Shown: one piece after another, positions 1-64,000 of the stretch
How the letters are laid out: every line of letters begins with the position of its first letter
Position numbering within the stretch: the stretch's first letter is position 1
Source of the DNA: Kineococcus aurantiacus
GTDB lineage: Bacteria; Actinomycetota; Actinomycetes; Actinomycetales; Kineococcaceae
Assembly (NCBI RefSeq): GCF_013409345.1
Contig: NZ_JACCBB010000001.1
Span: 3,410,001 to 3,474,000, forward strand
Direction of reading: 5' to 3'
DNA length: 64,000 bases
Translations under genes and position numbers: made by a program
The notes under the pieces: model-generated
Told to the model about the DNA's origin: nothing
What the model saw: only the letters and a program-made list of their open reading frames with translations
The model's database searches: none

Positions 1-1
1 G

Positions 2-181
2 TGCGAGGGCGCCGACGGGGTGACGATCTCGGTGAGCGACCGCGACCCCAACGGCCCGCGCTTCCGCACCGTCGGTCCCGACGGCGTCCCCGGCACGAAC
101 CTCGTCGCGGTCCTCAGCGACGAGTGGGGGGTCCGCACCCGGCCCGGCGGCAAGACCGTCTGGAGCAGGCTCGTGGTCTGA
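2..181 (+). CDS. C-terminal part of an anti-sigma-type (RsbW-like) ATP-binding protein
   Basis: Only the last 59 residues are in the window; the gene begins upstream. They read through a GxGL-less HATPase tail: a TISVSDRDP segment, then GTNLVAVLSDEWGVR and GGKTVWSRLVV. This is the usual ending of HATPase_c_2 anti-sigma kinases of actinobacteria, which bind a sigma factor or phosphorylate a STAS antagonist. The ATP-binding N and G1 boxes lie outside, so activity cannot be judged. The stop codon runs straight into an 11-bp tandem repeat. A SigB-like sigma factor, two STAS proteins and a SpoIIE phosphatase later in the window could belong to the same type of switch; a direct link is inference. 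Confidence 0.7.
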   Translation, partial: CEGADGVTISVSDRDPNGPRFRTVGPDGVPGTNLVAVLSDEWGVRTRPGGKTVWSRLVV

Positions 182-225
182 CGCGGTCCCGGCGCGGTCC
201 TGGCGCGGTCTCGGCGCGGTTCCGG
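182..225. repeat. 11-bp tandem repeat, four copies
   Basis: Four consecutive units of the form CGCGGTCNNGG follow directly after the upstream stop codon. Only the bases at positions 7-9 of the unit vary. The rest of the gap up to position 310 holds a TAGCGT box (250-255) that could be a -10 element for the next gene, and an SD. Confidence 0.85.
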
Positions 226-249
226 CGTGCCGACCCCCGCCGGCCCGGT

Positions 250-255
250 TAGCGT
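250..255 (+). promoter_or_regulatory. Possible -10 box (TAGCGT)
   Basis: TAGCGT fits the actinobacterial TAnnnT -10 pattern and lies about 55 nt before the GTG at 311, which has its own SD. No good -35 is visible 17 nt upstream. Confidence 0.3.
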
Positions 256-310
256 GCGCACGTCAGCCCGTGGAAATCGCCGCGGGCGCGCCGTCGTGCT
301 CGGAGGTCCC

Positions 311-1282
311 GTGCCCACCGCCGTCCCCCCAGCGGTCGACGGCGCGCTCGCCCTGGCCCGGTACCTGACCCGCGAGGTCCCCCTCCCCGGCTCCGGCGGC
401 ACCCGGCGCCGCTGGCAGGTGCTGGCCACCCTCGCCGAGCGCGACCTCACCACCGCCCGCGTCGTCGAGGCCCACCTGGACGCCGTGGCGATCCTCGCCG
501 AGGCCGGTCGCGCGGTGCCCGAGGGGTCGACGTGGGGCGTGTTCGCCGCCGAGGACCCCGGCACCCGCCTCGACCTCACCGCCGGCCGCCTCACCGGCCG
601 CAAACCCTGGTGCTCCCTGGCCGGCCGCCTGTCCCACGCCCTCGTCACCGCCCGCACCCCGCAGGGCCGCCGGCTCGTCGCCGTCGACCTGCGCCGGCCC
701 GGCGTGACGGTCGTGGACGGCGCCTGGCACAGCCGCGGGCTCGTCGACGTGCCCAGCGGCCCTGTCGACTTCGACGACGTGCCCGCCGACCCCGTCGGCG
801 AGCCCGGCTGGTACCTGCGGCGGCCCGGTTTCGCCCACGGCGGCATCGGCGTGGCCGCCTGCTGGTTCGGCGGCGCCGCCGGCGTCGCCCGCCCCCTGCT
901 CGACAGCCCCCGCGACGACCTGCTCACCGAGCGGTCCCGCGGCGCAGTGGACCTGCACCTGCGGACGGCGCGGCTGGCCCTGGACGCCGCGGCCGCCGAC
1001 GTCGACGCCGGCCGCGCCGCCGGGCCCGCCGGGGAGCTCCTCGCCGCCCGCACCCGCTCGATCGTCGCCGCGGCCGCCGAGGCGGTCCTGACCGAGGTGG
1101 GTCACGCCCTCGGCCCGGCCCCCCTGACCTTCGACGCCGCGCACGCGGCCCGGGTCGCCGACCTCACCGTCTACCTGCGCCAGCACCACGCCGACCGCGA
1201 CGTGGCCGCCGTCGGGCAGCTGCTGCGCGACGCCGCCCCCGACGGTGGTGCCGACCGCGAGGAGGGCCGGTGGCCGTGGTGA
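311..1282 (+). CDS. Acyl-CoA dehydrogenase-like protein
   Basis: A 323-residue protein with features of the acyl-CoA dehydrogenase superfamily: an N-terminal helical part, a middle segment with GVFAAEDP and LTGRKPWCSLAGR (like the flavin-contacting beta domain), and a C-terminal helical part with a QHHADRDVAAVGQLL tail. It is shorter than the usual 380 residues, and I cannot point to a clear catalytic Glu, so the substrate is unknown. The GTG at 311 is chosen because GGAGG lies 5 nt upstream; an earlier ATG at 227 has no SD. It overlaps the start of the PIG-L/methyltransferase gene. These two and a GT2 form a three-gene translationally coupled set, possibly modifying a sugar- or lipid-linked metabolite. 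Confidence 0.7.
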   Translation: MPTAVPPAVDGALALARYLTREVPLPGSGGTRRRWQVLATLAERDLTTARVVEAHLDAVAILAEAGRAVPEGSTWGVFAAEDPGTRLDLTAGRLTGRKPWCSLAGRLSHALVTARTPQGRRLVAVDLRRPGVTVVDGAWHSRGLVDVPSGPVDFDDVPADPVGEPGWYLRRPGFAHGGIGVAACWFGGAAGVARPLLDSPRDDLLTERSRGAVDLHLRTARLALDAAAADVDAGRAAGPAGELLAARTRSIVAAAAEAVLTEVGHALGPAPLTFDAAHAARVADLTVYLRQHHADRDVAAVGQLLRDAAPDGGADREEGRWPW

Positions 1283-2676
1283 GCGACGTCGAGTTCACGC
1301 ACGACGGGGCCGGGACCGCCGAGGCGGAGTGGGCCGGCTGGCCCGGCCTGCGCGACGTCCCCGCCCTGGACTGGACCGGCGTCGAGCACGTCCTCGTCGT
1401 CGCCGCCCACCCCGACGACGAGACCCTCGGCGCCGGCGGGCTCATCGCCACGGCCGCCGGGCGCGGCCTGCCCGTCGACGTGGTCGTCGCCACCGACGGC
1501 GAGGCCTCCCACCCGGACTCCCCGACGACCACCCCCGCCGCGCTCGCCACCCGCCGCGGGACCGAGGTCGCGCGGGCCGTCGCGCGGCTGGCCCCCCGCG
1601 CGCACGTCCACCGGCTGCGGGTCCCCGACGGTGGCGTCACCGCCGGGGCGGCCACCCTGGCCGCCCTCCTCACCCGGCTGACCGGCCCCGGGACCCTCCT
1701 CGTGGCGCCCTGGACCGGGGACGGCCACCCCGACCACGACGCGGCCGGGGCCGTGGCCGCGCGCGTCGCCGCCGAGCAGGGCGCCCGCTGCCTGCACTAC
1801 CCGGTGTGGGTGTGGCACTGGTCCCACCCCGGCGACGCCCGCGTCCCCTGGCACCGCGGAACGCGGCTCGACCTCGACGCCGCCGCGCGCCGCCGCAAGG
1901 ACGAGGCCATGGCCGAGCACGTCTCCCAGACGAGCCCCCTCTCACCGGCCCCCGGCGACGAGGTCCTGCTGACCGCCGGGGTCCTGCGCCACTTCGAGCG
2001 CGACCACGAGTTCCTCCTCCTCGCCGACGGGGCCACCGACGGGGCCACCGACGGGGCCACGGGCCCGTCGAGCCTGGGCGCGGAGTTCTTCGAGACGTTC
2101 TACGCCGAGAACGGCGACGACCCCTGGGGTTTCGAGGACCGCTGGTACGAGCAGCGCAAACGGGCCCTCACCCTCGCCGCGCTGCCCCGGCCGCGGTTCC
2201 GCTCCGCCCTGGAGATCGGCTGCAGCGCAGGCGTCTTCACCGCCGAACTCGCCCCCCGCTGCGACGACCTGCTGGCCGTCGACATCTCCGCCTCCGCCCT
2301 GGCGCGCGCCCGCGCCCGCGTCGGCGGGCTCGGCAACGTGCGGACCGCCGTCGCTCGCGTCCCGCAGGAGTTCCCCGACGGGCGGTTCGACCTCGTCGTC
2401 CTCGCCGAGGTCGCCTACTACTGCGACCGGCCCGACCTCGACGTCCTCGTCGAGCGGCTGCGCTCCCACCTCAGCGCCGACGGGGTGCTCGTGGCCTGCC
2501 ACTGGCGCCACCTCGTCGAGGAGTACCCCCTCACCGGTGACGAGGTGCACCGGACCCTGCGCGCGGCGAGCGGCCTGGAGGTCCTGGCCCACCACGAGGA
2601 GGAGGACTTCCTGCTCGACGTCCTCGTGCCCGCCCCCGCCGTCTCCGTCGCCCGGGCCGGTGGGCTCCTCCCGTGA
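1276..2676 (+). CDS. PIG-L deacetylase fused to SAM-dependent methyltransferase
   Basis: A two-domain protein of about 466 residues. Residues ~35-240 are a PIG-L/LmbE metal-dependent N-deacetylase, with the AHPDDE zinc motif around residue 45 and a second DGHPDHDAAG motif. Residues ~285-460 are a class I methyltransferase of the NodS-like type, with a SAM-binding LEIGCSAGVF near residue 313 and an acidic LAVDIS strand end. A linker holds a 12-bp DNA repeat encoding GATD three times. PIG-L enzymes remove acetyl groups from N-acetylglucosaminyl-type substrates, so the pair may deacetylate and then methylate the same sugar; that is inference. GTG starts at 1270, 1276 and 1279 are all possible; 1276 gives the best SD spacing (GGAGGG at 1261). 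Confidence 0.85.
   Translation: MVSDVEFTHDGAGTAEAEWAGWPGLRDVPALDWTGVEHVLVVAAHPDDETLGAGGLIATAAGRGLPVDVVVATDGEASHPDSPTTTPAALATRRGTEVARAVARLAPRAHVHRLRVPDGGVTAGAATLAALLTRLTGPGTLLVAPWTGDGHPDHDAAGAVAARVAAEQGARCLHYPVWVWHWSHPGDARVPWHRGTRLDLDAAARRRKDEAMAEHVSQTSPLSPAPGDEVLLTAGVLRHFERDHEFLLLADGATDGATDGATGPSSLGAEFFETFYAENGDDPWGFEDRWYEQRKRALTLAALPRPRFRSALEIGCSAGVFTAELAPRCDDLLAVDISASALARARARVGGLGNVRTAVARVPQEFPDGRFDLVVLAEVAYYCDRPDLDVLVERLRSHLSADGVLVACHWRHLVEEYPLTGDEVHRTLRAASGLEVLAHHEEEDFLLDVLVPAPAVSVARAGGLLP
2029..2061 (+). repeat. 12-bp in-frame tandem repeat (GATD)
   Basis: GGGGCCACCGAC is present nearly three times in a row inside the linker between the deacetylase and methyltransferase domains. It is in frame, so length changes would not break the protein. 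Confidence 0.8.
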
Positions 2677-3392
2677 GCCCGCGCGGCGAGGTGGAGGACG
2701 GGGTGGAGGACGGGGTGGAGGACGGGGTGGAACGGGTCGTGGTCGTCGTGCCCGCCCGCGACGAGGAGAGCACCGTCGCCCGCTGCGTCGCGTCCCTGCG
2801 CGCGGCCGCCGCGCGCTGCCCCGTCCCGGTCGACGTGGTCGTCGTCGCCGACCGCTGCACCGACGGCACCGCCGACGTGGCCCGGGCCGCGGGGGCGCAC
2901 GTCCTGGTCCGCGACGCCGGCAGCGTGGGCCTCGCCCGCGGCCTCGGGGTCCGGGCGGCGCTGGGGGGCGTGCCCGCCGACCGACTGGCCCGCTGGTGGG
3001 TCGCGAGCACCGACGCCGACTCCGCCGTCCCCGCGGGCTGGCTGCGCCACCACGTGCTCACCGCGGCGTCCGGGGTGGACCTGCTGCTCGGCACCGTCCG
3101 CCTCGACGCGCCACCGACCCGGCACGCGACGTGGCGGCGGGAGTACGCCGCCGGGCAGTGGGCCGGCGGGCACCGGCACGTCCACGGGGCGAACCTGGGG
3201 GTCCGGGCCTCGACCTACCTGGCCGCCGGCGGGTTCCCCCCGCTGCCCGCGCACGAGGACCGGGTGCTCGCCGCCCGCGTCCGGGACCTGCCCGGCGCGC
3301 GGGTCCTGGCCTCGACGCGGTTCCCCGTCCTCACCAGCGCGCGGCTGACCGGCCGCGCGCCGCGGGGTGTGGCGCACGACCTGAGCGCCTGA
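2673..3392 (+). CDS. Family 2 glycosyltransferase
   Basis: A 239-residue GT-A fold transferase. VVVVVPARDEE opens the nucleotide-binding fold at about residue 24, VVVVADRCTDGT follows, and the DAD metal/nucleotide motif is at residues 114-116 (STDADSAVP). It moves a sugar from a nucleotide donor to an unknown acceptor, probably on the cytoplasmic face. The GTG start overlaps the preceding stop by 4 nt, and the two genes upstream complete the unit. The first codons contain three 12-bp repeats encoding VEDG, giving an acidic N-terminal tail not typical of the family. No transmembrane helix is seen. Confidence 0.85.
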   Translation: MSPRGEVEDGVEDGVEDGVERVVVVVPARDEESTVARCVASLRAAAARCPVPVDVVVVADRCTDGTADVARAAGAHVLVRDAGSVGLARGLGVRAALGGVPADRLARWWVASTDADSAVPAGWLRHHVLTAASGVDLLLGTVRLDAPPTRHATWRREYAAGQWAGGHRHVHGANLGVRASTYLAAGGFPPLPAHEDRVLAARVRDLPGARVLASTRFPVLTSARLTGRAPRGVAHDLSA

Positions 3393-3501
3393 GGATCAGC
3401 GGAACCGGCCCGGTTCGCGCGCGGGTGGACGGGGTAGCGGCTGGACGGACCGCTGACCGTGGTCGCCGGGAGGAAGTGGTCGCGGGAGGACGGGAGGGAT
3501 C

Positions 3502-4257
3502 GTGCCGGAGTGGTTGCAGGCCGGGGGCTGGGGGCTCCTGGGCGGGGCGGCACTGGTGGTGGGCGCGGCCGTCGCCTGGTTCGTGCCCGTGCCGGCGAAG
3601 GTGGTCGCCACCGTCATGGCCTTCGGGTCCGGCGTCCTGATCTCCGCCCTCGCCTTCGACCTGGCGCAGGAGGCGGCCGACACCGGGGGACTGGTGCCCA
3701 CCGTGGGCGCCTTCCTGGCCGGGGCGGTGGTGTACCTGGCCGCCAACCTCGTGCTGGCCCGGCGCGGGGCCCGGTACCGCAAGCGGTCCGGTGACCAGCA
3801 GCCGTCGGAGGCCGAGCAGGGCGGCAGCGGGGCGGCGATCGCGATCGGCGCCCTGCTCGACGGCGTCCCCGAGTCGGTCGTCCTGGGGGTCGGGCTGCTG
3901 GGCGGCCGCGGGGTCAGCACCGCCGTCGTCGCCGCGGTCGTCATCTCCAACGTCCCCGAGGGGCTGTCCAGCGTCGCGGGCATGAAGCGGGCCGGCCGCA
4001 GCGCCGGGTACGTGTTCGGCGTGTGGGGCGCCATCGCGGTCCTCAGCGCCGCGGCCGCCGCCGTGGGCTACCTGGCGCTGGGCTCGGCCTCCCCGCAGGT
4101 CGTCGCGGCGATCACCGCGCTGGCCGCCGGGGCGATCCTCACGATGATCGCGGACACCATGATCCCGGAGGCCTTCGAGCGCACCCAGCTCTACACCGGG
4201 CTGGTGACGACGCTGGGGTTCCTCGTCGCCTTCACCGTGAGCCGCCTCGGGGGGTGA
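3502..4257 (+). CDS. ZIP-family metal transporter-like membrane protein
   Basis: A 251-residue protein with about seven to eight hydrophobic segments and a short polar loop (residues ~85-110), as in ZIP transporters. The two signature helices are recognisable, GALLDGVPESVV and VISNVPEGLSS, but the histidines that usually precede the xPE motif (HNxPE) are replaced by Asp and Ser. Transport of zinc or another divalent ion is the family role; specificity is uncertain because of this change. GTG is preceded by GGAGGG. It stands alone, convergent with the chemoreceptor gene across a perfect palindrome. Confidence 0.8.
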   Translation: MPEWLQAGGWGLLGGAALVVGAAVAWFVPVPAKVVATVMAFGSGVLISALAFDLAQEAADTGGLVPTVGAFLAGAVVYLAANLVLARRGARYRKRSGDQQPSEAEQGGSGAAIAIGALLDGVPESVVLGVGLLGGRGVSTAVVAAVVISNVPEGLSSVAGMKRAGRSAGYVFGVWGAIAVLSAAAAAVGYLALGSASPQVVAAITALAAGAILTMIADTMIPEAFERTQLYTGLVTTLGFLVAFTVSRLGG

Positions 4258-4260
4258 GCG

Positions 4261-4290
4261 CCCCGGCGGGGGCCGCGGCCCCCGCCGGGG
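4261..4290. terminator. 30-bp perfect palindrome between convergent genes
   Basis: The sequence from 4261 to 4290 equals its own reverse complement (CCCCGGCGGGGG at the left end). RNA from either strand can fold to a 13-bp all-GC stem with a 4-nt loop. It sits 3 nt after the ZIP-like stop and 10 nt beyond the chemoreceptor stop, so it fits a bidirectional terminator. There is no T-tract, as is common in high-GC actinobacteria. Confidence 0.65.
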
Positions 4291-4300
4291 CCGCGGGGCC

Positions 4301-5905
4301 TCAGCGGGCCAGGGTGAAGGAGGCGACCAGCTCGTTCAGCTGCACCGCCGCCCGCGACACCTCACCGGCGGTGGCGGCCGTGCGGGAGGCCCCCGACGTG
4401 GTCCGGTCGGTCGCCGCGGCGATGCCGGAGATGTTCGCGGCGATCTCCTGCGAACCGGTGGAGACCTCGGTGACGTTGCGGACCATCTCGGCCGTGGTGG
4501 CCGACTGCTCCTCCACCGCCGCGGCGATGGTGGCCTGCAACCCGTCGATGCGGGCGATGACCTCGGCGATCTGCCCGATGACCACGGTGGCGGCCTCGGC
4601 GTCGGCCTGGGTGGCGGCCACCCGCCCCACGATCTCCTCCGTGGCCCGGGCGGTCTGCTGAGCCAGCTCCTTGACCTCCCCGGCCACGACGGCGAAGCCC
4701 TTGCCCATCTCCCCGGCCCGGGCCGCTTCGATGGTGGCGTTCAAGGCCAGCAGGTTGGTCTGCTCGGCGATGGAGGTGATGAGCTTGACCACGTCGCCGA
4801 TCTCGCGGGAGGAGGCGCCCAGGCGCTGGATGGTGGCGCTGGCCTGGTCGGCGGAGGCGACGGCGGTGCTGGCGGTGGAGGAGGCCTCGGCGGTGGCGGT
4901 GGCGATCTCGCGGATCGCCGAGCTCATCTCATCGCCGGCGGCGGCGACGGTGCCGATGTTGGCGCTGATCTCCTCGGTGGCCGCGGAGACGACCTGGGCC
5001 TGGGAGGCGGACTCGTCGGCCCCGGTGGACAGCTCGGCGGCCACGGCGCTCAGCCCCTCGCTGGAGGCGGCCAGCGTGGTGGCCTCGGAGGCGATGCGGT
5101 GCACCGTGCCGCCCAGGGAGTCCACCGCCTGCTGCAGGGCCCGGGCCATCCCGGCGACCTCGTCGCGGCCGTGCGCGGGGACGGCGGTGGCCAGGTCGCC
5201 CTGCGCCAGCAGCACCAGGCGGTCGCGCACCGCGGTCACCGGCCCGGTCACCGAGCGCGTCACCAGCACCGCCAGCAGCACCGAGACGAGGGAACCCGCG
5301 ACACCCAGCGTCCACATGAGGACCGCGCCGCGGCGCTGCGCGGCCTCCGCGTCGGTCCGGGCCAGCGCGAAGGCGCGCTCGGCGTCGCCCGAGACCTCGT
5401 CCAGCAGCTCGCCCATGGCCGTGTACAGCTCGATCTCCCGGCCCATGACCAGCTCGGTGGCGGCCGCGGCGTCGCCACCGCGGTACCCGGCCGCGATCTG
5501 CGCGTCGGTGGCGGCGAACTGCTCGTACAGGGCACCGAGCTGTGCGATGTCGTCGTCGGTCTCGGCGGCGGTGCTGCGGTCGGCCAGGACCCGCAGGGCC
5601 TGCTCGAACCGGCCGGCGGAGTCCAGGTAGGCCCCGCGCGAGCCGGTGCCGTCGTCGAGCGCCCCGGGAGCGCGGACGGCGTCGAAGGCGTAGGCGGTCT
5701 GCCAGCCGTTGAGGTCGGCCGCGGCGTACTTGGCGGTCAGCGCGGCGGCGGAGAACCGCTGCTGCGCCTGCAGACGATCGGTCGCGGCGCCCTGGGAGGC
5801 GCCGGCGGACAGACCGGCGGCCAGCACCGCCAGCAGCAGCACGACGACCACGGAGAACGCCGCGGCCAGGCGCGGACCCAGGCGCCACCGGCGCAGAGCA
5901 GACAT
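4301..5905 (-). CDS. Methyl-accepting chemotaxis protein
   Basis: A 534-residue chemoreceptor. A transmembrane helix (about residues 10-35) is followed by a periplasm-type four-helix sensory region, a second transmembrane helix near residue 200 ([20 protein letters not shown]), a HAMP domain and the MCP signalling domain. The hairpin tip shows [20 protein letters not shown] and [15 protein letters not shown]. It would bind CheW/CheA and control flagellar motion. The ATG at 5905 ([10 protein letters not shown]) is preferred by the position of the first helix, although no good SD precedes it; an upstream GTG at 5944 is possible. It is monocistronic and divergent from a diguanylate cyclase. Confidence 0.93.
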
Positions 5906-5955
5906 GGGGGAGTCATCGGCGGCGACGGTGCCGGGCTCAACCACTCGGCCCGACC

Positions 5956-6003
5956 CGGTCCCGCGACCCCGCCGTCACCTCAAGGCGGCCGGTGGCGGGA
6001 CCG
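5956..6003. promoter_or_regulatory. Inverted repeat in the divergent intergenic region
   Basis: CGGTCCCGC (5956-5964) pairs with GCGGGACCG (5995-6003), with a smaller nested pair (CGCC/GGCG) between. It lies between the divergent chemoreceptor and cyclase genes, so it could be an operator or a leader hairpin. No convincing -35/-10 pair is seen here. Confidence 0.35.
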
Positions 6004-6066
6004 ATGCACCGGGGAGGTCGTCCGCGGTCGTCGCGTCGACCCGGCCGACGGGAGGTGCACGGGACC

Positions 6067-8406
6067 GTGGAGGTCGTCGAGCCACCCCCCGCGACGCCGC
6101 CGGGCACCGCTGGTGCGCGCTCGCGCCCCGCGCTGCGGACGGCGGCGCTGGTGCTGGCCTACGCCGCCGCGATGCTGCTGGGCCGCGCGTCCCAGCTGCC
6201 GGGCATGCCGTTGGCGGTCGTCTGGCCCGCGGCCGGGGTGGGTTTCCTCTGGCTGGCCCGCTCCTGGCGCTCCGGCGGCCCCCGGGCGGTGCGGCGCGAC
6301 GCCGCGCTCGTGGCGGGCACCGGGGTCGCGGTGCAGCTGCTCAGCGGGCAGCCCCCGCTGCCGGCCCTCGTCTTCGCCGTGGCCGGCCTGCTGCAGGCGC
6401 TGGTGGCGTGCTGGGTGCACCGGCGGCTGCAGCCGGCCGGGTTGCGGCTGCGCCAGCCGCGGGACCTGTGGGCGCTGGTCGTGGCCGCCACCGCGGGTGC
6501 GGGCGCGGGCGCGGCCCTCGGCGCCAGCGCCGCGGTCGTGCTGCTGCACGCGCCGCCGGCCACCGCCCACCTGGCCTGGGTGGTGCGCCACGCCGCCAGC
6601 ACCGTCGTGCTGGCGCTGGTGTGGCTGCGCACGGGGGACCGGGAGGTGCCGACCCTGGCCCCGGTGGCCTCCCGGGTCGAGCACGTCGTGGTGCTCACGG
6701 CGTCCGTGGCGTTCTTCGTCCTGATGGGCCACCTGGACCACGAGCCGCTGGTGTTCCTGACGGTGCCGTGGGCGGTGTGGCTGGGTCTGCGCGCCGACCG
6801 CCGGGTCGCGGTGGTCGTCACGGTCGTCGACGCCACCGCGCTGGTCCTCCTGACCCGCGCCGGTGGTGGTCCCTTCCGCTCCGACGAGCCGCTGCTGCGG
6901 CTCGTCGACGTCCAGCTCCTCGTGCTGGTGCTGAGCGTGCTCACGCTGATGCTGGTGCTGCACCGGGAGGAGCGGCACCGCCTGGAACTGGGGCTGCGCC
7001 GCGCCCACCGGGCCGCGCAGGAGCAGGCGCGCCTGCTGGGGACCGTCTTCGACACCACCGGCGACGGGCTGTCCGTCTACGACGCCGACGGTCGCGCGAT
7101 CCTGCGCAACCGGGCCGCCCACCGGCTCTTCCCCGACCTGCCCGTGGGCCTGGAGCGCAGCCGCTGGGCTGAGCACTTCGAGCTGCTGCGCCCCGACGGC
7201 ACCCCCTGGCCCGCCGAGGACCTGCCGGTCGCGCGGGCGCTGCGCGGGCACGGCGTGCCCGGCACCGACGTGCTCGTGCGCACCCCCGCCGTCCCGGACG
7301 GCCGGCTGCTGCACGTGACCGCCCAGCCCCTGCCGGGCACGCCCGCCGGCGACGGCGAGGACGGGCGGGACGGCGGGGGGAGCGCCGGCGCGGTCGTGGG
7401 CGTGCGCGACGTCACCGCCGAACGGGCCGCGCAGGCGCGCCTGGTCGCCTCCGAGCGGCGCTTCCGCACCGCCTTTGACACCGCCCCCGTCGGGATGATG
7501 ATCGTCGGGCTGGGGGAGGCCGACGCCGCCCGGATCCTGCAGGTCAACAGCACGATGTGCGCCTTCACCGGGCTCAGCGCGGCCGAGCTGCTGGCCCGCG
7601 ACTTCCACGACCTGACCCACCCCGACGACCGGGCCGAGTGCATCGTCTCCTTCGCCCCGTTCCTGCTGGGCGAGGTCACCCGCGCGGAGGTGGAGAAGCG
7701 CTACGAGCGCGCCGACGGCACGACCCGCTGGGGGATGCTGTCGGCCACCGTCATGGCCACCAGCGAGGACGGCGAACCGCACCTGCTGTGCCTCATCGAG
7801 GACGTCACGGCCCGCAAGGCCGCCGAGGAGGCCCGGACGGCGGCGGAGGAGGCGCTGCGCCACCAGGCGCTGCACGACGCCCTGACCGGCCTGCCCAACC
7901 GCGTGCTCCTGCGCGACCGCCTCGCCCACGCCCTGGCCGCCGCGGAGCGGACCCGCTCGCGGGTGGGGGTCGTCTACGTCGACCTCGACGGCTTCAAGGC
8001 CGTCAACGACACCGCCGGGCACGGCGCCGGTGACGAGCTGCTGCGGGAGGTCGCCGCCCGGTTCAGCGCGTGCCTGCGCCCCGGCGACACCCTGGCCCGC
8101 CTGGGCGGGGACGAGTTCGCCGTCGTCTGCCCCGACGTGGGCACCGGGACGGGCACCGGGAGGGACGTCGGGGCGGTCGCCGCGCGCCTGCTGGCCGCCG
8201 TGCGCGAGCCGGTGCTGCTGGCGGCGGGCTCCTTCACCGTCGGGGCCAGCACCGGTACCGCCGTCGCGGACCCCGGCACCGACCCCGAGACGGTGCTGGG
8301 CCAGGCCGACGCCGCCATGTACCGGGCCAAGCGGGCCGGTGGGAACCGCACCCGCGCCCACGCGGGCGCCCCGGACGGGCAGCGGCCCGCCGTCGCGGCG
8401 CGCTGA
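6067..8406 (+). CDS. Diguanylate cyclase with MASE1-like, PAS and GGDEF domains
   Basis: A protein of about 779 residues. The first ~290 residues carry around eight hydrophobic helices of MASE1 type. Two PAS domains follow (starting FDTTGDGLSVYDADG and FRTAFDTAPVGMMIV), then a GGDEF domain with HDALTGLPNR, DLDGFKAVND and an intact GGDEF. An RPGD sequence lies exactly five residues before GGDEF, matching the RxxD inhibitory site. It should make c-di-GMP from two GTP and be product-inhibited. GTG at 6067 is chosen because GGAGG lies about 11 nt upstream; GTG 6055 and ATG 6004 are alternatives. Neighbouring chemoreceptor and a later GGDEF-EAL protein suggest motility/biofilm control. Confidence 0.92.
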   Translation: MEVVEPPPATPPGTAGARSRPALRTAALVLAYAAAMLLGRASQLPGMPLAVVWPAAGVGFLWLARSWRSGGPRAVRRDAALVAGTGVAVQLLSGQPPLPALVFAVAGLLQALVACWVHRRLQPAGLRLRQPRDLWALVVAATAGAGAGAALGASAAVVLLHAPPATAHLAWVVRHAASTVVLALVWLRTGDREVPTLAPVASRVEHVVVLTASVAFFVLMGHLDHEPLVFLTVPWAVWLGLRADRRVAVVVTVVDATALVLLTRAGGGPFRSDEPLLRLVDVQLLVLVLSVLTLMLVLHREERHRLELGLRRAHRAAQEQARLLGTVFDTTGDGLSVYDADGRAILRNRAAHRLFPDLPVGLERSRWAEHFELLRPDGTPWPAEDLPVARALRGHGVPGTDVLVRTPAVPDGRLLHVTAQPLPGTPAGDGEDGRDGGGSAGAVVGVRDVTAERAAQARLVASERRFRTAFDTAPVGMMIVGLGEADAARILQVNSTMCAFTGLSAAELLARDFHDLTHPDDRAECIVSFAPFLLGEVTRAEVEKRYERADGTTRWGMLSATVMATSEDGEPHLLCLIEDVTARKAAEEARTAAEEALRHQALHDALTGLPNRVLLRDRLAHALAAAERTRSRVGVVYVDLDGFKAVNDTAGHGAGDELLREVAARFSACLRPGDTLARLGGDEFAVVCPDVGTGTGTGRDVGAVAARLLAAVREPVLLAAGSFTVGASTGTAVADPGTDPETVLGQADAAMYRAKRAGGNRTRAHAGAPDGQRPAVAAR

Positions 8407-8432
8407 CCGCCACGAGGTCACCGGGTGCGCGC

Positions 8433-9623
8433 TCAGCCCCTGCGCCCGAGCCCGCGCCACCTCACCCCGCGCAGTCGGACCCCGCGCAGTCGCACCCCGC
8501 GCAGCGGCAGCCCGCGCCGCGGTGCCACCGGCAGGTCCGGGTCGGGACGGGCCCACGGCGTCGGGGCCAGCGCCTCGTCGTCGCTGGCGTCGAGGTCGAG
8601 GGCGCCCAGGCAGCGCCGCAGCGCGGTGACGACCGCGCCCGCCGTCTGCCGGTCGCGGGCCAGGGTGAACCGGGCGCCGGACTCCACCGCCGACAGGTGC
8701 TGCAGGTGCTCGCGCACCGCCTGCCGGCGCTCGGGGCCACCGTCGGAGGGGTGCTCGCGCAGCAGCCGGGCCAGGGCGTCGAGCACGGCCGCCGTGGGCC
8801 ACCGCAGCTCCGCCCCCAGCGCCACGGCCCGGTCCACGGGGGCCTGGACCTCCACGAGCAGCTCGCTGAGCTCCTCGACCCGCACCGCCAGGTTCTCCAG
8901 CGCGACCCCGCTGAGGTGCTGGTGCCGGGCCTCCTCCAGGTGGGGACGGGCACGCAGGTTGCCCCGCAGCGACTCCTCGGTCTCCTCCCGGCTGGCGCGC
9001 ACCGACTCCCGGACCGGGGCCACCGCGCGCAGCCGCTGCGCCCACTCCCGCGCCGGGGGCGGGTCGTCGTGGCGCAGGCCGGCGGCGAGGTCGTCGAGCT
9101 GGTCGGCCAGGACCGTCGCCAGCTCGTGCAGCGCCTGCGCCGAGCGGGCCAGCGGCACCGACGGCAGGGCGGCGTTCACGGCCACCGCGACGCACCCGCC
9201 CAGCAGGGTCAGCCCGCAGTACCCCAGCGCGTACTCGACGGGGTGCTGCGCCCCGGCCACCAGCACGAACAGGGAGACCGTCAGGACCCAGCTGCCCTGC
9301 CCGGCGAAGACCCGCCAGCCCGCCAGCAGGGTCGCGCAGAACACGACGAGAGGGATGACGAGCAGGTCCCGGCCCAGCACCTGCGCCAGCGCGAGCGCCA
9401 GCAGCGCCCCGCACAGGATCGCCGCGACCGCCCGCGCGGAGTTGCGCACCGAGCTGCGCACCGTCGACCAGGACCCCACGACGGCCCCCAGCGGGGCGAA
9501 GTAGGGGTAGGTGCCGGCGACGTCACCGGGCAGGTTCAGCGCCAGCAGCCAGGCCAGGGTGGCGGCGAGCGCGGTGCGCGCCGCCAGCCCCAGCCGCGGC
9601 CACCGGCCGAGGAACTGCTTCAC
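8433..9623 (-). CDS. FUSC/aromatic-acid-exporter-like membrane protein
   Basis: A 396-residue protein. The N-terminal half has six hydrophobic segments (for example ARTALAATLAWLLALNL and ILCGALLALALAQVLG), and the C-terminal half is a cytoplasmic helical region rich in Arg and Glu. This is the FUSC (fusaric acid resistance/ArAE) arrangement, normally an efflux pump component. The protein ends with a pentapeptide-like stretch (LRGVR repeated) from a 15-bp tandem DNA repeat. GTG at 9623 lies 8 nt after the alcohol dehydrogenase stop, and no SD is visible, so it probably depends on coupling. The substrate is unknown. Confidence 0.75.
   Translation of the reverse strand: MKQFLGRWPRLGLAARTALAATLAWLLALNLPGDVAGTYPYFAPLGAVVGSWSTVRSSVRNSARAVAAILCGALLALALAQVLGRDLLVIPLVVFCATLLAGWRVFAGQGSWVLTVSLFVLVAGAQHPVEYALGYCGLTLLGGCVAVAVNAALPSVPLARSAQALHELATVLADQLDDLAAGLRHDDPPPAREWAQRLRAVAPVRESVRASREETEESLRGNLRARPHLEEARHQHLSGVALENLAVRVEELSELLVEVQAPVDRAVALGAELRWPTAAVLDALARLLREHPSDGGPERRQAVREHLQHLSAVESGARFTLARDRQTAGAVVTALRRCLGALDLDASDDEALAPTPWARPDPDLPVAPRRGLPLRGVRLRGVRLRGVRWRGLGRRG
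8464..8523. repeat. 15-bp tandem repeat encoding a basic C-terminal tail
   Basis: ACCCCGCGCAGTCGG and close variants occur four times in a row at a 15-bp period, inside the 3' end of the FUSC-like gene. On the minus strand they encode LRGVR-type units. Confidence 0.75.
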
Positions 9624-9631
9624 GCGCGCGG

Positions 9632-10840
9632 TCAGGGTTTCAGGACCACCTTGATGCAGCCGTCCCGCTTGGCCTGGAACATCTCGTAGGCCTCGGGGGC
9701 GTCCTCCAGGGGGACCCGGTGGGTCGTGAGGTCGTCGATCCCCAGCGGGTCGGAGGGGTCCTCCACGAACGGCATGAGGTCGTCGACCCAGGTCTTGACG
9801 TTGCACTGCCCCATGCGCAGCTGGATCTGCTTGTCGAACATCGTCATCATCGGCATCGGGTCGGCCTCCCCGCCGTAGACCCCGGACAGCGAGACCGTCC
9901 CGCCGCGCCGGACGGCGTCGACGGCGGTCCGCACGGCCCACAGCCGGTCGATCCCGCCGGTCTCCATCACCTTCTGCGCCACGGCGTCCGGCAGCAGCCC
10001 GACGGCGGTCTGCGCGGCCTTGGCCACGACCCCCTCGGCCCCGCCGTGGGCCTCCATGCCGACGGCGTCCAGCACGGCGTCCGGTCCGCGGCCGTCGGTG
10101 CGCTCGCGCAGCCGGGTCGGGACGTCGGCGCCGGAGGGGTCGGTCAGGTCGATCGCGGTGACGCCGTTGCGGATCGCCATCTCCCGCCGCTCGGGCACGG
10201 GGTCCACCGCGATGACCTGGTACCCGCGCTGGCGGCCGATGCGGGCGGCGAACTGCCCCACCGGTCCCAGGCCCAGGACCGCGAGGGTCCCGCCCTCGGG
10301 GACGTCGGCGTACTGCACCCCCTGCCAGGCGGTCGGCAGGATGTCGGACAGGAACAGGTACCGCTCGTCCGGCGCCCCGCCGTCGCCCTCGCGGCCGACC
10401 TTGATGGGGTTGAAGTCGGCGTGCGGGACGCGCAGCAGCTCGGCCTGGCCGCCGGGCACCGACCCGTACAGCGAGGTGTACCCGAACAGGGCCGCACCGC
10501 TGCCCTTCTCGCGCACCTGCGTGGTCTCGCACTGCGTCGTCAGGCCGCGCTCGCACATCCAGCAGTGCCCGCAGGAGATCGTGAACGGGATGACGACGCG
10601 GTCGCCGGGGGCGAGGTTCGTGACCGCCGACCCGACCTCCTCGACGATCCCCATGGGTTCGTGCCCCAGCACGTCGCCCTCGGCCAGGTACGGGGCCAGC
10701 ACCTCGTACAGGTGCAGGTCCGAACCGCAGATCGCCGTGGAGGTGATGCGGACCACCGCGTCGGTGGGTTCGACGATCCGGGGGTCGGGGACGTCCTGCA
10801 CCGCCACGGACCGCTTGCCTTGCCACGTCAGGGCTCTCAC
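9632..10840 (-). CDS. Zinc-dependent alcohol dehydrogenase (class III-like family)
   Basis: A 402-residue medium-chain dehydrogenase. STAICGSDLHLYE and GHEPMGIVEEVG carry the catalytic zinc ligands, CGHCWMCERG...QC is the four-cysteine structural zinc loop, and LAVLGLGPVGQFAA is the NAD(P) Rossmann motif. Length and sequence resemble the glutathione-independent formaldehyde dehydrogenase-like group common in actinobacteria; the true alcohol substrate is not evident. AGGCAGGA lies about 9 nt before the GTG. It precedes the FUSC-like exporter by 8 nt, so the two are probably co-transcribed. Confidence 0.88.
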   Translation of the reverse strand: MRALTWQGKRSVAVQDVPDPRIVEPTDAVVRITSTAICGSDLHLYEVLAPYLAEGDVLGHEPMGIVEEVGSAVTNLAPGDRVVIPFTISCGHCWMCERGLTTQCETTQVREKGSGAALFGYTSLYGSVPGGQAELLRVPHADFNPIKVGREGDGGAPDERYLFLSDILPTAWQGVQYADVPEGGTLAVLGLGPVGQFAARIGRQRGYQVIAVDPVPERREMAIRNGVTAIDLTDPSGADVPTRLRERTDGRGPDAVLDAVGMEAHGGAEGVVAKAAQTAVGLLPDAVAQKVMETGGIDRLWAVRTAVDAVRRGGTVSLSGVYGGEADPMPMMTMFDKQIQLRMGQCNVKTWVDDLMPFVEDPSDPLGIDDLTTHRVPLEDAPEAYEMFQAKRDGCIKVVLKP

Positions 10841-10910
10841 GGGCGCGTCCTGCCTCTCGCCGGTCGGGGGGAACTCACGAGGGAACCCGCAGCGGGGCTC
10901 ACGGGGGAAC

Positions 10911-11795
10911 TCACAGCGGCGGCCCGACGACGCGGGCCAGGACGCGGCCCGCGGAGACCTTCGTCTCCACGGTGGGCTGCGGGGCGGTGGCCGGGCCGTC
11001 GAGCACGTCGCCGTCGGCGAACCGGAACTCGCTGCCGTGCCAGGGGCAGGTGATGGTCGTGCGCGGTCCCGTCCCCTTCACCTCGCCCTCGTGCAGCGAG
11101 GCCCCCAGGTGCGTGCAGGTGTCCGTCAAGGCCATGACCTCCCCGCCGCGGCGCAGCACACACAGCGGGGCGTCGCCGATCCACCGCTGCTGGGGGCGGC
11201 CCTCGGCGAGGTCGTCCAGCGGGCCGAGGTCACTGAACTCCTGGCCGTCGCCGGCGAGGTGGACGAGGTGCTCGGCGTGGTTGGCGCCGGCCGCCCAGCG
11301 GTAGGCCAGGTGCCCGCCCAGGGCGCCGGCCGCGCCCGCCACGGACGTGCCCGCGGTCCGCAGCAGCCGGCCGTGGCGGCGGGAGAACAGCGACGCCGTC
11401 CACAGCGCCGCCGCGACCGCGTTGCCCGCCGCGTGGACGATGGCGGTGCGCTGCTGGTCGGGGTGCAGGTCGACGTAGTCGGCCCAGCCGGCCAGGGCCG
11501 TCGGGGCGACGGAGGCCACGCTGACGGCGGCCAGGCCGCGGGCGGGCAGGTCCAGGGCCCGGCCGCCGGGCAGGAGGACCGACGCGGCGTCCAGCAGCAG
11601 CGCCGAGACGGACGTCCCGATGGGCAGCTGGGCCATGGCCGGGTGCAGGGGGTGCCCGGCGGGGCGGCCGTGGAGCAGGCCGCGCACGGCACCTCCGGGC
11701 AGCAGCCGGTCCGCGACGTCCTTGGCGAACCCGGCGACCGGGTCCAGGGCCGCCCACCGCGAGGGGGCGTCGAAGAGCGAGCTCAGCAGGGGCAT
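10911..11795 (-). CDS. Rieske [2Fe-2S] protein with DUF2231-type membrane domain
   Basis: A 294-residue protein. Residues ~45-185 are a membrane domain of DUF2231 type, starting HPLHPAMAQLPIG. Residues ~195-290 are a Rieske domain with both cluster motifs, CTHLGASLHEG and CPWHGSEF, so two Cys and two His are in place. It probably transfers electrons at the membrane; the partner oxidoreductase is not evident. It is divergent from the P450 gene and 70 nt upstream of the dehydrogenase on the same strand. That gap holds two copies of a GTGAGTTCCCCC-like element. Confidence 0.87.
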   Translation of the reverse strand: MPLLSSLFDAPSRWAALDPVAGFAKDVADRLLPGGAVRGLLHGRPAGHPLHPAMAQLPIGTSVSALLLDAASVLLPGGRALDLPARGLAAVSVASVAPTALAGWADYVDLHPDQQRTAIVHAAGNAVAAALWTASLFSRRHGRLLRTAGTSVAGAAGALGGHLAYRWAAGANHAEHLVHLAGDGQEFSDLGPLDDLAEGRPQQRWIGDAPLCVLRRGGEVMALTDTCTHLGASLHEGEVKGTGPRTTITCPWHGSEFRFADGDVLDGPATAPQPTVETKVSAGRVLARVVGPPL

Positions 11796-11859
11796 GGGTC
11801 CGTGCTACGCCGGTCCGCCGCCTCGCGCGCGCCGAAACCGCGTGTGAGGACCGCCACGC

Positions 11860-13212
11860 TTGAGCACCGCGCTGCGGGGTTTCGTCGTCCGGGGGCGGGG
11901 TAGTGCGGAACTCGTGCGACCCGAACTGGTGTTCAGCCTGCTGCTGCGGGGCTTCGACGGGCTGCCCCGGCTGCGGCCCGCGCCGCTGCCGGCGCGGCTG
12001 CTGGGCCGGCGCGCGGTGCTGCTGCGCGGCCCGGAGGGGGTCCGCACGTTCTACGACTCCTCCCGCACGTCCCGCACCGGTGCGGTGCCGGCGGTCCTGA
12101 GCGACGTCCTGTTCGGCCGCGGCGCCGTCCACGGCCTCGACGACGCCGAGCACCGGGTGCGCAAGGAGCTGTTCACGACCGTGCTGGCCCCCGAGCGGGT
12201 CGACGGGCTCGTGACCGCCGCCGCGCAGGAGTGGGACCGCGCCGCGGCGCGCTGGCGCTCGGGGCCGCCCGTGGTGCTCTTCGACGAGGCCGTGGGCGTG
12301 CTGGGCCGGGCCGTGCTGCGCTGGTCCGGCGTGCGCGGTGACCACGATCACCACGGGGAGCGTGACGAGCGCACCACGACCCGCCGCGCCCACGACCTGG
12401 CGACGATCGTCGACGGGTTCGGCTCGGCCGGGCCCCGCCACCTGCGTGCCCGCGCCGCCCGCCACCGCTGCGAGCGGTGGGCCCGCGCCGCGGTCCGCGA
12501 CACCCGCGCCGGCCGGCTCACCCCGCCCGCGGGCTCGGCGCTGGAGGAGGTCAGCCGGTACCGCGGCCCCGGCGGCGACGTCCTCGACGAGCGCCTGGCC
12601 GCCGTGGAGCTGCTCAACGTGCTGCGCCCCACGGTCGCTGTGGCGTGGCTGGTCACCCAAGCCGCCGTCGCCCTGCACGACGACCCCGGCTGGCGCGACC
12701 TGGTGCGCGACGCCCCGCCGGAGCGGGCGCAGGAGCTGGCCGTCGCCGTCGCCCACGAGGTGCGCCGCCGCCACCCGTTCGTCCCGGCCCTCGCGGCCCG
12801 CGCGCGCCGGGGCACGGAGGTGGGCGGCGTGCGGCTGCGCGCCGGGGACCGCCTCGTGCTGGACGTCGTCGGGACCCACCGCGACCCCGCGCAGTGGCCC
12901 GACCCCGAGCTGTTCGACCCGGGGCGGTTCGCGGGGCAGGGCGAGTGCCCGGTCTCGCACGCCTTCGCCCCGCAGGGCGCCGGTGACGCGCGCACGGGGC
13001 ACCGCTGCCCCGGCGAGCCGGCGACGGTGCGGTTGCTCGCGCAGGCCGTGCGGGTGCTGTGCCACGAGGACCTCCGGTTCCCCCCGCAGGACCTGCGCGC
13101 GCCGGCCCGTCCGGTGCCGTCGCGCCCGGCGAGCGGAGTGGTGCTGGACGTCGGCCCACGGACGGGGCCGACGAGGACGCGGACGGACGAGCGCAGGAGG
13201 GTGCGGGCATGA
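11860..13212 (+). CDS. CYP152-type cytochrome P450 (fatty-acid peroxygenase family)
   Basis: A P450 of about 450 residues. The heme-binding site is GHRCPGE with Cys near residue 383, and the I-helix reads LLNVLRPTVAVAWLVTQAA. The Arg-Pro pair (about 256-257) replacing the usual acid-alcohol pair is the mark of CYP152 peroxygenases, which use H2O2 directly to hydroxylate or decarboxylate fatty acids. A redox partner would then not be needed. The TTG at 11860 is weakly supported (GAGG about 12 nt upstream); GTG at 11914 is an alternative. The stop overlaps the next ATG (ATGA), so an epimerase-like protein is co-translated. Confidence 0.87.
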   Translation: MSTALRGFVVRGRGSAELVRPELVFSLLLRGFDGLPRLRPAPLPARLLGRRAVLLRGPEGVRTFYDSSRTSRTGAVPAVLSDVLFGRGAVHGLDDAEHRVRKELFTTVLAPERVDGLVTAAAQEWDRAAARWRSGPPVVLFDEAVGVLGRAVLRWSGVRGDHDHHGERDERTTTRRAHDLATIVDGFGSAGPRHLRARAARHRCERWARAAVRDTRAGRLTPPAGSALEEVSRYRGPGGDVLDERLAAVELLNVLRPTVAVAWLVTQAAVALHDDPGWRDLVRDAPPERAQELAVAVAHEVRRRHPFVPALAARARRGTEVGGVRLRAGDRLVLDVVGTHRDPAQWPDPELFDPGRFAGQGECPVSHAFAPQGAGDARTGHRCPGEPATVRLLAQAVRVLCHEDLRFPPQDLRAPARPVPSRPASGVVLDVGPRTGPTRTRTDERRRVRA

Positions 13213-14252
13213 AGGTCGCCATCACGGGGGCGTCGGGCAACGTGGGGACGGCGCTGCTGCGCCGCCTCGCCGCCGACGGGGTCGAGGTCGTCGGGATCTG
13301 CCGGCGGCTGCCCGAACCGGTCGGGGTCTACGCCGACGTGCGGTGGGAGTCGCTCGACGTCGCGGGACCGGGGGCGGTGGACCGGCTGGCGCAGGTCTTC
13401 GCCGGGGTCGACGCCGTCGTGCACACCGCGTGGCTGATCCAGCCGGCCCGGGACCCGCAGGAGCTGACCCGGGTGAACGTCAGCGGCACCCGCAACGTCG
13501 TGCAGGCCGCGCTGCGGGCCGGGGTGCCGCACCTGGTGCACCTGTCCTCGGTGGGGGCGTACGCGACGCACCCGATCGGCGGCGGGCGGGTCGACGAGAG
13601 CTGGCCCGCGGCGGGCATCACCCCCTCGCAGTACTCCCGGGAGAAGGCCACCGTCGAGGCCCGCCTCGACGAGGTCGAGCGCGACCACCCCGAGCTCGTC
13701 GTCACGCGGGTCCGCCCGGCGCTGGTCTTCCAGCGCGACTCCGGCAGCGAGATCGCCCGGTACTTCCTGGGGGCCCTGGTGCCCACGCGGCTGCTGCGGC
13801 GCGTGCCGCTGCCCGTGCTGCCGGTGCCGCAGCGCCTGCGGTTCCAGGTCGTCCACGCCGACGACCTGGCCGACGCCCTGGCGCGGATCCTGGACGTGGT
13901 GCCCGGCGGGGCGTTCAACGTCGCCGACGAGCCGCTGCTGACGGGGCGGGACCTGGCGCTGGCGCTGAACGCCGCGCGGTTCCGCGGGGTGGACCGCCGG
14001 CTCGTGCGCGCGCTCGCGGCCCTGACGTACCACGCGCGCCTGCACCCCGTGCAGCCCGGCTGGCTGGACCTGGGGTACGGGGTGCCGGTCATGGACACCA
14101 CCCGCGCCCGCGAGGTGCTGGGCTGGCGCCCGGCTCACGCGGCGCGCGACGTCCTGGTGGAGCTGGTCGAGGGGATGCGCGACCACGCGGGGACGCCCTC
14201 GGCGGCCTTGCGGCGGCGGACGGGGCTGGTGACGTCCCGCACGGGGACGTGA
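13209..14252 (+). CDS. NAD-dependent epimerase/dehydratase family protein
   Basis: A 347-residue extended SDR. GASGNVG at residues 7-13 binds the dinucleotide, VVHTAW follows the fourth strand, and a YSREK motif sits at the catalytic Tyr/Lys position. The substrate cannot be read from sequence: sugar nucleotides, lipids or quinols are all possible. It is coupled to the CYP152 gene by a 4-nt overlap, which suggests one pathway. The 3' 118 nt overlap the sigma-factor gene on the opposite strand, an unusually long tail-to-tail overlap. Confidence 0.82.
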   Translation: MKVAITGASGNVGTALLRRLAADGVEVVGICRRLPEPVGVYADVRWESLDVAGPGAVDRLAQVFAGVDAVVHTAWLIQPARDPQELTRVNVSGTRNVVQAALRAGVPHLVHLSSVGAYATHPIGGGRVDESWPAAGITPSQYSREKATVEARLDEVERDHPELVVTRVRPALVFQRDSGSEIARYFLGALVPTRLLRRVPLPVLPVPQRLRFQVVHADDLADALARILDVVPGGAFNVADEPLLTGRDLALALNAARFRGVDRRLVRALAALTYHARLHPVQPGWLDLGYGVPVMDTTRAREVLGWRPAHAARDVLVELVEGMRDHAGTPSAALRRRTGLVTSRTGT

Positions 14253-14881
14253 ACGCCGAGCTCGGCGCGCAGCCGGGTCATGATCCCCGCCAGCAGGCGG
14301 GAGACCTGCATCTGGCTGATGCCGAGATCACCGGCGATCTCGGCCTGCGTGGCCTCGGCGTAGAACCTCAGGTGCAGGATGCGGCGCTCGCGGTCGCTGA
14401 GCCGGGCCACGGCCCCGCGCAGCGACAGGAGGTCGTCGATGCGGGCCCCGGTGTCCTCGTCGGTGGCGACGTCGTGGCGGGGGACGTCCAGGGACAGCGC
14501 GGAGTAGGCGTGGGTGGCGCGGTGGGCCTCGCGCAGCTCGGCGACCGTCGCGTCGAGCCGGGCGGCGAGCTCCTCCTCCGACAGCCCGGTGGTGTCCTCG
14601 TGGATCATCCGGGTGCGCAGTTCCTGCAGACGGCGCGGCGGCCGCACGCACCACCCGTGGTCCCGGAACCAGCGGCGCAGCTCGCCGGTGATGGTGGGGG
14701 TGGCGAAGGCGCCGAACTCGTGCCCGGCCTCGGGGTCGAACCGTTCGGCGGCCTTCACCAGGCCGAGGCGGGCGACCTGCTCGAGGTCCTCGTCGGGGAT
14801 CCCGCGGTGGCGGTAGCGCCAGGCCAGCCCGCGGGCCAGGTCCAGGTGCTCGTGGATCAGCTGTTCCCGGGTGTCGAACAT
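14135..14881 (-). CDS. SigB/SigF-class RNA polymerase sigma factor
   Basis: A 248-residue group 3 sigma factor. Region 2 is present (HLDLARGLAWRYRHRG, EDLEQVARLGLVKAAERFDP, GHEFGAFATPTITGELRR), then region 3, and a region 4 helix-turn-helix (ATQAEIAGDLGISQMQVSRLL). Factors of this class are usually held by an anti-sigma kinase and freed through a STAS protein. GAGGAGA lies 7 nt before the ATG. After LRAELGV, where relatives normally stop, about 40 extra residues run antisense to the epimerase gene. No anti-sigma gene is adjacent; candidates elsewhere in the window are inference. Confidence 0.9.
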   Translation of the reverse strand: MFDTREQLIHEHLDLARGLAWRYRHRGIPDEDLEQVARLGLVKAAERFDPEAGHEFGAFATPTITGELRRWFRDHGWCVRPPRRLQELRTRMIHEDTTGLSEEELAARLDATVAELREAHRATHAYSALSLDVPRHDVATDEDTGARIDDLLSLRGAVARLSDRERRILHLRFYAEATQAEIAGDLGISQMQVSRLLAGIMTRLRAELGVHVPVRDVTSPVRRRKAAEGVPAWSRIPSTSSTRTSRAA

Positions 14882-14981
14882 GCAGGGTCTCCTCGAGAGT
14901 GCGTCGGGTCCTCCCGGGCGACGCTGCTGCACCCGTCGGGCCTCACTCCAACACCGACCCGGGGGGTCGGCAACCGGGAGG

Positions 14982-15938
14982 TCAGCGCGAGTAGTCGCGT
15001 GCCGTGGACGTGCGCTGGGCCTCCTCCAGCGCCGCGAAACGGGCCTCGGCGTGCGGGGGCAGGACGCGCCGTTCCCGCACGAGCCAGGGCAGCCCGGCGA
15101 CCGCGTCGAGCACCCCGAGGGCGCTGGTGCGGTCGCGCGGCAGCGACGTCAGCAGGTCCCGCGTGCGCCGGGCCGCGGCCGGTAGTGGACGGCGCAACCA
15201 CGTGAACCACAGGGTGTTGCGGATGCCGTTGCGGCGCCGGCGCGTCGACTCGCGCAGCACCGACGCCTGGTGGTGGACCTGCAGGTCCTCCACGTAGCAC
15301 AGCTCCCACCCCCGCGCGGCCAGGTCGGCGGCCAGCAGTTCCTCCTCCCCGCCCAGCCACAGCCGCTTGGAGAAACCCCCGACCTCCAGGAAGGCGCTGC
15401 GGCGCACCACGGACGCGCCGGCGAGGAAACTGCCGAGCGCGGGGCCGGGCAGGCCGGGTGCGCCGCGCACGGGGGAGTCGCGCAGCTCGGCGACGATGTC
15501 GTCCTCGACCCCGCCGGGTTCGACGAGGATCCGGGCGGTGAGCACGGCGACCCGGTCGTCGGCGTCGAGGAGGTCGGCCGCGCGGGCCAGCGAGCCGGGG
15601 TCCCACCAGGTGTCGTCGTCGCAGAACGCCACGTAGGGCGTGCGGGCCGAGGCGACGCCGGTGTTGCGGGCGACCGCCCCCTGGTTCTCCGGCAGGACGA
15701 CGACGTCGAGCCGGTCCCCGCGGGCGGTGCCGCGGGGGTGCTCGGCGCGCAGCGCGTCGGCCGTGCCGTCCGTCGAGGCGTTGTCGAGGACGATGACGCG
15801 CGGCCGCTCGGGCAGTTCCAGCAGGCGGCGCACCGCGAGCAGGGCCTCCTCGCGCCGCTGCCAGGTGATGAGGACGACGCTCACCCGGTCGTCCTCGCGC
15901 GCCTGCTCGTGCTGCTGCTCGTGCTGCTGCTCAGCCAC
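14982..15938 (-). CDS. Family 2 glycosyltransferase
   Basis: A 318-residue GT-A enzyme. RVSVVLITWQRR and VIVLDNASTDGT begin the fold, CDDDTWW holds the DDD metal site, and LGGEEELLAADLAARGW is the acceptor-side acidic motif. The N-terminus is a Gln/Glu/His-rich tail (QQHEQ twice) from a short DNA repeat. The GTG start overlaps the previous stop by 8 nt, and GAGGAGAGG lies 12 nt upstream. It is the second gene of a pair with a paralogous GT2, both likely adding sugars to the same surface glycan. Confidence 0.85.
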   Translation of the reverse strand: MAEQQHEQQHEQAREDDRVSVVLITWQRREEALLAVRRLLELPERPRVIVLDNASTDGTADALRAEHPRGTARGDRLDVVVLPENQGAVARNTGVASARTPYVAFCDDDTWWDPGSLARAADLLDADDRVAVLTARILVEPGGVEDDIVAELRDSPVRGAPGLPGPALGSFLAGASVVRRSAFLEVGGFSKRLWLGGEEELLAADLAARGWELCYVEDLQVHHQASVLRESTRRRRNGIRNTLWFTWLRRPLPAAARRTRDLLTSLPRDRTSALGVLDAVAGLPWLVRERRVLPPHAEARFAALEEAQRTSTARDYSR

Positions 15939-16803
15939 GGACGGCCAGCCTCTCCTCGACGACGGGGGAGGTCCCGCGGCGCTGGCGCAGCGCCGCCGGG
16001 ACCCGGGGGACCGCGGCCAGCGCGCCGCGCCGCGCCTCGCCCCCGGCCAGGAACGAGCCGACGGTGCTGCGCGCCGCGACCCGCAACGGCCGGCGCATCC
16101 AGGCCGTCAGCAGGGCGTTGCGCTGCAGCAGTTCCCGCCGCTGCTGCGCGGTGCCGCGGCTGGGGGAGGGGTGGTGGTGGGCCACGACGTCGTCGACGTA
16201 GGCCAGCCCCCAGCCGGCGGCGAGCAGGTCGTAGGTGACGCGCTCCTCCTCCCCGCCGAAGTGCACGACGCGGTCGAAACCCCCGGTGGCCAGGAAGGCG
16301 TCGCGGCGCACGACGGTCGCGCACGCCACGAAACCCGTGACGTGCGGGCCGGGCAGGTCCGGGGCGCGGCCCCACGGCGCCGAGGCCATGTCCAGGCACA
16401 CCGGGTCCAGCTCCTCGGCCGGTCCCACCAGGGTCCGCGCGGCCAGCACCGCCAGCCGCGGGTGCTCGGCGAACAGCTGCTCGGCCCGCTGCAGGGAACC
16501 GGGGGCCCACCAGGAGTCGTCGTCGGCGAAGGCGACGACCTCGGTGCGGGCCGCCGCGACCCCGAGGTTGCGGGCGGTCGCCCCCAGGTTCTGCCCCGGC
16601 CGCAGCGTGCGCAGCCCCGGTTCGCCCGCGGCCCGCCGCCGGGCGGCCTCGGCGGCCAGCACCGCGGGGGTGTCGTCGGTCGAGCCGTTGTCCACGACGA
16701 CGACCTCCGCGGCGTGCCGGGGGAGGGTGACCCGCAGGTCGGCCGCCCGGTCTCGGGTCGCCACGACGACGGTGGCGCCGGGGGCGCGCTCGGGAGCAGG
16801 CAT
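15931..16803 (-). CDS. Family 2 glycosyltransferase (paralogue of the next gene)
   Basis: A 290-residue GT2 with ATVVVATRDR, VVVVDNGSTDDT, ADDDSWW (DDD site) and FGGEEERVTYDLLAAGW. It shares these motifs and overall layout with the gene downstream, so the pair probably arose by duplication. A TACGGT box 7 nt before the ATG suggests a leaderless transcript. It is divergent from a UDP-glucuronate decarboxylase gene 54 bp away; shared use of the product, UDP-xylose, is a reasonable inference. Confidence 0.85.
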   Translation of the reverse strand: MPAPERAPGATVVVATRDRAADLRVTLPRHAAEVVVVDNGSTDDTPAVLAAEAARRRAAGEPGLRTLRPGQNLGATARNLGVAAARTEVVAFADDDSWWAPGSLQRAEQLFAEHPRLAVLAARTLVGPAEELDPVCLDMASAPWGRAPDLPGPHVTGFVACATVVRRDAFLATGGFDRVVHFGGEEERVTYDLLAAGWGLAYVDDVVAHHHPSPSRGTAQQRRELLQRNALLTAWMRRPLRVAARSTVGSFLAGGEARRGALAAVPRVPAALRQRRGTSPVVEERLAVRG

Positions 16804-16810
16804 GGGCGCG

Positions 16811-16816
16811 ACCGTA
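16811..16816 (-). promoter_or_regulatory. Putative -10 box for the GT2 pair (leaderless)
   Basis: TACGGT on the minus strand ends 7 nt before the ATG at 16803, placing transcription start on the start codon. The -35 region is weak. Confidence 0.4.
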
Positions 16817-16857
16817 CCGACGCGCGGGAGCACCCGCTCGGTGGTTCCATCGGGGAC

Positions 16858-17895
16858 GTGCCCCACATCCCCTTCCGCCGCGCCGTGGTGACCGGCGGTG
16901 CCGGGTTCCTCGGATCCCACCTCTGCGAGGCCCTCCTCGACGCCGGTGTCGAGGTCGTCTGCCTGGACAACTTCCTCACCGGCACCCCCGCGAACGTCGC
17001 GCACCTCATGGAGCACCCGGGTTTCCACCTGCGGCGCTGCGACATCACCGAGTACGTGCACGTGCCCGGGCCGGTGGACCTCGTCCTGCACTTCGCCTCC
17101 CCGGCCTCCCCCGTGGACTACCTCAAGCTGCCGCTGGAGACGCTGAAGGTCGGGTCGACGGGCACCTGGCACGCCCTGGGGCTGGCCAAGGAGAAGCAGG
17201 CCCGGTTCGTGCTGGCCTCCACGTCGGAGACCTACGGCGACCCGCAGGTCCACCCGCAGCCGGAGAGCTACTGGGGCCACGTCAACCCGGTGGGCCCGCG
17301 CGGGGTGTACGACGAGTCCAAGCGCTACGCCGAGGCGCTGACGACGGCGTACCGCACGACGCACGGCGTCGACACCGCCATCGTCCGCATCTTCAACACC
17401 TACGGCCCGCGGATGCGTGCCGCCGACGGCCGCGCCATCCCCACCTTCATCCGCCAAGCGCTGGCGGGGGAGCCGGTGACGGTGGCCGGTGACGGGCAGC
17501 AGACGCGGTCGATCTGCTACGTCTCCGACCTGGTCACCGGGATCCTGGCCCTGGCCGCGAGCGGGCACGCCGGGCCGATGAACATCGGCAACCCCGAGGA
17601 GCTCAGCGTCCGGGCCATCGCCGAGGACGTCATCGCCGGCGCGGGGTCGAGCTCGACCCTGGAGTTCGTCGGCCGTCCCGTCGACGACCCCCAGGTCCGC
17701 CGGCCCGACACGACGCTGGCGCGGACCGTCCTGGGCTGGGAACCGCGGGTGAGCTGGGCCGAGGGGCTGGCCCGGACCGTGAGCTGGTTCCGGGAGGAGC
17801 TGGCGGCGGCGCAGCAGGAGCAGGCCCACGCCGCGCAGGTGGTGGACCTGCGCGGGCAGGCCGCGACCCTCCCGCCGGTGCGCACCGGCGGCTAG
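16858..17895 (+). CDS. UDP-glucuronate decarboxylase (UDP-xylose synthase)-like protein
   Basis: A 345-residue extended SDR with GGAGFLG (residues 13-19), LHFASPASPVDY, STSETYGDP with Glu124, and the catalytic Tyr151-xxx-Lys155 (YDESK), followed by RIFNTYGPRM. These are the hallmarks of UXS enzymes that convert UDP-glucuronate to UDP-xylose; dTDP-glucose dehydratases lack the SPASPxDY and ESYWGHVNP stretches. The GTG lies within the short gap divergent from two GT2 genes, so transcription may be leaderless or nearly so. A 16-bp palindrome overlaps its 3' end. Confidence 0.87.
   Translation: MPHIPFRRAVVTGGAGFLGSHLCEALLDAGVEVVCLDNFLTGTPANVAHLMEHPGFHLRRCDITEYVHVPGPVDLVLHFASPASPVDYLKLPLETLKVGSTGTWHALGLAKEKQARFVLASTSETYGDPQVHPQPESYWGHVNPVGPRGVYDESKRYAEALTTAYRTTHGVDTAIVRIFNTYGPRMRAADGRAIPTFIRQALAGEPVTVAGDGQQTRSICYVSDLVTGILALAASGHAGPMNIGNPEELSVRAIAEDVIAGAGSSSTLEFVGRPVDDPQVRRPDTTLARTVLGWEPRVSWAEGLARTVSWFREELAAAQQEQAHAAQVVDLRGQAATLPPVRTGG
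17874..17889. promoter_or_regulatory. 16-bp perfect palindrome at the end of the decarboxylase gene
   Basis: GCCGGTGCGCACCGGC is self-complementary. It ends 4 nt before a TAGGGT box (17893-17898) that could be the -10 of the ANTAR gene at 17956, so it could be an operator. It also overlaps the last codons of the preceding gene and could act as a terminator. Confidence 0.4.
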
Positions 17896-17955
17896 GGTTG
17901 GGCCCGGCGCCCGAGGTCGAATCCCCGGCCCGTGGGCCGGACGAGACGAGGTCCC

Positions 17956-18663
17956 GTGGCGAGCACCGAGTCGAGCACCCGGCCGGGGGAACCGCTGACG
18001 GCGTCCCTGGCGGAGATGGCGCGCCGGCTCCAGGGTGAGACGCGCGCCAGCGACGTCATGCAGGAGGTCCTGACCAGCGCCTCCGCGCTCGTCGGCGGGG
18101 TCGAGCACGCCTCGCTCAGCGTCGTGCGCGGGCGGCGGCAGGTGTGGTCCGCCGCGGTCACCTCCGACCTCGCGCGGCGGTTCGACCGCACGCAGGAGGA
18201 GCTCGGCGAGGGCCCCTGCCTCGACGCGATGTTCACCGAGCCCGTGGTCCGCACCGACGACCTGCTCACCGACCCCCGCTGGCCCCGGCTCGCGGCGCGG
18301 TCGGCCGACCTCGGGGTGCGGAGCATGCTCTGCTTCCAGCTGTTCGTGCACCGCGGCACCCTCGGCGGCCTGAACCTGCTGTCCTCGCGGGAGGGGGCCT
18401 TCGACGACGACGCCGCGGTCGTCGGCTCGATGATCGCGGCCCACGCCGCGGTGGCCCTCGCGGACGCGCAGCAGCTCGAGGACCTGTCCACGGCGCTGCG
18501 GCACCGCGACGTCATCGGCCAGGCCAAGGGCATCCTCATGGAGCGGTTCAAGGTCGACGCCGACCAGGCCTTCGCGCTGCTGGCCCGCGTCAGCCAGGAG
18601 CGCAACGTCAAGCTCCACGCGCTCGCCGAGGAGCTCACCCGCTCCGGTGCGCTGGAGCGCTGA
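17956..18663 (+). CDS. GAF-ANTAR domain protein 1
   Basis: A 235-residue protein. Residues ~15-165 form a GAF domain (ASDVMQEVLTSASALVGG, GPCLDAMFTEPVVRTDD), and residues ~175-230 an ANTAR domain (VIGQAKGILMERFKVDADQA, RNVKLHALAEEL). ANTAR domains bind paired RNA hairpins and cause antitermination; the GAF part would sense a ligand. The GTG at 17956 follows a weak GAGG. It is the first of four ANTAR genes on this strand, with a small acidic gene inserted after it. RNA targets are not identified. Confidence 0.9.
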   Translation: MASTESSTRPGEPLTASLAEMARRLQGETRASDVMQEVLTSASALVGGVEHASLSVVRGRRQVWSAAVTSDLARRFDRTQEELGEGPCLDAMFTEPVVRTDDLLTDPRWPRLAARSADLGVRSMLCFQLFVHRGTLGGLNLLSSREGAFDDDAAVVGSMIAAHAAVALADAQQLEDLSTALRHRDVIGQAKGILMERFKVDADQAFALLARVSQERNVKLHALAEELTRSGALER

Positions 18664-18696
18664 CGGGCTCGACGGGCACGAGGGTGGCCGGCCCCC

Positions 18697-18702
18697 TAGC
18701 GT
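18697..18702 (+). promoter_or_regulatory. Possible -10 box (TAGCGT) for the small acidic gene
   Basis: TAGCGT precedes the GTG at 18751 by about 48 nt and lies just ahead of a stem-loop in the presumed leader. No clear -35. Confidence 0.3.
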
Positions 18703-18708
18703 CGGGGC

Positions 18709-18727
18709 GGTGAGCCGACCGCTCACC
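18709..18727 (+). promoter_or_regulatory. Leader stem-loop before the small acidic gene
   Basis: GGTGAGC (18709-18715) and GCTCACC (18721-18727) form a perfect 7-bp stem with a 5-nt loop, 23 nt before the GTG at 18751. The loop does not match the AnnGnn hexaloop described for ANTAR targets, so a link to the ANTAR neighbours is speculative. Confidence 0.4.
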
Positions 18728-18750
18728 ACCCGAGCGAACGGAGGAAGACC

Positions 18751-18909
18751 GTGACCACCCCTTCCGAGGAACCCGGCACCGAGGCCGCGGCGGAGTCGCC
18801 GACCGAACCCGGCTACGGCAACGACACGGGGTTCGCGCAGGAGGCCGAGGAGGCCGACCCGCAGGTGCAGGACGACGCGCAGGACGGGGACGGCGCCGGT
18901 CCGGCCTGA
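18751..18909 (+). CDS. Small acidic hypothetical protein (52 aa)
   Basis: The reading frame starts with GTG 2 nt after GGAGGAAG, one of the best ribosome binding sites in the window, and ends with TGA at 18909. The product is rich in Glu, Asp, Ala and Gly (PTEPGYGNDTGFAQEAEEAD), with no membrane segment or cysteine, and is likely disordered. I do not recognise a family. Its position between ANTAR genes and its own TAGCGT box and leader hairpin suggest a regulated gene. It could be a stress-linked small protein; no function can be assigned. Confidence 0.6.
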   Translation: MTTPSEEPGTEAAAESPTEPGYGNDTGFAQEAEEADPQVQDDAQDGDGAGPA

Positions 18910-19104
18910 CCCGCCGCCCGCGGTGCCGGGAGGGGGCGCGCGTCGTGTAGCTTCGGAGGCCGGTTGAACCGCCAGCCCCACTGCACGTCCGCTCCACCCC
19001 CGGTCCCGCCCGGGTGGCCGTGGCCGTCGGGAGGAACGTCCACCGAGCCCTCGACCCCCTGCCCCCCTGCGCCGTCGCCGGGCACGGGCAGGGAAGGAAG
19101 AACG

Positions 19105-19815
19105 ATGCCGCTGGCCCTCGAGGCCGCGCTCCTCGAGCTGGGTCGCCTCCTGCTCGACCAGCCGCTGCCGGCCGTCCTGCGCCGCGTCGCCGACCTCGCG
19201 GTCGAGTCCGTCCCAGGGGCCGACGACGTCTCGATCACCTTGCTGCGCAAGGGCGAGCCGCAGACCGTCGTCTTCCACGGGGCGCTCGCGGCCGAGCTCG
19301 ACGAGCGGCAGTACGGCCTGGGGTACGGTCCGTGCGTGGCCGCCGCCCAGGCCGGTGCGACCGTGCGGATCGACGACACCGCCGGGGACGACGCCTTCCC
19401 CCACTTCTCCGCGGTCGCGGCCCGGCGCGGTGTGCGCAGCGTCGTGGCCGTGGGGCTGCCGGACCCGGACCGGTGCCAGGGGGCGATCAACGCCTACTGC
19501 CTCGCCGCCACGGGCCGGCAGGCGGTCCCGGAGGAGGCGCAGCGGGCGCTGGAGCTCTTCGCGCAGTACGCCGCGGTGGCGCTGGGCAACGCCGCGGCCC
19601 TGGCCCGGGCCGGGGAACGGGCCCAGAACCTGCAGGTCGCCATGCAGTCCCGCGCGGTCATCGAGCAGGCCAAGGGCGTCCTCATCGCCCGGCACGGCCT
19701 CGACGCCGAGGCCGCGTTCGAGCACCTGGCGCTGCTGTCCCAGCGCGCCAACCGCAAGCTGCGGGACATCGCCGCGGAGATCGTCGACGGCGCGCGCAGC
19801 GCCGCCGGCCGGTGA
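19105..19815 (+). CDS. GAF-ANTAR domain protein 2
   Basis: A 236-residue protein with a GAF domain (LGRLLLDQPLPAVLRRVADLA, GYGPCVAAAQAGATVRIDD) followed by ANTAR (VIEQAKGVLIARHGLDAEAA, RKLRDIAAEIV). It is a predicted RNA-binding antiterminator with a ligand-sensing domain. The ATG at 19105 is preceded by GGAAGGAAG; in-frame upstream sequence back to 18964 has no SD and is low-complexity. The 195-nt gap before it holds a TAGCTT box at 18949-18954 and nothing else obvious. It is separated by 11 nt from the next ANTAR gene, probably one transcript. Confidence 0.9.
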   Translation: MPLALEAALLELGRLLLDQPLPAVLRRVADLAVESVPGADDVSITLLRKGEPQTVVFHGALAAELDERQYGLGYGPCVAAAQAGATVRIDDTAGDDAFPHFSAVAARRGVRSVVAVGLPDPDRCQGAINAYCLAATGRQAVPEEAQRALELFAQYAAVALGNAAALARAGERAQNLQVAMQSRAVIEQAKGVLIARHGLDAEAAFEHLALLSQRANRKLRDIAAEIVDGARSAAGR

Positions 19816-19826
19816 GGAGGAGGACG

Positions 19827-20519
19827 ATGGACGGACGAGCGCTGGGGGCGCGCCTGCGGAGGGCGCTGGGGGACCGGGTGGTCCCCGGGACGGACGCCGG
19901 GGTGGCCGCGGGGGTGGCCGCGGAGGACGGGGCCGAGGACCGCGTGGAGGACGCCCTCGACGCGCTGGAGGCCCTGCTGGACCTGGACTGGGTCGAGCCC
20001 CACCGGGTCGAGGCCCTGCTCGCCGCCGAGGAGGTCGCCGGGGGTCCCGGCGTGCGCTCCCTGGCCGAGGACCTCGCCGTCGCGCGGCTGCGCGCCCGGA
20101 CCGCGGGCCTGGCCAGCCGGGAGGCCGTCGCCCGCGCGCGCACCGTCGTCGCCCGCTCCCAGCAGCTCGCCGACGCCGCCGCGCGCCGCCGCGCGGCCGC
20201 CGGCCGGGCCGTCCCGGACGACCCCGACCACGTCGCGGCGCTGGAACGGGAGGTGGAGCAGCTGCGCACGGCGCTGAGCAACCGCCCCGGCATCGAGCAC
20301 GCCGTCGGCGTGGTCATGGTCACCGTCGGCTGCGACGCCGAGAAGGCCTGGGACCTGATGAGCCGGCTGTCCCAGCACACCAACGTCAAGCTGCGGGTGA
20401 TGGCGGCGGCCCTCACCGAGGCCGTGGCCGGCGGCCGGGGCGTGCCGCCGGAGGTCGCGGCCGCGCTGCGGCTGCTGGCCGCCGGGGGACGGCTCGGCGC
20501 GGCGCTCGGCGAGCGCTGA
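19827..20519 (+). CDS. ANTAR domain protein 3
   Basis: A 230-residue protein. The first ~130 residues are helical and Ala/Arg/Glu-rich with no recognised sensor domain, ending in a short coiled-coil (DDPDHVAALEREVEQLRTAL). The ANTAR domain follows (IEHAVGVVMVTVGCDAEKA, TNVKLRVMAAALTEAV). It differs from the other three by having Ala-Val in place of the usual Ala-Lys-Gly lead. GAGGAGGA precedes the ATG. It is likely co-transcribed with the gene before it. The sensory input is unknown. Confidence 0.82.
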   Translation: MDGRALGARLRRALGDRVVPGTDAGVAAGVAAEDGAEDRVEDALDALEALLDLDWVEPHRVEALLAAEEVAGGPGVRSLAEDLAVARLRARTAGLASREAVARARTVVARSQQLADAAARRRAAAGRAVPDDPDHVAALEREVEQLRTALSNRPGIEHAVGVVMVTVGCDAEKAWDLMSRLSQHTNVKLRVMAAALTEAVAGGRGVPPEVAAALRLLAAGGRLGAALGER

Positions 20520-20608
20520 GCAAGAGGGGTTGCGCCTGCACGACGCCGTGACAGGATGCAGTCACCATCGAACTCACGGTGCCACCACGATCTGCGAGGG
20601 GCCCTGCG

Positions 20609-21862
20609 ATGTCCGTTGAGCGCACTACGCTCCCCGTAGACGACCCGCTAACCCTCCAGCTCAGCGTCGTCACCCACGAGCTCGCCGTCGCCGACGACGA
20701 GCTGGCCGCCCAGCAGCGCGAGATCGACGACCTCGTCGCCCGCGAGTCCGACGCGCGCCGCACGGTCAGCGCCCTCACGCACAGCGTCCCCGTGCCCGTC
20801 CTGGTCACCGACCCGGTGGGCGGTGTCGTCGAGGCCAACCTCGCCGCGGCGACCCTGCTCGGGGTCCCCCTGGCCCGGCTGGTGCGCAAACCCGTGCAGG
20901 CCTTCGTCGCCCCCGAGGCCCGCGGGGCCGTCCGCGGCCTGGTCTCCCGCGCCGCGAGCACCGGGTCGGCCACCGGCACCGTGACCCTGGTGCCGCGCCA
21001 CGCGCCCACCCGCGCGGCCCGCGTGGTGCTGACCGCCGGCGGCCGTCGCCCGGACGGCCGGGCGAGCTTGTCCTGGGTGTTCGTGGACGGACCGCCGGCC
21101 GACGACGCCGCCCTGAAGGCCCTCGCCGGGCTCACGGCGCTCAGCGTCGGGGACACCACGGTGCACGACCTGCTGACCCGCATCTCGACCCTCGCCACCG
21201 GCGCCGTCCCCGGGGGGTCCTGGTGCAGCGTCGTGCTCGGCGACCCCGCCGACCCCGACGAGCTCGCCGCCGACTCCGAGCAGGCCCAGCGGATGGACGG
21301 CGCCCAGTGGCGCACCGGGCAGGGCCCGGCGCTCACCGCCTACGCCGACGGCACCCCCGTCGTCGCCCCCCGGTTGGAGGAGGACCCGCGCTGGCCCGCC
21401 CTGGCGGCCCTCGCCGGGACCCTGCCCGCCCGCGGCGCCCTCGCCGTGCCGATCCGCGCGCAGGACACCGTCCGCGGGGTGCTGACCGTCTACGGCCAGG
21501 AGGAGGGCACCCTCGACTCCGACACCCAGCTCGACCGGGCCCTGGTGTTCGCCCACGCCGCCGCGGCCGTGCTGCAGGACGTCCTGCGCGTGGAGGAGCT
21601 GCGCTCGACGGCCGAGAACCTCAAGATCGCCATGAGTTCCCGCGCCACCATCGAGCAGGCCAAGGGCCTCATCGCCGGGTGGCTGGGCTGCACCGTCGAG
21701 GACGCCTTCGCCACCCTCAGCCGCGTCTCCATGGACCGCAACGTCAAGCTGCGCGACATCGCCGCGCTCGCGGTCGCCGACCCGTCCCGGCACGACCTGC
21801 AGCCCCTCCTGGCCGAGGCCTGGCACCGGTTGCGGCAGGAGCGTCAGCGCTCGTCGAGCTGA
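20609..21862 (+). CDS. PAS-GAF-ANTAR domain protein 4
   Basis: A 417-residue protein. A short helix (residues ~15-50, AVADDELAAQQREIDDLVARE) leads into a PAS domain (PVPVLVTDPVGGVVEANLAA), a GAF domain (residues ~180-330) and ANTAR (ATIEQAKGLIAGWLGCTVED, RNVKLRDIAALAV). It has the most input modules of the four ANTAR proteins. GAGGGG lies 7 nt before the ATG. Its last 19 nt overlap the CheR gene tail to tail. It may be read from its own promoter, as 89 nt separate it from the third ANTAR gene. Confidence 0.9.
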   Translation: MSVERTTLPVDDPLTLQLSVVTHELAVADDELAAQQREIDDLVARESDARRTVSALTHSVPVPVLVTDPVGGVVEANLAAATLLGVPLARLVRKPVQAFVAPEARGAVRGLVSRAASTGSATGTVTLVPRHAPTRAARVVLTAGGRRPDGRASLSWVFVDGPPADDAALKALAGLTALSVGDTTVHDLLTRISTLATGAVPGGSWCSVVLGDPADPDELAADSEQAQRMDGAQWRTGQGPALTAYADGTPVVAPRLEEDPRWPALAALAGTLPARGALAVPIRAQDTVRGVLTVYGQEEGTLDSDTQLDRALVFAHAAAAVLQDVLRVEELRSTAENLKIAMSSRATIEQAKGLIAGWLGCTVEDAFATLSRVSMDRNVKLRDIAALAVADPSRHDLQPLLAEAWHRLRQERQRSSS

Positions 21863-23712
21863 TCCATGACGACCAGGGCCCCCGAGCGGCCGGGGGTCCC
21901 GGCCAGCGAGCTCACCGTGACCTGCACGCGGATGGACCGGCCCCGGCGGTTCACGGCCGCCAGCTCGAACGTGGCGTCGGTCCCGGGGAGCTGCTCCCCG
22001 GCGAGCACGGCCCGCACGGCGGGCCCGACCTCGTGCAGCGGCAGGCCGATGTCGAGGTTGAGCAGGTGCTGGCCGGCGGCCTCGTCGGCCCGCACCCCCC
22101 ACAGGTCCGCCGCCCAGGCGTTCCACACGGTGACGCGCATGTCGGGGTCCACCACCGCGACCCCCACGCGCAGGCTCGCGAAGACGCCCTCCATGTAGCC
22201 GTTGAGGGCGCTGACCTCGTCGGTGCGCAGCCGCAGCTCGTGGTTGGAGGTCTGCAGCTCGTCGTTCATCGACTGCAGCTCCTCGTTCATCGTCTCGAGC
22301 TCCTCGTTGGTCGAGTGCAGCTCCTCGTTGGTGGTCTCCAGCTCTTCGACCGTCGACTGCAGCTCCTCGTTGGTGGTCTCCAGCTCCTCGTTGGTCGACT
22401 GCAGCTCCTCGTAGGCCGTCTCCAGCTGCCGGTGGGCGTCCTCCAGCTCGTCCTGCAGCTGCCGGGACCGGCTGACGTCGATGAACACCACGGTCGTGCC
22501 GAGCGTCTGCCCCTGCGGGGTGCGCAGCGGGACGACCTGCACGTCGAACCACTGCCGCTCCCCGCGCGTCCGGTGGAACTCCACGTCCCGGATCCACACC
22601 GTGCGGCGCTGGGTGTGGGCCTGCTCGACGGCCGAGCGCAGTTCCACGGGGCGGTAGCTGACCTCCAGGTCCTGGAACGGGCGGCCGGTGTCGGCGGCCG
22701 TCAGCCCGAACAGCGCCTCGGCGCGGTGGTTGGACAGCACGACCTCGCCGTCGGCGCCCAGCACGATCTGCGCGACCGGGCTCGCGGCCAGCGCCTCGGC
22801 GCGCAGCGTCACCGCGTCGTCGGTCCCGGGCGGGAACACGCTGGGGGTCAGGACGGGGGAGACCCGGCCCTGGGTCCGGCTCCCCCCGACCCGGCGGAAG
22901 AACCGGTTCTTGAGGTCGACGGGGGTGAACAGCGCCGCCTGGCTGAGCAGCATCTCGGCCTTGCCGAGGAACAGCAGCCCGTCGGGGCGCAGCGAGTAGT
23001 GCAACCGCTCGGCGATGCGGGCCTGCGTCTCGGCCGTCAGGTACATCAGGGTGTTGCGGCAGGTCAGCAGGTCCACGTGGGAGATGGGCGCGTCCTGGAC
23101 GAGGTCGGCCCGTCCGAAGATCACCGACCGGCGCAGGTCCTGGCGGAAGGTGAACCGGCTGCCGTTGGGCTCGAAGTACCTCGCGAGCAGGTCCGGCGGC
23201 AGGCTCTTGACCTCCCGCTCGCTGTAGGTGGCCGTGCGCGCGTGGGTGAGGGCCTCCTCGTCGGCGTCGGTCGCGTAGATCTTGACCCGCTCGCGGAACT
23301 CCTCGGGGCCCAGCAGCTCGGCCAGGCAGATCGCGACGGTGTAGGCCTCCTGCCCCGAGGCGCACCCCGCGCTCCAGGCGCGCAGGGGGCCCGTCGGGCG
23401 CTGGGACAGCAACTGCGGCAACAGGTCCGAGCGCAGCCGGTCCCAGGCCTCGGCGTCGCGGAAGAACGAGGTGACGTTGATGAGGATCGTGTTGAACAGG
23501 GCCCCGAACTCGTCGGCGTCGACCTCCAGGAGGTCGCGGTACTCCTCGTACCCCGGCACGCCCACGTCGTCCATGCGGCGGTGGACGCGGCGCAGCAGGC
23601 TCGCGCGCTTGTACCCCGTGAAGTCGAAACCCCGGGCCCCCTTGAGGTGCTGCAGCAGCGCCTCGAACTGCTCGGGGGTCCCGCGCGGCGGGTCGCCGTC
23701 GTGCTCGCTCAC
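21844..23712 (-). CDS. CheR-type methyltransferase with PAS domains and long coiled coil
   Basis: A 622-residue protein. Residues ~10-270 are a CheR chemoreceptor-glutamate methyltransferase domain (NVTSFFRDAEAW, AGCASGQEAYTVAI, LLTCRNTLMYL). A PAS-like domain (~300-425) follows, then an unbroken coiled coil of heptad-like ELxSTNEELETTNEEL units (~430-500), and a C-terminal PAS domain. Such CheR-PAS proteins occur with CheB-like partners outside classical chemotaxis operons; the output is unclear. GTG lies 4 nt after the cheB-like stop, so the two are one operon. Confidence 0.88.
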   Translation of the reverse strand: MSEHDGDPPRGTPEQFEALLQHLKGARGFDFTGYKRASLLRRVHRRMDDVGVPGYEEYRDLLEVDADEFGALFNTILINVTSFFRDAEAWDRLRSDLLPQLLSQRPTGPLRAWSAGCASGQEAYTVAICLAELLGPEEFRERVKIYATDADEEALTHARTATYSEREVKSLPPDLLARYFEPNGSRFTFRQDLRRSVIFGRADLVQDAPISHVDLLTCRNTLMYLTAETQARIAERLHYSLRPDGLLFLGKAEMLLSQAALFTPVDLKNRFFRRVGGSRTQGRVSPVLTPSVFPPGTDDAVTLRAEALAASPVAQIVLGADGEVVLSNHRAEALFGLTAADTGRPFQDLEVSYRPVELRSAVEQAHTQRRTVWIRDVEFHRTRGERQWFDVQVVPLRTPQGQTLGTTVVFIDVSRSRQLQDELEDAHRQLETAYEELQSTNEELETTNEELQSTVEELETTNEELHSTNEELETMNEELQSMNDELQTSNHELRLRTDEVSALNGYMEGVFASLRVGVAVVDPDMRVTVWNAWAADLWGVRADEAAGQHLLNLDIGLPLHEVGPAVRAVLAGEQLPGTDATFELAAVNRRGRSIRVQVTVSSLAGTPGRSGALVVMDQLDER

Positions 23713-23716
23713 GTCC

Positions 23717-24799
23717 TCAGCCGTCCTTCTCGTCGGTGCGCTCTTCGGTGCGCTCGCCGGTGCGCTCGTCGGTGCCCACCGCGGTGCGCACCGCGCGGGA
23801 GGTCAGCAGGCCCCGGATGGCGCGCGCCGCCTCGCTCGTCTCGGTGGCCCGTTCCAGGAACCGGCTGGCGGTCAGCCGGTGACCGTGCTCGGCCGCGCGC
23901 TGGCCCATCTCGCGCGACAGCGCGGCGCGTTCCTCCAGGCTGCGCAACGCGATCCACAGCGCGCTGTCCAGTTCGGACGTCTGCTGCTCGTGCAGGCTCT
24001 CCGGGCTCCAGGCGTGCCCGACCCGGCAGCGGAACCGCAGCGCACCGTGGTCCTCGATGCGCCACAGGACCCCCGAGCAGTCGGGGCAGGAGTACCCCGA
24101 CGGCGTGCCGGGGTGGTCGTCGGACTCCAGCGGTGTCAGGTCGAACTCGGCCACGGCCACCTCCTCCTCGAGCGGTTCGGGCACCTCGGGCTGCTGCGGC
24201 GCCGGCTGCCCGACCAGGCGCACCAGCAGCCCGGCCAGCCCGGCGAGCGGGACGACGTGCTCGGGGGCGGCGGTCTCCAGGGCTGCGCGGGGCATGCCGT
24301 CGTAGAGGGCGTCGGCGGGGTCCTGCACGACGCCCAGGCCGCCCTGGGCGCGCAGGGCGACCAGCCCGGCCGCCCCGTCGTCGAGCGTGCCGGACAGCAC
24401 GACGCCGATGGCGCGCGGCCCGACGGCGCGCGCCGCGGACCGGAACATCGCGTCCACGGCCGGCCGGTGGCCGTTCTCCCGCGGTCCGGCGCCCAGCACG
24501 ACGTGGCCGTCGCGCAGCAGCAGGTGGTGGTCGGGGACCGCGACGAGGACCTCGCCGTGCCGCAGCGGTTCCCCGTCCCGCGCGGGGCGGGCCGGCAGCG
24601 GGCCGGAGCGGTCCAGGATGGCGGCGAGCGCGTTGGCCCCCGTGGGCGGCACGTGCAGGACGACCAGGACGGTGGCCGGCAGGTCCACCGGCAGGCCCGC
24701 CACGAGGGTCCGCAGGGCCTCGACCCCACCGGCGCTCGCCCCGACGAGGACGACGTCGCGGGTGGGGCCGTGCGGTGAGGTGGGGGGCACGTCCGTCAC
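23717..24799 (-). CDS. CheB-type methylesterase without receiver, with C-terminal Cys-rich domain
   Basis: A 360-residue protein. Residues ~10-190 are a CheB esterase domain with the catalytic serine in GASAGGVEAL, histidine in VLHVPPTG, and aspartate in LSGTLDDGAAGL. No phosphoreceiver precedes it. A C-terminal module reads CPDCSGVLWR and CRVGHAWSPESL, which could hold one metal ion, followed by helices and an Arg/Glu/Thr repeat tail (DERTGERTEERTDEKDG). Without a receiver, control would come from its partner CheR-PAS protein. The GTG at 24799 is the best of several close GTGs; the SD is weak. Confidence 0.85.
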   Translation of the reverse strand: MTDVPPTSPHGPTRDVVLVGASAGGVEALRTLVAGLPVDLPATVLVVLHVPPTGANALAAILDRSGPLPARPARDGEPLRHGEVLVAVPDHHLLLRDGHVVLGAGPRENGHRPAVDAMFRSAARAVGPRAIGVVLSGTLDDGAAGLVALRAQGGLGVVQDPADALYDGMPRAALETAAPEHVVPLAGLAGLLVRLVGQPAPQQPEVPEPLEEEVAVAEFDLTPLESDDHPGTPSGYSCPDCSGVLWRIEDHGALRFRCRVGHAWSPESLHEQQTSELDSALWIALRSLEERAALSREMGQRAAEHGHRLTASRFLERATETSEAARAIRGLLTSRAVRTAVGTDERTGERTEERTDEKDG

Positions 24800-24873
24800 C
24801 CTAGTGTCCCGGGCTCCCACCGGCCCCGGCCCGCTGCCCGCGGGAGGCGCTTCCCATCGGCCGCCGACGTGGC

Positions 24874-24879
24874 TAGCGT
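24874..24879 (+). promoter_or_regulatory. Possible promoter for STAS gene (TTCCCA-17-TAGCGT)
   Basis: TAGCGT at 24874-24879 has TTCCCA 17 nt upstream (24851-24856, four of six matches to TTGACA). It lies about 73 nt before the GTG at 24952 in the divergent gap. Confidence 0.35.
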
Positions 24880-24951
24880 GGGACCAGGTTGCACAGCCAG
24901 CCTCGGCGACGACGCCCCGGCCGGGCGTCGGCCACACGAAGGGGGCGTCCC

Positions 24952-25341
24952 GTGACGACCACCACGATGAGCACCGAGATCCCGGGCCCCGCCCTGCGGG
25001 TGCGGGTCCTGTCCACCCCTTCCCGGCGCACCGTCCTGCTGGACGGTGAGTTCGAGGCCGGGTCCGCCGACCTCGTCCGCACCACCGTCGGCCACCTGCT
25101 GCACCCGGGCCGGGAGGTCGTGCTCGACCTGGGGCACGTGACCTTCTGCGACGTCCCGGCGTGCAACGCGCTCTTCGCCTGCGCGCACGACGCCCGGGAC
25201 GTCGGCGCGCGGCTCGAGCTGGTGCACGTCGGGGACTTCCACCGGCGCGTGTTCGCGCTGGTGGGGCTGGACGCCGTGCTGCCCGTCGACGGTCACCGGC
25301 GCGGGGTCTGCGCGGCCGGCTCGCTGGAGGCCGCCGGGTAG
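24952..25341 (+). CDS. STAS-domain protein lacking the phosphoacceptor serine
   Basis: A 129-residue STAS protein. RTVLLDGEFEAGSADLV, REVVLDLGHVTFCD and ELVHVGDFHRRVFALVGLD follow the anti-anti-sigma fold. At the DSSG position it has DVPA, so the serine phosphorylated by anti-sigma kinases is absent. It may act as a constitutive binder or in a complex rather than as a switch. GTG is preceded by GGGGGCG. It shares several motifs (FEAGSxDLV, FCDxxAxxALxACAH) with the STAS gene on the opposite strand 66 nt away, so the two are probably duplicates. Confidence 0.85.
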   Translation: MTTTTMSTEIPGPALRVRVLSTPSRRTVLLDGEFEAGSADLVRTTVGHLLHPGREVVLDLGHVTFCDVPACNALFACAHDARDVGARLELVHVGDFHRRVFALVGLDAVLPVDGHRRGVCAAGSLEAAG

Positions 25342-25396
25342 GCGGCCGGGACGGCCAGCGCCGGTGGGCCCCGGCGGACCGCGGGCCGGTGACGGC

Positions 25397-25420
25397 CGAG
25401 GGTCCCCTCAGGGACCCTCG
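25397..25420. terminator. Hairpin between convergent STAS genes
   Basis: CGAGGGTCCC (25397-25406) and GGGACCCTCG (25411-25420) form a perfect 10-bp stem with a 4-nt loop. The loop overlaps the stop codon of the minus-strand STAS gene. It fits a bidirectional terminator without a T-tract. Confidence 0.6.
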
Positions 25421-25803
25421 ATCGTCACCACCTCGTCCACGCGCAGCATCGTCAGGAGCCGGCGCTGGAACGGGCGCGGGTTCGCCACCGCGACCGTGCG
25501 GCGCGCGGCAGCCGCCTGGTGCGCGCAGGCCAGCAGGGCCCGCGCGGCGGAGGCGTCGCAGAACTCCACCGCGCCGAGGTCGACGACGACGTCCCGGCCC
25601 GAGCGCAGGACGTGGTCGACCGCGGCGCAGACCAGGTCGACCGAACCGGCGTCGAACTCCCCGTGCAGCCGGATCCGCCGGCGGCCGCTGTCGTCCGGTT
25701 CGGGGTCCACCCGCAGGCGCAGCGGCGGTTCCTGGATGGTCGGCCAGCCGGTGGTGCGGGGCAGCACGGCGAGCGGGGTCTCGTCGAGGGTGGGTCGTCG
25801 CAC
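25408..25803 (-). CDS. STAS-domain anti-anti-sigma factor-like protein
   Basis: A 131-residue STAS protein with RIRLHGEFDAGSVDLVCAA, DVVVDLGAVEFCDASAARAL and a closing NPRPFQRRLLTMLRVDE. The serine in DAS aligns with the phosphorylated serine of SpoIIAA/RsbV, so it could be switched by a kinase and phosphatase. The GTG at 25803 has AGAGAGG about 8 nt upstream. It lies 106 nt downstream of a SpoIIE-type phosphatase on the same strand, its natural partner. An upstream in-frame start at 25905 is possible but has no homology support. Confidence 0.85.
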   Translation of the reverse strand: MRRPTLDETPLAVLPRTTGWPTIQEPPLRLRVDPEPDDSGRRRIRLHGEFDAGSVDLVCAAVDHVLRSGRDVVVDLGAVEFCDASAARALLACAHQAAAARRTVAVANPRPFQRRLLTMLRVDEVVTIEGP

Positions 25804-25909
25804 CGGGTGCCTCTCTGCCGCGAGGGACGACGTGACGCGGAGCCGGTCACGGAGGCTGGCTGCACAACCTCTCGGCACCGTACATCCGGGACCCGGTCCC
25901 CTCAACAGA

Positions 25910-27091
25910 TCACCGGCCGGTGGCGTCGCTCCCGTGCCAGTCCAGGCACAGGACCGTGGCGTCGTCGGCCGCCGACGCCCCGCCGGGGTGCCGTTCGGCG
26001 GCCTCGGCCACGGCCGCGCTGAGGATCTGGATGAGCTGCCGGGGGTGCTCGTCCCGGTGCTCGCGCAGCAGGCCCGGCAGGTCCACGTCGCGGGCGTTGC
26101 GTTCCAGCATCCCGTCGGTGAGCAGCAGCAACCGGTCCCCGGGTTCGAGCTGGAAACCCTGGACGGCGTACCGCTCGTCGGGCAGCACCCCCAGCGGCAG
26201 GTCGGGTTTCAGGTGCACCTTCTCCACCCGCTCGTCCCGGACGAGCAGCGGCAGCGGGTGGCCCGCGTCGACGGCCTGCACGCTCCCGTCGGCGAGGCGG
26301 ACGTCCAGCAGCAGGCCTGTGACGAAACCCAGGCCGCTGCGGTGCTCGGCGATCGCCCCGGAGGCCGCGGCGGCCATCGCGGCGACGTCGTCACCGGCGC
26401 GCCGGCTGTTGCGCAGGCTGCCCACGGTCAGGGTGGCCAGCAGCGCCGCGTCCACGTCGTGGCCCATGGCGTCGGTCATCGAGACGAACAGCCGGTCCTC
26501 GTCCAGGGCGTAGTCGAAGGTGTCGCCGCCGACGGTGCTGGCCGGTTCCAGCCAGCCCGCGAGCGTGAACTGCCCCGCCTCGCAGGTGAACGCGTCGGGG
26601 AGCAGCCGGCGCTGGATCTCCCCGGCCAGCGACACGGGCCGGGTCCGCTGGCCCCACTCGTACAGGTCGGTGTGCCGGCGCTCGGTGGTGACGACGTAGG
26701 CCAGGGCGCGCGCGGCGTCCACGAGGCGGTCCAGCGCGTCCTCGCCGGGGGCGCTGGGCAGGGTGAGTTCCAGCAGCCCCATGGCGTCCCCGCGCGCCGT
26801 CACCGGCACCAGGACGTGCACGCCGGAGCGGTGCTCGACGACGCGCGGCTCCTGCCGCACGAGGGTGCTGGCGTAGGGCAGGTCGCCGTCGGCCAGGGGC
26901 ACCTGCTCGCCCGTCCCGCCGCTGATCCGGATGAGGTTCTTGCCGACGAAGTCGGTGATGAGGAAGCTCACCCGCCGGGCGCCGAACTCCTGCGCGAGCC
27001 GGTCGGCGAACACCGCCACGGCGGCCGTCGGCGGCGCCGACTCGACGGCGTCCAGGGGCAGGGGGAACCCCGAGGTACCGGAGGACGTCAC
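25910..27091 (-). CDS. GAF-SpoIIE (PP2C-like) serine phosphatase
   Basis: A 393-residue protein. Residues ~15-145 are GAF-like, then a short helix ([22 protein letters not shown]) leads to a SpoIIE domain: [36 protein letters not shown] and [14 protein letters not shown] carry the metal-binding Asp and Gly residues. RsbU/RsbP-type enzymes dephosphorylate STAS proteins and free the sigma factor. The GTG is only 4 nt behind the last heptose-operon gene, so co-transcription is likely. The STAS gene downstream retains its serine. Confidence 0.9.
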
Positions 27092-27095
27092 CGCC

Positions 27096-28028
27096 TCATC
27101 GTGCCAGCAGGTGCGCCGCCGCGCAGATCACCTCCTCGACGGTGGTGCGCGCCAGCGTCGGGTCGACCCCGGTCCCGTGCGGGTCGCCGACGTAGTCCCG
27201 CGCGCCGGGGTCGCCGTGCCACAGCACGGTGTGCCGGTCGGCGTCGATCGCCGGCCCCCACCACGCGGGGGGCGTGGGGCCGAACAGCACGACCGAGGGG
27301 GTGGCGAACGCCGTGGCCAGGTGGGCCGTGCCGGTGTCCCCGGACAGCATCAGCCGCGCCGAGGCCACCAGACTGGCCAGCTCGTCGAGGGTGGAGGCCC
27401 CGCAGCGGTCCCGCGCCCCGGCGGCGGCCAGCGCCGCCCCCAGGTCCCGCTCGTCGGCGGTGCCGGTGACGACGACGTCCAGGCCCTGCCCGACGAGGTG
27501 GGCGACCACCTCGCGCCAGCGGTCCACGGGCCAGCGCCGGGCCGGGAACGCCGCCCCCGGGTGCACCACGACGGGACCGTCGGGGACCGCGGTGCGGTCG
27601 CGCAGCCGCAGGTCCTCGGGTCCGCACCGCGCGCCCCACGCCGCCACCAGACGGCACCAGCGGTCCACCTCGTGCTCGTGGCGGACCCACTCGGGACCCT
27701 CGAAACCGTCCGTGCCGAACCCCAGGAGCCGGGCGGGGCCGGTGGCGGCCAGCACCCGCCGGCTCTCGGGGCCCCTGCCGTGCAGGTCCACCGCGAGGTG
27801 CCCGGACCCGGCGGCGTCCAGGGGGTCCAGGTCGCGCGTCACCAGCACCTCGTCGACGACGCCCCGGGCCCGCAGGAACCCCCCGATCCCGGCGGGGCAG
27901 GCGAGGACCAGCCGGTGGCCGGGGAACGCCCGGCGCAGGCCCCGCAGCGCCGGGACCCCGGCGAGCAGGTCGCCCAGGCCCAGGGACCGCAGGACGAGCA
28001 GGTCGGACCGGTCGAGCGCGAAGGTCAC
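27096..28028 (-). CDS. Family 9 glycosyltransferase (heptosyltransferase-like)
   Basis: A 310-residue GT-B enzyme. [20 protein letters not shown] opens the N-terminal domain, [18 protein letters not shown] is the donor-site loop typical of GT9, and [17 protein letters not shown] is the conserved acceptor/donor junction. GT9 enzymes use ADP-heptose in Gram-negative LPS cores. Here it follows HldE with a 4-nt overlap, so an ADP-heptose donor is probable. The acceptor is unknown, as this is not an LPS organism. It is the last sugar gene before the phosphatase. Confidence 0.87.
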
Positions 28029-29410
28029 CCGATCCGTCCGAGGATGCCCGTCGTGGACCGGCCGTCCAGGTACGGCAGGAGCACCACGCCCCCGCCCCAG
28101 CTGCGCACGAGGTCGCCCTCGGGCAGCTCGGCGTAGTCACCGCCCTTGACCCACACGTCGGGCCGCAGGTCCGCCAGCGCCGCCTGCGGGTCGTCCTCCT
28201 CGAACACCACGACGGCGTCGACGCTGGCCAGGGCCCGCAGCACGCGCTCGCGGTCGCCCTGCTCCACGACGGGACGGTCCGGGCCCTTGAGCCGGCGCAC
28301 CGAGGCGTCGGAGTTCAGGAGCACCACCAGCGCGTCGCCGAGCCCGCGGGCCGCCTCCAGGCAGCCGACGTGCCCGGCGTGCAGGACGTCGAAGCACCCG
28401 CCGGTCGCCACGACCGTGCCGCCGGCCGCGCGGACGCGGGCCACGACCCCGGCCGCCGACTCCCCACCCGCCCGGGCCGCGCCCGTCCGGGCCGCGGGGG
28501 CCGGGGGGGCCGGGACGGGGGAGTCGGCGAAGAACCCGGTGGTGCCGCCCCCCGCGACCCACGCCGAGGCGTCCCGCACCGCCCGGTCCAGCGCCTGCGA
28601 CAGCGAGGAACCCCGCGCCACCTCCACGGCGCACGTCGCCGCGAACCGGTCACCGGCCCCGCACGGGTCGCCCGCGGCCGGGACGGCCGGCAGGTGCAGC
28701 ACCTCCCCGCCGGAGGCGCAGTACGCCCCGTCGGCCCCCGCGGTGACGCACACCGACCGCACGTCCCACCGCTCGCGCAACCGCGTCGCCGTGACCCCGG
28801 GGTCTCCGCCCCCGTCCGCGCCCCCGTTCGCGCCGCCCAGGGCCGCGCGGGCCTCGGCGAGGTTCGGCGTCACCAGCGCCGTCCCCGGCACCGGGGCGCC
28901 CCCGCGCGGGTGCGGGTCCCACACGACCGGCACCCGCCCGGCCACCGCGGCCAGGGCCGCCCGGACCCGCGGGTCCCGCGTCGTGCCCGCGCCGTAGTCC
29001 GAGACCAGCACCACGTCGGCGCCGTCCAGCACCCCGTCCAGCACCCCGGGGTCGAAACCCCCCGGGGTCCCCGGCCCGCCCTCGTCGAGGCGGGCCAGGA
29101 CGTGGCCGTTGGTGCGCACGCGCGACTTCGTGCGGGTCGGGCCCTCGTGCGGCAGGGCGTGCACCTCGATGCCCGGCAGCAGGTCCCGCAGCCGCCGGCC
29201 CGCGGCGTCGTCGGCCAGCGGCGCCACCAGCGCGACCGTCACCGACGGGTCCAGGGCCGCCAGCAGCGCCGTCAGCGCCGCCCCGCCGGGGGACTCGCGG
29301 ACCCCCTCGACGTCGACCACGGGCACGGGCGCGTCCGGGGCCAGCCGCGAGGAGGACCCCACGACCTCCCGGTCCAGCAGCGCGTCCCCGACCACCACGA
29401 CGCGCTTCAC
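28025..29410 (-). CDS. hldE: Bifunctional heptose-7-phosphate kinase / heptose-1-phosphate adenylyltransferase
   Basis: A 461-residue protein in HldE (RfaE) order. Residues ~1-300 are a PfkB-type kinase (VVVVGDALLDREVVG, GGAALTALLAALD, catalytic GAGDRF). After a Pro/Ala linker, residues ~325-461 are a nucleotidyltransferase (ATGGCFDVLHAGH with HAGH, LNSDASVRRLKGPDRP, WVKGGDY). It would phosphorylate heptose-7-phosphate at C1 and, after GmhB action, make ADP-heptose. It overlaps both neighbours by 4 nt. The full HldE fusion is normal for Gram-negative bacteria and less expected here. Confidence 0.92.
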   Translation of the reverse strand: MKRVVVVGDALLDREVVGSSSRLAPDAPVPVVDVEGVRESPGGAALTALLAALDPSVTVALVAPLADDAAGRRLRDLLPGIEVHALPHEGPTRTKSRVRTNGHVLARLDEGGPGTPGGFDPGVLDGVLDGADVVLVSDYGAGTTRDPRVRAALAAVAGRVPVVWDPHPRGGAPVPGTALVTPNLAEARAALGGANGGADGGGDPGVTATRLRERWDVRSVCVTAGADGAYCASGGEVLHLPAVPAAGDPCGAGDRFAATCAVEVARGSSLSQALDRAVRDASAWVAGGGTTGFFADSPVPAPPAPAARTGAARAGGESAAGVVARVRAAGGTVVATGGCFDVLHAGHVGCLEAARGLGDALVVLLNSDASVRRLKGPDRPVVEQGDRERVLRALASVDAVVVFEEDDPQAALADLRPDVWVKGGDYAELPEGDLVRSWGGGVVLLPYLDGRSTTGILGRIG

Positions 29411-31260
29411 GCCAGCACCTCGCGCTCCACGGCCGTCAGGTCCACCGTGCGCCGCGCGGGCAGGTGCGCCTCGACCGCCACGCACAGGGCGTGCACCGCC
29501 ATGAGGTGCCCCTCCTGGACCGCGGACGTGCTGGGCCCGGGGAAGCCCAGGGTGTCGTCGGCCAGCGCCCGCAGCGGGTTGTGCGCCGACGACGTCAGCG
29601 CCCACACCGTCAGCCCCAGCTCGCGGGCCCGCTCGGCCGCGCGCAGCAGGTTCGGGCTGCGCCCGCTCGTGGAGACCAGCAGCAGCACGTCGCCGGGGCG
29701 GCCGTGCGCCTCGACCTGGCGGGCGAACACCTCCTCCACGCCGTAGTCGTTGGCGATGGCCGTCACCGCCGACGTCTCGGCGTGCAGCGCGATCGCCGAC
29801 AGCGGCCGGCGCTCGCCCACGAACCGGCCCACGAGCTCGGCCGTCAGGTGCTGCGCCTCCGCCGCGCTGCCGCCGTTGCCGGCCACCAGCAGCCGCCCGC
29901 CGTGGTCGACGACGCCGACCAGCTCGCGGCCCCAGCGGTCGATGCGGTCGGTCTCGGCCTCCAGCGCCTTCAGCACCCCGGCCAGTTCCCCGACGTGACC
30001 GCGGACGTACTCGCGCGTCGTGGGGACGACCGGGCCGTCGTCCAGCAGGAGCTGGTACGCCGACTCCGTCGCCGCCGCCACCCGCGCCCAGTCGTAGCGC
30101 TCGCGGGCCGCCCGCCGTCCCGCGGCGCCCATGGCGTGCGCGACCCGCGGGTCGTCCAGGACGCCGGCGACGGCGTCGGCGAGGTCCTCGGGGTCGACCC
30201 GGCCCCGGGCGTCGACCGGCACCAGCCGCCCCGTGCGCTGGTCGCGGACGGTGTCGAGCATCCCGCCGACGGCCGTCGCCACGACCGGCAGCCCCGCGGC
30301 CATGGCCTCCAGGACGGCGATGCCGAACGGCTCGTACCAGGGGGTGGCCAGCAGGACGTCGGCGCTGGCCAGCAGCGCGGGCAGGTCGTCGGGGGAGACC
30401 CGCCCCACCAGCCGGACCCGGTCGGCGATGCCCAGCTCCACGGCGACCTTCTGCAGCCGGACGGCCTCGTGGTCGCCGTCCAGGTCGTGCGCGGCCGGGC
30501 CCCCGGCGATGACGAGCTCGGCGTCGGGCAGGAACTCCATCGCCCGCACGGCCGCCTCGAACCCCTTGCGCGGCACCAGGCGGCCCACGCTCAGCAGCCG
30601 GGTGCGGCACCCGGGGCGGCGCGGGCCCACCACGTCGTCGGCGCGGTCGGGACCGGTGGCGCCGGTGAACCGGGCGGCCTCCACCCCGCACGGCACGACC
30701 TGCACCCGGCGCGGCGGGGCACCCGCCGCGCGCAGCTCGGCCACCTCGTCGCGGCAGGTGGCGATGACGAGGTCGACGTCGCGGGCCAGGGCGCGCTCGG
30801 CGTCCAGACGCTGCGGCGGGGAGGTGTCCTCGGCGCCCTGGTAGCGGCGCTTGACGCTGCCCAGGGCGTGGAACGTCTGCACGACGGGGATGCGCAGGGC
30901 CCGGGCCGCGGGCAGCGCCGCGGTGCCGGACATCCAGAAGTGCGCGTGCACGACGTCGGGTCGCTCCCGCTGCCAGCTCTGCCGCAGGACCTCCGAGAAC
31001 CGCGGCATGTGCGGCGGCAGGTCGTCCTTGGGCACCGGCGCCGCGGGGCCCGCGTCGACGTGCACGACCTCCACCCCCGGACGCAGCCAGACCCGCTCGG
31101 GCAGGTCGGGGTCGTCGCGGCGCGTGTGCACCACGACGTCGTGGCCCCGGTCGGCCAGGGCCCCGGCCAGGGCCGCGACGTGGACGTTCTGGCCACCCGC
31201 GTCGACCCCGCCGAGCACGGCCAGGGGGCTCGCGTGCTCGCTCACCATGGCGATGCGCAT
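29407..31260 (-). CDS. GT4 glycosyltransferase fused to GmhA-like phosphoheptose isomerase
   Basis: A single 617-residue reading frame. Residues 1-405 are a GT4 (GT-B) transferase: GGQNVHVAALAGALADRGHD, VVHAHFWMSG, LLSVGRLVPRKGF and the C-terminal EPFGIAVLEAMA motif. Residues ~418-617 are a SIS domain of GmhA type: GNGGSAAEAQHL (461 on), TAIANDYGVEEVFARQVEA, VSTSGRSPNLL and the helix SAVQEGHLMAVHALC. The isomerase would make heptose-7-phosphate from sedoheptulose-7-phosphate. The two halves read on without stop or restart, and no second SD is seen at the junction. Start and stop overlap neighbours by 1 and 4 nt. Confidence 0.9.
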   Translation of the reverse strand: MRIAMVSEHASPLAVLGGVDAGGQNVHVAALAGALADRGHDVVVHTRRDDPDLPERVWLRPGVEVVHVDAGPAAPVPKDDLPPHMPRFSEVLRQSWQRERPDVVHAHFWMSGTAALPAARALRIPVVQTFHALGSVKRRYQGAEDTSPPQRLDAERALARDVDLVIATCRDEVAELRAAGAPPRRVQVVPCGVEAARFTGATGPDRADDVVGPRRPGCRTRLLSVGRLVPRKGFEAAVRAMEFLPDAELVIAGGPAAHDLDGDHEAVRLQKVAVELGIADRVRLVGRVSPDDLPALLASADVLLATPWYEPFGIAVLEAMAAGLPVVATAVGGMLDTVRDQRTGRLVPVDARGRVDPEDLADAVAGVLDDPRVAHAMGAAGRRAARERYDWARVAAATESAYQLLLDDGPVVPTTREYVRGHVGELAGVLKALEAETDRIDRWGRELVGVVDHGGRLLVAGNGGSAAEAQHLTAELVGRFVGERRPLSAIALHAETSAVTAIANDYGVEEVFARQVEAHGRPGDVLLLVSTSGRSPNLLRAAERARELGLTVWALTSSAHNPLRALADDTLGFPGPSTSAVQEGHLMAVHALCVAVEAHLPARRTVDLTAVEREVLA

Positions 31261-32207
31261 CAGCCGACCACCTCCTCCAGCAGTTCGTCGACGTCGGCGA
31301 GGAACCGGCCGATGCCGAACCTCGTCAGGGCGTGCTCGCGCGCGGCCAGGCCGCGCTCCCGCGCCTCGGCGGGGTCGGCCAGCCAGCGGCGGGCCGTGGC
31401 CAGCAGCACGTCCGGGTCGCTGGACAGGACCCCCGCGGCGGCCGGGACCGCCTCGGGCGCCGCCGTCGCGGGCAGCCCCAGGACCGGCATCCCCAGCATC
31501 ATCGCCTCGATGAGGGACAACCCCAGGCTCGTCCACCGGTAGGGGTGGAAGTACGCGCGGTGGGCCGCCAGCAGCTCGTGCATGCGGGCCTGCGGCAGGT
31601 CCTCGTACAGGCTGAGGTTCTTGCCCGGCAACGACTCCACGCCCATGCCGTACACGGCGACGGGCAGTTCCTCGGCCAGGCCCAGCACCAGGTCGGTCCC
31701 CGCCACCCGGTGCCGGCGCACGGGTTCGTTGACGACGACGGCCAGCGACTCGGAGTCCCCGGTGTACCGGTACCCGGGGTCCAGGACGCCGTGGTCCAGG
31801 ACGCGCGTGCGGGCGCGGCCGTTGTCCCAGTACGTCCGGTTGAACTGCGTGACGTGCACCAGCGGGATCTCCGTCTGGTCCCCCAGCGGGTGGACGCTGT
31901 CGACGGCGCCCTGCCGCGGCGCGTCGTGCTCGACGTACAGGGCCGGGACGTCGCGGCCCGGGCGGCGCCCGGTCCACTCCTCCACCAGGGCCAGCTCCTC
32001 GGGGCGCTGCAGCACCACCACGTCGAACGCGGTGTCGCGCAGCGCGGTGCTGGGGACCTCCTGGGCGTTCGCGGGCCAGTCCCACGTGCGGGCCCGGCCG
32101 CGGCCGTCGGGGCCGCGGTCCGGGACGACGGGCAGCAGGTAGGTGTGCTCGCCCTGGACGAACGCCGTCGCCCAGGAACCATGGACGTGCCAGACGAGGA
32201 TCCTCAC
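31260..32207 (-). CDS. Glycosyltransferase (GT-B, group 1-like)
   Basis: A 315-residue protein. The N-terminal half starts RILVWHVHGSWATAFVQG; a LYVEHDAPRQGAVDSVHP segment recalls acceptor-side His motifs; the C-terminal half has VYGMGVESLPG, HRAYFHPYRWTSLGLSLIEAMMLGM and a terminal helix. The latter matches the ExxxxG donor loop of GT4 enzymes. The donor and acceptor are unknown, but its place between the GT9 and the GT4-GmhA fusion puts it in the heptose glycan pathway. GTG at 32207 has GGAGG 7 nt upstream and overlaps the prior stop by 4 nt. Confidence 0.85.
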   Translation of the reverse strand: MRILVWHVHGSWATAFVQGEHTYLLPVVPDRGPDGRGRARTWDWPANAQEVPSTALRDTAFDVVVLQRPEELALVEEWTGRRPGRDVPALYVEHDAPRQGAVDSVHPLGDQTEIPLVHVTQFNRTYWDNGRARTRVLDHGVLDPGYRYTGDSESLAVVVNEPVRRHRVAGTDLVLGLAEELPVAVYGMGVESLPGKNLSLYEDLPQARMHELLAAHRAYFHPYRWTSLGLSLIEAMMLGMPVLGLPATAAPEAVPAAAGVLSSDPDVLLATARRWLADPAEARERGLAAREHALTRFGIGRFLADVDELLEEVVG

Positions 32208-33232
32208 GGGGTGGCCTCCAGGAGCTCGGGGGTCAGGGCGTCCACGGCGGCGACCACGCGGTCGGCCGCCACGGACGTCAGGCAGGGGTGCCCCGGGACG
32301 GGGCAGTCGCGGGCCCGGGAACCCGCGCACGGCGCCTCCTGGTCGCCGAGCAGCACGTGCGGGACGCCGTGCGGCGCCCAGCGGGACGCCGGGACGACGG
32401 GGGAGAACAGCGAGACGACGGCGGTGCCGACCGCGGCGGCCAGGTGCGCGGGACCGGTGTTGCCGACGACGACCGCGTCGGCCCCGGCCAGGACCGCGGC
32501 CAGCCCGGCCAGGTCGGTGCGCCCGCCCAGGTCCAGGACGCCGGGGTCGGGGGCGCCGGCGACCGCGGCCGTCAGGTCCCGCTCCCGGGGGGAACCGGTG
32601 ACCACGACGTCGCGGCCGCTGCGCCGCAACGCCTCCACGACGTCGGCGGCCTGCGCCGGCGAGGGCGCGCGGGCCGGGACGGAGGCCCCCGGGTGCACCA
32701 CGACGTACCGCGCGGGCAGGTCCACGCCGGGCGGCGGCAGGTCCCGCAGCCGCAACCGGCCGTCGTCACCGAGGGGCAGGTCGTGCCCCGCGGCGCGCGC
32801 CAGGGCCAGCGCGGCCTCGACCTCGTGCCGCTCGGGTCCCTCCTCGCGGCGGAACCGGACGTCGAGGAGGGACCCGGGGTAGTCCTCGCTGGCCGCCGCG
32901 GTGCGCGGCACCCCCGCCATCCGCAGCAGCAGCGCCAGCGGCAGCGGGCTCTGGTGGAAGGACGTGAAGACCACGGCCTCGTCGTAGCCGCCGTCGTGGA
33001 CCTGCGCCACGAGCCGCCCCACCGCCGCGGGGTCCACCGCGGCGGGGGAGAACCCCGACCACGGCGGGTCGAAGACCAGGACGTCCTCCACGCCGGGCAG
33101 CAACCGGGCCGCGGCGCGCCCGGCCGGGGAGGCCAGGAGGTCGACGGTCCCCGACGCCGCGAGGGCGCGGACGGCCGGTCCGGTCAGGAGCACGTCCCCG
33201 TCGTTGTCCAGGCGGCAGGCGAGGATCCTCAC
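32204..33232 (-). CDS. Family 9 glycosyltransferase (heptosyltransferase-like)
   Basis: A 342-residue GT-B protein. RILACRLDNDGDVLLTGPAVR opens the fold, YVVVHPGASVPARAPSP is the donor loop, and VVGNTGPAHLAAAVGTAVVSLFSPVVPASRW is the GT9 signature. A C-terminal Cys-rich stretch (CAGSRARDCPVPGHPCL) resembles that of other GT9 enzymes. It is a second heptosyltransferase-like gene in the operon, so the glycan may contain two heptoses or two linkages. Both ends overlap neighbours by 4 nt. Confidence 0.88.
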   Translation of the reverse strand: MRILACRLDNDGDVLLTGPAVRALAASGTVDLLASPAGRAAARLLPGVEDVLVFDPPWSGFSPAAVDPAAVGRLVAQVHDGGYDEAVVFTSFHQSPLPLALLLRMAGVPRTAAASEDYPGSLLDVRFRREEGPERHEVEAALALARAAGHDLPLGDDGRLRLRDLPPPGVDLPARYVVVHPGASVPARAPSPAQAADVVEALRRSGRDVVVTGSPRERDLTAAVAGAPDPGVLDLGGRTDLAGLAAVLAGADAVVVGNTGPAHLAAAVGTAVVSLFSPVVPASRWAPHGVPHVLLGDQEAPCAGSRARDCPVPGHPCLTSVAADRVVAAVDALTPELLEATP

Positions 33233-34728
33233 GGGACGACCACCTCGCCCAACGAGCCCACCACGACCGGCGCCGCCTCGACCTCCTCGGCCCGGGTCAC
33301 GTCGGTCGGGACGAGCACGGCGCGCGCCCCGGCGGACAGGGCCGCCTCGACGTCGGCGCCGATGTCGCCGACGACGAGGCACTGCGCGGGCAGCACGCCG
33401 AGGGCGCGGGCGGCGTCCAGGACCATCCCGGGTTCGGGCTTGCGGGTCCGCGACGGCGCGTCCGGGCCGTCCACGGACACCTGGACGGTGTCGAAGGGGC
33501 CGAGCAGCTCGGCGACGCGGGCGTTGACGGCGTCGACCTGCGCGCGGGTCAGCAGCCCACGCGCCACCCCGGACTGGTTGGTGACCAGGCCGATCCGCAA
33601 GCCCCTGGCGCGCAGGCCGTCCAGCAGCTCGCGGGCCCCGTCGACGGGTTTCACCAGGTCGGGGTCGCCGTTGTAGGGGACGTCGTGCACGAGCGTGCCG
33701 TCGCGGTCGAACAGGACGGCCGCGACCGGCGGCGGCCACGCGGGCGGCGGGGTGCGCCGGACGGCGAGCTCGCCGCGCAGCCGGTGGTACACCGCGGCGG
33801 GCGGGATCGCCGCGCTCGTCACGAGCATCCGGCGCACCTCGGCGCCGTCGCGGGGGCCGGGGGCGATGCGGCGCCAGGCGAACTCCGCGGTCAGGCCCAG
33901 CCAGGCCAGGCCCGCGGCGGCCGCGACCCGGCGGCGGCCGGTCAGCAGGGAACCCGCGGCCAGCGCGGCCGCGGCGGTCGTGGCGACGTGCCCGGGCAGG
34001 CGGCCCACGGCCGAGGCCGCCCGCTGCCGCCAGTCCCGGCCGTGCAGGGCCGTCATGAGGACGTCGTCGGCGTTGCCGCGCTGCTGCTTCAGGCTGGCCA
34101 GGTCCGCGGCCGGGCGGACGGGGTGCACGGCGAGGTGCTCCCCGCGCTCGATGCGCCACCCGGCGGCCACGACGCGCAGGGCGAGGTCGGCGTCCTCCCG
34201 GAAGGCGCGGGGGAACCGCTCGTCGAAACCGGCGACCTGCTCCAGGGCGGTGCGGCGGTACGCCATGTCGGCGGTGATCCACTGCGCGTCGGCGAGCCCG
34301 GCGGTGCCGCGTTCCCAGTCGGTGGGGCGCCGGTCGGCCGGCAGCGGCACGTGGATGCGGCCCTGCACGGCACCGACCCCCGGCGCGGCGGCGGCCAGGT
34401 CGTCGGCCAGTTCCCGGGCCCACGACGCCGGCAGTTCCACGTCGTCGTCGACGAACGCGACCCACTCCGAGCGGACCCGGCGCCACCCGGCGTTGCGGGC
34501 CGCGGCCGGTCCCCGCCCGCCCGAGCGCACCAGCCGCACGTCCAGGCCGGCCGCGCGGGCGGTGGCGCAAGCCCGTTCGCACGGGTCCTCGCCGGTGTCG
34601 CGGCCCGGGCGGTCGTCGACGACCACCACGAGGTCGGGCCGCGGGCCGTCCTGCGCCGCGAGGGTTCCCAGCAGGACGTCCAGGCTGGGTCGGCCGACCG
34701 TGGGGATGACGACGGAGAAACCCGTCAC
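33229..34728 (-). CDS. GT2 glycosyltransferase fused to GmhB-like HAD phosphatase
   Basis: A 499-residue single frame. Residues 1-240 are GT2 (FSVVIPTVGRPS, VVVVDDRPG, FVDDDVELP with DDD at 94-96, EDADLALRV). Residues ~243-320 hold one or two hydrophobic segments. Residues ~335-499 are a HAD-IIIA phosphatase with DRDGT (Asp341, Asp343), LVTNQSGVARG, RKPEPGM and VVGDIGADVEAA, as in GmhB. The zinc-binding Cys/His loop of E. coli GmhB is missing (GPDAPSRTRKP), as in zinc-free variants. It would remove the 7-phosphate of heptose-1,7-bisphosphate. Start and stop overlap neighbours by 4 nt. Confidence 0.88.
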   Translation of the reverse strand: MTGFSVVIPTVGRPSLDVLLGTLAAQDGPRPDLVVVVDDRPGRDTGEDPCERACATARAAGLDVRLVRSGGRGPAAARNAGWRRVRSEWVAFVDDDVELPASWARELADDLAAAAPGVGAVQGRIHVPLPADRRPTDWERGTAGLADAQWITADMAYRRTALEQVAGFDERFPRAFREDADLALRVVAAGWRIERGEHLAVHPVRPAADLASLKQQRGNADDVLMTALHGRDWRQRAASAVGRLPGHVATTAAAALAAGSLLTGRRRVAAAAGLAWLGLTAEFAWRRIAPGPRDGAEVRRMLVTSAAIPPAAVYHRLRGELAVRRTPPPAWPPPVAAVLFDRDGTLVHDVPYNGDPDLVKPVDGARELLDGLRARGLRIGLVTNQSGVARGLLTRAQVDAVNARVAELLGPFDTVQVSVDGPDAPSRTRKPEPGMVLDAARALGVLPAQCLVVGDIGADVEAALSAGARAVLVPTDVTRAEEVEAAPVVVGSLGEVVVP

Positions 34729-36392
34729 GGCTTCGTGAACTCGTTGCGGCGCACCAGGTGCGGCCCGAGCACGAGGACGTCGACGGGGGCGGAGCCGAAC
34801 AGTTCCATGGCGTCGCGCGGGTCGTCGACCATGGGCCGGCCCGCGGTGTTGAGGCTGGTGTTCACCACGACGGGCAGCCCGGTGCGCTTCTCGAACGCCC
34901 GCAGCAGCGCGGCGACGTGCGGGGTGCGGTCCTCGTGGATGGTCTGGATCCGCGCGGTGCCGTCGACGTGCACGACGGCCGGGATGCGCTCGCGCCACTC
35001 GTCGGCCACGTCGTGCACGAAGAGCATGTAGGGGCTGGGGATCGGGCCCCCGGAGAAGATCTCCTCGGCCCGCTCGGCGAGCACCATGGGCGCCACGGGG
35101 CGGAATTGCTCGCGGCCCTTGACGTCGTTGAGGCGCTCGAGGTTCTCCTTCTTCCCCGGGTGGGCCATGAGGGAGCGGTGGCCCAGGGCGCGGGGGCCGA
35201 ACTCGGCGCGGCCGTCGAACCAGGCCACGACGCCGTCGTTCGCCAGGACGTCGGCGACCTCACCGGCGAGGTCGTCGGGGGTGGTGAAGTTCAGCCGCGC
35301 CGTGGTCAGCCACTGCGCCAGTTCTTCGTCGGTCCAGGAGCGGCCCAGGGCCGCCGAGGTCATGGGCGCGACGAGTTCGCCGGCGTCGGCGGACAGCTGG
35401 AGCGCGGCGCCCAGCGCGGTGCCGGAGTCCCCGGCCGCGGGCTGGACGTACACCTGCTCGAACGGCGTCTCGCGCCAGATGCGGGAGTTCGCGACGCAGT
35501 TCAGCGCGGTGCCACCGGCCATCGCGAGGACCTTGTCGCCGGTCCGCCCGTGCAGCCACGTGGCGACGTCGACGAGGGTGCGCTCCAGGACCTCCTGGAC
35601 GCTGGCGGCCAGGTCGGCCTGCCCGGTGTCCTGGCGCGGGTCCCAGGACTCCCCGTCGGCCAGCGGCGGGGCCCAGCGGGAGAAGTCGGGGACCTTCGCG
35701 ACGAACCCGCCGTCGCCGGTGGCGTGCACGAACTCGGCGATCTCGTCGGCGAAGCGCGGCTTGCCGTAGGAGGCCAGCGCCATGACCTTGTACTCGTCGG
35801 AGGAGTGCGTGAAGCCCAGGTGGCGGGTCAGGTCCTCGTAGACGAAGCCCAGCGACTGCGGCAGGCCCGTCTCGTGCAGGACCTCCAGCGCACCGCCGCG
35901 GTACCGGCCGGCCAGGGAGGAGATCCGCTCACCGCGGCCGTCGACCGTCAGGACGCTGCAGCCGCCCTCGCGGGCGGCCTCGGGGGAGGCCAGGGCCGCG
36001 GACGCGGCGTGCGCGACGTGGTGGGGGACGAACCGCACCTTCGCGGGGTCCAGCCCGGGCAGGGCGGTGGCGATGGCCTCGGGGGCCCGCTCGGCGTAGC
36101 GGGTGCGGATCGCGTCGTCGGGGTCGCCCAGGTCCAGCTCGGAGCTGGGCAGGACCAGCCGGGGGTCGTAGGAGTAGCCCACGAGGTCGAGGTCGGCGGG
36201 CGTCAGCCCGGCCGCCGCCAGCGCGTGCTTGATCGCGAGGTCGGGCAGCTCCCACGTGGCGTAGGGGACGGGCCGCTTGCCGTGCTTGCGCCGGCTGAAG
36301 CGTTCCTCCTCGGCGGCGAAGACGATCCGCCCGTCGACGACGAGGGCGGCCGCGGTGTCGTGGAAGACCGCGTTGATCCCGAGGATGCGCAT
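34725..36392 (-). CDS. NodU/CmcH-family carbamoyltransferase
   Basis: A 555-residue protein. The N-terminal Kae1-like domain has MRILGINAVFHDTAAALV, FVPHHVAHAASA and VLTVDGRGE, then MAGGTALNCVANSRI and a C-terminal YrdC-like-associated half with FDGRAEFGPRALGHRS and NTSLNTAGRPMVDDP. These enzymes transfer a carbamoyl group from carbamoyl phosphate to sugar hydroxyls via a carbamoyl-adenylate. It is the first gene of the heptose operon, so it probably decorates the heptose-containing glycan. GAGAGGTCACC precedes the ATG. Confidence 0.92.
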   Translation of the reverse strand: MRILGINAVFHDTAAALVVDGRIVFAAEEERFSRRKHGKRPVPYATWELPDLAIKHALAAAGLTPADLDLVGYSYDPRLVLPSSELDLGDPDDAIRTRYAERAPEAIATALPGLDPAKVRFVPHHVAHAASAALASPEAAREGGCSVLTVDGRGERISSLAGRYRGGALEVLHETGLPQSLGFVYEDLTRHLGFTHSSDEYKVMALASYGKPRFADEIAEFVHATGDGGFVAKVPDFSRWAPPLADGESWDPRQDTGQADLAASVQEVLERTLVDVATWLHGRTGDKVLAMAGGTALNCVANSRIWRETPFEQVYVQPAAGDSGTALGAALQLSADAGELVAPMTSAALGRSWTDEELAQWLTTARLNFTTPDDLAGEVADVLANDGVVAWFDGRAEFGPRALGHRSLMAHPGKKENLERLNDVKGREQFRPVAPMVLAERAEEIFSGGPIPSPYMLFVHDVADEWRERIPAVVHVDGTARIQTIHEDRTPHVAALLRAFEKRTGLPVVVNTSLNTAGRPMVDDPRDAMELFGSAPVDVLVLGPHLVRRNEFTKP

Positions 36393-36475
36393 GCGTGGTG
36401 ACCTCTCGTCCCAGGGGTGGGGACGCCCGCTGCTCGAGCGCCGTGCTCCGGCCGGGCCGCGTCGAAGCACGGCTC

Positions 36476-36511
36476 GCGGGGGTCACGGTGCCAGATCACC
36501 GTGACCCCCGC
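36476..36511. terminator. 15-bp perfect stem-loop
   Basis: GCGGGGGTCACGGTG (36476-36490) and its exact complement (36497-36511) flank a 6-nt loop. It lies downstream of the SRPBCC gene (minus strand) and about 85 nt before the carbamoyltransferase start, so it probably terminates the former. It has no T-tract. The rest of the 148-nt gap shows no feature. Confidence 0.65.
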
Positions 36512-36540
36512 CCGTCGAAGTCACCGGAGGTGGGTCCGCC

Positions 36541-36999
36541 TCACTTGGGCGGGGTGACGTCCCCGCGCCAGGCGCCCGTCTCGGTGCCGCGGGACTCGAT
36601 GAACGACTTGAACCGGTCCAGGTCCTTCTTGATCTGCCGGTCGTCGGCACCGATGGCGGCCCCGACCTTCTCCACGAGCCCGTCGGTGTCCCAGTCCAGC
36701 TGGACCGTGACGCGGGTCTCGTCGTCGGAGAGGCGGTGGAACGTCACGACCCCGGCGTGCGACTTGCCGTCGACGCTCTTCCACGCGACGCGCTCGTCGG
36801 GGTGCTGCTCGGTGATCTCGGCGTCGAACTCGCGCTCCACGCCGGCGATCTTCGTCTTCCAGTGCGTGTGGGTGGCGTCGGTCTGCGTGATGGACTCCAC
36901 GCCGCCCATGAACTCCGGGAACGTCTCGAACTGGGTCCACTGGTTGTAGGCGGTGTGGACGGGGACGTTGACGTCGATGCTCTCGGTCACAGTGCTCAT
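36541..36999 (-). CDS. SRPBCC-family (polyketide cyclase/dehydrase-like) protein
   Basis: A 152-residue START-like fold protein: ESIDVNVPVHTAYNQWTQFETFPEF, HTHWKTKIAGVEREFDAEI and RVTVQLDWDTDGLVEKVG follow the helix-grip pattern of the SRPBCC group. The family binds hydrophobic ligands in a central cavity; a specific ligand cannot be read here. The C-terminal helix (DDRQIKKDLDRFKSFIESRG) is typical. ATG follows GAGGGC. It stands alone, with a terminator hairpin downstream and a DUF3140 gene upstream on the same strand. Confidence 0.85.
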   Translation of the reverse strand: MSTVTESIDVNVPVHTAYNQWTQFETFPEFMGGVESITQTDATHTHWKTKIAGVEREFDAEITEQHPDERVAWKSVDGKSHAGVVTFHRLSDDETRVTVQLDWDTDGLVEKVGAAIGADDRQIKKDLDRFKSFIESRGTETGAWRGDVTPPK

Positions 37000-37071
37000 G
37001 CCCTCGTCTTACCCCACCCGTGCCGTCTCAACCCACCTGTGACGGGTTTCACCGGACGTTCACCTCACGGC

Positions 37072-37422
37072 TCACTTCAGGGGGTCGTGACCCCAGTTCA
37101 TGAGCGAGTACCGCCACCGGGTGCCGGTGACGTCCCCGTCGGGGCGCTGCGCCAGGTGCCGCGAGACGTACCCGGCGACCTTGCGCATGTGCTCGTGGTC
37201 GTCCTCGCTGCGGTCGGCCTTCTTCTCCCGCAGGATCTCCACGATGCGCCGGCCCGAGCGGTGCCCCACCGACTCGCCCTCACCCACGCCGACGGACTGC
37301 GACTCCTCCGTCCCCAGCCAGTCCTCCAGCTCCTTCGGCGTCATGTTCACGGCCTCGTGGAAACGCGCCTCCACGTCCTTCGCGTCCTTCGCGTCGTCGT
37401 GCTCGACGTCCTCGCTGCTCAT
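37072..37422 (-). CDS. DUF3140 domain protein
   Basis: A 116-residue soluble protein. MTPKELEDWLGTEESQSVG, ESVGHRSGRRIVEILREKKAD and RYSLMNWGHDPLK are the conserved stretches of DUF3140, a family of unknown function widespread in actinobacteria and often near stress genes. The ATG at 37422 (MSSEDV) is preferred to an upstream GTG at 37440, though neither has a strong SD. The protein is charged, with no membrane segment. It lies 72 nt upstream of the SRPBCC gene on the same strand. Confidence 0.82.
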   Translation of the reverse strand: MSSEDVEHDDAKDAKDVEARFHEAVNMTPKELEDWLGTEESQSVGVGEGESVGHRSGRRIVEILREKKADRSEDDHEHMRKVAGYVSRHLAQRPDGDVTGTRWRYSLMNWGHDPLK

Positions 37423-37484
37423 GCCCACGGGGTTACCCACGGTCCCGGCTGGCGAACCCCCCTGGGCGCTGGTGAGGTGAGCCG

Positions 37485-39263
37485 GTGCCCCACCCCCGTC
37501 CCCGCGACGCCGACGGCTACGCCGACCTGCGCTCCTACGCCGCCATCGGCGACGGCCGGACCGTGGCCCTGGTCGCCGACGACGGCGGCATCGACTGGCT
37601 GCCGCTGCCGGACCTGGACTCCCTGCCCGTGTTCGCGCGGCTGCTCGACGGCGAGGACGGCGGGCACCTCTCGCTGGCGCCGGTCGGGCCGTGGACGGTG
37701 GACCGGGCCTACGTCGAGGGCACGAACGTGCTGCAGAGCCTCTACACCACCCCGACCGGGCGGGTGCGGGTCACCGACTCCATGAACCTGGGCGCGACGG
37801 GGCGGCTGCCGTGGGGGGAGCTGTGCCGACTGGTCGAGGGGCTCGACGGGGAGGTCGAGATGGCCTGGTGCGTGTCCCCCGGGTCGGGGCTGAACGCCTT
37901 CTCCTCGTGGGCCGAGGACACCGGCAACGGGGCCGTGCTGCGGGTCGACGCGATCACGATGGCCGTGCGGACCGTCGACGTGGGGGACACCTCGTTCGAG
38001 GACCGCGAGGTCTCGGGGCGCTTCCGCACCGCGCCCGGCTCCGAGCACCTGCTCGCGCTGCTGTCGAGCCAGGGGGAACCGCTGCGGATGCCGAAGACGC
38101 GCTGGATCCGGCGCAACCTCGAGCACACGGTGCAGCACTGGCGGGACTGGAGCGAGCAGTTCACGTACGAGGGTCGCTGGCGGGAGCAGACGCTGCGCAG
38201 CGCCCTGGTCCTGAAGCTGCTCGCCCACGAGCCGTCGGGGGCGGTCGCGGCCGCGGCGACGACGTCCCTGCCGGAGAGCGCGGCGGGGGGCAAGAACTGG
38301 GACTACCGGATGGCGTGGCTGCGTGACGCCACCTACAGCCTGCACTGCCTGATCCAGCTGGGGGAGTTCGAGGGCGTCCACGCCCACGTCTCGTGGCTGC
38401 TGCGCGTCGCGCGCCGTCAGCAGCCGGACCTGCCCGTGCTGTCGCGGCTGAACGGCCACCAGCCGGACGGGCTCGTGCACCACGACGTCCCCGGGTGGCG
38501 GGGGATCGGGCCGGTGGTCTCCGGCAACGCCGCCGCCGAGCAGCTGCAGCTCGGGGTCTACGGCGACATCTTCGACCTCGTCCACCAGTACGTCCTCGAC
38601 GGCAACGTCCTGGACATCGAGACGGCCCGGTTCCTGGCCGGGGTCGCCGACCGCACGTGCGACCTGTGGCGCCAGCGCGACGCGGGCATGTGGGAACTGC
38701 CGGAACGCCGGCACTACACGAGTTCGAAGATGGCCTGCTGGCAGGCGCTGGAGTGCGCGGTGCAGCTGGCCGAGGGCGGTCACATCCCCGGGCAGCTGGA
38801 CCGCTGGCGCCGCGAGGCGGACCGCATCCGCACCTGGATCGACGAGCACTGCTGGTCGCCGGAGCGGCAGGCCTACGTCTGGTACCCCGGCACCGACCAG
38901 CTCGACGCGTCGGTGCTGCTGCACGCCGCCTCGGGGTTCGACTCCGGGGAGCGCATGTCCTCGACGATCGACGCGATCCTCGCCGAGCTGTCCGACGGTC
39001 CGCTGCTGTTCCGGTACTCCGGTGCGGCCGAGGAGGAGAAGGCGTTCCTGGCGTGCTCGTTCTGGGCGGCGAACGCCCTCGGCGCCGTGGGGCGGGGCGA
39101 CGAGGGTGTCGACCTGCTCGAACGCACCCTGGCCCTGGCCAACGACGTGGGGGTGTGGACGGAGATGGTGGACCCGGCCGACGGCTCGTTCTGGGGGAAC
39201 CTGCCCCAGGCGCTGAGCCACCTGGCGTTCATGACGGCCGTCCTGACGCTTCAGAACGCGTAG
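37485..39263 (+). CDS. Glycoside hydrolase family 15 (glucoamylase/trehalase-like)
   Basis: A 592-residue protein with no signal peptide. An N-terminal beta-sandwich part starts DLRSYAAIGDGRTVALVADDG, and the (alpha/alpha)6 barrel has WDYRMAWLRDATYSL, VVSGNAAAEQLQLGVYGDIFD and WELPERRHYTSSKMACW. These match GH15 proteins, a group that in actinobacteria includes cytoplasmic trehalases; glucoamylase activity is an alternative. GTG is preceded by GAGGTGAG. Its last 13 nt overlap the radical SAM gene tail to tail. Confidence 0.9.
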   Translation: MPHPRPRDADGYADLRSYAAIGDGRTVALVADDGGIDWLPLPDLDSLPVFARLLDGEDGGHLSLAPVGPWTVDRAYVEGTNVLQSLYTTPTGRVRVTDSMNLGATGRLPWGELCRLVEGLDGEVEMAWCVSPGSGLNAFSSWAEDTGNGAVLRVDAITMAVRTVDVGDTSFEDREVSGRFRTAPGSEHLLALLSSQGEPLRMPKTRWIRRNLEHTVQHWRDWSEQFTYEGRWREQTLRSALVLKLLAHEPSGAVAAAATTSLPESAAGGKNWDYRMAWLRDATYSLHCLIQLGEFEGVHAHVSWLLRVARRQQPDLPVLSRLNGHQPDGLVHHDVPGWRGIGPVVSGNAAAEQLQLGVYGDIFDLVHQYVLDGNVLDIETARFLAGVADRTCDLWRQRDAGMWELPERRHYTSSKMACWQALECAVQLAEGGHIPGQLDRWRREADRIRTWIDEHCWSPERQAYVWYPGTDQLDASVLLHAASGFDSGERMSSTIDAILAELSDGPLLFRYSGAAEEEKAFLACSFWAANALGAVGRGDEGVDLLERTLALANDVGVWTEMVDPADGSFWGNLPQALSHLAFMTAVLTLQNA

Positions 39264-40309
39264 CGCACGTCCAGGTACGGGGCCCGCTCGGCGATGAGCT
39301 CCAGCAGCTGCTGCACGTAGCGCGCCTTGTCGCCGCTGCGGTACCGCACGTTCAGCCCACCGGACTGCGAGCGCTTCGTCTCCTGCATCGCCGGCCGCCA
39401 CAGCAGGTCCTCGGCCTTGGGGTGCCAGCCGAGGTTCACCCGGTGCAGGTTCTCCTCGTGGGTGAGGAAGATGACCTCGGCCTGCAGCTGCGCCTTCGTC
39501 GCCGCGCTCGTGGCGTCCCCGAGCTGGTCGAGCAGTTCGGCCCACAGCGGCAGCCAACCCTCGTGCACGACGACGGGGGACAGGTTCACGTGGACCTCGT
39601 ACCCGGCGGCGACGAAGTCGTCGATCGCCGCGAGCCGGTCCGGCACCGGGGAGGTGCGGATGTCCAGCAGCTTCGCGACCCGTGCCGGCATGAGGGAGAA
39701 CCGCACGCGCGTGCGCCCCTGCGGGTCCAGCGTCAGCAGCCGGCGGTTGACGTGCTTGGTGGCGAACGACGCCTTCGCCGTGGGCAGCCCCCGGAACAGG
39801 GCGACGAGGTCGTCGACGTTGCCGGAGACCTCCGCGTCCACCGAGCAGTCGCTGTTCTCCCCGACGTCGTACACCCAGCTCCGCGGGTCGCACTGGTTCG
39901 GCTCGGGTTTCACGCCCTGCTTGGCGACGTGCCGCTGCACGTGGGCCAGGATCTTCTCGATGTTCGCGAACACCGTGATGGGGTTGCTGTACCCCTTGCG
40001 GCGCGGGACGTAGCAGTACGCGCAGGCCATCGCGCAACCGTTCGCGGTCGAGGGTGCGATGAAGTCCGCCGACCGGCCGTTGACCCTCGTCGTGAGCGAC
40101 TTCTTCACGCCCAGGACGAGGGCCTCCCGCTTGATGCGCACCCAGCGGTCCACGTTGGTCTCGTCCCCGTGCAGCTCGGGGATGCGCCAGTGGCTCTCGA
40201 CGGGCACGAGGGTCGCGTCCGGCCACCGGTCCAGGACCTGGCGACCGCGGGGGAGTTCCGCGGCCGCCGGTTCGTAGTAGATCCGGGTGATCTCGACGAG
40301 GTCGCTCAG
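39251..40309 (-). CDS. Spore-photoproduct-lyase family radical SAM protein
   Basis: The cluster motif CAMACAYC (CxxxCxxC) binds a 4Fe-4S cluster, and STANGCAMACAYCYVPRRKG matches SPL-type enzymes, which repair or are related to repair of UV dimers. The family N-terminus (ITRIYYEPAAAELPRGRQV, then SHWRIPELHGDE) is encoded in frame upstream of the first GTG (40207) but no ATG, GTG or TTG is available there. A CTG at 40309 overlaps the DUF3072 stop by 4 nt (CTGA), like the ATGA/GTGA junctions elsewhere, and would give 352 residues. I annotate that start with caution. Non-sporulating actinobacteria carry such proteins; substrate unknown. Confidence 0.8.
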   Translation of the reverse strand: MSDLVEITRIYYEPAAAELPRGRQVLDRWPDATLVPVESHWRIPELHGDETNVDRWVRIKREALVLGVKKSLTTRVNGRSADFIAPSTANGCAMACAYCYVPRRKGYSNPITVFANIEKILAHVQRHVAKQGVKPEPNQCDPRSWVYDVGENSDCSVDAEVSGNVDDLVALFRGLPTAKASFATKHVNRRLLTLDPQGRTRVRFSLMPARVAKLLDIRTSPVPDRLAAIDDFVAAGYEVHVNLSPVVVHEGWLPLWAELLDQLGDATSAATKAQLQAEVIFLTHEENLHRVNLGWHPKAEDLLWRPAMQETKRSQSGGLNVRYRSGDKARYVQQLLELIAERAPYLDVRYAF

Positions 40310-40512
40310 GCGCCGCGCCCCGTCTGCTGCTGCAACTCGTCGATGAGTTCCGACGCGCTCGCCTTCGTCAGGCCCTCGGGGACCTCGCGCCCGGCCTCGC
40401 GCGCCAGCGTCTGCAGGTAGCTGAGCTGGGGGCCCGTCACGGGTTCGTCCCCGGTCGTCCAGTCCTGCGGGTCCTTCTCGGCGTTCTGGGGGGTCTGAGG
40501 GGTTTCGCTCAC
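40306..40512 (-). CDS. DUF3072 domain protein
   Basis: A 68-residue protein. [22 protein letters not shown] and [19 protein letters not shown] match DUF3072, a short helix-rich domain of unknown role. GTGAGCG start follows GAGGTCC. The Gln/Thr/Pro-rich first 20 residues look disordered. It overlaps the radical SAM gene by 4 nt and follows a small membrane-protein gene by 7 nt, so all three are probably one transcript. Confidence 0.82.
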
Positions 40513-40519
40513 GCGGACC

Positions 40520-40732
40520 TCACTTCTCGTAGGTGCTCAGGGCCAGGCCCACGCCGAAGAACGTGGGCGCCCAGTGGCCGACGAAGATGCCCCAGCGGTC
40601 GGCGCGGTCGATGCCGGCGTCCTCGGTCTGCCGGGAGATCGTCCAGGCCAGGAAGGACAGGCCGATGCTGGCGAAGCCGGCGGTGTAGGCCCACTCCGAC
40701 TTCACGCCTGCTTCGTGCAGTGCCTTGATCAT
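40520..40732 (-). CDS. Small two-helix membrane protein (70 aa)
   Basis: A 70-residue protein: a short amphipathic start, then [18 protein letters not shown] and [19 protein letters not shown] as likely transmembrane helices, joined by a charged loop ([13 protein letters not shown]). GGGAGAG lies 4 nt before the ATG, a strong SD. I do not recognise the family. It is the first gene of the DUF3072/radical SAM unit, transcribed away from an SDR gene. Its presence there may mean stress induction; this is a guess. Confidence 0.65.
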
Positions 40733-40852
40733 GGTCTCTCCCTCGTGACAGGTGTCGGCGGTTGCTCCGTGGAGCACAGTCGACCCCGGATGCGGGTCCC
40801 CCGCCACCCGAAGGGGTCCCCGGCTGGGCGCGCGGTCCGGCGGGGCGCTGCC

Positions 40853-40858
40853 TACCGT
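40853..40858 (+). promoter_or_regulatory. Putative -10 box for the SDR gene (leaderless)
   Basis: TACCGT ends 6 nt before the GTG at 40865, so transcription would begin at the start codon. No clear -35. The divergent gap otherwise holds a GCTCCGTGGAGC palindrome-like stretch near 40764. Confidence 0.4.
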
Positions 40859-40864
40859 GAACGG

Positions 40865-41758
40865 GTGACCGACCAGTTCACCTTCACCAACCCCGTGACC
40901 CTCCACCACCAGGGCGGTTTCGACCCCCAGCCCCAGGACGGCCCCGGCCTGGCCTCGCGGCAGTCCCCCGCCCCCGACCACGGTGAGGGCACCTACCGCG
41001 GCACCGGGCGGCTCACCGGCCGCAAGGCGCTCGTGACCGGCGCCGACTCCGGCATCGGCCGCGCCGCGACGATCGCCTTCGCCCGCGAGGGCGCCGACGT
41101 CGTCCTGAACTACCTGCCCGCCGAGGAGGAGGACGCCCGCCAGGTCGCCGCGCTCGTCGAGCAGGCCGGCCGCAAGGCCGTCCTGGCCCCCGGTGACCTC
41201 ACCGACGAGCGGTTCGCCCGCAGCCTCGTGACGACGACCGTCCGCGAGCTCGGCGGCATCGACCTCATCGCCAACGTGGCCGGCAAGCAGCAGCACGTCG
41301 AGGACCTCGCCGACCTGACCTCCGAGCAGTTCGACGAGACGATGCGCACCAACGTCCACGCCCTGTTCTGGATCGTGCAGGAGGCCGTCCCGCACCTGCC
41401 GCCGGGGTCGACGATCGTCAACACCTCCTCCATCCAGGGCTACCAGCCCTCGCCGAACCTCGTCGACTACGCCACGACGAAGTCGGCCATCATCGCCATC
41501 TCCCAGGCGCTGGCCCAGCAGCTCGCGCCCAAGGGGATCCGCGTCAACGTCGTCGCGCCCGGACCGGTGTGGACGCCGCTGCAGGTCGCCGGCGGGCAGC
41601 CCGACGACGCCATGCCGGAGTTCGGCACCTCCACGCCGCTGGGGCGGGCCGGTCAGCCCGCCGAGCTGGCCCCCGCCTACGTGTTCCTGTCCTCCCCGGA
41701 GTCCAGCTACGTCGTCGGCGAGGTCCTCAACGTCAACGGGGGCATGCCCACACCGTGA
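40865..41758 (+). CDS. Short-chain dehydrogenase/reductase
   Basis: A 297-residue SDR with TGADSGIG (cofactor loop), NVAG, the catalytic Ser in [11 protein letters not shown] and the Tyr-xxx-Lys in YATTKSA. The ~45-residue N-terminal extension ([12 protein letters not shown]) is typical of the YghA-like general-stress SDR group. An aldehyde or sugar substrate is possible. GTG lies 6 nt after a TACCGT box. The stop overlaps the recQ start by 4 nt. Confidence 0.9.
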
Positions 41759-43359
41759 GGGACCTGCTGGGCGTCGCCCGCGAGGACTTCGGGTACGAGG
41801 AGCTGCGGCCGGGCCAGGAGGAGGCCATGCGGGCCGTCCTGGCCGGCCGCGACGTCCTGGCCGTCATGCCCACGGGCGCGGGCAAGTCGGCCGTCTACCA
41901 GGTGCCCGCGCTGCTGCTGGACGGCCCGGTCGTCGTGGTCTCCCCGCTCATCGCGCTCCAGCGCGACCAGGTCGACGCCCTCCTGGAGGACGTCGGCGGG
42001 GCGGTCATGCTGAACTCGGCGATGCCGGCCGCGGCGTGGCGGGAGGCGCGCGCGCAGCTGCGCTGCGGCTCGGCCCGGTTCGTCTTCCTCGCCCCCGAGC
42101 AGCTGGCCCGCGACGAGGTCGTCGACGAGCTCGCGGCGCTGTCCCCGCGGCTGCTCGTCGTCGACGAGGCGCACTGCGTCAGCTCCTGGGGCCACGACTT
42201 CCGGCCCCACTACCTGCGGCTGGGCGGGGCCCGGGCCCGGCTCGGGGACCCGCCCGTCGTCGCCCTCACCGCCACCGCCAGCCCGCAGGTGCGGGCCGAG
42301 GTGCTCGAACGGCTGCGGATGCGCGACCCGCTCGTCCTCGTGGAGGGTTTCGACCGGCCCGAGATCGACCTGCGGGTCGTGCACTGCACCGACGCCGGGA
42401 CCCAGCGGGCCGGGGTGCTGCGGGCCGTGGCCGAGGCGGGGGGACCGGTGCTCGTGTACGTCGCGACCCGGGCCGACGCCGAGGAGATCGCCGCGCAGGT
42501 CCCCGGCGCGGACTTCTACCACGCCGGGCGCAAGCGGACCGACCGCGACGACGTGCAGCGCCGGTTCGTCGACGGCCACCTCGACGTCGTCGTGGCGACC
42601 ACGGCGTTCGGCATGGGCATCGACAAACCCGACGTGCGGGCCGTCGTCCACGCCACCGTCCCCGACTCCCCGGACAGCTACTACCAGGAGATCGGGCGGG
42701 CGGCCCGCGACGGCCGGCCCGCGGTCGCCACGCTGTTCTACCGCCCCGAGGACCTGGGCCTGCGGACGTTCTTCTCCGCCGGCGTCGCCAAGGAGGAACC
42801 GCTGCGCCGGACGGCCGCGGCGGTCCGCGCCCACGACGGTCCCGTCCCGGTGACCGAGCTGCGCCGCGAACTGGGCCTCACCTCCTCCCGGCTGGCCGGT
42901 GCGGTGAACCTGCTCACCGGCGTGGGTGCGCTGGCCGAGGACCCCGAGGGCCGGCTCGTCGTCCCGCCCGGCGCGCCGGGGCCCGCCCCCGCGGCGGCCG
43001 CGGCCGTGGAGGTCTCCGAGCGGCAGCGCTCGGTGGAGCGGTCGCGGCTGGAGATGATGCGCTCGCTGTGCGAGACGACGGCGTGCCGCCGGCAGTTCCT
43101 CCTGGGGTACTTCGGGGAGGAGGTGCCGCGACCCTGCGGGAACTGCGACACCTGCCGGGCCGGGACCGCGCAGGCGCACACCGCCACCGTCGAGCCGTTC
43201 CCCGTCGGCTCGGCCGTCGAGCACGGCCAGTGGGGCGCGGGGCAGGTCATGCACTACGAGGACGACCGGGTGACGGTGCTGTTCGAGGACGTCGGCTACC
43301 GGACCCTGGCCCTGGAGCTCATGCACGACCGCGACCTCCTCCGTAGCCTCTCAGCGTGA
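41755..43359 (+). CDS. recQ: RecQ-family ATP-dependent DNA helicase
   Basis: A 534-residue helicase. [13 protein letters not shown] is motif 0, [12 protein letters not shown] is Walker A, VVDEAHC the DEAH box, [11 protein letters not shown] and [13 protein letters not shown] follow, and [14 protein letters not shown] and [12 protein letters not shown] are motifs V and VI. The RecQ zinc site is [13 protein letters not shown] with CGNCDTC. No HRDC domain follows, as in short RecQ proteins. The GTG overlaps the SDR stop by 4 nt. It would unwind DNA in repair and recombination. Confidence 0.93.
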
Positions 43360-43381
43360 TCACGTTCGTGGGGGTGCTGCG

Positions 43382-44278
43382 GTGAGGGTCGCGCTGGTGG
43401 GCTGGTCCAGCGTGCTGCACGGGGAGGCCACGGCCGGGGACGTCCTGGCCGTGCAGGCCGTCGCCGAGCACCTGCGCCGCGGCGGCCACGACGTCGTGAG
43501 CACGTGGAGCCCGGCGATGTCGCTGGCCCACGCCACCGCCGCCGACGCGCGCTACGACGACGTCGACCCCGCCGCGTTCGACGTCGCCGTGTGGGTGTGC
43601 GGGCCGCTGGCGGGGGTCCCGGTCCAGGAGTTCCACGCGCGGTTCGCGACCGTCCGGCGGGTGGCGGTGGGGGTCTCGGTGCTCGACCCCGCCGACCCGG
43701 CCGTCACCGGTTTCGACGCCGTCGTGCCGCGCGACCGCGCGGGGGAGGCGCCGCAGCGCGACCTCGCGGCCCGGCCCGTCGCCGACGCCGTCGACGTCGT
43801 GGGGGTGTTCCTCACCCACGGGCAGGGCGAGTACGGCGCGCGCCGCCGCCACGAGGAGGTGACCGCCGTCCTGGGCGGGTGGCTGGGGGCGCTGGACGTG
43901 GCCCGGCTGGACCTGGAGACCCGCCTGGACCCGCGCGACTGGCGGCTGCCGGCGCGGCCCGGGCAGGTGCTCGCGGTCGTCTCCCGGCTCGACGTGGTCG
44001 TCACCACGCGCCTGCACGGCCTCGTGCTGGCCCTGCGCTGCGGCGTCCCCGCCCTCGCCGTCGACCCCGTCTCCGGCGGCGGCAAGGTCGCTGCGCAGGC
44101 CGCGGCGTGGGGGTGGCCGTGCGTGCTGCCCGCCGACGGCCTCGACGCGCAGTCCCTCGACGAGCAGTTCGCCTGGTGCCGCTCCGGCAGCGGGCGCGCC
44201 GCCGCCCGGGCCGCGCAGCGGGCCGCCGGGTCCGCGGGCCGGGAGCAGCTGGCCGCGCTGGACGGCCTGCTCACCTGA
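43382..44278 (+). CDS. Polysaccharide pyruvyl transferase family protein
   Basis: A 298-residue protein of GT-B-like fold. MRVALVGWSSVLHGEATAGDVL starts the N-terminal domain; VVTTRLHGLVLALRCGVPALAVDP and GGGKV are the conserved C-terminal motifs of the CsaB/WcaK family, which add ketal pyruvate to sugar residues of surface polymers. The acceptor is unknown. GTG lies 22 nt after recQ, preceded by GGGGGTGC. The convergent gap downstream holds a cluster of 16-bp-period repeats. Confidence 0.8.
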   Translation: MRVALVGWSSVLHGEATAGDVLAVQAVAEHLRRGGHDVVSTWSPAMSLAHATAADARYDDVDPAAFDVAVWVCGPLAGVPVQEFHARFATVRRVAVGVSVLDPADPAVTGFDAVVPRDRAGEAPQRDLAARPVADAVDVVGVFLTHGQGEYGARRRHEEVTAVLGGWLGALDVARLDLETRLDPRDWRLPARPGQVLAVVSRLDVVVTTRLHGLVLALRCGVPALAVDPVSGGGKVAAQAAAWGWPCVLPADGLDAQSLDEQFAWCRSGSGRAAARAAQRAAGSAGREQLAALDGLLT

Positions 44279-44300
44279 CCCCGGCCGGCCCACCCCCGCG

Positions 44301-44426
44301 GTGATCGAGCGCTCCTGTCCACAAGTGCTTGATCACCGAAGTGCTTGATCACGGAAGTGCTGAGCGTCGAGGTCCTGAGCACCGCTCCGCCCCTCCCGTG
44401 ATCGAGCACTCCGGTGATCAAGCACT
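44301..44426. repeat. 16-bp-period repeat cluster A (AGTGCTTGATCAC family)
   Basis: In the convergent gap between the pyruvyl-transferase and ECF genes there are two direct copies of NNNAGTGCTTGATCAC (44321-44352) and, 46 nt on, two inverted copies (GTGATCGAGCACT at 44398, GTGATCAAGCACT at 44414). A single GTGATCGAGCGCT lies at 44301. The direct and inverted sets could pair to form long RNA hairpins in either direction. Confidence 0.85.
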
Positions 44427-44433
44427 CTCGTGG

Positions 44434-45597
44434 TCACGTGCCCGGGCGGGGTGGGGCGGGGGCGCGGCTGTTCAGGCGTGCCGCCTGCTTGACGAGGTGG
44501 TCCCGCTCGGCCGCGCTCGTCGCCCGGTGGGCGGCCTCGGCGTACAGCTGCGCGGCCGCGGCGGTCCGGCCCGCCCTCTCGTGCAGGTGCGCCGACACCG
44601 CCGCGTACCGCGGCAGGCCCGGGTCCACCCCCGTGAGGGCCGCGAGCCCGGCCTGCCCACCGTCGGCCTCGCCCACGGCGACGGCCCGGTTCAGGCGCAC
44701 CACCGGGCTGCCCGTCAGGCGCAGCAGCTCGTCGTACCACTCCACGACCTGCACCCAGTCGGTCTCGGCCGCCGTCGGGGCGTCGGCGTGCAGGGCGGCG
44801 ACGGCGGCCTGCGCCTGGAACTCGCCCAGCCGGTCCCGCGCCAGCGCGCCCTGCAGGACCGCCACCCCCTCGGTGATCAGGGCGGTGTCCCACCGCGAGC
44901 GGTCCTGCTCGGCCAGCGGCACCAGGGCGCCCGAGCCGTCGGTGCGGGCGGCCCGCCGGGCGTGGTGCAGCAGCATCAGCGCGAGCAGTCCCGCGACCTC
45001 CGGGTGGTCGACGGCGGCCGCGAGCTGCCGGGTCAGGCGGATGGCCTCGGCGGCCAGGTCCACGTCCCCGGAGTACCCCTCGTTGAACACCAGGTACAGG
45101 ACCCGCAGCACCGTCCCGACGTCGCCGGGTTCGGTGAGCCGCACGCCCGCGAGGGCCCGCTTGGCGCGGCTGATGCGTTGCGCCACGGTGGCTTCGGGGA
45201 CGAGGTACGCCTGGGCGATCTGACGCGTCGTGAGGCCGCCCACGGCGCGCAGCGTCAGCGCGACGGCCGCGGACGGCGACAGCGAGGGGTGCGCGCACAG
45301 GAAGTGCAGCCGCAGGCTGTCGTCGCCGGGCGCGACGGGCCCCGGCTCCGGTTCGGCGTCGACGAGCCCCTCCCGCCGCCGGCGGGCGGTCTCGGCGCGG
45401 GTGGCGTCCAGGTACCGCCGCCAGGCGACCGTGACGAGCCAGCCCCGCGGGTCCCGGGGGACCTGCCGGTCCCAGGTCCGCAGCGCCTCCACGAGGGCGT
45501 CCTGCACGGCGTCCTCGGCCGCCGCGAAGTCGGCTCCGCGGCGGACGAGGACGGCCAGCACGCCCGGCACGAGGCACCGGACGAGGTCGTCGTCCAT
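44434..45597 (-). CDS. ECF42-type sigma factor with C-terminal TPR-like extension
   Basis: A 387-residue ECF sigma factor. Region 2 includes AAAEDAVQDALVEALRTW and DPRGWLVTVAWRRYLDATRA; region 4 includes LRAVGGLTTRQIAQAYLVPEATVAQRISRAKRAL. About 200 further residues follow (RVLYLVFNEGYSGD, LAALHADAPTAAETDWVQVVEWYDELLRLTGSPVVRLNRA), the extension typical of ECF42. In this group the extension is needed for activity and no anti-sigma is known. The ATG overlaps the stop of a DGPF-domain gene (TGATG), the usual ECF42 partner. Confidence 0.92.
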   Translation of the reverse strand: MDDDLVRCLVPGVLAVLVRRGADFAAAEDAVQDALVEALRTWDRQVPRDPRGWLVTVAWRRYLDATRAETARRRREGLVDAEPEPGPVAPGDDSLRLHFLCAHPSLSPSAAVALTLRAVGGLTTRQIAQAYLVPEATVAQRISRAKRALAGVRLTEPGDVGTVLRVLYLVFNEGYSGDVDLAAEAIRLTRQLAAAVDHPEVAGLLALMLLHHARRAARTDGSGALVPLAEQDRSRWDTALITEGVAVLQGALARDRLGEFQAQAAVAALHADAPTAAETDWVQVVEWYDELLRLTGSPVVRLNRAVAVGEADGGQAGLAALTGVDPGLPRYAAVSAHLHERAGRTAAAAQLYAEAAHRATSAAERDHLVKQAARLNSRAPAPPRPGT

Positions 45598-46004
45598 CAC
45601 TCGGTGACGGTGGGGGGTTCCGTGAGGAAGGGCCGCAGCTCCAGCCACTCGTGGATCGGGCGCCCCCCGGCGCCCGGGGCCGCGGACAGCTCGCCCGCGA
45701 GCTCGACGGCCCGCTCGTAGCTGTCGACGTCGATCACCATCCAGCCCGCGACGAGGTCCTTCGTCTCGGCGAACGGGCCGTCGGTGACGGGCGGGCGGCC
45801 CTCGCCGTCGTAGCGCACGAACGTGCCCTCGGGGGCCAGGGCCTGCCCGTCGACGAACTCCCCGGTGCCCTCCAGCTTCGTCGCGAAGTCGCGCATGTAC
45901 GCCAGGTGGGCCGTCACCTCCTCGGGCGTCCACCGGTCCATCGGGACGTCGTTCACGGGCGCCGGGGCGCCGCGGTAGTGCTTCAGGAGCAGGTACTTGG
46001 CCAT
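45597..46004 (-). CDS. YCII-related DGPF domain protein
   Basis: A 135-residue protein with MAKYLLLKHYRG, MRDFATKLEGTGEFVDGQALAP and VTDGPFAETKDLVAGWMVID, the DGPF motif that defines the family. DGPF genes accompany ECF42 sigma factors and are often the sigma factor's own target. The biochemical role is unknown; a ferredoxin-like dimeric fold is expected. GGAGGAGACG lies just before the ATG at 46004. It leads a two-gene operon with the sigma factor. Confidence 0.9.
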   Translation of the reverse strand: MAKYLLLKHYRGAPAPVNDVPMDRWTPEEVTAHLAYMRDFATKLEGTGEFVDGQALAPEGTFVRYDGEGRPPVTDGPFAETKDLVAGWMVIDVDSYERAVELAGELSAAPGAGGRPIHEWLELRPFLTEPPTVTE

Positions 46005-46094
46005 CGTCGTCTCCTCCGCTCGCGCGAGCGCCGGTCGCTCTCGCACCCCGGGGACGGAGCCGGCCGGCCGTTCTCGACATCCTGGAGCAGGGTC

Positions 46095-46110
46095 GCGCCC
46101 CGCGGGGCGC
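46095..46110. terminator. 16-bp GC palindrome downstream of the GGDEF-EAL gene
   Basis: GCGCCCCGCGGGGCGC is self-complementary, 10 nt past the stop of the GGDEF-EAL gene (minus strand). It fits a terminator-like hairpin without a T-tract. Confidence 0.5.
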
Positions 46111-46119
46111 CGCGGGGCC

Positions 46120-48255
46120 TCAGAGGCGGGCGGGGGCGCCCGTGCGGGCCCGCAGCCAGTCGAGGAACTCCCCGGCCGGGACGGGCCGGCTGTGCAGGTA
46201 CCCCTGCGACTCGTCGCAGCCCATCCGGCGCAACAGGCCCAGCGTCGCGGGGTCCTCCACGCCCTCGGCGACGACCCGCAGACCGAGGTGGTGGGCCAGT
46301 TCCACGGTGCCGGCCACGATGGCGGCGATGCGCTCGTCGGCCAGGGCCCGGGAGGTGAACGTGCGGTCCACCTTCAGCTCCGTGGCGGGCAGGTTCGCCA
46401 GGTAGGCCAGCGAGGAGTACCCCGTCCCGAAGTCGTCGATGCTCAGCGCGAAACCCCGGGCGGTGATCTCCCGGCACGTGGCCAGGGCGCGGTCGGGGTC
46501 GTTCATGAGCGAGGTCTCGGTGACCTCGACCACGAGGTGGCGGGGGTCGACGCCGCCGCGGACCAGTTCGTCGAGCAGCGGCAGCAGCTCCGGGTCGGAC
46601 AGGTACGTGCTGGAGGTGTTGATCGACAGCCGCAGCTCGTGGCCCTCCGCGCGCCAGCCGGCGAGGTCGCCGACCGCGCGGCGGGCCACGACCCCCGTCA
46701 GGGCCGGCAGCAGGCCGCGCTCCTCCGCGACGTCCAGGAAGGCCGCCGGGGACAGCAGCCCGCGCCGGGGGTGCCGCCAGCGCACGAGCGCCTCCACCCC
46801 CACGACCTCGTCGCCGGCGCCGACCTGCGGCTGGTAGTGGACCTCGAACTGGTCCGTCGTCCCGGCCGGGGCGGCGGGGTCCAGGGCCGCCTGCAGCTCG
46901 TCGGACAGCGCCACCCGCTCCCGCCAGGCGCGGTCGGCCTCGTCGTCGTGCACGGCGACGCGGGAACCGCCGCCCTTCGCCGCGTACATGGCGGTGTCGG
47001 CGCGGCGCAGCAGCTCGGTCCCGGACAGGCCGTCGTGGCCGGTGGACGTCGCGACCCCCACGCTGGCGCTGACGTCGATGGCGGCGACGGCCCCCAGCAG
47101 GGTCCGGGCCGAGTCGACGGCCCCGTCGGCCTGCACCCCCGGCAGGATGGCCGCGAACTCGTCCCCGCCCAGGCGCGCCAGCAGCGCGGTGCCGGGCAGC
47201 GCCTGCTCCAGCCGGACGGCGGTCGCGGCCAGCAGCTCGTCGCCGACGGCGTGGCCGTGCTGGTCGTTGACCTCCTTGAAGCGGTCCAGGTCCAGCAGCA
47301 GGACGGAGAACGGGCCGCGCCGGACGGTCTGCGCGGACAGGCGCCGCAGGAACTCGCGGCGGTTCGCCAGCCCCGTCAGGTCGTCGGTGCTGGCCTGCCG
47401 GCGCGCCCGGTCGTGGTCGGCGAGGTCGCGCACGAGCCGGACCAGGCGCACCGACGAGCCGGCGACGGCGGCCGTGCCGTACCCCAGCGCCCAGTGCCGG
47501 GTCTCCACGTGCAGACCGGCGCCGACGACCGCGGCCAGCCCCAGCACCAGGCCCACCGAGCTGGTCGCCGGGACCGGGAACGTCGAGGGGTGCCGGCGCG
47601 GGGTGGCGACGGGGCGCAGCAGCGACAGCCAGCCGAACCCCACCGCCAGCAGGGTCCAGGCGCACCACGCCGCCACGACGATCCCCGTGACGGGGCCGGC
47701 CAGGACGAAGAGCACCTGGGTGACGAGGACGCCCAGCACGCACCCGGCGATGCCCCGGGCCCGGCCGGCGATGGCCCGCGGCATCGCCCAGGCCCCCACG
47801 ACGAGCGCCGACAGCAGCACCGCGATGGAGCTGACGTGCAGCCAGCGCAGCTGCGTGGCCAGCCCGGCGACCCCGGGCGGGACGTCGGCGACGACGTTGA
47901 CGACACCGGCCACGCCGAGGATGCAGCTGACCCCCACGAGCCAGTCGACGCGGCCGGCGGGACGGGTCTTCTCCCGCAGCCGGAACCAGGTCGCGACGCC
48001 GTGGTAGAGGAAGAAGCTGGAGGCGGTGCTGGCCAGCCGCAGCGGCACCGTCAGGACCAGGCCGGCCGTCCCGACGGGCGTCCCGGTGAGCACCACGACG
48101 GTCTCGACGACGCTGGCGGCGGTGAGCAGCACGAAGGCCGTCAGGTAGGCCCGCCACGCGGGGCGGGCGACGGTCTCGCGCCGCATCCGGCGTGCCATCA
48201 GCACCGTCGCCGCGGCGACCGCGAGGGTGCGCACGACCACGAGCGCCATCAGCAC
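46120..48255 (-). CDS. GGDEF-EAL c-di-GMP signalling protein with membrane sensor
   Basis: A 711-residue protein. About seven to eight hydrophobic helices fill residues 1-285. The GGDEF domain (DDLTGLANRREFL, DLDRFKEVNDQHGH, ARLGGDEF) is intact but has no RxxD five residues before it. The EAL domain has VEALVRWRHP, VEVTETSL, DDFGTGYSSLAYL, KVDRTF and VVAEGVED, all expected metal and catalytic residues. Both synthesis and hydrolysis are possible. GTG at 48255 follows GGAG; an upstream extension to 48471 is Cys-rich because it reads through a CAG-type repeat, and is rejected. Confidence 0.92.
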   Translation of the reverse strand: MLMALVVVRTLAVAAATVLMARRMRRETVARPAWRAYLTAFVLLTAASVVETVVVLTGTPVGTAGLVLTVPLRLASTASSFFLYHGVATWFRLREKTRPAGRVDWLVGVSCILGVAGVVNVVADVPPGVAGLATQLRWLHVSSIAVLLSALVVGAWAMPRAIAGRARGIAGCVLGVLVTQVLFVLAGPVTGIVVAAWCAWTLLAVGFGWLSLLRPVATPRRHPSTFPVPATSSVGLVLGLAAVVGAGLHVETRHWALGYGTAAVAGSSVRLVRLVRDLADHDRARRQASTDDLTGLANRREFLRRLSAQTVRRGPFSVLLLDLDRFKEVNDQHGHAVGDELLAATAVRLEQALPGTALLARLGGDEFAAILPGVQADGAVDSARTLLGAVAAIDVSASVGVATSTGHDGLSGTELLRRADTAMYAAKGGGSRVAVHDDEADRAWRERVALSDELQAALDPAAPAGTTDQFEVHYQPQVGAGDEVVGVEALVRWRHPRRGLLSPAAFLDVAEERGLLPALTGVVARRAVGDLAGWRAEGHELRLSINTSSTYLSDPELLPLLDELVRGGVDPRHLVVEVTETSLMNDPDRALATCREITARGFALSIDDFGTGYSSLAYLANLPATELKVDRTFTSRALADERIAAIVAGTVELAHHLGLRVVAEGVEDPATLGLLRRMGCDESQGYLHSRPVPAGEFLDWLRARTGAPARL

Positions 48256-48379
48256 GGTGCGCTCCTTCCTGCGACGGGTCCGGCGGGCCCTGTGTGGGTC
48301 GGCACGGCGCGCGGGCACCGGGATCGCCCGAACGGGGGTTCGACGGGCGGGAAGGCCCCGCGTCCAGCACAGTGCCGGG

Positions 48380-48739
48380 GTGGAGCAGCACGCGACGGAC
48401 GCACAGCACGACGAGCAGCAGGAGCAGCAGGAGCAGCAGCACGAGCAGCACGGCGGGGCCTGGGGCGGCACCGGCTACGTGCGCAGGGAACCGGACCCCG
48501 AGGTGGTGGCCTGGTGGTGGCGGCTGCCCGAGCCCACCCGCGCCGAGCTGGCCGGGCTGCGGCCGGGGCAGGTGCTGCCGCCGGCGGCGGCGCGGGCCCT
48601 GCACGACGTCGGGGTGGCCACGCCGGAGGTGGTCGTCGTGGAGGACGGCCGCCGGGTGCGGCGCGCGGTCGCCTCGCGCGACGTCATCTCCACCGTCCTC
48701 ATGGTGCGGCTGACGCACTCGGAGCGCCGGCTCGTGTGA
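48380..48739 (+). CDS. Hypothetical protein with Gln/Glu/His-rich N-terminus (119 aa)
   Basis: Residues 1-35 are almost only Gln, Glu, His and Asp (HDEQQEQQEQQHEQHGG); the rest is a small ordered domain with DPEVVAWWWRLPEPTRAEL, LRPGQVLPPAAARALHDVGV and ASRDVISTVLMVRLTHSERR. The repeat DNA is GAGCAGCAG-type and of variable length potential. The GTG at 48380 has GGGG just upstream, so the start is not certain. The stop overlaps the next ATG (TGATG). I do not recognise the family; the His-rich start could bind metal. Confidence 0.65.
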   Translation: MEQHATDAQHDEQQEQQEQQHEQHGGAWGGTGYVRREPDPEVVAWWWRLPEPTRAELAGLRPGQVLPPAAARALHDVGVATPEVVVVEDGRRVRRAVASRDVISTVLMVRLTHSERRLV

Positions 48740-49575
48740 TGGCCGGTCCGCTGGTCGTCACGGGCGCCGCGGGCCGGCTGGGCCGGCGCGTGGTCGCCCG
48801 CGCCGTGCGCGCCGGCTGGGAGGTGCGGGAGGTCGACGTCACCGGCGTCGCCGGCGGCGCGGTCGACGTCACCTCGCCGGGGGCCCTGGCCGGGGTCCTG
48901 GACGGCGCCGCCGCCCTCGTGCACCTGGCCGCCCGCCCCAGCCCCGTGGGCGTCGACGCCCACGAGGTCCTGTCGGTGAACCTCGGGGGGACCCTGGCGG
49001 CGCTGCTGGCCGCCGAGGCGACCGGGACGACGCGCGTCGTCCTGGCCTCCAGCGTCAACGCGACGGGCGCGGCCTACAGCCGCGCGCCCCGCTACGACGC
49101 CTTCCCCGTCACCGAGGCGCACGCCAGCTACGCGGAGGACCCGTACGCCCTCTCGAAGTTCCTCGGCGAGCAGGCCGCCGACGCCTTCGCCCGCCGCCGC
49201 CCCGCCGCCGTCCTGACCAGCCTGCGGTTCCACGCGCTGCGCGAGGGGTTCGCGTTCGGCGACCGCGACGAGGACGGCCCGAAGGACCTGTGGGGGTGGG
49301 TGTCGTTCGAGGCGGCCGCCGCCGCGTGCCTGCGGGCCGTGGGCCGGGCCGGGGCCGGGCACGTCGTCGCCAACGTCGTCGCGGTGCGCACCACCAGCCG
49401 CACCCCGACGGCGGAGCTGTCGGCCCGGTTCCACCCGGGGGTGCCGTGGACGGCCGAGCCGCGGGGTCACCGCTCCTTCTACGCCACCGACGTGGCCCGC
49501 GACGTCCTGGGCTGGGACGCCGCCGACGACGACCCCGCGGTCACCGACGCCGAGCGCCCCTGGAGCGCCCCCTAA
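48739..49575 (+). CDS. NAD-dependent epimerase/dehydratase family protein
   Basis: A 278-residue extended SDR. VTGAAGRLGRRVV binds the cofactor, LVHLAARPSP and VVLASSVNATGA follow, and the catalytic Tyr-xxx-Lys is in DPYALSKFLGE. It resembles the group containing uronate dehydrogenases; the substrate is not established. It overlaps the small hypothetical gene by 1 nt. The stop is TAA, rare here, and lies inside an 11-bp tandem repeat (see the separate entry). Confidence 0.82.
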   Translation: MAGPLVVTGAAGRLGRRVVARAVRAGWEVREVDVTGVAGGAVDVTSPGALAGVLDGAAALVHLAARPSPVGVDAHEVLSVNLGGTLAALLAAEATGTTRVVLASSVNATGAAYSRAPRYDAFPVTEAHASYAEDPYALSKFLGEQAADAFARRRPAAVLTSLRFHALREGFAFGDRDEDGPKDLWGWVSFEAAAAACLRAVGRAGAGHVVANVVAVRTTSRTPTAELSARFHPGVPWTAEPRGHRSFYATDVARDVLGWDAADDDPAVTDAERPWSAP

Positions 49576-49595
49576 GCGCCCCTGGAGCGCCCCTG
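49552..49595. repeat. 11-bp tandem repeat, four copies, across the stop codon
   Basis: GAGCGCCCCTG-type units start at 49552, 49563, 49574 and 49585. The TAA stop of the epimerase gene (49573-49575) is created by a variant in the third unit. Period and copy number equal the repeat at 182-225, but the sequence differs. Confidence 0.85.
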
Positions 49596-49673
49596 GGGGT
49601 GCCCGCCCGGGGGCGGCGGGCGTACCGTGGGAACGCGCTCGACGGTGAGCGCCGCCACGCGGAGGTGGGACGG

Positions 49674-50528
49674 ATGGGCACGGTCGTCGTCGGTCTGAAC
49701 ACCCTGGAGAACTGCCGCGCCGCCGTGGAGTGGGCCGCGGACGCCGCGGACCGCGCGGGCGCGGACCTGGACATCGTGTGCGGGGTGCAGCCGCCGCCCG
49801 TCGTGGACACCTGGTCGGTCGGCTACGGCCGCGAGGTCCTGGACCAGCTCGACGCCGCGGCCCGCGAGGAGCTGGCCCGGGCCCGGGACCTGGTGCGCGA
49901 CCGGGTCCGCGGCGAGGTGGGGGTCCGCCTCGTGCACGACCACCCGCGCCCGGCGCTGCTGGCCGCCGCGCGCGGCGCCGACCTCCTGGTCACCGGTGCC
50001 CGCCCGCACCACCGCCTGCGCAGCGGCGTCCTGGGCGGTCTCCAACTGGGCTCGACGAGCCTGTACGCCGCCGGCCACGCCCCGTGCCCCGTCGTCGTGG
50101 TGCGCGGCGCGCCGGCCGAGGGGGCCCGGGACCTCGTCGTCGGCTTCGACGGGTCCCCGGCCGCGGTCGCGGCGGCGCGGTGGGCGGCCGGGCACGCGGC
50201 CGCGACGGGCGGGCGGGTGCGGGTCCTGCTCGTGCAGGACCCGCACCGGGACGGGCACCGCGCCGGGTCGCTCACCGCGCCGGTGCTGGAGGGTTTCCTC
50301 GACGCGCTGCGGGTGCGGGTGCCGGGGGCGCGGGTCAGCGCGTCGGTCGTCCGGCACCACCACCCCGAGGACGTCCTGCTGGAGGCGTCGGGGACGTGCG
50401 CGCTGCTGGTGGTGGGGGCCCGCGGCCACTCGGCCCTGGCCTCGGCCCTGGGCGGTTGCACGAGCCACGCGGTGCTGCACCAGGCGGCGACCCCGGTGGC
50501 GGTGGTGCCCCGCCCGGCGCCCGTGTGA
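49674..50528 (+). CDS. Universal stress protein with two UspA domains
   Basis: A 284-residue protein. Domain one (MGTVVVGLNTLENCRAAVEWA) and domain two (RDLVVGFDGSPAAVAAARWA) each start with a Usp strand; domain two ends with VVGARGHSALASALGG and VLHQAATPVAVV, matching the ATP-binding Usp type, while domain one ends ARGADLLVTGARPHHRL. GGAGGTGGGACGG precedes the ATG. It lies 15 nt before a DevS-like kinase gene, a pairing also seen in dormancy regulons. Confidence 0.9.
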   Translation: MGTVVVGLNTLENCRAAVEWAADAADRAGADLDIVCGVQPPPVVDTWSVGYGREVLDQLDAAAREELARARDLVRDRVRGEVGVRLVHDHPRPALLAAARGADLLVTGARPHHRLRSGVLGGLQLGSTSLYAAGHAPCPVVVVRGAPAEGARDLVVGFDGSPAAVAAARWAAGHAAATGGRVRVLLVQDPHRDGHRAGSLTAPVLEGFLDALRVRVPGARVSASVVRHHHPEDVLLEASGTCALLVVGARGHSALASALGGCTSHAVLHQAATPVAVVPRPAPV

Positions 50529-52235
<1,707 letters not shown>

Positions 52236-52264
52236 ACCCCGCCGGGGGTCGCGGGGGCGCCGGC

Positions 52265-52804
52265 TCAGTGGCTGGTGGTGCCGCGCCGCGACTCCAGCAC
52301 CGGCTCGACGAGGCGTTCGACGACCGCCCCGGTGGCGACCGCGGCGACCGCGGCGTGCAGGACCTCCACGACGCCCTCGCCCTGGCGCCAGGTGCGCGGC
52401 GGGGCCCCGGCGCCGGTGGCGTTCTCGAGCGTCTGGTCCACGATGATCCGCAGCACCGTCTGCGCCACGTCGGCGCGGACCCGCAGCAGCCCGCTGGCCC
52501 GCCACACCCCGCGCACCGCGCCCAGCGCCGCGCTCGTCGCCACCACCATCGTCAGGGTCGCCGCACCGGGCCGGTCGCCCTCGGACGGGGAACGCCCGGC
52601 CAGGAGCAGCAGCGTCCGCCCCGGGACGTGGGAGGCGGGACGGCCGGTGACGGCGCGCTCGAGGCGCTGGCTGGCGGTCATCGCCGCCGCCCCCGCCAGC
52701 CCACCCAGGAGACCGCGGGCCGCGGCCCCGGCGAGCACCGACCGCCGGCCGCGCCGCACCGTGTTCGCACTCGTGATCGCCGCAGGCACGAGGTCACCCT
52801 GCAC
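52265..52804 (-). CDS. Hypothetical Ala-rich membrane protein
   Basis: A 179-residue protein with three hydrophobic stretches: VLAGAAARGLLGGLAGAAAMTA, TLTMVVATSAALGAVRGVW and VLHAAVAAVATGAVVERLV. A central part has ERAVTGRPASHVPGRTLLLLAG. I do not recognise a family; no catalytic motif. GTG start with GTGCAGGGTGACC. It lies 46 nt downstream of a UspA gene on the same strand and convergent with the kinase gene. It may belong to the same stress group by position only. Confidence 0.55.
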   Translation of the reverse strand: MQGDLVPAAITSANTVRRGRRSVLAGAAARGLLGGLAGAAAMTASQRLERAVTGRPASHVPGRTLLLLAGRSPSEGDRPGAATLTMVVATSAALGAVRGVWRASGLLRVRADVAQTVLRIIVDQTLENATGAGAPPRTWRQGEGVVEVLHAAVAAVATGAVVERLVEPVLESRRGTTSH

Positions 52805-52849
52805 CGGCCGGGCGCGGACCGCCAGCCACGGGTGGACGGCCGGTGCCCC

Positions 52850-53527
52850 TCAGCCGGGCACGAGGAGCACCGGCCGGTCCTGCCGGCCCAGCAGGTCCTC
52901 GGCGCCGTCCCCGCGGTGGGCGAGCACGACGAGGCAGGCCCCGTCGTCGGCGGCGGTGCCGGGGGCCCCGGGCCGGGCGGGGGTCCGCGGCCCGGTCCGC
53001 AGCGCGTGCACCACGTGCAGCCGGGAACCGCGGCGCACGGCCCAGTCCCGTCCCTCGGCCAGGACGGGCACGTCGGAGGCGTCACCGGCCAGCGGCACCA
53101 GGACGTCCTCGGCGCTGCTGCGGGCACCGGCGACCGGGACGAGGGCCAGCGGGACGGGGCAGGCGGCCAGCAGGTCCCGCACGACCGGACCCGGGCGGGC
53201 CCCGCGGCCCACGACGAGCACCCGCGACCCCGCGGCGGCCTCCAGCAGCCCGCGGGCCACGGGCCCGCACCGCACCTGGGCCCGGGCGTCGAGGGTGCCG
53301 GACGCGCGCAGCAGGCGGTCGGCCGCGGCCAGGGCCCGCTCGGCGGCCGTCAGCGACGACGGGCCGTCGGCCAGGTCCCGCGCGACGGCGACCACGCGCA
53401 GCGGGGCGCGCACCGCGACGGCGTGCCGCGCCGCGAAGCGCAGCGCCGCGCGCGCGGGCGCCGAACCGTCGAAACCCACGACGACCGGCCGGTCGTCGGG
53501 CCGCTCACCGGGTCGGGGGAGGTCCAC
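52850..53527 (-). CDS. UspA-domain protein
   Basis: A 225-residue protein. The first ~125 residues are a Usp domain (RPVVVGFDGSAPARAALRFAARHAVA, SRVLVVGRGARPG, CPVPLALVPVAG). The second half (EDVLVPLAGDASDVPVLAEG, DDGACLVVLAHRG) looks like a truncated Usp copy. GTG start at 53527 follows no strong SD. It lies between a hydrolase gene and a membrane protein gene, all on the minus strand. Confidence 0.78.
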   Translation of the reverse strand: MDLPRPGERPDDRPVVVGFDGSAPARAALRFAARHAVAVRAPLRVVAVARDLADGPSSLTAAERALAAADRLLRASGTLDARAQVRCGPVARGLLEAAAGSRVLVVGRGARPGPVVRDLLAACPVPLALVPVAGARSSAEDVLVPLAGDASDVPVLAEGRDWAVRRGSRLHVVHALRTGPRTPARPGAPGTAADDGACLVVLAHRGDGAEDLLGRQDRPVLLVPG

Positions 53528-53579
53528 GACGTCCAGTGCAGCGGCCCGCCCCGCCCGGCGACAGGGCCGTTGGTCCCGC

Positions 53580-54479
53580 TCAGCCCGCCGCCGGGCAGCG
53601 GTCGAACTCGTACCCGGGCACGCCCCGCGGCAGCAGGTCCCGGTCCCGGTAGACCACCGAGACCTCCGCGCCGCGGGCCGCGCAGGCGTCGGCGAAGTTC
53701 TGCGGCCCGTCGTCGGCGTACTCGACCTCGATGACGTGGTCGCCGTGGACCTCGCGGTACGCCGAGCACTCGTCGTACACCTGGCAGCTCTCGGCCACGG
53801 CGAAGTCGAAACCCGCGGCGCGCGCCTGCGCGGCGGTCGTGCCCGGCGCGTTCTTCTGCGCCACGGCCAGCCCGCGCGCGTGGGCCCGTGCGGACAGCGC
53901 GCTCGCGTAGGCGTACGCGTCGTCCATCGTCAGCGCCCCGCCCGAGCGCGTCGCCGAGTCCAGGTCGTCCGGTTCGACGGCCTGGAAACCGGCGTCGGCG
54001 CAGCCGTCGACCCAGGCCCCGACGACCTCGGCCAGGGCCGCCCGCTTCTGCGGCGTGGAGGTGTCCAGCAGGTACTCCCCGGGCCAGTCCGCGTCCTCGA
54101 CGAGCGACCCGTCGCCGTCGCGCAGCAGCAGGTCCGGGTACCGGGTGAACCAGAGGTCCTCCTCCCCGGGCTGGGTCTGGAACGCGTTGACGTAGCAGAT
54201 CGAGTACAGGCCCGGGACGGGGTCGGCGGTGCGGTCGCGCGTGACGACCCGCACGCCCGCGGCCGGGGGGTAGGGGCCGCCGAGCTGGTAGTCGGCGACG
54301 GCGCCCGGGGGAGGGGGTGCGACGGCCACCGGCCCGGGCGTGGTCACCGGGGACGGGCCCGGCGCCCCGGTGGACGGGCCGGTCGCGGTGGGCGGGCCGG
54401 CCCCGGGGGAGGGGTCGGGGCCGCCCGCGCACGCGGCGAGCAGCAGCAGGCTCGACCAGCCCGCGAGGACGGCACGCAC
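53580..54479 (-). CDS. Lipoprotein with GH114 (endo-alpha-1,4-polygalactosaminidase-like) domain
   Basis: A 299-residue protein. A signal peptide with lipobox LLAAC gives a lipid-anchored protein. A Pro/Thr/Gly linker (residues ~20-60) leads to a TIM-barrel GH114 domain: GLYSICYVNAFQTQPGEEDLW, WPGEYLLDTSTPQKRAALAEVVGAW, DAGFQAVEPDDLDSA and FAVAESCQVYDEC. The family includes enzymes acting on galactosaminogalactan-type polymers. GGAGAAG is 9 nt before the GTG. It is divergent from a GNAT gene. Confidence 0.85.
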   Translation of the reverse strand: MRAVLAGWSSLLLLAACAGGPDPSPGAGPPTATGPSTGAPGPSPVTTPGPVAVAPPPPGAVADYQLGGPYPPAAGVRVVTRDRTADPVPGLYSICYVNAFQTQPGEEDLWFTRYPDLLLRDGDGSLVEDADWPGEYLLDTSTPQKRAALAEVVGAWVDGCADAGFQAVEPDDLDSATRSGGALTMDDAYAYASALSARAHARGLAVAQKNAPGTTAAQARAAGFDFAVAESCQVYDECSAYREVHGDHVIEVEYADDGPQNFADACAARGAEVSVVYRDRDLLPRGVPGYEFDRCPAAG

Positions 54480-54523
54480 GGGGGCATCTTCTCCGGCCCC
54501 GTCGCCGCTGGCACGCTGGCCCG

Positions 54524-55273
54524 GTGCCCGACCTGTTCACCGCCCACGCCGACGCGTGGGCCGTCCTCAGCGGCGGCCGCCCCGGCGGTGCCGTCGCCCG
54601 GTTCCCCGGCGTCCGCGCCGCCTGCAGCGGAACCCCTGCGCCGCAGGACAACGGCGCCGACGTCGTCGACCCCGCGCTGGCCGACCCGCAGGAGGTCGCG
54701 GCGTGGTTCGCCCGGCGCGGCACGCCGTGGGCGTGGCGCGTGCGGGAGGGCAGCGGGTGGGGCGGGGAGCTGATCGTGGCGCAGCGGCTCGCGCAGGTCG
54801 ACGCCGCGGCGTTCCGGCCGGCCGGTCTGCCCCCGGGGTGCACCGCGCGCGTGGCCGGGCCCGCCGACGTGGAGGACCTGGCCGCCGTCGACGTCGCCGC
54901 CTTCGGCGGGGACCGGGCCGCGGTGCGCGACCGGTTCGCGGAGCTGGTGCGGACGCCGGGCGTGGAGCTCGTCCTCGTGACCGGGGCCGCCGGTCCGCTG
55001 GCGGCGGCCTACACCGTCGCCTCCGACCTGGACGCGGGCCCGGCGGTGCTGCTCGGCGGGGTCGGGGTCGTGCCCGCGGCCCGGCGCCGGGGGCTGGGGG
55101 CGGGGCTGTCGTCGTGGGCGCTGTCGCGGGCGTTCGCGGCCGGGGCGCGGTTCGCGCACCTGCAACCCGTCGACGACGCCGCCGCCCGGGTGTACGCGCG
55201 GCTGGGTTTCACGCCCGGGCCGGGTCTGGAGGTCCGCGCTCCCGGGGGGACCGGTGCGAGGCCCAGGCCCTAG
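54524..55273 (+). CDS. GNAT-family N-acetyltransferase
   Basis: A 249-residue protein. The C-terminal half is the GNAT fold: VLLGGVGVVPAARRRGLGAGL is the acetyl-CoA loop (RRRGLG), and RFAHLQPVDDAAARVYARLGF closes it. The N-terminal half (HADAWAVLSGGRPGGAV, DPQEVAAWFARRGTPWAWRV) is a second, weaker domain. Acetyl acceptor unknown. GTG has no SD and no clear -10 in the 44-nt divergent gap. It precedes the next gene by 9 nt. Confidence 0.82.
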   Translation: MPDLFTAHADAWAVLSGGRPGGAVARFPGVRAACSGTPAPQDNGADVVDPALADPQEVAAWFARRGTPWAWRVREGSGWGGELIVAQRLAQVDAAAFRPAGLPPGCTARVAGPADVEDLAAVDVAAFGGDRAAVRDRFAELVRTPGVELVLVTGAAGPLAAAYTVASDLDAGPAVLLGGVGVVPAARRRGLGAGLSSWALSRAFAAGARFAHLQPVDDAAARVYARLGFTPGPGLEVRAPGGTGARPRP

Positions 55274-55276
55274 GGT
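55271..55276 (+). promoter_or_regulatory. Putative -10 box (TAGGGT), leaderless start for the next gene
   Basis: TAGGGT overlaps the GNAT stop codon region and ends 6 nt before the GTG at 55283. This places a transcription start on or beside that codon. No clear -35. Confidence 0.4.
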
Positions 55277-55282
55277 CGGACG

Positions 55283-56437
55283 GTGCCCAAAAAGAAGAAG
55301 TCCCGCGGTCACCCGGCCCGGCACGCCGAGGCGCTGTCGCAGATGTCGCCGCTGCGTGCGGGGGGCCGGGTCCTCGGCGACCTGCAGATCCCCTTCCGCC
55401 GGTTCCTGGAGGCCGAGTTCGACCAGGACGCGCAGGAGGCCGGCCAGGAGCAGGACGCCCCCATGCCCGTCGAGGACGTCGAGGCGCGGCTCATGGAGTC
55501 CCTGGGGTGGTTCGCGCTGAGCTTCGGGTTCGACCTCGTCCCGGCCACCGCCACGCGCTTCGCCGCGGCCGACCTCGCGGAGCTGTTCACCGAGGTCGTC
55601 CCCGCCGTGGCGCAGGACAACGGCCTCGACCCGCAGGAACTCGTCGACGAGACCCGGCTGGCGTGGACGTCGTACCTGATGTTCCTGGGGGAGTCCGAGC
55701 AGTGGGCCGGGGAACCCGAGGAACTCGCCGACTGCCTCGACGTCGCCTCCGGCGGGGTCGGCGGTTCGGCCTCGGGTCAGGCGGGGGTGCTGGACGCGCT
55801 GGCGGCCGTGGAGGCGCGGGTGCCGCTGGCCGACCGGCTGGCGGACCTGGAGGGCCTGCCCGTCGTCGCGGCGTTCTGGCGCGCGTTCGACGCGCTGGCC
55901 GCCGGGGTGGACCTGCAGGGCCGGGAACCGGCCGACAGCCCCGCGGTGGACGTGCTGCGCGAGGAGTTCTCCGCCGTCCCCGAGGTCGACCCCGTCGCGG
56001 TCCTGCTGGACCTGGCCGGCGACGGCGTCCTGACGTTCGAGGGCGGGCGCACGGCCGTCGTCGACGCGCAGGACCCCGAGCGGCGCTACCAGGTGGCGAC
56101 GTTCGCGCTCGCCACGGTCGTCACCGGGGTGCTGGCGACGACCACGTCGCCGGCGGCGGTCGTGGGTGCGCTGACGGTCGTGACGTCCTCGGTGCTGCAG
56201 CCCATGACGTCGGCGGAGCTGCGCGCGTCGCTGGAGGCGTCGGGGGACGCGGAGGAGTTCGAGGCGACCCGCGAACGCCTGGCCCGTCTCGTGGAGCTGG
56301 GCGTGCTGTCGCCGGTGGAGCCGTGGACGGCGCGGCCGGGGCTGGCCGGGGCCGTGCTCGACGTCGTCGACGGTTTCTTCCGGCCCACCGACGAGGACGA
56401 GGACGAGGACGGGGCCGCCGGACCCGTTCAGGGCTGA
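55283..56437 (+). CDS. Hypothetical protein (384 aa), basic N-terminus and acidic C-terminus
   Basis: A helix-rich soluble protein. It starts MPKKKKSRGHPARH and ends DEDEDEDGAAGPVQG. The middle has LGWFALSFGFDLVPATATRFAAADLAELFTEV and YQVATFALATVVTGVLATTTSP, but no catalytic motif I know. I do not recognise a family, and the charged ends suggest a nucleic-acid or protein contact. A TAGGGT box lies just before the GTG. Its last 10 nt overlap the AraC gene tail to tail. Confidence 0.7.
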   Translation: MPKKKKSRGHPARHAEALSQMSPLRAGGRVLGDLQIPFRRFLEAEFDQDAQEAGQEQDAPMPVEDVEARLMESLGWFALSFGFDLVPATATRFAAADLAELFTEVVPAVAQDNGLDPQELVDETRLAWTSYLMFLGESEQWAGEPEELADCLDVASGGVGGSASGQAGVLDALAAVEARVPLADRLADLEGLPVVAAFWRAFDALAAGVDLQGREPADSPAVDVLREEFSAVPEVDPVAVLLDLAGDGVLTFEGGRTAVVDAQDPERRYQVATFALATVVTGVLATTTSPAAVVGALTVVTSSVLQPMTSAELRASLEASGDAEEFEATRERLARLVELGVLSPVEPWTARPGLAGAVLDVVDGFFRPTDEDEDEDGAAGPVQG

Positions 56438-57213
56438 GGCAGGTCGCGGCGGTACTCGCTGGGAGCCATCCCCAGCACCTGCCGGAACTCGCGCGTCAGG
56501 TGCGCGTGGTCGGCGTACCCCAGGTCCGCGGCGATCTCGGCGAGGTCCGCCGTGCGGTCGGTGCGGACGCGTTCGGCGGCCTCCTGCAGGCGCCGGCGGC
56601 GGATCAGCGCCGCCGGCGGCAGCCCCACGTACCGGCGGGCCAGCCGCTGCAGGGTGCGCGGGGAGCACCCCACCCGCCGGGCGGCGTCCTCCAGCCGCAC
56701 GATCGAGGGGTCGGCGTCGACGACGGCGACGAGCGCGTTCGCGGTGCGGCCCTCGTCGCCGACCGGCCCGACCCGGTCGGCGATCCACCGCCCCAGCACA
56801 CCCGCGGCGGCCTCCAGGCGGCCGGCGTCGACCTGCGCCGCGACCGCGGCGTGCAGACCGGGGGCGTCCAGGCGGCGGTAGCGGTCGCGGTCGGCGGCCG
56901 GGTCGGGGGACAGCGCCGGGACCGCCGCGGGTTGCAGGTGCGCGCCGACGGCCCAGCCGCGGCCCGTCAGGTCCTGGTGGGAACGGCGCGTCGTGGGCCC
57001 GGCGAACCCGACGAGACCGCCGTCGCGCGACTCGACGACGAGGTTGCTGCCCGGGTACCCCACGACGTGCTGGCGCGAGACGCGGCCCGGTTCGACGTCC
57101 CACTGCGGCACCCAGAACCAGCGCACGACGTCGGCGACCGGCCCGGTGGCGGGGAACCGCGTGAACCGCGACAGCCGCGCCGGGTAGAGGACGCCGCGCG
57201 TGGGGAGGTCCAC
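56428..57213 (-). CDS. AraC-family transcriptional regulator
   Basis: A 261-residue regulator. The N-terminal part is an AraC-binding-like sensor (residues ~1-100); the C-terminal part has two helix-turn-helices: VRLEDAARRVGCSPRTLQRLARRYVG and DLAEIAADLGYADHAHLTREFRQV, then GMAPSEYRR. It is divergent from a glyoxalase-like gene 64 bp away, a common regulator-target layout. A TACCGT box lies 6 nt before the GTG. The effector is not known. Confidence 0.9.
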   Translation of the reverse strand: MDLPTRGVLYPARLSRFTRFPATGPVADVVRWFWVPQWDVEPGRVSRQHVVGYPGSNLVVESRDGGLVGFAGPTTRRSHQDLTGRGWAVGAHLQPAAVPALSPDPAADRDRYRRLDAPGLHAAVAAQVDAGRLEAAAGVLGRWIADRVGPVGDEGRTANALVAVVDADPSIVRLEDAARRVGCSPRTLQRLARRYVGLPPAALIRRRRLQEAAERVRTDRTADLAEIAADLGYADHAHLTREFRQVLGMAPSEYRRDLPQP

Positions 57214-57219
57214 GCCCCG

Positions 57220-57225
57220 ACGGTA
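57220..57225 (-). promoter_or_regulatory. Putative -10 box for the AraC gene (leaderless)
   Basis: TACCGT on the minus strand ends 6 nt before the GTG at 57213. A TTGAAC lies 11 nt upstream, too close for a standard -35. Confidence 0.35.
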
Positions 57226-57277
57226 GTGGCGCGAAGGTTCAAGCGCGGGGGGTGGGCCCGGCGGCACGGTGGTGCCC

Positions 57278-57757
57278 ATGACCACTGGTGAGCACACGAC
57301 CGACGGCGTCCCGCGCGGCGCGACCAGCCTCACGCCCTTCGTGGCGGTCCCCCGCGCGCGGGAGGCCGTCGAGTTCTACCGCGACGTCTTCGGCGCCCGC
57401 GTCGTCGACGTCACCGAGGTGGGCGGTGTCGTCGTCCACGCCGACCTCGACTTCGGCCACGGGCACCTGCAGCTGGGCGAGCCGAACCCGGCGTACCACC
57501 TCGTCGCCGGGCCCGGCGGCGACGACGACTGCTTCTCGCTGGGGCTGTACTGCGCCGACGTCGACGCCGTCGTCGCGCGCGCCGAGGCGGCCGGGGCGAC
57601 CGTCCGCGAACCCGTCGCGGACTTCGTCTCCGGCGACCGGTTCGCCAGCGTGCGCGACCCCTTCGGGGTCCGCTGGTCGATCGTGACGCGCGTCGTGGAC
57701 CTGTCCGAGGCCGAGAGCGCCGCGCGCGTGCGGGAGTGGGCCGCCTCGTTCGCCTGA
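57278..57757 (+). CDS. Glyoxalase/VOC-family protein
   Basis: A 159-residue protein of two betaalphabetabetabeta modules: TPFVAVPRAREAVEFYRDVFGARVVD, GHLQLGEPNPAYH, SLGLYCADVDAVVARAEAAGATV and RFASVRDPFGVRW. Such proteins act as dioxygenases, isomerases or resistance binders; metal-ligand positions are not conclusive here. The ATG at 57278 follows GGTGGTGCCC. Divergent from the AraC gene, which probably controls it. Confidence 0.87.
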   Translation: MTTGEHTTDGVPRGATSLTPFVAVPRAREAVEFYRDVFGARVVDVTEVGGVVVHADLDFGHGHLQLGEPNPAYHLVAGPGGDDDCFSLGLYCADVDAVVARAEAAGATVREPVADFVSGDRFASVRDPFGVRWSIVTRVVDLSEAESAARVREWAASFA

Positions 57758-57774
57758 CCCTGACGAACCCTCCC

Positions 57775-57806
57775 GTGGTCGAGCACCGCGGTGGTCGAGC
57801 ACTCCC
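57775..57806. repeat. 16-bp-period repeat cluster B (GTGGTCGAGCAC variant)
   Basis: GTGGTCGAGCACCGCG and GTGGTCGAGCACTCCC follow each other at a 16-bp period just after the VOC gene. They match the family seen at 44301-44426 and 61166-61229, with GGTCGAGCAC for GATCAAGCAC. The rest of the 138-nt gap shows no feature except the SD of the next gene. Confidence 0.75.
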
Positions 57807-57895
57807 GCCCCCGACACGCGCTGGTCCCTCACCGCGGGCCCTGCGGTGCTGCACTGGAAGTCCACAGGGTGGTGGTGCGGAAGCGGGAGGGCGAC

Positions 57896-59215
57896 GTGGT
57901 GCAACGGGTGCGAGGACGGTCCCGGCGGCTGCTGGGCGGATCGGTGGCGGTGGCGTGCCTGACGGCGACGGTCCTGGCCGCGCCGGCCCGGGCCGCCGGG
58001 CCACCCGCGGTGGGCCCGGCGGCGGGGGAGGCGGCGGGGGAGGCGCTGGACCGGGCGTCGTTCGTCGACCCCACGGTGCAGGTGCGGTACCCGCCGTCGG
58101 TGGAGCTGGGCGAGCGCGTCTACGTCGGTCCCTTCGCCCAGCTGTTCTCCGGCCGGCGCGCGGGCATCGCCATCGGGCCGGAGTCCAACGTGCAGGACTC
58201 CGTGCGCGTGGAGGCGCTGCTGCCGCGCAGCGCCGCGCAGGAACGGGCGATGGCCGCCGCGGGGCTGCGCCCCACCGACGGGGTGCGGACCGGTGAGCGG
58301 GTCATCCTGGCCCACGGGTCGGCCGTGCGGGGACCGGCGCGCCTGGGCGTGGGGGCCGCCGACCCGGCCGACTCGGGCGTCTTCGTCAGCTTCGGCGCGC
58401 TCGTCGACGGGGCCGTGCTGGAACGCGACACCGGCCTGTCCGCCCTCAGCCGGGTCGGGCCGGGGGTCGTGCTGCGCAGCGGGACCCTCGTCCTGCCGGG
58501 CAAGGACGTGCGCACGCAGGCCGAGGCCGACGACCCGGCGCTGGGCAAGGTCCGCCCGCTCGTCGAGGCCGACCGGTTGTTCAACGCCGCCGTCGTGGAG
58601 GTCAACGTCGGCCTGGCCCGCGAGTACACCCGCCTGGCCTCGGAGGAACCCGACGCGGTCCGCGGCCTCAACGTCGACCCCGGCGGCAACGAGTTCGACC
58701 GGTCCCGGGACGCCCCCGCGGTGGAGTCGGCGCTGTGCACGGGCCCGGAGGTGCGCGACCCCGGGTTCCGCAACCGGGTCATCGGCGACGTGTGCTTCGA
58801 GGACGACCTGCGGACCCTGTCGCAGCGCATGGGCTCGCGCATCTCGCTGCGCGCCGACGAGGGCGGGCCCTTCTCGGTCGGCACGGTGCGCAGGATGGGC
58901 GACGGCACGATCTTCCACGCCCTGGAGGGGTCCGACCTGTCGGTGGGGAACCGCGTGACCTACGGCGAGCGCGTCGTCGTCCACGGCGGCGGGCGCCCGG
59001 CCGTGGACCCCACCACCGGGGTCGCCGCGCCCACCACGATCGGCAACGACGTCCGCCTCGGCGACGGTGCGGTGGTCTTCCGCTCCCTGGTGCGCAACGG
59101 GGCGGTGGTCGGCGAGCGCAGCGTCGTGGTCGGCAGCGAACTGGCCGTGGGGCAGGTCGTGCCCGACCGGACGGTGTACGCCAACGGCGAGGTCTTCGGG
59201 CCGGTCGAGTGGTGA
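57896..59215 (+). CDS. Exported protein of two gamma-carbonic-anhydrase-like (left-handed beta-helix) domains
   Basis: A 439-residue secreted protein: signal peptide with hydrophobic core VAVACLTATVLAAPARA, then two beta-helix halves. The N-half (residues ~45-260) reads GPESNVQDSVRVEALL and VILAHGSAVRGPA; the C-half (~300-439) reads ISLRADEGGPFS, DGTIFHALEGSD and RVVVHGGG. These match Methanosarcina thermophila Cam around its zinc site. The N-half keeps only the His117 equivalent (His140), with Glu106 and Arg145 at the His81 and His122 positions. The C-half keeps His341 and His363 (His81, His122) and Arg319, Asp321, Glu322, Glu344. GGGAGGG precedes GTG. It overlaps a lipoprotein gene by 4 nt. 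Confidence 0.85.
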   Translation: MVQRVRGRSRRLLGGSVAVACLTATVLAAPARAAGPPAVGPAAGEAAGEALDRASFVDPTVQVRYPPSVELGERVYVGPFAQLFSGRRAGIAIGPESNVQDSVRVEALLPRSAAQERAMAAAGLRPTDGVRTGERVILAHGSAVRGPARLGVGAADPADSGVFVSFGALVDGAVLERDTGLSALSRVGPGVVLRSGTLVLPGKDVRTQAEADDPALGKVRPLVEADRLFNAAVVEVNVGLAREYTRLASEEPDAVRGLNVDPGGNEFDRSRDAPAVESALCTGPEVRDPGFRNRVIGDVCFEDDLRTLSQRMGSRISLRADEGGPFSVGTVRRMGDGTIFHALEGSDLSVGNRVTYGERVVVHGGGRPAVDPTTGVAAPTTIGNDVRLGDGAVVFRSLVRNGAVVGERSVVVGSELAVGQVVPDRTVYANGEVFGPVEW

Positions 59216-59757
59216 GACCGGCCCGGGCGGGTGCCGCGCTGGCGGTGCTCCTGGCGGTCGCGGGTTGCTCGGCGGCCGGGTCCCGGCCGCCGTCCCCACC
59301 GCCTTCCTCACCGCCCTCCCCACCCGCCCCGCGCGTGTCCGCGGCCCCCGGCGACCTGCGCGTCGCCACCGTGGAGGAGCGGCGGGACGGCACCGGCCCC
59401 GACGGGGCGCCGGTGGTGCGGTGGAGCGTCGACTGGGAGCTGCGCTGGGCGCCGGTGCCGGGAGCCGTGTCCTACGCCGTCCGCTACGCCAGCGCCGAGG
59501 GGGTCCCCGCCGGGGCCGCGGCGGACGACACCGTCGAGGGGACCTCGCTGGTCGTCACGGCGGCCGCGGGGACCTCCCCGCCCGCGCGGTACGAGGTCGA
59601 GCGGGACGCGGGGCTGCTGCTGACCTCCTCGCAGCTGCTGGTGTCGGTGGGCGCCGTCGGCGCCGACGGCACCGAGGGGCCGGCCACCGGCTGGGTCCCC
59701 GTCGGCGACGTGCCGGCGGACGGCCGCCCGCTGACCACCCTCGCGCACGGGCACTGA
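59212..59757 (+). CDS. Predicted lipoprotein with fibronectin-III-like domain
   Basis: A 181-residue protein. The signal peptide ends in lipobox AVAGC, so it is anchored outside the membrane. After a Ser/Pro-rich linker, WELRWAPVPGAVSYAVRYA, VEGTSLVVTAAAGT and LLLTSSQLLVSVGAVGADG read like one fibronectin type III fold. No catalytic motif. GTG overlaps the stop of the beta-helix protein gene by 4 nt (GTGA), so the two act as a pair at the cell surface. Confidence 0.75.
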   Translation: MRPARAGAALAVLLAVAGCSAAGSRPPSPPPSSPPSPPAPRVSAAPGDLRVATVEERRDGTGPDGAPVVRWSVDWELRWAPVPGAVSYAVRYASAEGVPAGAAADDTVEGTSLVVTAAAGTSPPARYEVERDAGLLLTSSQLLVSVGAVGADGTEGPATGWVPVGDVPADGRPLTTLAHGH

Positions 59758-59765
59758 CCCCTGAC

Positions 59766-59794
59766 CGCGCCCGACCACCGCAGTGCCCGACCAC
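59766..59794. repeat. 16-bp-period repeat cluster C, degenerate copies
   Basis: CGCGCCCGACCAC and CGCAGTGCCCGACCAC follow at a 16-bp period in the gap after the lipoprotein gene. They resemble AGTGCTTGATCAC with CCGAC replacing TTGAT. Confidence 0.5.
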
Positions 59795-59809
59795 GGCGGG
59801 TCCTCCGCG

Positions 59810-59838
59810 TTGACCGGGTGCGGACGGCTGGTTAGCTT
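59810..59838 (+). promoter_or_regulatory. Promoter TTGACC-17-TAGCTT with start at the GTG
   Basis: TTGACC (59810-59815), a 17-nt spacer and TAGCTT (59833-59838) form the best sigma-70-type promoter in the window. The expected start, 7 to 8 nt after the -10, is the GTG at 59846, and no SD precedes that GTG. A leaderless mRNA follows. Confidence 0.7.
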
Positions 59839-59845
59839 CGGGACC

Positions 59846-60337
59846 GTGCGCAAACCCGCCGGGACCTCCTTCGAGGACTGGATCGAGCGCCAGGTCCGCG
59901 AGGCCCAGGAGCGCGGGGCCTTCGACGGCCTGTGCGGGGCGGGTGAGCCCCTGCGCGGGCTGGACCGGGGGTTCTCCGCCGACCAGTGGGCCGCCGACAA
60001 GGCCCGCCGCGAGGGGTTCGACGTCACGGGGATGCTGCCGCCGGCCCTGGCGCTGCGCCGCGAGCGCGAGGTCCTGCAGCGCGACGTGCACGAGCTCGTC
60101 TCCGAGGCCGCGGTCCGCGCGGTCGTGGACGACTTCAACGACCGGGTCCGCGAGCAGTACCGCCGCCCGGCCGACGGTCCTCCCGTCGTCACCGCCCTGC
60201 TCGACGTCGAGGCGCTCGTGCAGGAGTGGCACCGGCGCCGGCCGCCCGTCCCGGCGCCGCCGGTCGTCGAACCCGCTCCCGGTGGCCGGCTGGCCCGCTG
60301 GTGGTCGCGCCGACGGGGCCGGGGCGGCGCGCACTAG
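59846..60337 (+). CDS. DUF1992 (DnaJ-C28-like) domain protein
   Basis: A 163-residue protein. TSFEDWIERQVREAQERGAFDGL, GAGEPLRGLDRG and LPPALALRREREVLQRDVHEL match the DUF1992 domain, followed by LLDVEALVQEWHRRR and an Arg-rich tail. Despite the DnaJ name the family lacks a J-domain here, and its role is unknown. GTG at 59846 is the predicted transcription start of a good promoter, so translation is probably leaderless. Confidence 0.85.
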   Translation: MRKPAGTSFEDWIERQVREAQERGAFDGLCGAGEPLRGLDRGFSADQWAADKARREGFDVTGMLPPALALRREREVLQRDVHELVSEAAVRAVVDDFNDRVREQYRRPADGPPVVTALLDVEALVQEWHRRRPPVPAPPVVEPAPGGRLARWWSRRRGRGGAH

Positions 60338-60340
60338 CCT
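60335..60340 (+). promoter_or_regulatory. Putative -10 box (TAGCCT) for the LLM gene (leaderless)
   Basis: TAGCCT overlaps the DUF1992 stop and ends 6 nt before the GTG at 60347. The -35 region is weak. Confidence 0.4.
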
Positions 60341-60346
60341 CGCCGG

Positions 60347-61177
60347 GTGGACCTGTCCTGCGTCGTCCTGAACGACCTGCACCCCGCCGACTTCACCGCC
60401 ACCGCCCGCACGGCTGAGGAGGCCGGGGTGCGGACGGTGTTCAGCTACGACCACCTGTCCTGGCGGGACCTGCGCGACGGGCCCTGGTACGCCGCGGTCC
60501 CGCTGCTGGCCGCGGCCGCCACCGGCACCGAGCGCGTCCGCCTGGGGACCCTCGTGGCGACCCCCAACTACCGCCACCCCGTGACGTTCGCGCACGAGGT
60601 CATGACGCTGGACCAGCTCTCCGGCGGCCGGGTCGAGCTGGGGGTGGGGGCGGGCACGTCCGCCGAGGACGCCGCCGTCCTGGGACTGCCCGCGCTGACC
60701 CCGCGGCAGCGCCAAGACCGGTTCGAGGAGTGGGCGGGTCTGCTGCGGACCCTGCTGAGCCGGCGCGCCACCGACGCCCGCGGTGAGCACTACGCGGCCG
60801 TCGACGCCCGCAACGTCCCCGGCCCCGTCCACGGCACCGTCCCCCTGACCGTCGCCGCCGCCGGGCCCCGGGGCATGCGCTTCGCCGCCCGCACGGGCCA
60901 GGGCTGGGTCACCTACGGCGACGCCCACGGGGACCCCGTCGAGCGGTTCACCGCCCCGCTGGCCCGGTTCGGGCAGGTCGAGGGGTCCGCCGGGGTCCGC
61001 CGCACCGCGTTGCTGAGCCTGGACGAGCGCGACGCCTACGCCGACTACCCCCGCTTCGCCGCGGCCCTGGCCGACGCCGGTTTCGACGAGGTCTGCGTGC
61101 ACTGGCCCCGCTCCGACGGGCGGGGGCTGCCCGCGGACCGGCTGGACGAGGTGCTCGCCGCCCACGGGAGTGCTTGA
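60347..61177 (+). CDS. LLM-class flavin-dependent oxidoreductase
   Basis: A 276-residue TIM-barrel enzyme of the luciferase-like monooxygenase class. TEEAGVRTVFSYDHLSW, VRLGTLVATPNYRHPVTFAHEVMTLDQLSGGRVELGVGAG and TVAAAGPRGMRFAARTGQGWV are its usual motifs. F420- and FMN-using members look alike; the cofactor is not certain. GTG follows a TAGCCT box by 6 nt. The stop codon lies inside the first unit of a 16-bp tandem repeat. Confidence 0.87.
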   Translation: MDLSCVVLNDLHPADFTATARTAEEAGVRTVFSYDHLSWRDLRDGPWYAAVPLLAAAATGTERVRLGTLVATPNYRHPVTFAHEVMTLDQLSGGRVELGVGAGTSAEDAAVLGLPALTPRQRQDRFEEWAGLLRTLLSRRATDARGEHYAAVDARNVPGPVHGTVPLTVAAAGPRGMRFAARTGQGWVTYGDAHGDPVERFTAPLARFGQVEGSAGVRRTALLSLDERDAYADYPRFAAALADAGFDEVCVHWPRSDGRGLPADRLDEVLAAHGSA

Positions 61178-61229
61178 TCACGGGAGTGCTTGATCACGGG
61201 AGTGCTTGATCACCGCAGTGCTTGATCAC
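61166..61229. repeat. 16-bp tandem repeat, four units (cluster D)
   Basis: GGGAGTGCTTGATCAC is present three times exactly (61166, 61182, 61198) and a fourth time as CGCAGTGCTTGATCAC (61214). The LLM stop codon is in the first unit, so the gene's last three codons come from the repeat. It is the cleanest example of the 16-bp-period family. Confidence 0.95.
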
Positions 61230-61257
61230 CGTGGGGTGGGACCTCCGCGTGGGAGCA

Positions 61258-61288
61258 CCCGGGCGCGACCTGTGCGGCCGCGCCCGGG
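61258..61288. terminator. 10-bp stem-loop between convergent genes
   Basis: CCCGGGCGCG (61258-61267) and CGCGCCCGGG (61279-61288) flank an 11-nt loop. It lies between the LLM gene with its repeats and the arabinofuranosidase gene. It could stop transcription from both sides. No T-tract. Confidence 0.6.
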
Positions 61289-61316
61289 CGCGTTCGGGGG
61301 TCCCGCCCCGGCGGGC

Positions 61317-62843
61317 TCAGCCGAGGGTCAGCTCGACCGTGGCGAAGGAGTGGGCGGGCAGGTCCACCACGAGGCTCGTGCCGTCGCGGCGGGCCCCGTC
61401 GAACGCGGCGGGGGCCACGGTCCCCGGCGCCTCGACGGTGTTGTGGGCCTGCACGGTCGGCGCCGACAGCACCCGGGCCGCCGAGACCTGCCAGTCGCGG
61501 CCGCGCAGGTCCAGGCGCACGGTGGCGGGGGCGTCGACGTCGAGGTTGGTCAGGGAGACCAGGGCGGTGCCGTCCTTGGAGCTCACCGACGTCGTCAGGG
61601 TCGGGTAGGCCCCCTGCTCGCCCTCGAACCGCGCGTCGCTCGACGTCACCTGCACGGCGTGGTGGGTGGCGTCCTGGTGCCCGGCGTTCATCGCGAACAC
61701 GTGGTACGTCGGGGTGAGCACCATCCGCGCCCCGTCGGTCAGCACCATGGCCTGCAGCACGTTGACCGTCTGGGCGATGTTCGCCATGACGAGCCGGCGC
61801 GCGTTGGCGTGGAACACGTCGAAGTGCAGGCCGGCGACGAGGGCGTCGCGCAGGGTGTTCTGCTGGAAGAGGAACCCGGGGTTGGTGCCGGGTTCGACGT
61901 CCCACCAGGTGCCCCACTCGTCGCACACGAGCCCGACCGTGGCCTCGGGGTCGTAGACGTCCATGACGCGGGCGTGGCCGCGGACGATCTCGTCGATGCG
62001 CCAGGCGTTGACCATCGTCGCGTGGTACTCGGCGGCGCTGAACTCCGTCGCCGAGCCCTTGTGCTTCCAGTCGTCGGTGGCGTGCGTGTAGTAGTGGAAC
62101 GACAGCGCCTGCCAGCGCTGGTGGTGCCGCTCCTCGACGGGGCCGCCGAGGGTGCTGATCGACTTCATCAGCGTCTCGGTCCAGGCGTAGTCGTCCCGGT
62201 GGGGGCCGGCCGCGATGCGGTAGAGCTCGTTGCCGTCGTGGTTGCGGCAGTACGTGGAGAACTGCGAGGCGAGCTGGGCGTACTGCTCGGCGGTCATGTT
62301 GCCGCCACAGCCCCACGACTCGTTGCCGATGCCCCAGAACGGCACCTTCCACGGCTCGGTGCGGCCGTGCTCGCGGCGCAGCCGGGACATCGGGGCGTCG
62401 CCGGAGCGGGTGAGGTACTCCACCCAGTCGGCCATCTCCGCGACCGTCCCGGACCCCACGTTGCCCGAGACGTAGGGCTCGGCGCCCAGCAGCTCGCACA
62501 GCCGCATGAACTCGTGGGTGCCGAAGGAGTTGTCCTCCACGACGTCGCCCCAGTGGGTGTTGACCATCGAGGGGCGTTCCTCGCGGGGGCCGACGCCGTT
62601 CATCCAGTGGTACTCGTCGGCGAAGCAGCCCCCGGGCCAGCGCAGGTTGGGGATGCTGATGTCCTTCAGCGCCTGGACGACGTCGTCCCGGATCCCGGCG
62701 GAGTTCTGGATGTCGGAGTCCTCCCCGACCCAGAACCCCTCGTAGATGCAGCGGCCCAGGTGCTCGGCGAAGTGGCCGTAGAGGTGCCGGCTGATGGTCG
62801 CGCCGGCCACGTCGAGGTCGACGACCCCGTGGAGGTTGCTCAC
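61317..62843 (-). CDS. GH51 alpha-L-arabinofuranosidase
   Basis: A 508-residue hydrolase without a signal peptide. RHLYGHFAEHLGRCIYEGFWVG, NLRWPGGCFADEYHW, the acid/base GIGNESWGCGG (Glu175) and the nucleophile CDEWGTWW (Glu309) mark GH51. It would remove arabinofuranose from imported arabino-oligosaccharides inside the cell. A GTG start at 62843 is preceded by AACCACCTG. It follows the permease genes by 7 nt, so it is probably in one operon for arabinoside uptake and breakdown. Confidence 0.93.
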   Translation of the reverse strand: MSNLHGVVDLDVAGATISRHLYGHFAEHLGRCIYEGFWVGEDSDIQNSAGIRDDVVQALKDISIPNLRWPGGCFADEYHWMNGVGPREERPSMVNTHWGDVVEDNSFGTHEFMRLCELLGAEPYVSGNVGSGTVAEMADWVEYLTRSGDAPMSRLRREHGRTEPWKVPFWGIGNESWGCGGNMTAEQYAQLASQFSTYCRNHDGNELYRIAAGPHRDDYAWTETLMKSISTLGGPVEERHHQRWQALSFHYYTHATDDWKHKGSATEFSAAEYHATMVNAWRIDEIVRGHARVMDVYDPEATVGLVCDEWGTWWDVEPGTNPGFLFQQNTLRDALVAGLHFDVFHANARRLVMANIAQTVNVLQAMVLTDGARMVLTPTYHVFAMNAGHQDATHHAVQVTSSDARFEGEQGAYPTLTTSVSSKDGTALVSLTNLDVDAPATVRLDLRGRDWQVSAARVLSAPTVQAHNTVEAPGTVAPAAFDGARRDGTSLVVDLPAHSFATVELTLG

Positions 62844-62850
62844 AGGTGGT

Positions 62851-63762
62851 TCAGCCCTTCAGGCCGGTCCCGGCCACACCTTCGACGATGCGGCGCTGGA
62901 AGATGACGAACAGGATGACGAGCGGCAGGGCACCGAGGACCGTGGAGGCCTGGATGTCGGAGAAGCGCTGACCGTAGGAGCCCTGCACCGTCGCCAGCCC
63001 CACCGGGATGGTCATGAGGTCGGGGTTGGACAGGACGAACAGCGGCAGGATGAGGTTGTTCCACACCCCGACGAAGGTCACGATCGCCATGGCCGCCAGG
63101 ACGGGCCGCGACAGCGGCATGATGACCGACCAGTAGATCCGCCAGCTGCCGGCGCCGTCGAGGCGGGCGGCCTCCTCCAGCTCGTTGGGCAGCCCGTCGA
63201 AGAACTGCTTGAAGACGAACAGGGCGATGACGCTGGAGACCTGCGGGAAGATCACGGCCCAGTAGGTGTTGAGCAGGCCGACGGAGTTGAGCATCTGGAA
63301 GATCGGGATGATCAGGACGTCGGCGGGAACCATGATCCCGGCGATGACGAGCAGGAACACGACCTGGCGCCCGCGGAAGCGCATCCGGGACAGGGCGAAG
63401 GCGGCCATCGAGGCGAAGAGGACGACCAGCACCGCCGACAGCGTCGAGGTGATGAAGCTGGCCAGGTACCAGTTCCACAGGTCCCCGCCGCCGAGCAGCG
63501 TGGAGTACGAGGCCAGCGTCGGGTTGATGTCCTCCAGGATGGCCTGGGTGCCCAGCGCCGAGACGGAGTTCGCGGTGAACGACGTCTTGATCGCCCACAG
63601 GCTCGGGACGAGCCACAGGACGGCGAAGACGCTCAGCACGACGACGGCGATGCGGTTGAACGTCTTGCCGCCGTTGGCCGCGACGCGCGCGACGCGGGGC
63701 GGCGGGGCGGCGGCGGAGATGCCGGCCCGGCGGGAGGTGCTCGCGGCACCGGTGGTGGCCAT
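62851..63762 (-). CDS. Carbohydrate ABC transporter permease (MalG-like)
   Basis: A 303-residue membrane protein with six hydrophobic helices (e.g. NRIAVVVLSVFAVLWLVPSLW). The EAA loop reads EEAARLDGAGSWRIYWSVIMPLSRP, where the ATPase docks. The 30-residue Ala/Arg-rich N-terminus is cytoplasmic. It is the second permease of a sugar importer, 1 nt after the MalF-like gene. The ATPase and binding protein are not in the window. Confidence 0.92.
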   Translation of the reverse strand: MATTGAASTSRRAGISAAAPPPRVARVAANGGKTFNRIAVVVLSVFAVLWLVPSLWAIKTSFTANSVSALGTQAILEDINPTLASYSTLLGGGDLWNWYLASFITSTLSAVLVVLFASMAAFALSRMRFRGRQVVFLLVIAGIMVPADVLIIPIFQMLNSVGLLNTYWAVIFPQVSSVIALFVFKQFFDGLPNELEEAARLDGAGSWRIYWSVIMPLSRPVLAAMAIVTFVGVWNNLILPLFVLSNPDLMTIPVGLATVQGSYGQRFSDIQASTVLGALPLVILFVIFQRRIVEGVAGTGLKG

Positions 63763-63763
63763 C

Positions 63764-64000
63764 TCAGGCTCCCTTCTGCTGGGCGCGCTCGACGATCTGG
63801 CGGACGAGGGCGATCACGACGATGACGACGAACAGGAGGAACGAGGCGGCGGCCGCCGCGCCGATGCGGTAGTCGGTGAAACCGGTCTTGGTGATGAACA
63901 CCAGCGCCGTCTCCGTGCTCGTGCCCGGACCGCCGTTGGTCATGAGGTACACCTGGTCGAAGATCTTGAGGCTGGCGATGATCTGCAGCAGCAGGACCAG
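63764..64000 (-). CDS. Carbohydrate ABC transporter permease (MalF-like), 3' part
   Basis: Only the last 78 residues are in the window; the frame stays open to the edge. IASLKIFDQVYLMTNGGPGTST is the post-EAA loop of MalF-type permeases, and the last helix is FLLFVVIVVIALVRQIV. It pairs with the MalG-like gene downstream by 1 nt. The beginning lies beyond 64000. Confidence 0.88.
   Translation of the reverse strand: MVLLLQIIASLKIFDQVYLMTNGGPGTSTETALVFITKTGFTDYRIGAAAAASFLLFVVIVVIALVRQIVERAQQKGA

Follow-up and report, generated by a model that had tools for sequence, protein, structure and literature searches.

The gamma-carbonic anhydrases (gamma-CAs) known so far are trimers (PMC13261364), and their metal sites lie between subunits, the ligands His81 and His122 (in the numbering of Cam from Methanosarcina thermophila) being provided by one monomer and His117 by its neighbour (PMC7199487, PMC4519908). 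Second-shell residues of the type of Glu62, Glu84, Gln75 and Asn202 have been tied to CO2 hydration and proton transfer (PMC4519908), and Arg59 of one monomer is ion-paired with Asp76 of the next (PMC8000050, the numbering of which was mapped by spacing). At the CAL2/CA2 interface of plants, the CA2 equivalents of His117, Gln75 and Asn202 face the His81 equivalent of CAL2 (PMC9873573; residues H130, Q101, Y207 and H124 of that paper were mapped to Cam by spacing and with PMC8000050). An interface thus has two sides, one made up of Arg59, Asp61, Glu62, His81, Glu84 and His122, and the other of Asn73, Gln75, Asp76, His117 and Asn202; that Glu62 and Glu84 sit with His81, and Asn73 with Gln75, is our inference from their position. 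Since the sites lie between identical subunits, each subunit normally retains both sides.

The two halves of the tandem protein

The window, i.e., the whole analysed stretch of 64,000 nucleotides from Kineococcus aurantiacus, contains a gene for a tandem gamma-CA-like protein (Table 1), the sole match of its kind in its own genome (E 0.001). Two gamma-CA-like domains on one chain had been proposed in the original prediction, and this is borne out, as each half matches Cam separately and the profiles of the two halves are homologous to each other (hhalign, one-against-one; E 7e-7, probability 92%, 19% identity). The NCBIfam Cam model NF040597 matches the whole protein in two stretches with 93.7 bits, which lies below the 380-bit cut-off of this equivalog model; with the halves cut apart, the scores are 51.5 bits for the N-half and 44.6 bits for the C-half. 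Among PDB entries the best match of the N-half (1.7e-11) is the Cam-type dGCA1, followed by Cam, and the C-half matches CcmM, its top match, and Cam (best 7.5e-10). The N-half can be aligned over the greater part of Cam, C-terminal region included, and the window C-half stops after the beta-helix. Judged by homology, both halves are gamma-CA domains of the Cam/CamH/CcmM family, with a left-handed beta-helix as the predicted fold. The only structure prediction of the window protein has a mean pLDDT of 53 and a wrong overall shape, at approximately 11–14 Å rmsd to gamma-CAs, and is unusable on these grounds.

Two cysteines, C281 and C300 (58736-58738 and 58793-58795), flank the start of the C-half and are also present in the relatives from the same genus (L002) and from Euzebyaceae (L040); possibly they form a disulfide.

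Table 1. Features of the tandem gene and its downstream neighbour; positions are those of the window, and residues are paired with their Cam equivalents.
Feature	Position	Strand	Remarks
Tandem gamma-CA-like protein gene	57896..59215	+	439 aa, GTG start, frame open throughout
Signal-peptide-like N-terminus, residues 1-34	57896..57997	+	Read by eye; cleavage after ..APARA plausible
N-half, Cam-like domain, residues 54-248	58055..58639	+	With C-terminal helix region; His117 side kept
N98, V99, Q100, D101 (Cam N73, V74, Q75, D76)	58187..58198	+	Q and D in 30/30; N in 25/30, D in 5
H140 (Cam His117)	58313..58315	+	30/30 in the His set; 0/25 in the site-less branch
N237 (Cam N202)	58604..58606	+	30/30 in the His set
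Linker between the halves, residues 249-288	58640..58759	+	From alignments
C-half, Cam/CcmM-like domain, residues 289-439	58760..59212	+	Without C-terminal helix region; His81/His122 side kept
R319, A320, D321, E322 (Cam R59, S60, D61, E62)	58850..58861	+	R, D and E each 30/30
H341, A342, L343, E344 (Cam His81 to Glu84)	58916..58927	+	H in 30/30; E in 28/30, K in 2
H363 (Cam His122)	58982..58984	+	30/30; ungapped register seen in the D. deserti relative
Lipoprotein gene	59212..59757	+	Lipobox LLAVAGC; start codon and tandem-gene stop codon overlap; probable partner

Division of the site residues and its conservation

The window protein contains three histidines in total, and these are H140, H341 and H363. 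The N-half has H140 at the His117 position, with E106 and R145 at those of His81 and His122, while the C-half has H341 and H363 at the His81 and His122 positions, E358 at that of His117, and R319, D321, E322 and E344 at those of R59, D61, E62 and E84. Every residue named in the original prediction (His140 of LAHGS, Glu106, Arg145, His341, Glu358, His363, Arg319, Asp321, Glu322 and Glu344) is therefore where it had been placed. Neither domain has all three ligands, and the set is complete only over the two halves combined. In phmmer alignments of the window C-half with Cam and CcmM, H363 is not paired with His122 because an insert follows H363; in the relative from Deinococcus deserti, this stretch aligns with Cam free of gaps, with His on His122 and Asp on His117 (E 3.6e-22 overall). 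The division extends to the second shell, as the equivalents of R59, D61, E62 and E84 lie in the C-half and those of N73, Q75, D76 and N202 in the N-half; an earlier claim, which had covered only the former four, was correct for these, and the N-half set is added here. With one side of the interface kept in the C-half and the other in the N-half, the arrangement fits a site between a C-half and an N-half, not trimers made of N-halves only or of C-halves only.

Relatives were collected from several groups. A first scan of contigs yielded six close tandem relatives, from Chloroflexi, Geodermatophilus, Euzebyaceae and three planctomycetes. Profile A1, although built from pattern-bearing sequences, also recovered proteins of the site-less branch described below. 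At the cut-offs applied, it matched 7 of the 112 genomes from the Geodermatophilus family, 6 of the 301 from the phylum Chloroflexi, 8 of the 396 from the phylum to which Euzebyaceae belong and 32 of the 297 from the planctomycete class (seeds included in each case); the planctomycete matches comprise six of the three-histidine type, the rest being mostly site-less and some partial. The gene was found in 2 of 11 genomes of the genus, the own genome included, and in 1 of 394 genomes of the class sample, namely the own genome, so that its distribution is patchy. An origin in mobile elements was considered and set aside, as phages gave no match and plasmids a single record, plasmid 3 of Deinococcus deserti. 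It is also worth mentioning that two planctomycete members, L041 and L042 (590 and 541 aa in total), have long N-terminal extensions ahead of the tandem domains, with repeats that we take to be FG-GAP- or DUF4214-like.

Thirty full-length tandem proteins with the histidines, that of the window included, make up the His set, which covers Actinomycetota, Chloroflexota, Planctomycetota and Deinococcota and falls into 16 clusters at 70% identity (median pairwise identity 42%, minimum 26%). L068 is counted among the 30 though it does not differ from L067 in any column compared, for which the 70% clusters correct. Left out of the counts were L040 (frame broken in the assembly), L090 (N-half incomplete) and the partial planctomycete sequences L108, L115, L116 and L117. 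The N-piece and the C-piece of L040, read apart, both fit the pattern, and the C-half of L090 carries both histidines, with Lys for Glu84.

All three histidines occur together in each of the 30 proteins, as they do after re-alignment with more rows, and in this sense the halves hold complementary parts of a putative zinc site, as had been predicted. In the C-half, R59, D61, E62, H81 and H122 are each present in 30/30 and E84 in 28/30 (Lys in L089 and L098), and both proton-shuttle glutamates of the Cam subclass, E62 and E84, are present in the window C-half. In the N-half, Q75, D76, H117 and N202 are each found in 30/30, and N73 is Asn in 25 and Asp in five. The opposite copies are mostly lost: in the N-half H81 and H122 remain in 0/30, R59 in 6/30, D61 in 2/30 and E62 in 4/30, and in the C-half Q75 and N73 in 0/30 and H117 in 2/30 (L096 and L097), with D76 in 19/30. 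Invariant columns number only 17 out of 386. Nine of these are site residues, out of 11 predicted (hypergeometric 3e-12, with columns treated as independent), and invariance is seen at none of their ten counterparts in the opposite half. After the pattern had been tabulated on a first group of 17 sequences, 13 further full-length members of the His set were gathered, all of which fit it. It lies beyond chance, since the sole three histidines of the window protein fall at the three ligand positions and the pattern is kept in 30/30. In single-domain gamma-CAs from the same searches, the three-histidine motif lies within one chain in 36 of 41 cases by reading (a regular expression gave 39; three are doubtful, L016, L017 and L035, and two, L009 and L037, are without the motif).

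Free variation at the three histidines had been named as the outcome to look for in homologues, and none was seen: 30 proteins have all three, and the other 25, which form one branch, are without at least two. These site-less full-length tandem proteins are all planctomycete (L069-L082, L103-L107, L109-L114). His117 and His122 are absent in 25/25 and all three ligands in 22/25, L105, L107 and L114 retaining His81 alone. R59 of the C-half and D76 of the N-half, the residues of the inter-subunit ion pair, are retained in 25/25, as is D61 of the C-half, and of the other site residues E62 is kept in 5/25, E84 in 1/25, Q75 in 5/25 and N202 in 14/25. In a tree that has 54 rows, leaves out all 21 site columns and is subject to a long-branch warning, the site-less proteins form a single branch (100/100) and the state "three ligands" changes once; an earlier tree, with 15 of the 21 site columns removed, L093-L098 absent and 14 site-less proteins, agrees and carries the same warning. 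Both trees were midpoint-rooted for drawing, and the placement of this branch inside the family assumes a root off the site-less branch. One change on the tree points to a single loss of the site and not to twenty-five, and the branching of L105, L107 and L114 near the base of the clade would fit a stepwise loss. We read the branch as one in which the metal was lost and the interface between C-half and N-half was apparently preserved. Both kinds of protein occur in genomes G570 (L065 and L103) and G688 (L066 and L104). An exception is L115 (genome G700), a frame of 251 aa with an N-half only, which keeps N73 and Q75 and has Gln at the His117 position and Ser at D76; it may be either a broken copy or a separate form.

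The presence of the site-less branch in many planctomycetes could be taken to mean that the tandem proteins are decaying copies, forming metal-free trimers of N-halves and of C-halves apart, with histidines of a structural role, and the contact between the halves is here, after all, predicted from sequence. Such an explanation is most improbable, as exactly complementary residues are invariant at a median identity of 42% in several phyla, the site was lost once on the tree, and a pure N-trimer or a pure C-trimer could not use the residues that are retained. A single composite site between C-half and N-half is very probably what these residues form. The original prediction of one complete site between the halves after a division of labour is in this way supported by the complementary retention and the joint conservation.

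Neighbourhood, and proposed export and function

The neighbours of the tandem gene are the lipoprotein gene of Table 1, the start of which shares the bases GTGA with the tandem stop codon, and genes for glyoxalase-like and DnaJ-C28-like proteins. Another exported lipoprotein-like protein, which we take to resemble GH114-type glycoside hydrolases, is encoded at 53580-54479 on the minus strand of the window. A lipoprotein frame directly 3' of the tandem gene was found at 10 of 10 actinobacterial loci, that of the window included, and also at L091; the frame is broken in L040 and L064. Ten of the downstream lipoproteins align as one family (L091 included, L064 left out), to which searches by sequence in Pfam and the PDB gave weak matches only and no known family. 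A reading of the lipoprotein as an FnIII- or Ig-type domain, a visual impression, was unsupported by these searches and was dropped. None of the eight Chloroflexi and planctomycete loci has a lipoprotein gene after the tandem gene, nor does L085, and at L084 no lipoprotein frame is present within the 265 bases to the contig end. In a divergent lineage (L086, L087) the tandem protein itself starts with a lipobox followed by a long Gly-rich linker. Two modes of anchoring suggest that the tandem protein has a surface role. The lipobox and signal motifs were recognised by eye against what we take to be their consensus. The signal peptides contain SRRDLIK in L038 (~5467), DRRAFLG in L084 (near the start) and SRRLLGG in the window; the first two are presumably twin-arginine-like, which would fit export after metal loading.

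In the mechanism proposed here, the C-half of the presumably exported protein would pack on the N-half as neighbouring Cam subunits do, giving R59, D61, the proton-shuttle residues E62 and E84 and the ligands His81 and His122, and the N-half would give His117, N73, Q75 and N202 together with D76 as the acid of the ion pair. One metal, Zn or Fe, would be held by H341, H363 and H140 and would activate water; E322 and E344 would pass protons, with Q100, N98 and N237 taking part in a hydrogen-bond network. The composite site probably acts as a carbonic anhydrase, and CO2 hydration is likely to take place outside the cytoplasm, in actinobacteria probably at the membrane beside the co-translated lipoprotein.

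A real composite site might also serve another chemistry, such as acyltransfer, esterase activity or metal storage, as in PaaY-type and acyltransferase relatives. The general Hexapep repeat, the only Pfam match of the tandem protein above cut-off, would agree with this, as would the incomplete interface of plant gamma-CA2/CAL2, which binds a CoA thioester (PMC9873573). Set against it are the conserved second shell, which is Cam-like (E62, E84 in 28/30, Q75, N202) and of the kind tied to CO2 hydration and proton transfer (PMC4519908), and the annotation of the Deinococcus relative as a carbonate dehydratase, which is a name and not a test. Taken together, these points make another chemistry unlikely. 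CoA is, to our knowledge, not to be expected outside the cytoplasm, which likewise speaks against this reading.

A point against an enzyme with a composite site is that two domains on one chain are too few to close a ring of three, and the genome yielded no single-domain gamma-CA above the cut-off that could fill the third place. A site that depends on a hetero-oligomer, in which a separate single-domain gamma-CA-like chain completes the ring as in CA1/CA2/CAL of plant complex I, would be in line with the trimeric state of known gamma-CAs (PMC13261364) and with the existence of mixed rings that have a single complete interface (PMC9873573). This is very unlikely, however, as the genome has no gamma-CA above the NF050158 cut-off, four weak matches considered for a third chain all read by eye as acetyltransferases, and the adjoining gene encodes a lipoprotein without a Pfam match and not a gamma-CA. 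A beta-CA match is present in the genome too (PF00484, 52 bits; C1:3555674-3555880), which covers only positions 2-73 of 156. For the composite site within the tandem protein, we lean towards an open pseudo-dimer within one chain, an assembly between chains being equally compatible with the data.

The history of the family may tentatively be drawn as follows. After duplication and fusion, the sides of the interface would have been split between the domains once, early, and this division would have become fixed across phyla; the resulting single-chain C-half/N-half pseudo-dimer with one site would be tethered on the outside of the membrane, either through the lipoprotein that is translationally coupled to it or, for one lineage, through a lipid anchor of its own, and the planctomycete branch would be metal-free. 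This scenario, taken as a whole, is possible rather than probable.

Comparison with known systems

On the sequence evidence, the tandem, site-dividing form appears to be a new variant of gamma-CA, in which the two sides of the interface are parted into covalently linked domains, so that it offers a natural experiment on the assignment of residues to halves and on the need for a trimer. It makes the rule that gamma-CAs are homotrimers directly testable, and in a one-site, one-chain enzyme a single residue change could be studied instead of three. It also suggests that Actinomycetota, Chloroflexota, Planctomycetota and Deinococcota have a group of carbonic anhydrases which has gone unrecognised, exported and perhaps associated with the cell surface. 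In the literature searched, which mostly left subscription journals outside its scope and so gives a weak negative, no tandem gamma-CA with divided ligands is described.

Both halves align to Cam of M. thermophila (PDB 1THJ, 1QRG, 3OTZ), and their union comprises R59, D61, E62, N73, Q75, D76, H81, E84, H117, H122 and N202; Cam, however, has one domain per chain, the full set in that domain and three equal sites per trimer, whereas in the tandem protein two domains share the set between them. The gamma-CA domain of CcmM (PDB 7O4Z, 3KWC) is the top PDB match of the window C-half, and among NCBIfam models it is CcmM that the Deinococcus relative matches best, though under the cut-off (191 of 550 bits). 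CcmM is a carboxysomal, cytoplasmic protein with a single gamma-CA domain, unlike the exported-looking, two-domain tandem protein. The Deinococcus relative itself, WP_012694801.1 from plasmid 3 of D. deserti, called "carbonate dehydratase" by name only, is a family member with the same complementary ligands; it differs from the window protein in having Lys for Glu84 and is 28% identical to it over 84% of the latter. A chain with two carbonic anhydrase domains also occurs in the alpha class, the fold of which is unrelated to that of the gamma class. The example is a dual-domain enzyme from the giant clam, the abstract on which opens with no mention of a division of one site (PMC5879104). The mitochondrial complex I of plants, with its CA1, CA2 and CAL2 subunits, resembles the tandem protein in that differing subunits form one interface with three histidines, the others being incomplete (PMC9873573). 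The plant proteins are, however, separate CA and CAL chains of the CamH subclass located on complex I, and the tandem protein, bacterial and exported-looking, is one chain with the glutamates of the Cam type.
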